A stretch of 24,192 nucleotides of DNA, taken from IMG/VR virus record IMGVR_UViG_3300042539_000672, positions 1-24,192 of that record; one strand, 5' to 3'. Both the position numbers and the translations under genes were made by a program. Shown piece by piece: positions 1-24,192 of the stretch. A model generated the notes under the pieces. The model did not search any database and was not told the origin of the DNA. It saw only the letters and a program-made list of their open reading frames with translations. The DNA comes from a virus. Within the stretch, counting starts at the first letter, position 1; every line of letters starts with the position of its first letter.

Positions 1-254
1 GAGGTAAGAACGACCAAGCCGACAAACACCGGGCGGTCTTTCCGCTGGAGCTGCCGGCTTGGTTCATGCAGTCGCTTTGCCGTGAAGCCAAAACGGTCGC
101 GGATCCATTCTGCGGAACCGGCACCACGCTGATCGCCGCCGAACAACTCGGCCGCAAGTGCTACGGCATGGAGATCAGCCCGCAGTATTGCGACGTGATT
201 GTGAAGCGGTGGGAAACGCTGACCGGCAAGAAGGCCACACGAGCCAATGAATGA
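1..254 (+). CDS. DNA methyltransferase, C-terminal part (N4/N6 type)
   Basis: This is the 3' end of a site-specific DNA methyltransferase that would transfer a methyl group from S-adenosylmethionine to adenine N6 or cytosine N4. The reading frame is open from base 3 and runs into the window without a start, so the gene begins upstream. The visible 83 residues contain DPFCGTGTTLIAA, the FxGxG-type cofactor-binding motif I, followed by the acidic GMEIS strand. Having motif I at the C-terminal end is the arrangement of circularly permuted phage and restriction methylases, whose catalytic (D/S)PP(Y/W) motif lies nearer the N terminus, outside the window. Its stop overlaps the terminase start by four bases (ATGA), so it is co-translated with the packaging gene. 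In a phage it most likely modifies the phage's own DNA against host restriction. The family is secure; the target base is not. Confidence 0.85.
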   Translation, partial: GKNDQADKHRAVFPLELPAWFMQSLCREAKTVADPFCGTGTTLIAAEQLGRKCYGMEISPQYCDVIVKRWETLTGKKATRANE

Positions 255-2416
255 GCGGCGACAACGTCCTCAAACGCGCTCGCGAGAAGGAACGCCAGCT
301 CGAGCGTGACCTGAAGGAAATCCGGCAGGCCCGCAAGAAGCTGGGCACGCCAGGAAACGCCTACGAATCCCACAAGGACCGCGCCGCCCGCCGCCAGTCC
401 GAGCTTTCTGAGTCCGGCCGCGATATCGGCGAGATGCCGAAAGTCGTGAACCAGGCCCGCAAGGACGCGGCGCGGGCATCGTTCCGATCGTTCTGCGAAT
501 CCTACATGCCGGCGACGTTCTGCCTGGAATGGTCCGACGACCACCTGGAGACGATCGCGGCGGTGGAGGCCGCGGTGATCCGCGGCGAGCTGCTGGCGTT
601 TGCCATGGCCCGCGGCTCCGGCAAAACGTCGCTCGTGGAGGCGGCGGCGCTCTGGGCCTTGCTCTACGGCTACCGCGAGTTCGTCACGATCATCGGCAGC
701 GATGAAGGGCACGCCTCGACCATGCTGGACAGCATCAAGGTCGAGTGCGAAACCAACGAGCTGCTCCTCGAGGACTTCCCCGAGGCGGTGTTTCCGATCG
801 TGGCCCTGGAGCGGATTCACCAGCGGGCGAAGGGGCAGCTGTACCACGGCAAGCCGACCCACATCCAGTGGACGGCCAACGAGGTGCAATTCCCGACGAT
901 CCCCGGTTCGCCGGCATCCAGCGGCATCATCCGCGTGGCCGGCATCACCGGGCGGATCCGAGGCATGACCGCGAAGCGGGCGGCGGACGGACGCAAGGTC
1001 CGGCCCTCGCTCGTGCTCATCGACGATCCGCAGACGGACGAATCCGCCCGCAGCCCGTCCCAGGTGGCCAACCGCGAAGCAGTGCTCAAGGGGGCGATCC
1101 TTGGCTTGGCCGGGCCGGGCGTGAAGATCGCCGGCCTGGCGACCGTGACTGTCATCTGCCCGGACGACCTGGCGGACCGGCTCCTGGACCGCGAGCGCCA
1201 CCCGGCCTGGCAAGGCCGCCGCTTCCGGCTGGTCTACCAGTGGCCGACCGCGACCGCCCTGTGGGACGAGTACGCGGAACTACGGCGGCGTGGTCAACGA
1301 GACGGCCATGGCACGGCCGCGGCCGACGAGTTCTACGCCAAGCACCGCGAGGCCATGGACGCCGGAGCCAAGGTCGGCTGGCCAGCCCGCAAACAAGCCG
1401 ACGAGTTGTCGGCGATTCAACACGCCTGGAACCTCCGCATCGACCGCGGCGAGGCGGCGTTTGCTGCCGAGTTCCAGAATGACCCCCTGGAAGACGCCTC
1501 CAGGGCGGACGGGCTCCAGCCGGCCGACGTGACCAGCCGCATCATCAACGTCCCGCGCTGGACCGTGCCGCGCGGCCTCGACACGCTCACGGCGTTCGTG
1601 GACGTCCAGAAGGAGCTGCTCTACTGGGCCGTCGTGGCATGGGGCCACCAGTTCCGCGGGCACGTCGTGGCCTACGGAACGTACCCGGACCAGGGCCGGG
1701 CCTACTTCACCCTCCGCGATGCAAAGAAGACGCTGTCCCGCGCCCATGGTGCAAACGTAGAGGCGGCGATCCTGGCAGGCCTCGAGGCCCTGGCCGGCGA
1801 TCTGCTCGAGCGGGAGTTCACCCGCGAGACGGACGATGCCGTCCTCCGCGTTGGCCAGTTGTGCATCGATGCGAATTGGGCACAGTCGCAGGGCGTGGTC
1901 AGAGACTTCGCCCGCCGCTCCCGGTGGGGGCCGCGGGTGCTGCCGACGCACGGCCGCTTCGTGGGGGCCAGCGGGCAGACGATCAGCGACAAGGCCCCCG
2001 ACCGCGGCGAACGGATCGGGGCCAACTGGCGGACCAGCACCATCCAGCGGCAGCGGCACATCCTCTACGACACGAACGCCTGGAAGACGTTCGTGGCCGC
2101 CCGCGTCAAACTGCCGGTCGGCGACCCGCAAGGGCTGACGATCCACGCCGGCGAGCACGACATGCTGGCCGAGCAGCTGTCGAGCGAGGTGCCGGTCCGC
2201 GTGGAAAGCCGGCAGCGGGTGGTGGACGAGTGGCGGCTGATCCCCGGCAGGGATAACCACCTGTGGGACTGCCTGATCGGGGCGGCGGTGGCGGCGAGCT
2301 ACTCCGGCGTGTCGGCGATCGGTGCCGATGGTGCGCCGGCGGCCCCGGCCCGCGTCATCACCGCGGAGCAGATGGCCGCCAGGCGGGCGGAATTGCTGGC
2401 GAAACTCGGCCGATAG
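251..2416 (+). CDS. terL: Phage terminase large subunit (GpA-like)
   Basis: The large terminase subunit is the motor that pumps DNA into the prohead and the nuclease that cuts the concatemer. The 721-aa length fits the lambda GpA-like group, which is longer than most terminases. Residues 1-35 are a charged helix. The ATPase domain has a Walker A element at about residues 117-126 (FAMARGSGKT) and a Walker B strand LVLIDD at 254-259. The nuclease domain opens with FVDVQKELLYWAVVAWG (Asp451), continues with CIDANW (Asp540) and ends with HLWDCLIG (Asp673). These are three acidic residues in the order expected of an RNase H-fold nuclease, and the DVQ start is typical of GpA relatives. The start is the ATG that overlaps the methylase stop. 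No small terminase subunit is visible; it may lie upstream. Confidence 0.93.
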   Translation: MSGDNVLKRAREKERQLERDLKEIRQARKKLGTPGNAYESHKDRAARRQSELSESGRDIGEMPKVVNQARKDAARASFRSFCESYMPATFCLEWSDDHLETIAAVEAAVIRGELLAFAMARGSGKTSLVEAAALWALLYGYREFVTIIGSDEGHASTMLDSIKVECETNELLLEDFPEAVFPIVALERIHQRAKGQLYHGKPTHIQWTANEVQFPTIPGSPASSGIIRVAGITGRIRGMTAKRAADGRKVRPSLVLIDDPQTDESARSPSQVANREAVLKGAILGLAGPGVKIAGLATVTVICPDDLADRLLDRERHPAWQGRRFRLVYQWPTATALWDEYAELRRRGQRDGHGTAAADEFYAKHREAMDAGAKVGWPARKQADELSAIQHAWNLRIDRGEAAFAAEFQNDPLEDASRADGLQPADVTSRIINVPRWTVPRGLDTLTAFVDVQKELLYWAVVAWGHQFRGHVVAYGTYPDQGRAYFTLRDAKKTLSRAHGANVEAAILAGLEALAGDLLEREFTRETDDAVLRVGQLCIDANWAQSQGVVRDFARRSRWGPRVLPTHGRFVGASGQTISDKAPDRGERIGANWRTSTIQRQRHILYDTNAWKTFVAARVKLPVGDPQGLTIHAGEHDMLAEQLSSEVPVRVESRQRVVDEWRLIPGRDNHLWDCLIGAAVAASYSGVSAIGADGAPAAPARVITAEQMAARRAELLAKLGR

Positions 2417-2490
2417 CCTCGGTTGACGGCTGCGGGATCCGTGCGAGCCTGCGGGTGGTTCGGTTTCACCCTTGCTGAAAGGACTCCAGC

Positions 2491-2787
2491 ATGAAGTTTC
2501 TTACGCTCGTGGCCGCCCTGCTCTGCACCACCGCGATCGCACAGGACGTGATCGTGGCCCCGCGGCGGTCGGTCGTCATCTCCGCCCAGGACCACGCCAC
2601 CGTGATCGCTCGACGTGGCACGCTCGTGCATTCGTCGTGCGGCCAGTACGAGGGCATCGGCTCCGGCTCGACGCCCGATGCCGCTCGGCGGAACTGCTGC
2701 TACTTCGGCCGTCGGCCGATCGTCGAGGAAGGCGTGGCCTACTCGCCGGCTCGCCGGCAGTGGTTCGCGGTGATCCGGTATCGGTGA
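2491..2787 (+). CDS. Small secreted protein with cysteines, unknown function
   Basis: This is a 98-aa protein with a clear N-terminal signal peptide: a basic start (MKF), a hydrophobic run LTLVAALLCTTAIA, and a probable cleavage after AIA at about residue 17. The mature part is about 80 residues, with cysteines in HSSCGQ and RRNCCYFG and a conserved-looking end, VAYSPARRQWFAVIRY. A good ribosome binding site (AAAGGA, 2478-2483) lies 7 bases before the ATG. I recall similar small exported proteins with the pattern EG(I/V)G...(D/N)A..RNCC(Y/F)(F/W)G in planctomycete phages and prophages, but I know no tested function. Its place among accessory genes between terminase and portal suggests a host-directed role, such as changing the envelope or blocking superinfection. 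That role is inference only. Confidence 0.75.
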   Translation: MKFLTLVAALLCTTAIAQDVIVAPRRSVVISAQDHATVIARRGTLVHSSCGQYEGIGSGSTPDAARRNCCYFGRRPIVEEGVAYSPARRQWFAVIRYR

Positions 2788-2798
2788 CCGCTGGCGGT

Positions 2799-2831
2799 GG
2801 CCGGCCGCGGACGCCCATGCCGCGGCCGGCC
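2799..2831 (+). terminator. Perfect 12-bp GC hairpin, terminator-like
   Basis: GGCCGGCCGCGG (2799-2810) and CCGCGGCCGGCC (2820-2831) form a perfect 12-bp inverted repeat around a 9-base loop, starting 11 bases after the stop of the secreted-protein gene. No T-run follows, so it is not a textbook intrinsic terminator. It may act as a weak terminator or as an mRNA 3'-end stabiliser. A very similar hairpin follows the capsid gene. Confidence 0.6.
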
Positions 2832-2865
2832 TGCCGCCCTGCCTCAAATGAAAGACATCGTTTCC

Positions 2866-3174
2866 ATGCGTGGTGACGCCGAGATTGCGAGACTGAGACT
2901 CCAGGCGGCGCACGCGGAGGTGGAGCGGCTGCGGCTCACCGACGCGGAGCGAGAGGCACCAATGGCTGACGCCGCCGACTGGCTGCGGCACGCTGTCGCC
3001 AGCGGCGCGATCCAGGTCGCGCAACTGGAGTCAGAGATCGAGCGCCTGCGGCTCACCGACGCGGAGCGGGATGTGTTGGCAACCGTCAGGGACATCTACG
3101 CATCGCATGACGAGGACGATTCTTGCAGCAGGATCGCGGCGGTGATTGACGGCCTGCTGGAGCGGACGAAGTGA
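2866..3174 (+). CDS. Small coiled-coil protein with an internal repeat
   Basis: This is a 102-aa, highly charged, helix-rich protein. The segment ERLRLTDAER occurs twice, at about residues 20-29 and 59-68. The matching DNA copies (2923-2951 and 3040-3068) are 28/29 identical and 117 bases apart, so the gene contains an internal duplication of one helical unit. Between them lies another helical stretch (ADAADWLRHAVASGAIQVAQLESEI), and the end, IAAVIDGLLERTK, also looks helical. The frame is open from a GTG at 2797, but that start lies in the hairpin. ATG 2848 or ATG 2866 is more likely, and neither has a strong Shine-Dalgarno sequence, so the start is uncertain. LTDAER-containing coiled-coil proteins ending in LRALLER-like tails are, as I recall, common in planctomycete genomes and phages. 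Function unknown. Confidence 0.6.
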   Translation: MRGDAEIARLRLQAAHAEVERLRLTDAEREAPMADAADWLRHAVASGAIQVAQLESEIERLRLTDAERDVLATVRDIYASHDEDDSCSRIAAVIDGLLERTK

Positions 3175-3259
3175 GAACTCCAGCGATCAGCGGCCCGCGA
3201 CCGCTGACTTACCATTCCGGCAGACGGCATCGCGGGTCCGCTGCATCGCGTGGTTAGGC
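3172..3259. other. Integron attC-like recombination site
   Basis: A long imperfect inverted repeat is bounded by an AAC (3176-3178) and the perfect integron core heptamer GTTAGGC (3253-3259). The outer stem pairs 3183-3200 with 3230-3249, giving 18 base pairs with only two unpaired bases, C3244 and T3237, both on the right arm. An inner stem pairs 3201-3206 with 3221-3227 and has a third unpaired base, A3224, again on the right arm. Unpaired (extrahelical) bases confined to one arm are the structural mark by which integron integrases recognise the folded single strand of attC. In known attC sites the extra bases sit in the arm next to the RYYYAAC core. Read on the reverse strand, GCCTAAC is that core and the extra bases follow it, so the site probably points in the minus direction. 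The opposite core (GTTCTCA in that reading) is degenerate. The upstream stop codon TGA lies inside the site. Confidence 0.6.
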
Positions 3260-3267
3260 AAAAACAC

Positions 3268-3273
3268 AGGAGG
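3268..3273 (+). promoter_or_regulatory. Perfect Shine-Dalgarno AGGAGG
   Basis: AGGAGG lies 7 bases before ATG 3281 and fixes that start. It is the strongest and best spaced ribosome binding site in the accessory stretch, where neighbours have weak or overlapping starts. This suggests the gene carries its own translation signal, as autonomous cassette genes do. Confidence 0.7.
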
Positions 3274-3280
3274 ATGATTT

Positions 3281-3691
3281 ATGCGAGAAGAATGCACACC
3301 GGCATTACTGGTCGGCAGGACTATTGATCGGATCGAAACTAACAAGGAGGGCGACGAGATGCTTTTCGTCTGCACGGACGGAGAGGCATTCCGGGCCTAC
3401 CACATGCAGGATTGCTGCGAGCACGTCCGAATCCACGACACCAAGGGGATGCTGTGCGACTTGATCGGCCAGACGATCATTGAGGCGAGCGAGGACGCCG
3501 AGAGCGATAACTGGCCTGATGATGTCGAGAAGCCGAAGTACCTCGATTCGTTTACCTGGACGACGCACCGCTTCAAGGCCGCGAACGGTGCCGACGTTGC
3601 TGTGCGGTGGCTGGGCGAGAGCAACGGGTACTACGGCGAGAGCGTTCACTTCCAGCGGACGCATCTGCCGGTCGATGGATTTGACGCCTAA
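3281..3691 (+). CDS. DUF7448-type small protein
   Basis: This 136-aa protein matches my recollection of the DUF7448 pattern, found in phages and bacteria. A strand pair around the family block AYHMQDCCEHVRIHD (about residues 39-53) is followed by GMLCDLIGQTIIEASED (about 55-71), an acidic linker, then a TWTTHRF strand and the end block VAVRWLGESNGYYGESVHF (about 105-123). The paired cysteines in QDCCE and the motif SNGYY are the most telling. No function has been established that I know of. The gene begins 21 bases after the GTTAGGC core of the attC-like site. Its stop TAA lies inside a GCCTAAC heptamer (3686-3692), so it is set out like an integron gene cassette. An internal ATG at 3359 also has an upstream AGGAGG-like sequence, but the family match begins before it. 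Confidence 0.75.
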   Translation: MREECTPALLVGRTIDRIETNKEGDEMLFVCTDGEAFRAYHMQDCCEHVRIHDTKGMLCDLIGQTIIEASEDAESDNWPDDVEKPKYLDSFTWTTHRFKAANGADVAVRWLGESNGYYGESVHFQRTHLPVDGFDA

Positions 3692-3744
3692 CCAGTATTC
3701 GACCGCATCTTCGCCGCCTAACACGGCGCGGAAATGCGTTTCAC
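3686..3744 (+). other. Second attC-like element with two GCCTAAC heptamers
   Basis: GCCTAAC occurs at 3686-3692, overlapping the stop codon of the upstream gene, and again at 3716-3722. A hairpin pairs CGCAT (3704-3708) with ATGCG (3734-3738) and continues inward to CGCC/GGCG, with one mismatch and one extra base (C3714) on the left arm. It is followed by GTTTCAC (3738-3744). If GCCTAAC and GTTTCAC are the outer cores, the element is 59 bases, near the lower size limit of attC sites, and points in the plus direction. The right core is poor and the arm spacing is uneven, so this is weaker than the site at 3172-3259. It may be a decayed or truncated attC. Confidence 0.35.
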
Positions 3745-3830
3745 GGCCGAACGGAGCGAAACGGCCCGAGAAAGGCGGCGAAGCGGCGAGTGGACGGAAA
3801 GTGACGGGAACCAGTGCCGGAGCAAACGCC

Positions 3831-4091
3831 ATGACCGACTTCTCCCCCATGACAGCCGCCGTGATCTTCTTCACCTACGTGGCGGTGGACATCCTCTACG
3901 CTTGCTACATCATCTGCGTGGAGCGACGGCAGGCCCTCGCCGCGGCCGGCATCTCGTCCGTGCTCTATTCGCTCCTGGCCTTCGGCGTCATCACCTACTC
4001 CAAGAACCCGATCTACCTCGTGCCGCTCGCCTCTGGAGCGTTCCTCGGCACCTACCTGACGGTGCGATTCCACGGCCGAAAACACACGTAG
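3831..4091 (+). CDS. Small integral membrane protein, three helices
   Basis: This 86-aa protein is almost entirely hydrophobic. Likely membrane helices are at about residues 8-29 (TAAVIFFTYVAVDILYACYIIC), 36-54 (ALAAAGISSVLYSLLAFGV) and 60-79 (IYLVPLASGAFLGTYLTVRF), with a basic end (HGRKHT). The start is ATG 3831, with GGAG (3819-3822) 8 bases upstream. The frame is open further upstream, but that part reads as the shadow of the previous gene. I recall comparable small phage membrane proteins with the pattern YL.P...GA..GT(Y/F)..VR, without known function. It could be a superinfection-exclusion or lysis accessory protein; the sequence does not decide. A glycine-rich helix ending in GAFLGTY suggests close helix packing. 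Confidence 0.7.
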   Translation: MTDFSPMTAAVIFFTYVAVDILYACYIICVERRQALAAAGISSVLYSLLAFGVITYSKNPIYLVPLASGAFLGTYLTVRFHGRKHT

Positions 4092-4138
4092 CCGCGGTCT
4101 GAAAATGGTGGTGTCCGCTTCCGCCGGAGACCGCCACC

Positions 4139-4222
4139 ATGCACGTCGATCAAGTGTGGGAAGACTTCTACGCGGAACTGGACTCGCTCTCGGACGAGTT
4201 GTCCGGCATCGAGTTCCTGTGA
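4139..4222 (+). CDS. Possible 27-aa acidic small ORF
   Basis: A 27-codon ORF encodes an acidic helix with VWEDFYAELDSLSDELSGIEF as its core. GGAGA lies at 4125-4129, about 9 bases before the ATG. The start codon sits in one arm of an inverted repeat (ATGGTGG 4105-4111 with CCACCAT 4134-4140) that could hide or expose it. It fills the gap between the membrane protein gene and the head genes. Sequences of this length often occur by chance in high-GC DNA, but the composition is unlike the other frames. I do not recognise a family. Confidence 0.35.
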   Translation: MHVDQVWEDFYAELDSLSDELSGIEFL

Positions 4223-4258
4223 GCCACGGCCGGGAACACCTGTGAACGCCGGTACAGT

Positions 4259-4288
4259 GATGGTAGGGCGAGCCCTCGCCCGACCATC
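4259..4288 (+). promoter_or_regulatory. Strong hairpin just before the head gene start
   Basis: GATGGTAGGGCGAG (4259-4272) and CTCGCCCGACCATC (4275-4288) form a 14-bp inverted repeat with one mismatch and almost no loop. The ribosome binding site GGAG (4289-4292) of the next gene starts at the very next base. It separates the accessory genes from the head genes. It could be an attenuator, an mRNA processing site or a translational control element; there is no T-run to make it a clear terminator. Confidence 0.5.
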
Positions 4289-4299
4289 GGAGCCGGCCC

Positions 4300-4506
4300 G
4301 TGGCCAACGAAGACATCCTCGACGCGATCGCGGCGAATCTTGCGCAGCCGCGCCGGGCACGTACCGACGCCGGCGAGGTCGAGCAGCATGAACTCGATCG
4401 CCAGGTGGCCGCCGCCGACTTCGTGATCCGCTCGCGCGCCGCCGCCGGCTCGCCGTTCGCGTGTCTGCGGATGGCCCGCATCGAATCCCCAGGGGCGACC
4501 GGCTGA
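4300..4506 (+). CDS. Small head protein in the gpW position
   Basis: This is a 68-aa helical protein located directly before the portal gene, the place occupied by gpW in lambda-like phages. The pattern DAIAANLAQP, then VEQHELDRQVAAADFVIRSRAA, then FACLRMARIESPGAT matches a family I recall as small proteins with a ...V.QH.L.DQIAAD.Y...KAA.....G.R...I.PPG core. Those proteins are routinely found between terminase and portal and are assumed to help in head completion or head-tail joining. The start is GTG 4300 with GGAG (4289-4292) 7 bases upstream. The stop overlaps the portal ATG by one base, indicating coupled translation. The role is inferred from position and family resemblance. Confidence 0.65.
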   Translation: MANEDILDAIAANLAQPRRARTDAGEVEQHELDRQVAAADFVIRSRAAAGSPFACLRMARIESPGATG

Positions 4507-5966
4507 TGGGCCTGTTCGGCAACCTCCTCGGGCAGTCCCGGCGGTCGCTGGAGGCGACAATCGCCAAGCAGCGGCACGCCGTCACCAACCTCATCCGGGC
4601 ACGGTACGACGCCGCCCAGACCACGCCCGGCAACAAGAACCACTGGTCGCAGGCCGACCACATGGCGGCCGACGCCGCCCTGTCGCCGTGGGTGCGACGG
4701 ACGCTCCGCTCCCGTGCCCGCTACGAGGCCGCGAACAACGGCTACCTCGCTGGCATGGTGGCGACCCTGGCCACCGACCTGGTCGGCAAGGGGCCGACGC
4801 TGCTCCTCGACTGCGGGCCGGACGCCGATCAGTCGGCCGTCGCCCGCGTGGAGGAGAACGTCTTCGAGTGGCACCAGGAGATCGACCTGGCGAAGAAGCT
4901 CCGGACGCTCCGCAGCGTGAAGGCGATCGACGGCGACGGCTTCGGCATCCAGACCACCAACCGCCGGCTGCGGAACGTGCAACTCGATCTCCGGCTGGTC
5001 GAGGCCGACATGATCGCCGACCCGGCAAGCCGGTTTGAGTTCGGCGGTGCCGTCGACGGCGTGCGGTTCGATGCCGACGGCAACCCGTCCGAATACTTCC
5101 TCCTCGACCACCACCCGGGCTCGCTGCACTTCGGCGTGACGCTGGGCGGCAAGTGGGTAGATGCTCGCTACGTCCACCACTACTTTCACGCAACCCGCCC
5201 CGGGCAGCACCGCGGCGTCGGCGAGGTCGTGCCGGCCCTCGAGCTGTTCGCGATGCTCCGCCGCTACCAGTACGCGGTCGTGACCGCTGCGGAGACGGCC
5301 GCCGACTTCGCCGCGATCTTCAAGACCACGATGCCGGCGAGCGGCACCGCTGCCGCCCTGCCGCTGGCCGAGACGCTGCCGATCATGCGTGGCATGGCAA
5401 TGGCGGCTCCCGAGGGGTGGGACGTTGCCCAGATGCGGGCCGAGCACCCGACCAGCACGTTCGACGCCTTTGAGCGGCGGATTCTGATGCAGATCAGCCG
5501 CGCCCTGTCGATGCCGTACATCGTCGCGGTGATGGACGCGACCGGGGCGAACTACTCCACCATGCGTGGCGACTACCTCGTGTATCGCCAGCACATGAAC
5601 GCCGAACGGGCGGACGTGGAGCGGGTGATCCTCGACCCGCTGCTCCAGCGGTGGATCGACGAGGCCGCCGTGGTGGACGGCATGATCCCCGACGGCCTCC
5701 CGCCCCGCGATCAGTGGACGTGGCGGTGGCGCTGGGACGGCCATGAGCACATCGACCCGCTCAAGGAAGCCAACGCCGAGAGCGTCGGCCTGGAAAACAA
5801 GACCGTGAGCCGGTCGGAAGCCTGTGCCCGCCGCGGCAAGGACTGGCGGCAGGTGTTCCGCCAGATCGCCGCCGAGGAGGCGTATGCGGCTGAACTGGGC
5901 ATCGACCTCACGACGCCCGATCAGCAGCCGGCCCCGGCCGACCAGCCCCAGGAGGCGAACCAGTGA
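4506..5966 (+). CDS. Phage portal protein (lambda gpB-like)
   Basis: The portal is the dodecameric ring at one capsid vertex through which DNA enters and leaves. The 486-aa product matches the lambda portal family (Phage_portal_2). It has an N-terminal region with RSRARYEAANNGYLAGMVATLATDLVGKGP (about residues 73-102), a feature that begins most members, then the wing and stem regions. Further on come FERRILMQISRALSMPY, then YSTMRGDYLVYRQHM and a C-terminal crown with KDWRQVFRQIAAEEAYA. A proline-rich tail ends the protein. The start ATG 4506 overlaps the stop of the small head gene. An upstream in-frame ATG at 4461 lies inside that gene and is not used in my view. The stop is shared with the GTG of the protease-capsid gene (GTGA). 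Confidence 0.92.
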   Translation: MGLFGNLLGQSRRSLEATIAKQRHAVTNLIRARYDAAQTTPGNKNHWSQADHMAADAALSPWVRRTLRSRARYEAANNGYLAGMVATLATDLVGKGPTLLLDCGPDADQSAVARVEENVFEWHQEIDLAKKLRTLRSVKAIDGDGFGIQTTNRRLRNVQLDLRLVEADMIADPASRFEFGGAVDGVRFDADGNPSEYFLLDHHPGSLHFGVTLGGKWVDARYVHHYFHATRPGQHRGVGEVVPALELFAMLRRYQYAVVTAAETAADFAAIFKTTMPASGTAAALPLAETLPIMRGMAMAAPEGWDVAQMRAEHPTSTFDAFERRILMQISRALSMPYIVAVMDATGANYSTMRGDYLVYRQHMNAERADVERVILDPLLQRWIDEAAVVDGMIPDGLPPRDQWTWRWRWDGHEHIDPLKEANAESVGLENKTVSRSEACARRGKDWRQVFRQIAAEEAYAAELGIDLTTPDQQPAPADQPQEANQ

Positions 5967-7825
5967 GCCAGAAAATCACGTTCGGCGGCGAAGCAACGCT
6001 CATCGAGGCCCCGATCCTCGCGGACGGCCAGAGCAGCGGCAACCCGAAGTTCTCGCTCGTGGGCTACACCGGCCGGGCCATCCGGCAGGCATGGAGCCGC
6101 ACGCCGCTCGTCGTGGACCTGGCCGGCATGGACACGACCAGCCAGCCGATCGCGGTGATGCTCGGCCACCAGTACGACATCGACCACGCCGTCGGCCAGG
6201 CGTCGGATGTCGTGAACAGCGGCACGGACCTGACCGTGGCCACCGAGGTCATCGGCGAGAGCCCAGAGGTTGCGAAGGCCGTGACGCTGGCCCGCAAGGG
6301 CTGGCGGTTCCAGGCGTCGATCGGGGCCGACGTCGGCCGGATCGAGAACATCGCCGCCGGCGAGAGCGTCGAGGTGAACGGCCGCCAGTTCGCCGGCCCG
6401 ATCAGCGTGGTGCGTGCCAGCACGCTCCGCGAGGTGTCGATCGTCCTTTTCGGAGCAGACGCCGCTACGTCTGCCGCGATCGCTGCGGAAGCGAATGATG
6501 GAGGTTTCCCCATGGCGGATCACGCCACCCAGAAGCCCGACGAGGTCAAGGCCTCGGCGGAAGCCACGGCGAAGGTCGCCGTGGAAGCGAAGGCCCCCGA
6601 GGCCGTGACGCCGCCCGCTCCCTCCGTGGACCTGGGTGCGATCAAGGCCGAGCTGCTCGAGCAGATCCGGAAGGAGGTCAAGGCCGAAGCCCTCGCGGAC
6701 ATTCGTGCCGATCGCCCGTCCGCTCCGGCGGTTCACGTCGTCGCCAAGCCGGCCGAGACCGACGAGCTGCTCGTCGCCTCGATCTGCCTCGCCGGCAACC
6801 TGCCCGGCGTCGACAAGCAGTTCGGCGAGCGGACGCTCGAAGCCGCCCACAAGCGGCGGAACATGGGCCTCCAGGAGATGCTCCTGCGGGCCGCGAAGGC
6901 GAACGGCTACCAGGGTGATGCCTACAAGCTCACCGACGGCAACCTTCGCGACGTGCTGAAGGCATCGTTCGGGTCCAGCACCCATTCGATCGCCAACGTC
7001 GTCGGCACGGCCTACGGCAAGTTCCTCCTCAACGGCTACACCTCGGTGGAGTCGGTGTGGGACCGGATCTCGATGATCCGCCCCGTCTCCGACTTCAAGG
7101 CGGTGACCGGCGTGCGCGTCAACGGCGGGTTCACGTTCGAGGAAGTCGGCCCGGCCGGCGAGCTGAAGTCGGCCGAAGCGACCGACGAGGCCCGTTCGTT
7201 CGGTGCGAAGTCCTACGGCCGGATCTCCGCGATCAGCCGTCGGGACCTGATCAACGACGACCTCGGTGCTCTGACCGTGGTGCCCACCCGGCTCGGCCGT
7301 GGTGCGGCTCTCCGGTTCAACACCAACTTCTGGGCCGAGTTCCAGGCGTCTAACGCCACCTACTTCGAGCGGGCCACGGCCGGGGCTGGCAACGCCCTCA
7401 GCCTGACCAGCCTGAAGGCGGCCGTGTCGGCCTACCGGAAGGTCACCGACGCGGACGGCAACCCGCTGTCTGTGGCCCCGGCGATGCTGCTGCTCCCGCC
7501 GGAGCTGGAGATCGCGGGTGCCGAGCTCATGGGCTCGGCCCTGATCCACGGCACGAGCGGTGCGGCCCCCAGCACGAACGTGCTGGCCGGTCGTTATCAG
7601 GTCGTGTCGTCGGTCTACCTGTCGAGCGCGAGCACCTGGTGGCTCGTGGCGAACCCGGGCGACCTGAACGCGATGGAGGTGCTGTTCCTCAACGGCAACC
7701 GCAACCCCGTCGTGGAGCAGGCCGAGGCGGACTTCGACACGCTCGGCATCCAGGTCCGCGGGTACTTCGACTTCGGTGTCGCCAAGGGCGAGCCGAAGAG
7801 CTGCTACCGGATGGCCACGGCCTGA
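5963..7825 (+). CDS. Prohead protease / major capsid protein fusion
   Basis: This 620-aa protein combines two head-assembly activities. Residues about 1-175 are an HK97-type (S78) prohead serine protease, with the catalytic histidine in VMLGHQYDIDHAVGQ (His69) and the serine in KGWRFQASIGADVG (Ser119). It closes with the family's usual end, REVSIVLFGADAATS. Residues about 184-260 are charged and helical with Ala, Glu and Pro, like a scaffolding delta region (KAELLEQIRKEVKAEALADI). Residues about 260-620 are an HK97-fold capsid protein, with motifs such as MIRPVSDFKAVTGV, SYGRISAISRRDLINDD and the end block LDTLGIQVRGYFDFGVAK. This layout matches the known prohead protease/major capsid fusion family. 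The start GTG 5963 is preceded by AGGAGG. An in-frame ATG at 6512 with its own GGAGG could give a separate 437-aa scaffold-capsid product. Confidence 0.93.
   Translation: MSQKITFGGEATLIEAPILADGQSSGNPKFSLVGYTGRAIRQAWSRTPLVVDLAGMDTTSQPIAVMLGHQYDIDHAVGQASDVVNSGTDLTVATEVIGESPEVAKAVTLARKGWRFQASIGADVGRIENIAAGESVEVNGRQFAGPISVVRASTLREVSIVLFGADAATSAAIAAEANDGGFPMADHATQKPDEVKASAEATAKVAVEAKAPEAVTPPAPSVDLGAIKAELLEQIRKEVKAEALADIRADRPSAPAVHVVAKPAETDELLVASICLAGNLPGVDKQFGERTLEAAHKRRNMGLQEMLLRAAKANGYQGDAYKLTDGNLRDVLKASFGSSTHSIANVVGTAYGKFLLNGYTSVESVWDRISMIRPVSDFKAVTGVRVNGGFTFEEVGPAGELKSAEATDEARSFGAKSYGRISAISRRDLINDDLGALTVVPTRLGRGAALRFNTNFWAEFQASNATYFERATAGAGNALSLTSLKAAVSAYRKVTDADGNPLSVAPAMLLLPPELEIAGAELMGSALIHGTSGAAPSTNVLAGRYQVVSSVYLSSASTWWLVANPGDLNAMEVLFLNGNRNPVVEQAEADFDTLGIQVRGYFDFGVAKGEPKSCYRMATA
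6500..6514 (+). promoter_or_regulatory. Internal ribosome binding site and ATG in the capsid gene
   Basis: GGAGG (6500-6504) lies 7 bases before an in-frame ATG at 6512-6514, exactly at the junction between the protease domain and the helical scaffold-like region (Met184). This resembles lambda, where an internal start in the protease gene C makes the scaffold Nu3. Here it would release a scaffold plus capsid polypeptide without the protease, so capsid could be made in excess over protease. Confidence 0.6.
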
Positions 7826-7845
7826 CCCTGACAGTGCAAATCGTG

Positions 7846-7877
7846 CCCGGGGCCGGGAGCCCAAGCCCGGCCCCGGG
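7846..7877 (+). terminator. Perfect 12-bp GC hairpin after the capsid gene
   Basis: CCCGGGGCCGGG (7846-7857) and CCCGGCCCCGGG (7866-7877) form a perfect 12-bp stem with an 8-base loop, 20 bases after the capsid stop. No T-run follows. It may lower transcription into later genes or protect the 3' end of the highly expressed capsid message. Confidence 0.65.
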
Positions 7878-7923
7878 GTGACGACTCAAGTTCCTTCCAG
7901 ATCACAGAAAGCGAGAAACAAAC

Positions 7924-8253
7924 ATGGCGACGTTCGTGCAGAGGGGCGAGGCGATCGACTACACCCCGACGGCCGCGGTGGCCGCCGGTGCGGTGGTCGT
8001 GATGGGCAGCGTGGGTGTCGGCGTGGTGCCGGTGGCCCTGGCGGCCAACGAGAAGGGCAGCCTGTTCGTCGATGGTGTCGTGCGGCACCCGAAGACCTCC
8101 AACCAGGCGATCAACGCCTACGTCAAGGTGTACTGGGACGCGACGAACAGCGTCTTCACCAGCACCGTGGGCAGCAACGTGCTGGCTGGCTACGCGGTCG
8201 CCTCGGCCGCCGCTGGCGATGCGACGGTCGACGTCAAGTTGATGAAGTCTTGA
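7924..8253 (+). CDS. DUF2190 family capsid decoration-type protein
   Basis: This 109-aa, all-beta, glycine/alanine/valine-rich protein begins MATFVQRGEAIDYTPTAAVAAGAVVVMG and ends with GYAVASAAAGDATVDVKLM, which is the pattern of DUF2190. Members of that family sit directly after the major capsid gene and are thought to decorate or cement the capsid surface as trimers, like small head proteins. The central FVDGVVRHPK and AYVKVYWDATNSVFTS blocks also fit. Its position right after the protease-capsid fusion, with only a hairpin between, supports high-level expression together with the capsid. The Shine-Dalgarno sequence is weak (AAGCGAG), about 8 bases upstream. Confidence 0.85.
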   Translation: MATFVQRGEAIDYTPTAAVAAGAVVVMGSVGVGVVPVALAANEKGSLFVDGVVRHPKTSNQAINAYVKVYWDATNSVFTSTVGSNVLAGYAVASAAAGDATVDVKLMKS

Positions 8254-8263
8254 TCCAGGCCGC

Positions 8264-8294
8264 GGGGCGGGCCGCGTGAATCGCAGCCCGCCCC
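8264..8294 (+). terminator. GC-rich hairpin after the decoration gene
   Basis: GGGGCGGGC (8264-8272) and GCCCGCCCC (8286-8294) form a 9-bp stem with a 13-base loop, 10 bases after the stop. It is the third GC-rich hairpin following a small or capsid gene in this window and again lacks a T-run. It may mark the end of the abundant head-protein message. Confidence 0.5.
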
Positions 8295-8318
8295 CGGCCA
8301 TGGCCGGAGGGCAGTGCA

Positions 8319-8699
8319 GTGCAGGACATGCTCGCGAAGGCTGGCGGCTGGTTTGAGCAGCAGCGTCGTGAGCATCTCTCGGCGGCAGTGTCCTACTTCC
8401 CGGTCGGTGCCAGCCATCCGGTCACGTGCCGGGCCACGCCGACCATCGGGAGATGGGAGGGGATCGACTCGACCGGGCAGGTGGTGCGGATCGAGACGCG
8501 GGATTTCATCATCGGCTTCGCCGACTACGCGGCGGACCCGGTTCGCGGCGATCGGATCGTGGTGGTGGAGAACGGCGTCGAGCGGACGTATCAGGTGATC
8601 GTCCCGCAGGGGATGCAACAGGCGTGGAAGTGGGTGGACCGCAATCAGGGCGTCCGCCGGATTCACACGTTGGAAACCGACAAATATCCGAGGGCGTGA
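8319..8699 (+). CDS. Probable head-tail connector / stopper protein
   Basis: This is a 126-aa protein with an N-terminal helix (MLAKAGGWFEQQRREHLS) followed by beta strands, including SYFPVGASHPVTCRATPTIG, VVRIETRDFIIGFADY, DRIVVVENGVERTYQVIVP and a final IHTLETDK. This is the pattern of small head-completion proteins that carry a beta barrel closing the portal (stopper class, equivalent in position to lambda gpFII or SPP1 gp16). The start GTG 8319 has GGAGG (8306-8310) 8 bases upstream; an ATG three codons later is an alternative. The gene follows the capsid and decoration genes, which fits. The family assignment rests on pattern recall and gene order, not on a catalytic motif. Confidence 0.65.
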   Translation: MQDMLAKAGGWFEQQRREHLSAAVSYFPVGASHPVTCRATPTIGRWEGIDSTGQVVRIETRDFIIGFADYAADPVRGDRIVVVENGVERTYQVIVPQGMQQAWKWVDRNQGVRRIHTLETDKYPRA

Positions 8700-8702
8700 C
8701 CG

Positions 8703-9047
8703 ATGGCCGTGTTCGAGCAGCTTCCCGGCGAACTGAACCTGTCGCTCGTGCGCGGCGACGAGTTTCCGTTTTCCGCCACATTCAACACCAACCTCACCGG
8801 CTACACGCTCCAGGCGTCGATCTACAACGACGCCACCGGCACGGAACTCACGGCCCCGTCGGTGAACATGACCACCGCCACGGTGGGCGGCGTCACGACC
8901 AGCACCGTGGCCTTCCTGCTCACCGAAACCCAGACGGCCGTGCTGACGGCGGCTCGGATGCGGTGGTTCTTCCGTTGGGTGTCGCCGGCCCCCGGCAGCG
9001 TGACGCGGACGATCCTGGCCGGCACCGTCCGGGCGGTGAAGCCATGA
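8703..9047 (+). CDS. Small beta-sandwich structural protein
   Basis: This 114-aa, beta-rich protein begins with LNLSLVRGDEFPFSATFNTNLTGYTLQASIYN. This is an entry strand pattern shared with small phage proteins whose first domain resembles the N-terminal domain of the upper baseplate protein BppU (DUF2479-like). The rest alternates strands rich in Thr and Val and ends with a compact strand, TRTILAGTVRAVKP. It has no signal peptide or cysteines. It overlaps the next gene by four bases (ATGA), and that gene encodes a protein with the same general plan, so the two may be distant paralogues. It probably anchors or forms part of a virion appendage. The precise role is unknown. Confidence 0.55.
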   Translation: MAVFEQLPGELNLSLVRGDEFPFSATFNTNLTGYTLQASIYNDATGTELTAPSVNMTTATVGGVTTSTVAFLLTETQTAVLTAARMRWFFRWVSPAPGSVTRTILAGTVRAVKP

Positions 9048-9400
9048 CGCCGGCAAAGTACGACTTCCCCGACCAGACGGCCGGCGACACGGTCGCCAAC
9101 CGCAGGTTCACGGTGACGCGCACCGTCGGCGGCGTCACGTCGCCGGAGAACCTGACCGGCGTGGCGATCGCGTGCTGGTTCGCGCGTGGCGAAGGTGGCG
9201 GGCCTGTCGTGCTCAAACTGGCGATCGGCAGCGGCCTCACTGTCGTGAACGCCGCCGGCGGGATCTTTGATCTGGGCGGCTTCTCGGTGCCACGCGAGCC
9301 CGGTCCGTACCGCTACGACATCCAATTCACCTACCCCGACGGCCGTGTGCGGACCTACGTGGCCGGCCGGATGCGGGTGCTCGCGGACGTGAGCACGTGA
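9044..9400 (+). CDS. Small beta-rich structural protein, related to its neighbour
   Basis: This 118-aa protein has FPDQTAGDTVANRRFTVTRTVGG at its start, followed by a NLTGVAIACWFARG strand and GPYRYDIQFTYPDGRVRTYVAGRMRVL at its end. The ending describes the edge strands of an immunoglobulin-like domain and is common in small phage proteins placed before fibres. The motif NLTG followed by an alternating strand is shared with the preceding protein (NLTGYTLQASIY), suggesting duplication. The start ATG 9044 lies in an ATGA overlap, and its stop is in turn overlapped by the GTG of the next gene. The frame is open upstream but only as a shadow of the earlier gene. Probable appendage-base protein, function not proven. 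Confidence 0.55.
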   Translation: MTPAKYDFPDQTAGDTVANRRFTVTRTVGGVTSPENLTGVAIACWFARGEGGGPVVLKLAIGSGLTVVNAAGGIFDLGGFSVPREPGPYRYDIQFTYPDGRVRTYVAGRMRVLADVST

Positions 9401-9921
9401 TCGACGACGTCTCGATCTCTGTTGCGGAAACGGTCGAGGACGTCGGGCTGGTCGTCGGCGGCGGAGAGACCGTCGGCCTGTCCGTGGGAGGCACGACCGA
9501 AACGGTGTCGCTGGTGGTGGCCGCTGCAGGCGACGTCGCGACCCTGGCCGTGGTCGAGGCCGCGGAGACCATCGCCCTGGCCGTGCTGCCGGACGCCGAC
9601 GCCGTAGCGGTCGCCATCGCCGATCACGGCGAGACGGTCGTGATCACGGTGGCACCGCCTACCACGGGCGAGGCCGCGGCCGAGACCTGGGAGACGGTCG
9701 CCAAGAACCTCGGGGCCTACCCCGCCACGCTCGCCTACGCGGCTGGCGAGCTGGCGAGCATCACCTACGCCACGCCCGGCGGGTCGATCGTCAAGACGCT
9801 CAACCGCACGGCAGGCCGGCTCGCGTCGATCGTCCTCTCGGGGGCGCTGCCGTCTGGCATCGCGACCACGAAGACGCTGACCTACAGCGGCGAAACCCTG
9901 ACGGGGGTGGCGTATGGCTAG
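9397..9921 (+). CDS. Strand-repeat structural protein
   Basis: This 174-aa protein has two parts. Residues about 1-86 are made of eight short repeats of about 10-12 residues, with a pattern such as ETVGLSVGG, ETVSLVVAA, ETIALAVLP and ETVVITVAP. Each is an alternating-hydrophobic strand followed by an acidic/threonine turn, which would stack as a beta-solenoid or fibre-shaft-like structure. Residues about 95-174 have two YA/YT..GELASITYA-type strands and IVLSGALPSGIATTKTLTYSGETLTGVAYG. I recall that ending from phage structural proteins located next to fibres. The start GTG 9397 overlaps the previous stop (GTGA), and the gene overlaps the following fibre gene by eight bases. It is probably a fibre shaft or linker; the repeat period is unusual. 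Confidence 0.55.
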   Translation: MIDDVSISVAETVEDVGLVVGGGETVGLSVGGTTETVSLVVAAAGDVATLAVVEAAETIALAVLPDADAVAVAIADHGETVVITVAPPTTGEAAAETWETVAKNLGAYPATLAYAAGELASITYATPGGSIVKTLNRTAGRLASIVLSGALPSGIATTKTLTYSGETLTGVAYG

Positions 9922-12490
9922 CCAGACAGTCACCACGACCGTCAACTACGACGCGGCCTCGATCTCGGGCCTCCTCGACGGCGAGTCGATCACGATCAAC
10001 GGCGGCAGCGTCACGGTAAGTGCAGATGTGCGATGGAACCAGCAGGCCGCCGTGTTTGGCGCAGTGACAATCTCGTCGTCGCTGGGCGGATCGTTTTTGA
10101 TTGACGGGACGCAGGTGTGGGAGGTGCCATTTTCGGCATCGACCGGAAACGTGCCGACGCAGGCCGCCCTCGGCTCAAACGGCGTCACGGGCGGAACCAG
10201 CGGCGCAACGGGCGAACTGACGCGAGTGTGGGCGACCGGCTCGCTCACTCCTGCCGCAGCGGGCGGTGCGATGCCTGCGACGGGCTACATCAAACTCCGC
10301 TCCAGGTCAGGCAGTTTCCAGGCCGGCGAAACCATCACGCTGCCCGGCGGGGCGACGGTCACGGCGAGCAGCGCAGGCAGGCGGTCATGGATTCACGTTG
10401 TCGGTCGAGGTTCGTTGACGGCAGCAGGTTCCCGCCTGTCCATTCCACGACTAGGTACGCACTCGATCACCGGCGACTGGTACGAACTCGGCACCACAAA
10501 CGGAAACGACAACCAGACTTTTCAATACCCTGTGTCTGATATTTGCCCAGCGATTTGGATTGAGAATTCTGCTGGTTCTGGCGTCTACGAAATCTGGCTC
10601 AACGCCCACACGAGATGGACGGACGGCGCCGTCGCAACAAGCGATAAACGAGGAATGTTTTTCAACTGCGACGGCTCAACCGGCGTCATAACAATCGCAG
10701 CACGTGGGGCAAACAATGCAGGCTTGAAACCGCCAACGGGATGTAAAGTTCGTATTCCGAATGTCATACTTTCGAGCGCCGAACCCGGTAATTACGCCGT
10801 GAATATCGCGCCCAGCAGCATGACCTTTCGCTTCGGATACCAAACTCCGGGGGGGTCTCTAAATATCAACTACGCCTCGTGCGGATGGAACGTCGCCGGA
10901 AGTTCCACCTACTCGGTCAGCATACAAAATACAGGCATTGCCGGAGCAACGTCATTCAATACGATTACCGCCACCGCTGTGTTTCGGAACGTAGGCGTCG
11001 GGCTCGTGGTTGATATGGCGGGTGCATCCCCATTCTCAATCCTAAACAGTTACGCAGGGACCACTGTAGAAGATGTGTATATCGCCAACAATGCGGTCAA
11101 CTCTGTGGCTTTCGCAATAACAGACGTCGCGAAATACACGGTTACTGGGCTGAAGTGCATTTCGTTTGGAACGACCGGAACCAATGCCCCCGGTGCATCG
11201 GCTCGTGCGATACAGGCCACTCGACTGGTGGACTCCACGTTCACTGACTGCGTTGCCATTGGTGGAATCGGGTTCACGTTAACTCCATGCACGCGAGTCA
11301 AGGTTATCGGCACTAAATATGCGAGCAGGTCAATAGGTACAACGCAAACTGACGCGCACTTCGGCGTAACAATCACAGGCGGCTCGGACACGGTGACGGT
11401 TGATGGCTTCAGTAATTTTGACAGCATTGCGAACGCGCACCCGTATAACGGAATAGTAAACATCCCGAGCGGAAACAACATCGAGATCAAAAATATAGGC
11501 ACGTCCTCGACCCCTTACGACGGTGGCAGTGCGAACCAGTGCGCATACCTAGCGCTACTCTCAACCTGCCTGGGTGTGGTCATGCGACGCTGTTACGGCA
11601 CAAATCTCAGGCTAGCGATGGTCAGTCCGGCATCGCCCGCGGTTGGTTTCGAGGCGTACAACTGTTGGGGTGATGCGGCGGACGTGCAAATCAACACCTG
11701 CCAAAACTCTACACTGCGAGGCGGGCGCTACACGCCGACGACCACAGGTCAATTTTACGTTTATGGGACGCACTGGATGGATGGATGGACCTCGACAACT
11801 GCTGGGTTCATCCTGCTCGCATGTAACGAACCAACCGCTGAGTCTCTCGCTCAATGCACTGCATCTCTCGGCGTCGGCTCCGGCTTTACTGCATCGGGGA
11901 ACGTAGCGATGAAGCTGCTAACTGATTCAGTAATTTGGGAGATGCCGTACTTCGCCCTGGGGGTCACGGGGTTCGCCAACACGGCCCCCACGATCACCGG
12001 CACGAGCACCGCCAACCACACGCTCCAGTTTCAGGCGGACACCGGAAGCGGCTGGAACGGTACATGGACGGCCTTGACCGGCGCGAACCTCGCGAGCGTG
12101 AGCGTGAACCCTGCCGTCGGCGTGAAGCTCCGCGTGCGGGCTACGGTGAACGCGGCATCCGCCACGAACCTCCTGACCTACATCACCATCGCCACGACGA
12201 CCACCGCAACCGACCAGCAGCGCGAGTACCCGCTGCCCGGGGCGCTGCTCACGGTGTCGGGCCTTGTCGCGGGCAGCCGCGTGAAGGTGACGCGGTTGGA
12301 CACTGGGGCGCTACTGGCGCAGGACTCGACCGCCGGAACCTCACTGACGCTCGACATGGCCTACACCGGAGCGGTTCGCGTGGAGGCCCGAAACGCCAGC
12401 GGTGCCACGACCTACCGACCGTGGGTCACGCAAGTCTCGATCGCTACCGGAACCACGACCACAGTGACAGCCCTCCAAGAGCAGGACTAA
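9914..12490 (+). CDS. Large tail fibre / tailspike-like appendage protein
   Basis: This 858-aa, Gly/Thr/Ser/Asn-rich beta protein has no enzyme motif that I recognise. The N-terminal part (about residues 1-165) has strands such as ESITINGGSVTVSADVRW and a glycine-rich GGTSGATGELTRVW section, likely the virion attachment end. The middle (about 180-670) reads like a right-handed beta-helix, with repeated short strands and turns (for example VKVIGTKYASRS, TVTVDGFSNFDSI, NNIEIKNIG, NSTLRGGRYT). The DNA of this middle part is clearly poorer in G and C than its flanks. The C-terminal part (about 700-858) has compact beta domains, including GLVAGSRVKVTRLDTGALLAQ, and ends in VTQVSIATGTTTTVTALQEQD. 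It is the best candidate for the host receptor-binding protein. No chaperone or intramolecular autocleavage motif is evident. Confidence 0.7.
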   Translation: MASQTVTTTVNYDAASISGLLDGESITINGGSVTVSADVRWNQQAAVFGAVTISSSLGGSFLIDGTQVWEVPFSASTGNVPTQAALGSNGVTGGTSGATGELTRVWATGSLTPAAAGGAMPATGYIKLRSRSGSFQAGETITLPGGATVTASSAGRRSWIHVVGRGSLTAAGSRLSIPRLGTHSITGDWYELGTTNGNDNQTFQYPVSDICPAIWIENSAGSGVYEIWLNAHTRWTDGAVATSDKRGMFFNCDGSTGVITIAARGANNAGLKPPTGCKVRIPNVILSSAEPGNYAVNIAPSSMTFRFGYQTPGGSLNINYASCGWNVAGSSTYSVSIQNTGIAGATSFNTITATAVFRNVGVGLVVDMAGASPFSILNSYAGTTVEDVYIANNAVNSVAFAITDVAKYTVTGLKCISFGTTGTNAPGASARAIQATRLVDSTFTDCVAIGGIGFTLTPCTRVKVIGTKYASRSIGTTQTDAHFGVTITGGSDTVTVDGFSNFDSIANAHPYNGIVNIPSGNNIEIKNIGTSSTPYDGGSANQCAYLALLSTCLGVVMRRCYGTNLRLAMVSPASPAVGFEAYNCWGDAADVQINTCQNSTLRGGRYTPTTTGQFYVYGTHWMDGWTSTTAGFILLACNEPTAESLAQCTASLGVGSGFTASGNVAMKLLTDSVIWEMPYFALGVTGFANTAPTITGTSTANHTLQFQADTGSGWNGTWTALTGANLASVSVNPAVGVKLRVRATVNAASATNLLTYITIATTTTATDQQREYPLPGALLTVSGLVAGSRVKVTRLDTGALLAQDSTAGTSLTLDMAYTGAVRVEARNASGATTYRPWVTQVSIATGTTTTVTALQEQD

Positions 12491-12493
12491 GCC

Positions 12494-13930
12494 ATGCCCA
12501 TCCAAGACGACTTTTCGATCTCCGCAGTCGGTGCGATCCGCCACACGAGCGGCACCACGGTCTACTCCGTGCTCGACCTGCACGCCTGGCTGCAAGACCT
12601 GGCCGACGATGCGGCGGCAACGTCCAACGACCTCGTGGACATCCTGGCGCCGAATCCGTCCCGCCTCGACGGCCCGCGAGACGTGGCCGTGGCATCAAGG
12701 CTCAATCTGCTCACCAGCGGCTCGGTCGCATTCAACCTCGACGATGACGCCGCCCAGTATGTGAACTTCGGCTCGGTGAAGCAGGACGGCGGCAACGTCC
12801 AATACAGTGGCTTGAAGACGATCGGTGGAATCGTCGCCGCGTCGCCGATCTACGTCGTCCAGGACGGGAACAAGTTGACGAAGTTCTGGGCCGACGGCCA
12901 CGTTCAGATTTTGGTGAAGGTACGGTCGGCCGGCTCGCTCATCGACTCCGGCAACGTGACGGCCTTCTCGCGGAAGTGGGGGCAAACCTATTCCCACTTC
13001 GACGTGAATCTCAGCGCGGGTGGCGAGAGCAACGCGGCTCTCTCGACCGCCGTCGATAGTAACGTCGTGCTGACCGAGGTCCAGGCGGCGGCCCTCTCGA
13101 CGAAGGTCGCGGTGACCTTCGGCGACACGAATCAAGACCTCGGCAACGGCAACGGCTCCAAGCTCTACCGCGGCACGATCACGCTCTCGAACGGCTGCAC
13201 GCTCCAGGAGGCGTACCAGTACCTCCAGTATGTCACCCGCGAGGGTTCGACCACGACGCTCAACAGCATCCCCGGCTGGCGGTATCGCGTCCTCAACTCG
13301 GGCTACACGGAGATCCCGTCGGCTCCCTTCGGCGCGTTTGCCGGTGGTACGTTCTTCGCCGCGCGTGGCTGGTTCGTGACCGGCGTCCTGGCGGGCGAGT
13401 CCACCCGCTACCAGCTCGTGGCCGACGACGGCACGACGCAGACGCCCCCGACGCTGATCGGCGTGACGGTGGGCAACCTCGTGAGCGGCGACCGCGTGCT
13501 GGTCGCCCGCGAGAACGGCAGCGGCGGCATCCTCCGCGACGAATACACACCCGTCGCGGCGAGTGCCGGGGCCACGGCGCTCACGGTGGTCGAGTCGATC
13601 AAGACCGACACGCCGTCGAGCGGCGTGATCCGCATCAAGGGACTGCGGTACACCTACTCGGCGTTCAACGCCGGCACGAAGACCTTCTCGGGTCTGTCGC
13701 CTGCGCTCGCTGGCAACATCGTGACGGCCGACGACGTGTTCGTGCCCTACGTTGACCGGGTCGCCGCATCTGCTTCCGAGAGCGTGACGTTCATCTACAG
13801 TGCAAACTTCTCGGCTCGCGTGGATGTGCGAAACGGATCGGGCCTGTCGCCCATCATTCCGTTCTCGACGCTCCTGTCGGTGACGTCTGCCGGTGCCTCG
13901 GTCAATGCCTCGCGTAACTCCGATGTGTGA
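12494..13930 (+). CDS. Virion appendage structural protein
   Basis: This 478-aa protein carries blocks that I recall from a widespread family of phage structural proteins: AASPIYVVQDGNKLTKFWADGHVQILVKVR, VTAFSRKWGQTYSHFDVNLSAGGE, DLGNGNGSKLYRGTITL and EAYQYLQYVTREGS. A C-terminal region with GDRVLVARENGSGGIL and SARVDVRNGSGLSPI follows. The end resembles the final domains of the preceding 858-aa fibre (SRVKVTRLDTGALL and GAVRVEARNASG), so the two proteins share a C-terminal domain type and may bind the same partner. It follows the fibre by three bases and runs directly into the 158-aa gene. The family is known in my memory only as phage structural or hypothetical; a role in the fibre or tail-side appendage is inferred from context. 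Confidence 0.6.
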   Translation: MPIQDDFSISAVGAIRHTSGTTVYSVLDLHAWLQDLADDAAATSNDLVDILAPNPSRLDGPRDVAVASRLNLLTSGSVAFNLDDDAAQYVNFGSVKQDGGNVQYSGLKTIGGIVAASPIYVVQDGNKLTKFWADGHVQILVKVRSAGSLIDSGNVTAFSRKWGQTYSHFDVNLSAGGESNAALSTAVDSNVVLTEVQAAALSTKVAVTFGDTNQDLGNGNGSKLYRGTITLSNGCTLQEAYQYLQYVTREGSTTTLNSIPGWRYRVLNSGYTEIPSAPFGAFAGGTFFAARGWFVTGVLAGESTRYQLVADDGTTQTPPTLIGVTVGNLVSGDRVLVARENGSGGILRDEYTPVAASAGATALTVVESIKTDTPSSGVIRIKGLRYTYSAFNAGTKTFSGLSPALAGNIVTADDVFVPYVDRVAASASESVTFIYSANFSARVDVRNGSGLSPIIPFSTLLSVTSAGASVNASRNSDV

Positions 13931-13933
13931 TCC

Positions 13934-14410
13934 ATGCCGTTTTCATCCGGCTCCTACACGTTCAATTTCGCCTCGTCGGTCATCGACGTCGCCTCGGGCG
14001 TCTCGGACGTGGACTGCGCCGACCTGTACCTGGCGTGCAAGTTGGCCCAGGCAAGCGAGGAGGGTGTGATCTATGAGCGGATCGCCAGAGGATCGGGACT
14101 CGTTGCCCTCGGCCAAGGGGTTCAGGTCGGCCTCACCTGCGAACTACTGGGGAACTGGCAACTTCGTTTTGCCGCTGGCAACTACATCGCCCGAGTCGCC
14201 GGAGGAAACCTCGTCGGAGGCCCCGGAGGCGACCCCATCGCCTACTCCGCCGGAGTCCAGACCCTCCTGATTCAATCGGCGGCGTCCACCGTGGTCACGG
14301 CCGACGGCGGGGCTGGCATACAGCAAGCACTGGTAGAATACGGGGTGGCAAAGGGCACCGACCTGTCCCCGATCAAGCGAAACACCGACCTGATACCGGC
14401 CATCCTCTGA
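13934..14410 (+). CDS. Appendage-associated structural protein
   Basis: This is a 158-aa protein. Its first half has FNFASSVIDVASGVSDVDCADLYLACKLAQASEEGV, a mixed strand/helix domain, followed by ELLGNWQLRFAAGNYIARVAGGNLVGG with alternating strands. The second half has PIAYSAGVQTLLIQSAASTVV and ends VEYGVAKGTDLSPIKRNTDLIPAIL. The GGNLVG...PIAYSAGVQ.L..QSAASTVV pattern recurs, as I remember, in proteins paired with the family of the preceding gene, so the two probably act together in a stalk or fibre base. The gene starts three bases after its neighbour's stop and ends 13 bases before the next start. Function otherwise unknown. Confidence 0.55.
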   Translation: MPFSSGSYTFNFASSVIDVASGVSDVDCADLYLACKLAQASEEGVIYERIARGSGLVALGQGVQVGLTCELLGNWQLRFAAGNYIARVAGGNLVGGPGGDPIAYSAGVQTLLIQSAASTVVTADGGAGIQQALVEYGVAKGTDLSPIKRNTDLIPAIL

Positions 14411-14423
14411 CGAAGGGCATCGA

Positions 14424-15773
14424 ATGAGCGACATTGTGGTATCGGTGGCCGGCAGCACCGGCGTGAGCGTGACGGCCGGAGGTGCGGTGACCGTGACGCT
14501 CGCCGAAGGGGCGAACGTCTCGTGGTCCGGCATCACCGGCAAGCCAACGACGTTTCCGCCGCAGGCCCACAACCACTTCATCGCCGACACGGTCGGCCTC
14601 CAGGCGGCCCTCGATCAGAAGGTTGAACTGGACGGGAACGGCAAGGTCCAGGCCTCGCAGCTGCCGAGCTTCGTGGACGACGTGCTCGAGTACGCCAACG
14701 CCGCGGCCCGTCCGGCCACGGGTGAGACGGGGAAGATCTACGTCACGATCGACAACGGGAAGGTGTTCCGCTGGAGCGGATCCCAGTACATCGAGATTTC
14801 GGCGGCCCCGGGCTCGACCGATGCCGTGCCGGAGGGCACGACGAACCTCTACCACACGACGGGCCGGGCCGCGGCGGCTGCCCCGGTGCAGAGCGTGGCG
14901 GGGCGGACCGGCGCGGTGACGCTGGCGGCGGCGGACGTGTCTGGCCTCGGCGGGGCCGCCACGCTCAACGTCGGCACGACGGCCGGGACGGTCGCGGCGG
15001 GGAACGACTCGCGGCTGACGGACCAGCGTGCGCCAACCGACGGCAGCGTCACGACGGCCAAGCTCGCGGACGGGGCTGTGACCGCGGAGAAAATCGCGAG
15101 CAACCAAACCGTGTCGTTCGGCAGCGTGAGCGCGGGAACGATGGCGGCTGGTGCTGGCGGCGTGACGGCCACTACTGGGCGACTCGCTGTCTTGGGCATT
15201 GGCGCGACGACGCTGTTCGAGGTGAGTTCGACTGGGGTTGTGACCACTGGGACTTGGCAAGCCACGGCCGTCGCTGTCGATTACGGCGGCACCGGAGCGA
15301 CCTCGGCATCTGCGGCTCGCACGAACCTCGGCGTGGCCTACGGAACGACGGCCGGGACGGTGTGTGAAGGCAACGACTCGCGGCTGTCCAACGCCCGCAC
15401 GCCGACCAGCCATGCGTCCACCCACCAGACCGGCCAGGCCGACGCGATCGCGCCGGTGATCGTCACGCCGTCCAGCCTGTCGGCCAGCCAAAACGACTAC
15501 GCCCCTGGGGTGTGCGACATCATCCGGTTGTCGAGCTCGACCGCCATCGACCTCACCGGGCTCGTGGCCGGGACGGTGGACGGGGCCATGCGGCTGGTCA
15601 TCAACACGAACGCCAGCGGCGGGGCGGCGATCACGCTCAAGCATGAGTCGGCATCGAGCACGGCGGCGAATCGGTTCCGCTCGGTCACGAACGCGGACGT
15701 TATCCTCCTGGCTGACGGCGGCTCCGTGACGCTCACTTACTCCAGCGCGATCTCGCGGTGGAGGATTCTGTGA
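14424..15773 (+). CDS. Tail fibre protein with repeats
   Basis: This 449-aa protein has the hallmarks of a trimeric fibre. It has a beta N terminus (VVSVAGSTGVSVTAGGAVTVTLA), then the spacer motif WSGITGKPTTFPPQAHNHF. It continues with LQAALDQKVELDGNGKVQASQLPSFVDDVLEY, which is common in fibres, and a KIYVTIDNGKVFRWSGSQYIEIS strand pair. The motif GTTAGTV..GNDSRL.(D/N).R.PT occurs twice (around 14972-15030 and 15341-15405). KLADGAVTAEKI and YGGTGATSASAARTNLG repeats also occur, all of them known fibre-shaft elements. The C-terminal approximately 95 residues (VCDIIRLSSSTAIDLTGL through ITLKHESASSTAANRF to SRWRIL) form a tip domain I have seen in other phage fibres. The start ATG 14424 has AAGGG upstream. 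Its stop is shared with the next GTG. Confidence 0.75.
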   Translation: MSDIVVSVAGSTGVSVTAGGAVTVTLAEGANVSWSGITGKPTTFPPQAHNHFIADTVGLQAALDQKVELDGNGKVQASQLPSFVDDVLEYANAAARPATGETGKIYVTIDNGKVFRWSGSQYIEISAAPGSTDAVPEGTTNLYHTTGRAAAAAPVQSVAGRTGAVTLAAADVSGLGGAATLNVGTTAGTVAAGNDSRLTDQRAPTDGSVTTAKLADGAVTAEKIASNQTVSFGSVSAGTMAAGAGGVTATTGRLAVLGIGATTLFEVSSTGVVTTGTWQATAVAVDYGGTGATSASAARTNLGVAYGTTAGTVCEGNDSRLSNARTPTSHASTHQTGQADAIAPVIVTPSSLSASQNDYAPGVCDIIRLSSSTAIDLTGLVAGTVDGAMRLVINTNASGGAAITLKHESASSTAANRFRSVTNADVILLADGGSVTLTYSSAISRWRIL

Positions 15774-16603
15774 GCCTGCGCCTCATCGCGTCGGCACGGC
15801 CCCGCGTCCATCACGACGCGCTCGATTGGGCGCGGAGAGTGGCGGCGAACGGCGGGGCGGTTTCGCAGGCCACGCTGCGGGCAGTATCGAGGTTCTGTGA
15901 CGCGATCGACCGCGCGGCGATCCGCGACCGTTTTTTCCGTTTGAATCTCTTCTGCGGAAATTCACTTTCGGCCGCACTGGTCCCCATTTTCAGAAGTCAG
16001 TCGCTGGGCGGGACGCAATACGGGAACACCACCGACACAAACAACAACTTTGTCAGCACGGACTACGTTGAAACTGGCGCTAATGGTGGCCTTCTCGGCA
16101 ACACAACAAGCAAATCGCTGTCGCCTGGATTTCAAACGCAGCATTTCCCGTCTGTATCCAGTACGCACCATGCGTTTTGGTGGAGAGGCGGAACGGTCGC
16201 GCAGAATTGGCGCGCGATCGGATGCTTTGGGCCGACAAATGACCACTACACGCTAGATGTGCGAACGTCGGCCGGCGGTGGCGTCGTAGCGCGCGTCGGC
16301 AACAACACAAACACCGTCGGCACGAATTACGCAATAGAGTCTGCTGGTTCATTTATTGCCGCGCGCACATCGCATACGGATGTTCGTCTTTACTACAACG
16401 GCTCATCTGTGGCTACTTCGTCCACGAATAGTTCTACGACCGTTTTATCCAGCACCGCTATCGAAGTTATGAGTGGCGGCGGAACATATTTTCCGTATCG
16501 CTCGTGCGGCTACTCATTCGGGGCAGGCATGACGCAGCCGCAGGCAGCCGCATTTCATTCAGCGTGGGCCGCTTTTCAGGCAGCGCTGGGTAGAGGGCTA
16601 TGA
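15770..16603 (+). CDS. Lectin-like (LamG-type) virion appendage protein
   Basis: This is a 277-aa protein. The N-terminal helical part ends with RAAIRDRFFRLNLFCGNSLSAALVPIF, a block I associate with a family of planctomycete and verrucomicrobial phage appendage proteins. The following 200 residues are beta-rich (FVSTDYVETGANGGLLGN, HHAFWWRGGTVAQNWRAIGCFGP, DVRLYYNGSSVATSSTNSS, VMSGGGTYFPYRSCGYSFGAGM). They look like a concanavalin A/laminin G-type jelly roll, a common sugar-binding fold. The end is a short helix (AAAFHSAWAAFQAALGRG). GTG 15770 fits best, because GGAGG (15760-15764) lies 5 bases upstream and GTGA overlaps the previous stop; GTG 15758 would be four codons longer. The part 15940-16560 is poorer in GC, like the middle of the large fibre, which suggests an exchanged ligand-binding region. 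Confidence 0.6.
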   Translation: MSLRLIASARPRVHHDALDWARRVAANGGAVSQATLRAVSRFCDAIDRAAIRDRFFRLNLFCGNSLSAALVPIFRSQSLGGTQYGNTTDTNNNFVSTDYVETGANGGLLGNTTSKSLSPGFQTQHFPSVSSTHHAFWWRGGTVAQNWRAIGCFGPTNDHYTLDVRTSAGGGVVARVGNNTNTVGTNYAIESAGSFIAARTSHTDVRLYYNGSSVATSSTNSSTTVLSSTAIEVMSGGGTYFPYRSCGYSFGAGMTQPQAAAFHSAWAAFQAALGRGL

Positions 16604-16917
16604 CGCTCGCAGACCTCACGCTCCCGATCAGTGACGCCGACGCAAAGGCGCTGGCGCTGGTGTTCGCGCCGCAACTCGCGGGCCGCCTCGCGCAACTCCA
16701 CGCCCAGTACGGCACGCCCAACTGCGTGCCGATGCCGCGGATGCTGACGGACGGGCGACTCATGCTCTGCGCCGACATCCTCACCGAGGTCATGCCAGGC
16801 GGTCTGCTCCACGCCATGTGGCAGGCCGCCGACCAGGCGACGCTCCTGGCGAGCGTCGCGGTGATCCCGTGGGACGAGGCCGTGGCGCTCCTGCCGCCGG
16901 ATCCATCCATCCAATGA
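16600..16917 (+). CDS. Conserved small protein, unknown function
   Basis: This 105-aa mostly helical protein begins MTLADLTLPISDADAKALALVFAPQLAGRLAQLHAQYG, then has MPRMLTDGRLMLCADILTEVMPGGLLHAMWQAADQATLL and ends VIPWDEAVALLPPD. The block P..LTDGR.ML.AD.LT....GG.L..MW.AAD is one I recall in small proteins of planctomycete phages, always uncharacterised. It overlaps both neighbours by ATGA, so it belongs to the same translation unit as the appendage protein and the 37-aa protein. It could be a fibre-assembly helper, since small proteins directly after fibre genes often are, but nothing in the sequence proves this. Confidence 0.5.
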   Translation: MTLADLTLPISDADAKALALVFAPQLAGRLAQLHAQYGTPNCVPMPRMLTDGRLMLCADILTEVMPGGLLHAMWQAADQATLLASVAVIPWDEAVALLPPDPSIQ

Positions 16918-17027
16918 CCACCCCAACCCCCGCCGCCGTGCTCCTGGCCTACGGCCGCTGCTGCGGACGGCGGTGTGTGCTGTGCCCGTATACGCCGAGG
17001 TGGGTGGCGGGGGCGAACACGAGGTAG
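16914..17027 (+). CDS. 37-aa protein with CCGxxCxxCPY motif
   Basis: This very short protein consists of a Thr/Pro/Ala-rich start, then LLAYGRCCGRRCVLCPYTPRWVAG and a basic end. The motif CCGxxCxxCPY, with four cysteines, is the signature I know from the small DUF5522-type proteins (...RGYCCGNGCRHCPY...), which are about 50-70 residues and probably bind a metal. Here the signature makes up nearly the whole protein. The start ATG 16914 overlaps the previous stop by four bases (ATGA), and the stop lies four bases before the tail-terminator start, so it is embedded in the virion operon and very likely translated. Its role is unknown; metal binding through the four cysteines is inference. Confidence 0.55.
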   Translation: MTTPTPAAVLLAYGRCCGRRCVLCPYTPRWVAGANTR

Positions 17028-17030
17028 ATC

Positions 17031-17516
17031 ATGCCAGCCGACCCACACATCCAGCGGCTCGTTGGGCAGAAGCTCGCGGAGGCCCTGTCGGGCTACTCCT
17101 GGCCGGGCACGCTCTCGACCATCGAAGCCGCCTGGCGGCGGAAGCCGGACTACGACCTCACCGACCTGGGCACGCTGAAGGTGTCGGTCGTGCCCGGGCC
17201 GGTGCAGATCAACCAGCGGCAACAGGCACCGCGGGGGGCCGACTTCTTCGAGCTCACGGTCGGCATCGTGATCGCCAAGCATGTCGGCAGCGAGCAGGAG
17301 ATCCAAGACCTCGAGGATCTGAACCAGGCGATCATGGACGCGATCCGCAGCGAGCTGCTCCCGCTCGACGACCTGGAGGCAGCCGACTGGCTCGACATCG
17401 GCCAGCCGGTGCCCTACGACGTGGAGGCGCTCCAGGAACGAAACGTGTTCCTGTCGCAGATCGAAGTGACCTACATGGTCGGGATGAACAAGCTCGCGCC
17501 GCCGCCCGCACCGTGA
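17031..17516 (+). CDS. Probable tail terminator / tail completion protein
   Basis: This 161-aa alpha/beta protein has an N-terminal helix (IQRLVGQKLAEALSGYSW), a strand with a conserved LGTLKVSVVPGPVQINQRQQ and a central strand FFELTVGIVIAKHV. A helix, IQDLEDLNQAIMDAIRSELLPLDD, follows, and the protein ends with FLSQIEVTYMVGM. This order matches the tail terminator class (lambda gpU/SPP1 gp17-like), which forms the ring capping the tail tube and joining it to the head. The context is right: gp10-like protein next, then tail-tube proteins. GAGGTAG (17022-17028) precedes the ATG. I did not recognise a named domain family, so the assignment is by pattern and gene order. Confidence 0.65.
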   Translation: MPADPHIQRLVGQKLAEALSGYSWPGTLSTIEAAWRRKPDYDLTDLGTLKVSVVPGPVQINQRQQAPRGADFFELTVGIVIAKHVGSEQEIQDLEDLNQAIMDAIRSELLPLDDLEAADWLDIGQPVPYDVEALQERNVFLSQIEVTYMVGMNKLAPPPAP

Positions 17517-17524
17517 GGTAGGCC

Positions 17525-18283
17525 ATGGCTCTGATCCCGCGGTCCCCCGCCCTGATCCCGTTCAGCAATTCCACGGCGGGCATTTCGTCCGCGTTTCCCG
17601 GCATCCCTGCCGGCATCAACTACAACTACTTCTTCGACCGGGCGGTGGTGAAAAACACCCTGTCGAAGATGACCCACAAGGCCCTCTACCGGTCGGGCTC
17701 GGTGGTCATGCAGCTCGCCCGGCGGTCGATCAAGCGGATGGGCATGGCCCGGCCGAAGCTCAAGGTGATGACGGAAAACCCCGACCAGTCGATCCGCGAC
17801 CTGATCGGGATGAGCGAGGCCAGCGGCAACCGGCGGCAGGCCAACCAGCTGCGGCGGCGGCTCCTGGAGATCCAGGCCAAGGCCCCGTCGGCACCCGGAA
17901 CGCCGCCGCACACCCACCGCGGCAACCTCCGCGACAAGCCTGGCATCGTGTTCGCCTTCGATCCGATCAGCGAATCGGTGGTGGTCGGGCAGGGGTCGCC
18001 GTCGGCGGCCTGGCTCGCGAGCCTCCACGAGTTCGGCGGCCGCGAGCAGATGCAGGGCTGGGCGTGGATCCCGCGGTGGCCGCGGTCCTACCGCAGCGGC
18101 ATCATCGGATACTGGAGGATCGGCCGCGAGCCGAAGCGCAAGGACCGCTGGGAGCGAACGCGGTTCCAGGAGACGTTCCCCTACCCCGAGCGGCCGTACA
18201 TGCGGCCCGCGATGAAGAACGCCATCGCCTCCGGGCGGATTGCCAAGGAGTTCGCCAACCGCTTCAAGGTCGGCGGGCTCTGA
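17525..18283 (+). CDS. HK97 gp10-like tail completion protein
   Basis: This is a 252-aa basic protein. The diagnostic end region contains LASLHEFGGREQ followed, after an insert, by FPYPERPYMRPAMKNAI. The pairing of an (H)E(F/Y)G strand with a ...P.RP(F/Y)MRPA helix is typical of the HK97 gp10/lambda gpZ minor tail and head-tail joining family. The N-terminal half is a helix bundle (LSKMTHKALYRSGSVVMQLARRSIKRMG) with a Gln/Arg-rich helix (NRRQANQLRRRLLEIQAK). At 252 aa it is longer than the usual 110-160 residues of the family, mostly because of an insertion between the two motifs (WAWIPRWPRSYRSGIIGYWRIG). It follows the terminator candidate, whereas in most siphoviruses the gp10-like gene comes first. 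Weak GAGGTAGG before the ATG. Confidence 0.75.
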   Translation: MALIPRSPALIPFSNSTAGISSAFPGIPAGINYNYFFDRAVVKNTLSKMTHKALYRSGSVVMQLARRSIKRMGMARPKLKVMTENPDQSIRDLIGMSEASGNRRQANQLRRRLLEIQAKAPSAPGTPPHTHRGNLRDKPGIVFAFDPISESVVVGQGSPSAAWLASLHEFGGREQMQGWAWIPRWPRSYRSGIIGYWRIGREPKRKDRWERTRFQETFPYPERPYMRPAMKNAIASGRIAKEFANRFKVGGL

Positions 18284-18353
18284 CACCACAGGCCACCGGT
18301 AGACTGATGTTCAGGTGCGGCAAAGGCCGCCCGGACACCGGCGAGAGGGCCAG

Positions 18354-18734
18354 ATGGCAGCCACGATCAACCTCGGCAAAGACTGGACTCTTTCCGGCCT
18401 GGTAGGCGTGTCCGACCTCACGGTCGCACGGTCCGCCGAGGGCATCGACACCACCACGCGATCCGGCGCGAAGCCGATCAAGAAGGTCAAGGGCGGCATC
18501 CCCGACTACACGTTCGAGGGCACGGTGCTCGCCACCGCGACGACCTCGATGGTGATCGGGCAGAGCTATTCGCTCGTCGTCAACGGTGGCACGGCCAAGG
18601 ACGTGATCTGCCTGACCGCCAACCGTGAGGAGCCGCAGGAGGGCGTGGTCACGTACAAGGTCACGATGAAGCCCGGCGTGGCGAGCGAGACCGCCAATCA
18701 GGTCACGGTCGGCCCCAGCGACTACCGCTCGTAA
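18354..18734 (+). CDS. Tail-tube-type protein, copy 1
   Basis: This is a 126-aa beta-rich protein, the first of three adjacent genes with related beginnings. It opens with INLGKDWTLSG, a variant of the LGRD pattern seen in the next two. It continues with LTVARSAEGIDTTTRSG, a conserved loop of tail-tube proteins that binds the next ring, then YTFEGTVLATATTSMV, ICLTANREEPQEGVVTYKVTMKPG and a short end. The size and beta composition fit a siphovirus tail tube subunit, which forms stacked hexameric rings around the tape measure. The start ATG 18354 is preceded by GAGAGGG; the frame is open upstream to 18315 but without a signal. The three genes could be the major tail protein and two minor ring proteins, and I cannot say which is major. 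Confidence 0.6.
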   Translation: MAATINLGKDWTLSGLVGVSDLTVARSAEGIDTTTRSGAKPIKKVKGGIPDYTFEGTVLATATTSMVIGQSYSLVVNGGTAKDVICLTANREEPQEGVVTYKVTMKPGVASETANQVTVGPSDYRS

Positions 18735-18746
18735 CAAGGAGTTTTC

Positions 18747-19106
18747 ATGCCCGCCGCAACGACCACCTACAAGCTCGGCCGCGACTGCATCAACGTCCTC
18801 CCGGGCGTGGAAAACGACGACATCATCGACTCCACGGTCAGCGTGTCGGCGGCCGACCTGGACGTCACGGTGTTCAAGTCGACGGCGATCACCGAGCTGG
18901 TCCACATGGCCGGCATCATCGACATCTCGATCGACGTGAACTGCACGCACGTGACTGGCGCCGTCGGTGACGAGGGGGCGATGGACATTGCCGGCCTGCC
19001 GAGCACGCTCAACGCCGTGATCCTCGACATCCAAGAAAAGCCCAACATGAAGGGCAAGGTCGAGTACACGGTGAAGTACGGAGTGACCGAGCCGGAGGCG
19101 GCGTGA
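18747..19106 (+). CDS. Tail-tube-type protein, copy 2
   Basis: This 119-aa protein begins TYKLGRDCINVLPGVENDDIIDSTVSVSAADLDVTVF. This is the same plan as its neighbours: an entry strand with LGRD, then a strand followed by the (L/V)D(V/T)T(V/T) loop. ELVHMAGIIDISIDVNCTHVTG is next, a strand pair, and the end MKGKVEYTVKYGVTEPEAA is an edge strand. It has the best ribosome binding site of the three (AAGGAG, 18736-18741). Its TGA stop (19104-19106) is in the same reading frame as the following gene, with only four sense codons between the stop and the GTG start of copy 3. Probable tail tube or minor ring subunit. Confidence 0.6.
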   Translation: MPAATTTYKLGRDCINVLPGVENDDIIDSTVSVSAADLDVTVFKSTAITELVHMAGIIDISIDVNCTHVTGAVGDEGAMDIAGLPSTLNAVILDIQEKPNMKGKVEYTVKYGVTEPEAA

Positions 19107-19118
19107 TCGCTGGTCCGC

Positions 19119-19484
19119 GTGGCTAAGGTAAAGCTCGGCCGCGACCAGGTGCTCACGCTTGACGGCACGGTCCTGGAAGGCGTCCGGGAACTCGACATCG
19201 ACATGGCCATGTCCACGCACGACGTCACGTCGTGGTGGCACGGCTGGAAGTCAACCCTGCCGCTCGCGGCCGACGCGACCGTCAAGGTGCTCATCTACTG
19301 GAAAGAGAACTACGACGATTTCGCGGCGAAGTTCAACCGGCACCCGCCTGATCCGTTGACGCTCGGGATCAGCAACGTCGGACAAGCCGACTTTGTGCCG
19401 GTGAACATCGCCGTCAAGCAGCCCATCGCCGGCGTGCTGGCCTGGGAAGTGACTCTGAAGCTCTGGACCTACGGACCCCCATGA
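19119..19484 (+). CDS. Tail-tube-type protein, copy 3
   Basis: This 121-aa protein begins VAKVKLGRDQVLTLDGTVLEGVRELDIDMAMSTHDVTSWWHGWKSTLPLAAD. It thus carries the family's entry strand KLGRD...LDG, the V(R/D).(L/V)(D/S)(I/V) strand and the (D/H)DVT loop. The rest (TVKVLIYWKENYDDFAAKFN, PLTLGISNVGQADFVPVNIAV) and the end VLAWEVTLKLWTYGPP also fit tail-tube proteins, and the last strand in particular is typical. The only start is GTG 19119. It has no Shine-Dalgarno sequence at normal distance; the nearest is GGAGG, 21 bases away. The gene is in frame with copy 2 and may be reached by re-initiation or TGA read-through. The stop overlaps the G gene ATG. Confidence 0.65.
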   Translation: MAKVKLGRDQVLTLDGTVLEGVRELDIDMAMSTHDVTSWWHGWKSTLPLAADATVKVLIYWKENYDDFAAKFNRHPPDPLTLGISNVGQADFVPVNIAVKQPIAGVLAWEVTLKLWTYGPP

Positions 19485-19954
19485 AAACCTTCAAAACCAC
19501 CGACGGCACGGAATGGCAGGTGACGGTGAACGTCGGCACCATCAAGCGTGTCCAGGACGACACCGGGCTGCGGCTGACGGACCTGTTCGCCAGCGCCGAG
19601 AAGATCGGGTCGTTCTTCGCGGACGACGTGAAGTTTTGCGAGGTGCTGTTCTCAACCATCCGGCCGCAGGCGGAGGCGGCCGGCAAGACGCTCGACGATT
19701 TCCTGGCCGGCATCGACGGCACGGTGATCGAGGGAGCCGCGGAGGCGCTGCTGGCGGAACTTTCCGATTTTTTCCCGGAGCCCCGGAAGGGGCTGCTGAA
19801 GAAGGTGACGGAGCGGTACAAGGCGGCGGTCGAAAAGGTTCGCGTCGAAACCCTCGCCGTGGTCGAAAAGCAGATCGAGCAGATGGATGCGGAGGCTGTG
19901 ATCCGCCAGACCCTTACGAGCTCTGCTTCGAGCTCGCCGGCCAGTGCGGCGTAG
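19481..19954 (+). CDS. Tail assembly chaperone, G-type
   Basis: This is a 157-aa helical, acidic protein in the place of lambda gpG, directly before the tape measure. It begins FKTTDGTEWQVTVNVGTIKRVQDDTGLRLTDLF and has TIRPQAEAAGKTLDDFLAGIDGTVIEGAAEALLAELSDFFPEPRKGLLKKV and a long helix VEKVRVETLAVVEKQIEQMDAEAVI. I recall this layout from G-type chaperones encoded beside TP901-type tape measures. The C-terminal tail TSSASSSPASAA is low complexity and is probably only the terminated form. The ATG overlaps the previous stop (ATGA). A second frame overlaps the end and continues to 20214, as in G/GT systems. These proteins coat the tape measure during tail assembly and are absent from finished virions. 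Confidence 0.8.
   Translation: MKTFKTTDGTEWQVTVNVGTIKRVQDDTGLRLTDLFASAEKIGSFFADDVKFCEVLFSTIRPQAEAAGKTLDDFLAGIDGTVIEGAAEALLAELSDFFPEPRKGLLKKVTERYKAAVEKVRVETLAVVEKQIEQMDAEAVIRQTLTSSASSSPASAA
19864..19870 (+). other. Candidate -1 frameshift site CGAAAAG
   Basis: Reading in the G frame gives C GAA AAG. The second triplet (AAA) slips well, the first (CGA/GAA) poorly, so it is a relaxed heptamer. After the slip the frame reads GCA GAT CGA and joins the T part. An identical CGAAAAG in the same phase occurs at 19831-19837. Confidence 0.35.
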
Positions 19955-20214
19955 ACCCGTGGGGATACACGCTCCGCGAACTTGATTGGATGGCGTGGGG
20001 ACGGTCGAACGAAAACTGGAATCACACGGCCTCGCTCATGACGCTCCTCGCCAGCATCCACTCCGACCCTGACAAGGGCAGCCCGCCGACGCTGGCGACC
20101 TACCACCCGTACCTCCCCGAGCCAGAGATCCCGGAGGCCACGCCGGACGTGCTCGCGGCCCTCGGCCTCGCCATGCGGCGGAGCAAGCCCGCGGAGGTGA
20201 AGCATGGCGGCTAG
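19870..20214 (+). CDS. Tail assembly chaperone T extension (by -1 frameshift)
   Basis: The frame at -1 relative to the G gene continues with CDPPDPYELCFELAGQCGVDPWGYTLRELDWMAWGRSNENWNHTASLMTLLASIHSDPDKG and ends 114 codons later. TLREL.WMA.GR...WN.T..L is the typical T domain, which recruits tail-tube subunits. It has no start codon before the conserved LREL block; the first ATG (19990) lies inside it, so it must be made by a -1 frameshift from G as a fusion. The slip site is not certain: CGAAAAG at 19864-19870 has the right phase and position, and this feature assumes it. The resulting fusion would be 244 aa. The end overlaps the tape measure start by 11 bases. Confidence 0.75.
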   Translation, partial: ADRADGCGGCDPPDPYELCFELAGQCGVDPWGYTLRELDWMAWGRSNENWNHTASLMTLLASIHSDPDKGSPPTLATYHPYLPEPEIPEATPDVLAALGLAMRRSKPAEVKHGG

Positions 20215-22450
20215 TGCTGGAGCAGTCCGGGCCGGCGGTGCCTACATCGAGATCTTCGCCAAGGACGGCGCGTTCCAGCAGGCGATGACGCGGGTCCAGA
20301 ATCGGATGAAGGCCATCGGCTCTTCGATGAGCTCGTTTGGCTCGACAATGGGGCTTGGGGGTGCCGCAATGGCCGCCCCGATGGTGCTGGCCGCAAGGAC
20401 GGCCGCCCAGTTTGAGGACACGATGCTGGGGCTGCGGGCAGCGACCACCCTCACCGGAGCACAACTCGACGCCGCACGCGAGAAGGTGTTGCGGTTGTCC
20501 GCCGAATTGCAGACGACCCCGACCAAGGTCGGCATGGCGTTTCAGTCGCTGGCAAAGGCCGGCGTCAGTTTCGACTCCCTCATGTCCGGCGCACTCGAGA
20601 CAGCCGTGCAATTCGCGAAGATGGCTCCTGAGCTTGGCATGGACGTCGTGTCGGAGCAGATGAACAAGGCGGCGAACAGTTTTGGCGTTTCGTTTCGTGA
20701 AGTCGCGGACACGATTTCCGCAACTGCCGATACGACTGAAACGAGCGTGGCCGGACTGTTTGCCGCGTTCGGCGATGTCGCCCCTTACGCCGCACAGCTC
20801 GGCCTGACGCTTTCCGACACGACGGTCGCGCTCGCCGCATTGTCGAAGGGAATGAACGTCGAGGAGGCTGGCACTGCCTACAAGGTTTTCTTGCAACGCC
20901 TGATCGCGCCGGCGGAAGAGGCGAAGGGCGCGTTTGAGTCGCTCGGGCTGTCGATGCGAAGTTTCCGTGATTCCGCGACCGGCAACATCCTGCCGCCCGA
21001 CCAGATCGCGGCAGTGTTCGCAAACGCAACGGCTGGCCGCGATCAGATGCAGGTCCAGGAGGCTTCGGCAAAGATATTCGGCGACCGCGGAATCAAGGCG
21101 ATCAGCACATTTTCGAGCGTCGGTGTCGATGGGTTCCGGCGGCTCAAGGAGGAGATGGGACAATCCAAGAGCGTCGCCGAGAAGTACGAGATCGTGATGA
21201 GCGGTCTTAGCGGGATGTTTGAATCGCTCCAGGGGGCAGTGGAGCGGCTGGCGAATGCCTGGATTACTTCGCTCGGGCCTGCAACGGCAAGCACTCGCGA
21301 GCTGTTTTCGCTGATCCTGGATGCCGTTTCAGGGATCGTTCAGCAGTTTCCAGTGCTATCGAAGTTGTCCCTGAATGTTGCCCTGTCGCTCCTTGGTATC
21401 AGCACGGCGGTAGTCCTTGTCGGCAAGTCGATCACGCTGATGGGCACTGCCCTCGGCACGATCCCGATGCTGATCCGCGGCGTAATCGGAGCGATGTCGT
21501 TGCTGGCGGCGAACCCCGTAATGCTCACGGTCGGCCTGATTGCTGGCGCAATTGGTGCTGCGATTGTCGCCGCCCGCAACCTGTCGCCGGAGTTCAAAAA
21601 GGCGAGTGACGGTTGGCTGGAAATGACTGGCCTGATGGGCAAGCCGCTGCCCAAGCAAGATGCGGGCATGGAGCAGGAGACGGAAAAGGCCATCGTCAAC
21701 ATCCGCCGGATGCTCGACAAGTCTGAAATCGAGGCCAATCAGCAGATGGCGGCACTGCAAAACGCGCAGGACAAGTCCGCCCAGCAGGCTGCCAAGGATC
21801 GAGAAGACGCCATCCGGCGCGGTCAGTCCATCACGGAATCCGTGCGGACTCCCGAGGAAAGGTTCGCCGACCAGGCCGCCGAGCTCGCTGACCTTCGCGA
21901 CCAAGGGGCGATCACACTCGAAACGTATGGGCGTGCCTTGAAGCAGGCAGCCAATGAGGCCGCGCAGTCAATGGAGGCGGCCATGCCTGGAAACCAGGCT
22001 TCCGCCGCCAACGCTATCGGGCAAACAGTCGGAACGTTTTCGTCTTCTTTCGATGGACTCATGATCGGGCCGGAACTGAACAAGCTCGAGCAGCCAGCAA
22101 TCCAGACGGCCGCGAACACGGCCGCCATGGCTGAAACGCTTGTGCAGATGGCTCGGGACGGCGTCATCGTGGCGTCGTCCGAAAGGCAATCGCCTCCGAT
22201 CGTAGCGGGCGCTTCTTCGGCAGTCGGCGGCGTGCAAGCTGTGGCGTCACTCCCGGCTCGCCAGCAAGCCGCAATGGCTGGAGTGGCCCAGGTCGCAGAC
22301 ACGCAAGCGATTTTCAGTTCCGTTGACTCTCGGCTTGAGTCGCTCATCAAGATTTCGACAGAGCATCTGGCAGTGGCAAAAGAAAGCCGCACCGTATTCG
22401 GCACCATCGCGAGGGCTCTTACAACAGGCATCGACCCAGTCTTCTCATGA
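20204..22450 (+). CDS. Tail tape measure protein (TP901 type)
   Basis: This is a 748-aa protein that sets tail length and leads DNA into the cell. The N-terminal 60 residues (GAYIEIFAKDGAFQQAMTRVQNRMKAIGSSMSSFGSTMG) and the conserved helices after them are the TP901/PhageMin_Tail signature: ARTAAQFEDTMLGLRAATTLTG, LQTTPTKVGMAFQSLAKAGVSF, VAALSKGMNVEEAGTAYKVFLQRLI and FGDRGIKAISTFSSVG. Residues about 385-460 are a hydrophobic multi-helix segment (VALSLLGISTAVVLVG, MLIRGVIGAMSLLAANPVMLTVGLIAGAIGAAIVAA) that can enter the host membrane. The C-terminal third is charged helix with Gln and Ala. No peptidase or lysozyme motif was seen. At about 0.15 nm per residue the tail would be near 110 nm. Overlaps the T frame. 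Confidence 0.95.
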   Translation: MAASAGAVRAGGAYIEIFAKDGAFQQAMTRVQNRMKAIGSSMSSFGSTMGLGGAAMAAPMVLAARTAAQFEDTMLGLRAATTLTGAQLDAAREKVLRLSAELQTTPTKVGMAFQSLAKAGVSFDSLMSGALETAVQFAKMAPELGMDVVSEQMNKAANSFGVSFREVADTISATADTTETSVAGLFAAFGDVAPYAAQLGLTLSDTTVALAALSKGMNVEEAGTAYKVFLQRLIAPAEEAKGAFESLGLSMRSFRDSATGNILPPDQIAAVFANATAGRDQMQVQEASAKIFGDRGIKAISTFSSVGVDGFRRLKEEMGQSKSVAEKYEIVMSGLSGMFESLQGAVERLANAWITSLGPATASTRELFSLILDAVSGIVQQFPVLSKLSLNVALSLLGISTAVVLVGKSITLMGTALGTIPMLIRGVIGAMSLLAANPVMLTVGLIAGAIGAAIVAARNLSPEFKKASDGWLEMTGLMGKPLPKQDAGMEQETEKAIVNIRRMLDKSEIEANQQMAALQNAQDKSAQQAAKDREDAIRRGQSITESVRTPEERFADQAAELADLRDQGAITLETYGRALKQAANEAAQSMEAAMPGNQASAANAIGQTVGTFSSSFDGLMIGPELNKLEQPAIQTAANTAAMAETLVQMARDGVIVASSERQSPPIVAGASSAVGGVQAVASLPARQQAAMAGVAQVADTQAIFSSVDSRLESLIKISTEHLAVAKESRTVFGTIARALTTGIDPVFS

Positions 22451-23376
22451 GCAGCAACATCAAGGTCTACGAACTGGTGGACAGCATGTCCGGCTCCGTG
22501 AGCAACGAGTCGGAGGGCGGCGAGGTCCGCGAGGTGAAGCGGCGGTACGTGATCGGACGCTGCGACAGCGGCTTCAACCAGGTCGTCGCCGAGATGGAGA
22601 AGTACGCTCCGAGCTACGTGAACGGCGACGGGGCGGGGCTGTATTGGGTTCGCAGGCGGCTCGACGTCAACGGCATCGGCAACGCCTACTTCGACGTCAC
22701 CGCCGTCTACCAGACGCTTCAGCCGAAGGTGGCCGACGCTCCGGAGGGTGGCGACGACTTCGTGCCTGGCGCTCTGGCGTGGGACACGACCGGCAACACC
22801 GAGCACATCACCCAGGGCCTCGACGACGAGGAACGTTTCCCGGACCAGTCGCCGGATTTCCAATCCGCCCTCAACGTGTCGGGCGACAGCGTGCAAGGGC
22901 TGGACGTGGTGCGGCCGAACCTGCGGTATTCGGAGACGTGGATCATCCCGGCCCAGGTCGCGATCAGTTGCGATTTTGTGGGCAGCGTTTACCGCCTCAC
23001 GGGCTCCGTCAATCAATCCGCGTTCCGTTGCTTCGCCCCCGGCGAGGCCCTGTTCATGGGCGCCCGCGGGCAGTGGAACGGCGACCAGCCCTACGTGACC
23101 GTGACCTTCGACTGGGAGGCACGCGCCAACGTCACGGACTTCTACGTGAAGGCCATCGGGCAGTTCCCGAAGGAAGGCTGGGAACACGTGTGGATCGCAT
23201 ACCAGCCAGAGAGCAGCGGCGGCTCCCTGATCCGCAAGCCGATCGCCGCGTACAAGAACCGCGTCTACCACAAAAAGAGCTGGGCGGCCCTCGGCATGAT
23301 TGCCGGGACTATCGGCGGGCCGCGGGCCGGTGCGAACGGTCAGGCCGGTGCCGCCGGCGGGAACGGGTTGGCGTAA
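22447..23376 (+). CDS. Tail protein after the tape measure (distal tail-like)
   Basis: This is a 309-aa protein starting in an ATGA overlap with the tape measure gene, which is the position of the distal tail protein in siphoviruses. It is mostly beta: IKVYELVDSMSGSVSNESEGGEVREVKRRYVIGRC, AGLYWVRRRLDVNGIGNAYFDVTAVYQTLQPK, LRYSETWIIPAQVAISCDF and VTVTFDWEARANVTDFYVKAIGQFPKEGWEHVWIAYQ. The Trp- and Asp-rich middle (TEHITQGLDDEERFPDQSPDFQSA) is a loop. The C-terminal tail is poor in complexity (GGPRAGANGQAGAAGG). I recall phage proteins with this start and length next to tape measures in planctomycete phages, but I do not know a named domain. Call by position and fold impression. Confidence 0.6.
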   Translation: MSSNIKVYELVDSMSGSVSNESEGGEVREVKRRYVIGRCDSGFNQVVAEMEKYAPSYVNGDGAGLYWVRRRLDVNGIGNAYFDVTAVYQTLQPKVADAPEGGDDFVPGALAWDTTGNTEHITQGLDDEERFPDQSPDFQSALNVSGDSVQGLDVVRPNLRYSETWIIPAQVAISCDFVGSVYRLTGSVNQSAFRCFAPGEALFMGARGQWNGDQPYVTVTFDWEARANVTDFYVKAIGQFPKEGWEHVWIAYQPESSGGSLIRKPIAAYKNRVYHKKSWAALGMIAGTIGGPRAGANGQAGAAGGNGLA

Positions 23377-24192
23377 TGGGCACCGATCCACGGCAACACG
23401 TCAAGCCGGGCGACAAGCTGCGGATCGCCGCGGAGCAGATCAACTTCCTCAACGGGTTGATGCGACCGGACACCGGGTTCAAGGGGCCGGCGCTGCCGGG
23501 CTACGAGCCTGGTCGAAACGTCATCATGGCCCGCAACAGCAGCGGCGGCGACCTCAACCGCTGGGGCGTGCTCGCGATCACGGGCATCGAAATCAACCCC
23601 TCGGAAGGCGAAACAAAGCGGCGGAGCTTCGAGGAAATGCCGTGCATCGTCGGCACGATGCCGTCGGCCACCACCGGGGCCGCCTTTTGCATCGCCGTCG
23701 AGCCGATCAACGCCGGCAAGATCGGCCGCGTGGTGGTGGCGGGTGTGGTGCAGGCCAGGCTCACGGTGGGCGGCGGCGGGTCCGGCGACAGGGCGAAGCC
23801 GCACGCATCACGCGAGACGTTGCAGCTCGGCGCCGACGGCCCGGCTCGCGTGCTATGGCGGCAGAGCGGTACAGGGACGGTGTGGGGGCTGGTGCGCATC
23901 GACGACGGTGGCGGCGAAGTCCGGGTCGGGAAGGTAACGGCCGACTGGGCGTTCGGCACCTGTGCCACGGTCACGATTTGGGAGGGCGAGGCCAGTTCCG
24001 GGGAGTCGTGCAAGCCGACGCAGACAAGCCCGGCCGCGACGATCACGGACGTCCGCAATCTGTCGCGCGACGTGAAGGCCGAGTCGTGGGTAGAGATCGC
24101 GCGGGCCGCAGATGGCAAGTGGTATCTCGTCGAGGCGGGCTCGCCAGATGATGAAGGATCTTGCCGCAAGACCATCGGCGGCGAAGACATCA
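23376..24192 (+). CDS. Virion structural protein, truncated by the window end
   Basis: The ATG overlaps the previous stop (TAATG), and the frame stays open for 272 codons to the end of the window. The start, HVKPGDKLRIAAEQINFLNGLMRPDTGFKG, followed by GRNVIMARNSSGGDLNRWGVLAITGIEINP, then the strands AFCIAVEPINAGKIGRVVVAGVVQARLTV and ARVLWRQSGTGTVWGLVRID, matches a family I recall from phages. It has the pattern (V/I)..RN.SG.DL.R.(G/A)VL.I......P, then G....(V/A)...EP...G.IGR....G. The members are structural and usually placed after the tail genes. The last 90 residues, with CATVTIWEGEASSG, are beta-rich. A role in the tail tip or a fibre is likely but not shown. The real end lies beyond the window. 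Confidence 0.6.
   Translation, partial: MGTDPRQHVKPGDKLRIAAEQINFLNGLMRPDTGFKGPALPGYEPGRNVIMARNSSGGDLNRWGVLAITGIEINPSEGETKRRSFEEMPCIVGTMPSATTGAAFCIAVEPINAGKIGRVVVAGVVQARLTVGGGGSGDRAKPHASRETLQLGADGPARVLWRQSGTGTVWGLVRIDDGGGEVRVGKVTADWAFGTCATVTIWEGEASSGESCKPTQTSPAATITDVRNLSRDVKAESWVEIARAADGKWYLVEAGSPDDEGSCRKTIGGEDI

Follow-up and report, generated by a model that had tools for sequence, protein, structure and literature searches.

A small integron without an integrase of its own most probably lies in the gap between the terminase and portal genes of this viral genome, carried by the phage and made up of an attI-like docking site, one DUF7448 cassette and the attC of that cassette. We assign this reading a probability of about 0.72. 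The identity of the attC, the cassette boundaries, the junction rule, the sharing of the attI-like sequence by different cassettes, the reversed orientation of the genes and the failure to find an integrase are taken here as established, while active recombination, use of a host enzyme, expression within the late operon and benefit to the phage are inferred.

A planctomycete-type attC site in the terminase-portal gap

The DNA analyzed here (hereafter, the window) is an entire viral record of 24,192 bases, whose relevant features are compiled in Table 1; capsid genes are also present. Most sequences related to its terminase in genome collections bear the label of planctomycete metagenome-assembled genomes (MAGs); the identity of the host was inferred at the class or phylum level only.

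Table 1. Features of the window that are relevant to the cassette locus
Feature	Position	Strand	Basis
Terminase large subunit, flanking phage gene	251..2416	+	PF20454, phrog_38
orfB, last array gene on the terminase side	2848..3174	+	TGA in R' core
attC recombination site, planctomycete type (supported)	3171..3260	-	Covariance model, strict geometry without mismatch, DNA folding
Gene cassette	3178..3691	-	Sequence, end of homology, junction rule
Cassette gene, 136 aa, DUF7448 / phrog_2650	3281..3691	+	Family match
attI-like platform (putative), ending in ..GTTAGGCGGCGAAGATGCGGTCGAATACTG directly before GTT	3693..3752	-	Backbone common to relatives
Portal protein, flanking phage gene	4461..5966	+	PF05136, phrog_21

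The initial annotation had described an attC-like element of 88 bases in minus orientation, with bulges on one arm and one degenerate core, and had recommended that it be folded. When the plus strand was folded as single-stranded DNA, a stable hairpin of -28.2 to -28.6 kcal/mol was obtained (z of about -5), and none of 200 shuffled sequences was equally stable. The extent of the element was correctly given, and so was its orientation. With regard to the bulges, the 5' arm of the hairpin is uninterrupted over 21 pairs and only the 3' arm of the outer stem contains single unpaired bases, in agreement with that description. These are, on the plus strand, the extrahelical bases C3244 and T3237 and, additionally, G3250, which is located in the region that is normally the unpaired central spacer. 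The extrahelical pair on the bottom strand is C/T; in attC sites this pair is usually G/T, a deviation that speaks against the reading proposed here.

The top strand of the attC corresponds to the minus strand, and the recombinogenic bottom strand would be the plus strand. The R'' core TGCCTAAC occupies positions 3260-3253, and the R' core GTTCTCAC positions 3178-3171. Taking the aadA1 attC as the reference, the spacing on the minus strand is exactly the canonical one, i.e., AAC, 8 nt, an extrahelical base, 6 bp, a second extrahelical base and the stem, and the distance of 9 nt between the inner stem and GTT also follows the canonical layout. Structurally, the element shows what is expected of an integron attC, namely an imperfect palindrome, AAC...GTT cores, one-sided extrahelical bases and fixed spacing. 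The claim of a degenerate core could not be upheld, since neither core is degenerate: in Planctomycetia attC sites only AAC/GTT is invariant, with each junction combining two cassettes, and GTGAGAAC (3171-3178) is a normal core that looks degenerate because its outer bases belong to the neighbouring cassette, that is, to the start of the next unit. Counts of GTTRRRY were discarded as evidence, given that they are at chance level in the window and the core alone carries no weight; since many chance stems were returned when palindromes were scanned loosely, strict geometry was used instead.

A covariance model (R1) was trained solely on 38 integrase-adjacent attC sites from Planctomycetia chromosomes. 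In line with the expectation that an attC model would match, and with the suggested comparison with planctomycete sites, this model recognized positions 3171-3260 on the minus strand with 56.4 bits (E 8.3e-16), and no second match was found anywhere in the 24 kb window. It also matched 43 places in 18 phage loci with E values of 2.4e-4 or better, and gave no convincing match in other planctomycete prophage loci amounting to 730 kb, where the best E value was 0.07. In 38 phage loci the host-attC model yielded 212 matches; 14 of 19 pairs covary and G-T wobbles are rare, a pattern that fits the expectation for a DNA hairpin. The strict-geometry scan of 2.65 Mb of fetched loci yielded 81 matches versus four in a Markov control, and 74 of these sites carried extrahelical G and A; some of the loci overlap, so not all 81 sites are independent. 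A second set of viral loci (1.94 Mb), taken from the matches listed by two pattern scans of the viral collection, contained 394 strict sites, compared to none in the control, although this set was selected by an attC-arm pattern and its counts do not reflect prevalence. The scanner does not detect attC sites in general and misses, for instance, the array in contig L115.

That the hairpin functions at the RNA level, or as a regulatory palindrome such as a terminator or processing site, and resembles attC only secondarily might be suggested by its high stability and its position between co-directional late genes. We consider this highly improbable, as the hairpin has no Rfam match, and a DNA recombination site is indicated by the covariation with few G-U pairs, by fixed bulges on one arm only and by the AAC/GTT core rule. 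Nor does the element belong to an unrelated repeat family, the outcome which had been named as a refutation, because elsewhere it occurs in cassette arrays in which the integron junction rule holds. The analysis thus supports the hairpin as a genuine planctomycete-type integron attC; this rests on sequence data, and recombination at the site is inferred only.

Cassette boundaries and the attI-like platform

The cassette extends from G^TTAGGC on the minus strand to the final G of the attC at 3178, with the cut expected between 3692 and 3691. Its ends, GTTAGGC at 3253-3259 and GCCTAAC at 3686-3692, are reverse complementary, which is the rule for the end cores of a cassette once circular. Accordingly, the cassette criterion is satisfied in the window, since the start core is the reverse complement of the R'' core of its own attC. 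Support for this boundary came from DNA similarity to the DUF7448 cassettes of unrelated phages, which ends at 3692-3696. The DUF7448 cassette of L041 carries different cores, which are again matched (GTTATGCC and GGCATAAC).

The DUF7448 gene is antisense to the top strand of the attC. A strong Shine-Dalgarno sequence (AGGAGG) is located right after the core, and the TAA stop codon lies inside the next core, GCCTAAC. No DUF7448 gene was found in 397 Planctomycetia genomes, in a search performed without a positive control. No attC belonging to orfB was detected. Within this gene the motif LRLTDAERE occurs repeatedly, and it is seen again in several small, otherwise dissimilar genes at the same hotspot in relatives (L041, 3750-4780). 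Separately, a strong inverted repeat (GGTGGT..ACCGCCACC) at 4103-4142, just before a small ORF, is kept in L039 and L041.

On the portal side, the cassette end adjoins the attI-like sequence. The attI type of the window (..GTCGAATACTK before GTT) recurs in six other contigs. In L039, L041, L346, L354, L403 and L462, different first cassettes follow this backbone. A second type (..GGTCAATTACATG before GTT) is almost identical over 75 nt in seven phages, which diverge exactly at GTT. The same first cassette was found behind two different attI types in L208 and L039. Among 93 candidate viral attI sequences, GTTAT was present in 39% (background, 1.1%), and 56% ended in the pattern AAnnAC (background, approximately 1%); some candidates are attC ends and not attI, which makes these fractions conservative. 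A similar end (..CTAATnACA before GTT) is seen at several chromosomal attI sites. The exact motif of the phage attI was absent from the 397 host genomes, so that no specific host integron was matched. A conserved sequence followed by varied first cassettes is what we term an attI-like platform, a function that we infer from these comparisons alone.

Viral arrays obey the junction rule and carry reversed genes

With only one attC, the window itself does not meet the criterion for a CALIN (at least two nearby attC sites without intI), while its relatives contain 2-14. The host-trained model matched 38 of the 40 viral contigs tested, with up to 14 sites per contig. Carriers of arrays include contigs with tape measure, helicase, primase, exonuclease and tail genes, as well as contigs of 146-205 kb. 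The many phage contigs with arrays thus bear out the proposal of the initial annotation that cassettes are picked up or carried by phages. We do not regard arrays as a general feature of this terminase family, as prophage loci at 53-58% terminase identity gave no attC matches.

Consecutive viral cores, compared at four variable bases per pair, matched in 165 of 224 distinct neighbouring pairs, versus a mean of 30 and a maximum of 44 in 500 shuffles. Cassette genes usually, but not obligatorily, run with the top strand of the attC. The gene in the window does not, and in the viral pool 120 cassette genes were antisense and five sense to their attC, with 88 viral cassettes undecided. This contrasted with the chromosomal cassettes, with 28 genes in sense, four antisense and 17 undecided, a comparison which rests on 52 cassettes. 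An independent test based on Shine-Dalgarno positions gave antisense-to-sense ratios of 87:7 in viruses and 4:24 in chromosomes. In the window, the reversal aligns the cassette gene with the terminase and portal genes. Since the direction of flanking genes is mixed across the other phages, co-directionality of all arrays with their neighbours is not claimed.

Of 100 viral cassette proteins, most had no Pfam match; 11 matched DUF551, and others were DNA methyltransferases, Mom, HNH and DUF7448 proteins.

The possibility that these sites are passenger relics, i.e., an attC cluster that was taken from a host integron on a single occasion and is no longer active, with the differences between phages arising by homologous recombination, has to be considered given the single attC of the window, the absence of one from orfB and the fact that integrase-less attC clusters are already known in phages (PMC9892861); near-identical attC sequences could, moreover, serve as patches of homology. 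We find this explanation quite unlikely, however, because junctions fall exactly at GTT with cores rematched, the genes face the other way from those of host integrons, attI-like sites have stayed conserved across distinct phages, and DUF7448 was not found in the 397 host genomes, albeit without a positive control.

Several further observations were made on individual contigs. Apparently the same attC array is present in G443 (146 kb; 945-1614) and G444 (205 kb; 149325-149994). G450 (62 kb) and G452 (58 kb) have attC arrays at both contig ends, which suggests that they may be circular genomes opened inside the array and, hence, possibly complete. L115 (= G007; 20 kb, AT-rich) contains, at 4800-6320 and near another DUF7448 gene, a second, different attC-like array with cores such as ACATAAC..GTTAGTT and similar ones, which is VCR-like and does not follow the planctomycete layout; whether it is of phage or bacterial origin is undetermined.

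Which recombinase might act on the phage sites

No match to the integron integrase family TIGR02249 was found in the window, and none above the cut-off in 71 viral contigs of up to 205 kb; as most of these contigs are fragmentary, an integrase may be encoded in the parts that are missing. Likewise, no integrase adjoining the array was detected in the relatives of the window. The criterion for a complete integron, intI together with the array, is thus not met. By contrast with the viral contigs, 119 of the 397 Planctomycetia genomes had TIGR02249 matches above the cut-off, and the arrays beside these integrase genes show the same layout and the same extrahelical pair as the viral sites.

Of 35 contigs carrying an array, 22 also encode another tyrosine recombinase (PF00589, approximately 290-430 aa), in general at a considerable distance from the array. 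A phage-encoded enzyme of this kind, distinct from IntI and recognizing the same folded sites, could in principle move the cassettes: in L114 one such gene lies about 200 bp from an attC, and G001, a near-identical relative of the window, has a PF00589 protein with weak similarity to IntI. Nevertheless, these genes are usually several to tens of kb away from the array, as expected for prophage integrases, and in their signatures attC and attI match host IntI systems. Furthermore, no PF00589 protein was detected in the remaining 13 contigs, including those of 146-205 kb (G443 and G444 among them), in which no integron integrase was found either, and we regard a phage recombinase as unlikely. 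Because no examined contig encodes an integron integrase, a host enzyme acting in trans on the phage sites is the most likely alternative, although its use remains an inference.

Relation to known systems and proposed model

The phage arrays resemble the chromosomal integrons of Planctomycetia (IntI/TIGR02249) in attC geometry, with extrahelical G/A on the top strand, in the terminal loop of approximately 37 nt, in the AAC/GTT cores and in the end of the putative attI. They differ in that the chromosomal integrons have intI beside attI and genes in sense, while in the phage arrays intI was not found and the genes are reversed. As a separate observation, in the chromosomal integrons L245-L294 the array lies beyond the 3' end of intI, and its attC sites have the same sense as intI, unlike in class 1 integrons.

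Integrons have been seen as bacterial devices for stockpiling genes, with the few phage cases read as borrowed fragments. Qi et al. (2023) described 17 CALINs and four integron/In0 elements in 10,705 phage genomes, and five of six tested phage attC sites recombined with IntI1 (PMC9892861). Those CALINs share with the present arrays the condition of integrase-less attC cassette clusters in phages; neither planctomycetes nor reversed cassettes are mentioned in the text searched. The known phage CALINs TJE1 and P12002L gave no convincing match to the strict planctomycete geometry, bearing in mind the above limits of the scanner. A covariance model for attC sites of Planctomycetes has also been published (Ghaly et al. 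2021; PMC8352920), which means that the attC type found here was already known; that model was built from chromosomal integrons, and phages are not mentioned in its text. In the literature searched, which excludes most subscription journals and preprints, we found neither reversed cassette pools nor orphan attI sites reported from phages. Thus, phage attC clusters as such are known (PMC9892861), while the reversed cassettes, the orphan attI and the abundance look new.

In the model that we propose for an integrase-less phage integron, the terminase-portal gap would serve as the cassette landing site of this phage family. Cassettes would enter at attI and be exchanged or lost at G^TT, through an integron integrase that is supplied in trans by the host and presumably acts on the folded bottom strand of the attC, here the plus strand of the phage. 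Being reversed, and hence co-directional with terminase and portal, the cassette of the window could be expressed together with both genes. On balance, and with some reserve, we also consider it probable that many kinds of planctomycete phage keep an integron variant of their own, consisting of a dedicated attI that lacks an integrase, together with a pool of reverse-oriented cassettes particular to phages (methyltransferases, Mom, HNH and numerous small proteins of unknown identity), and that this pool is shuffled in the course of infection with an integrase borrowed from the host.

Phage lineages seem to have appropriated the integron, with a landing site in their genome and cassettes that face in the direction opposite to those of host integrons, and the phages that carry arrays seem to depend on an enzyme made by many of their likely hosts. 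If true, this would explain fast and precise swapping of accessory genes in such phages.
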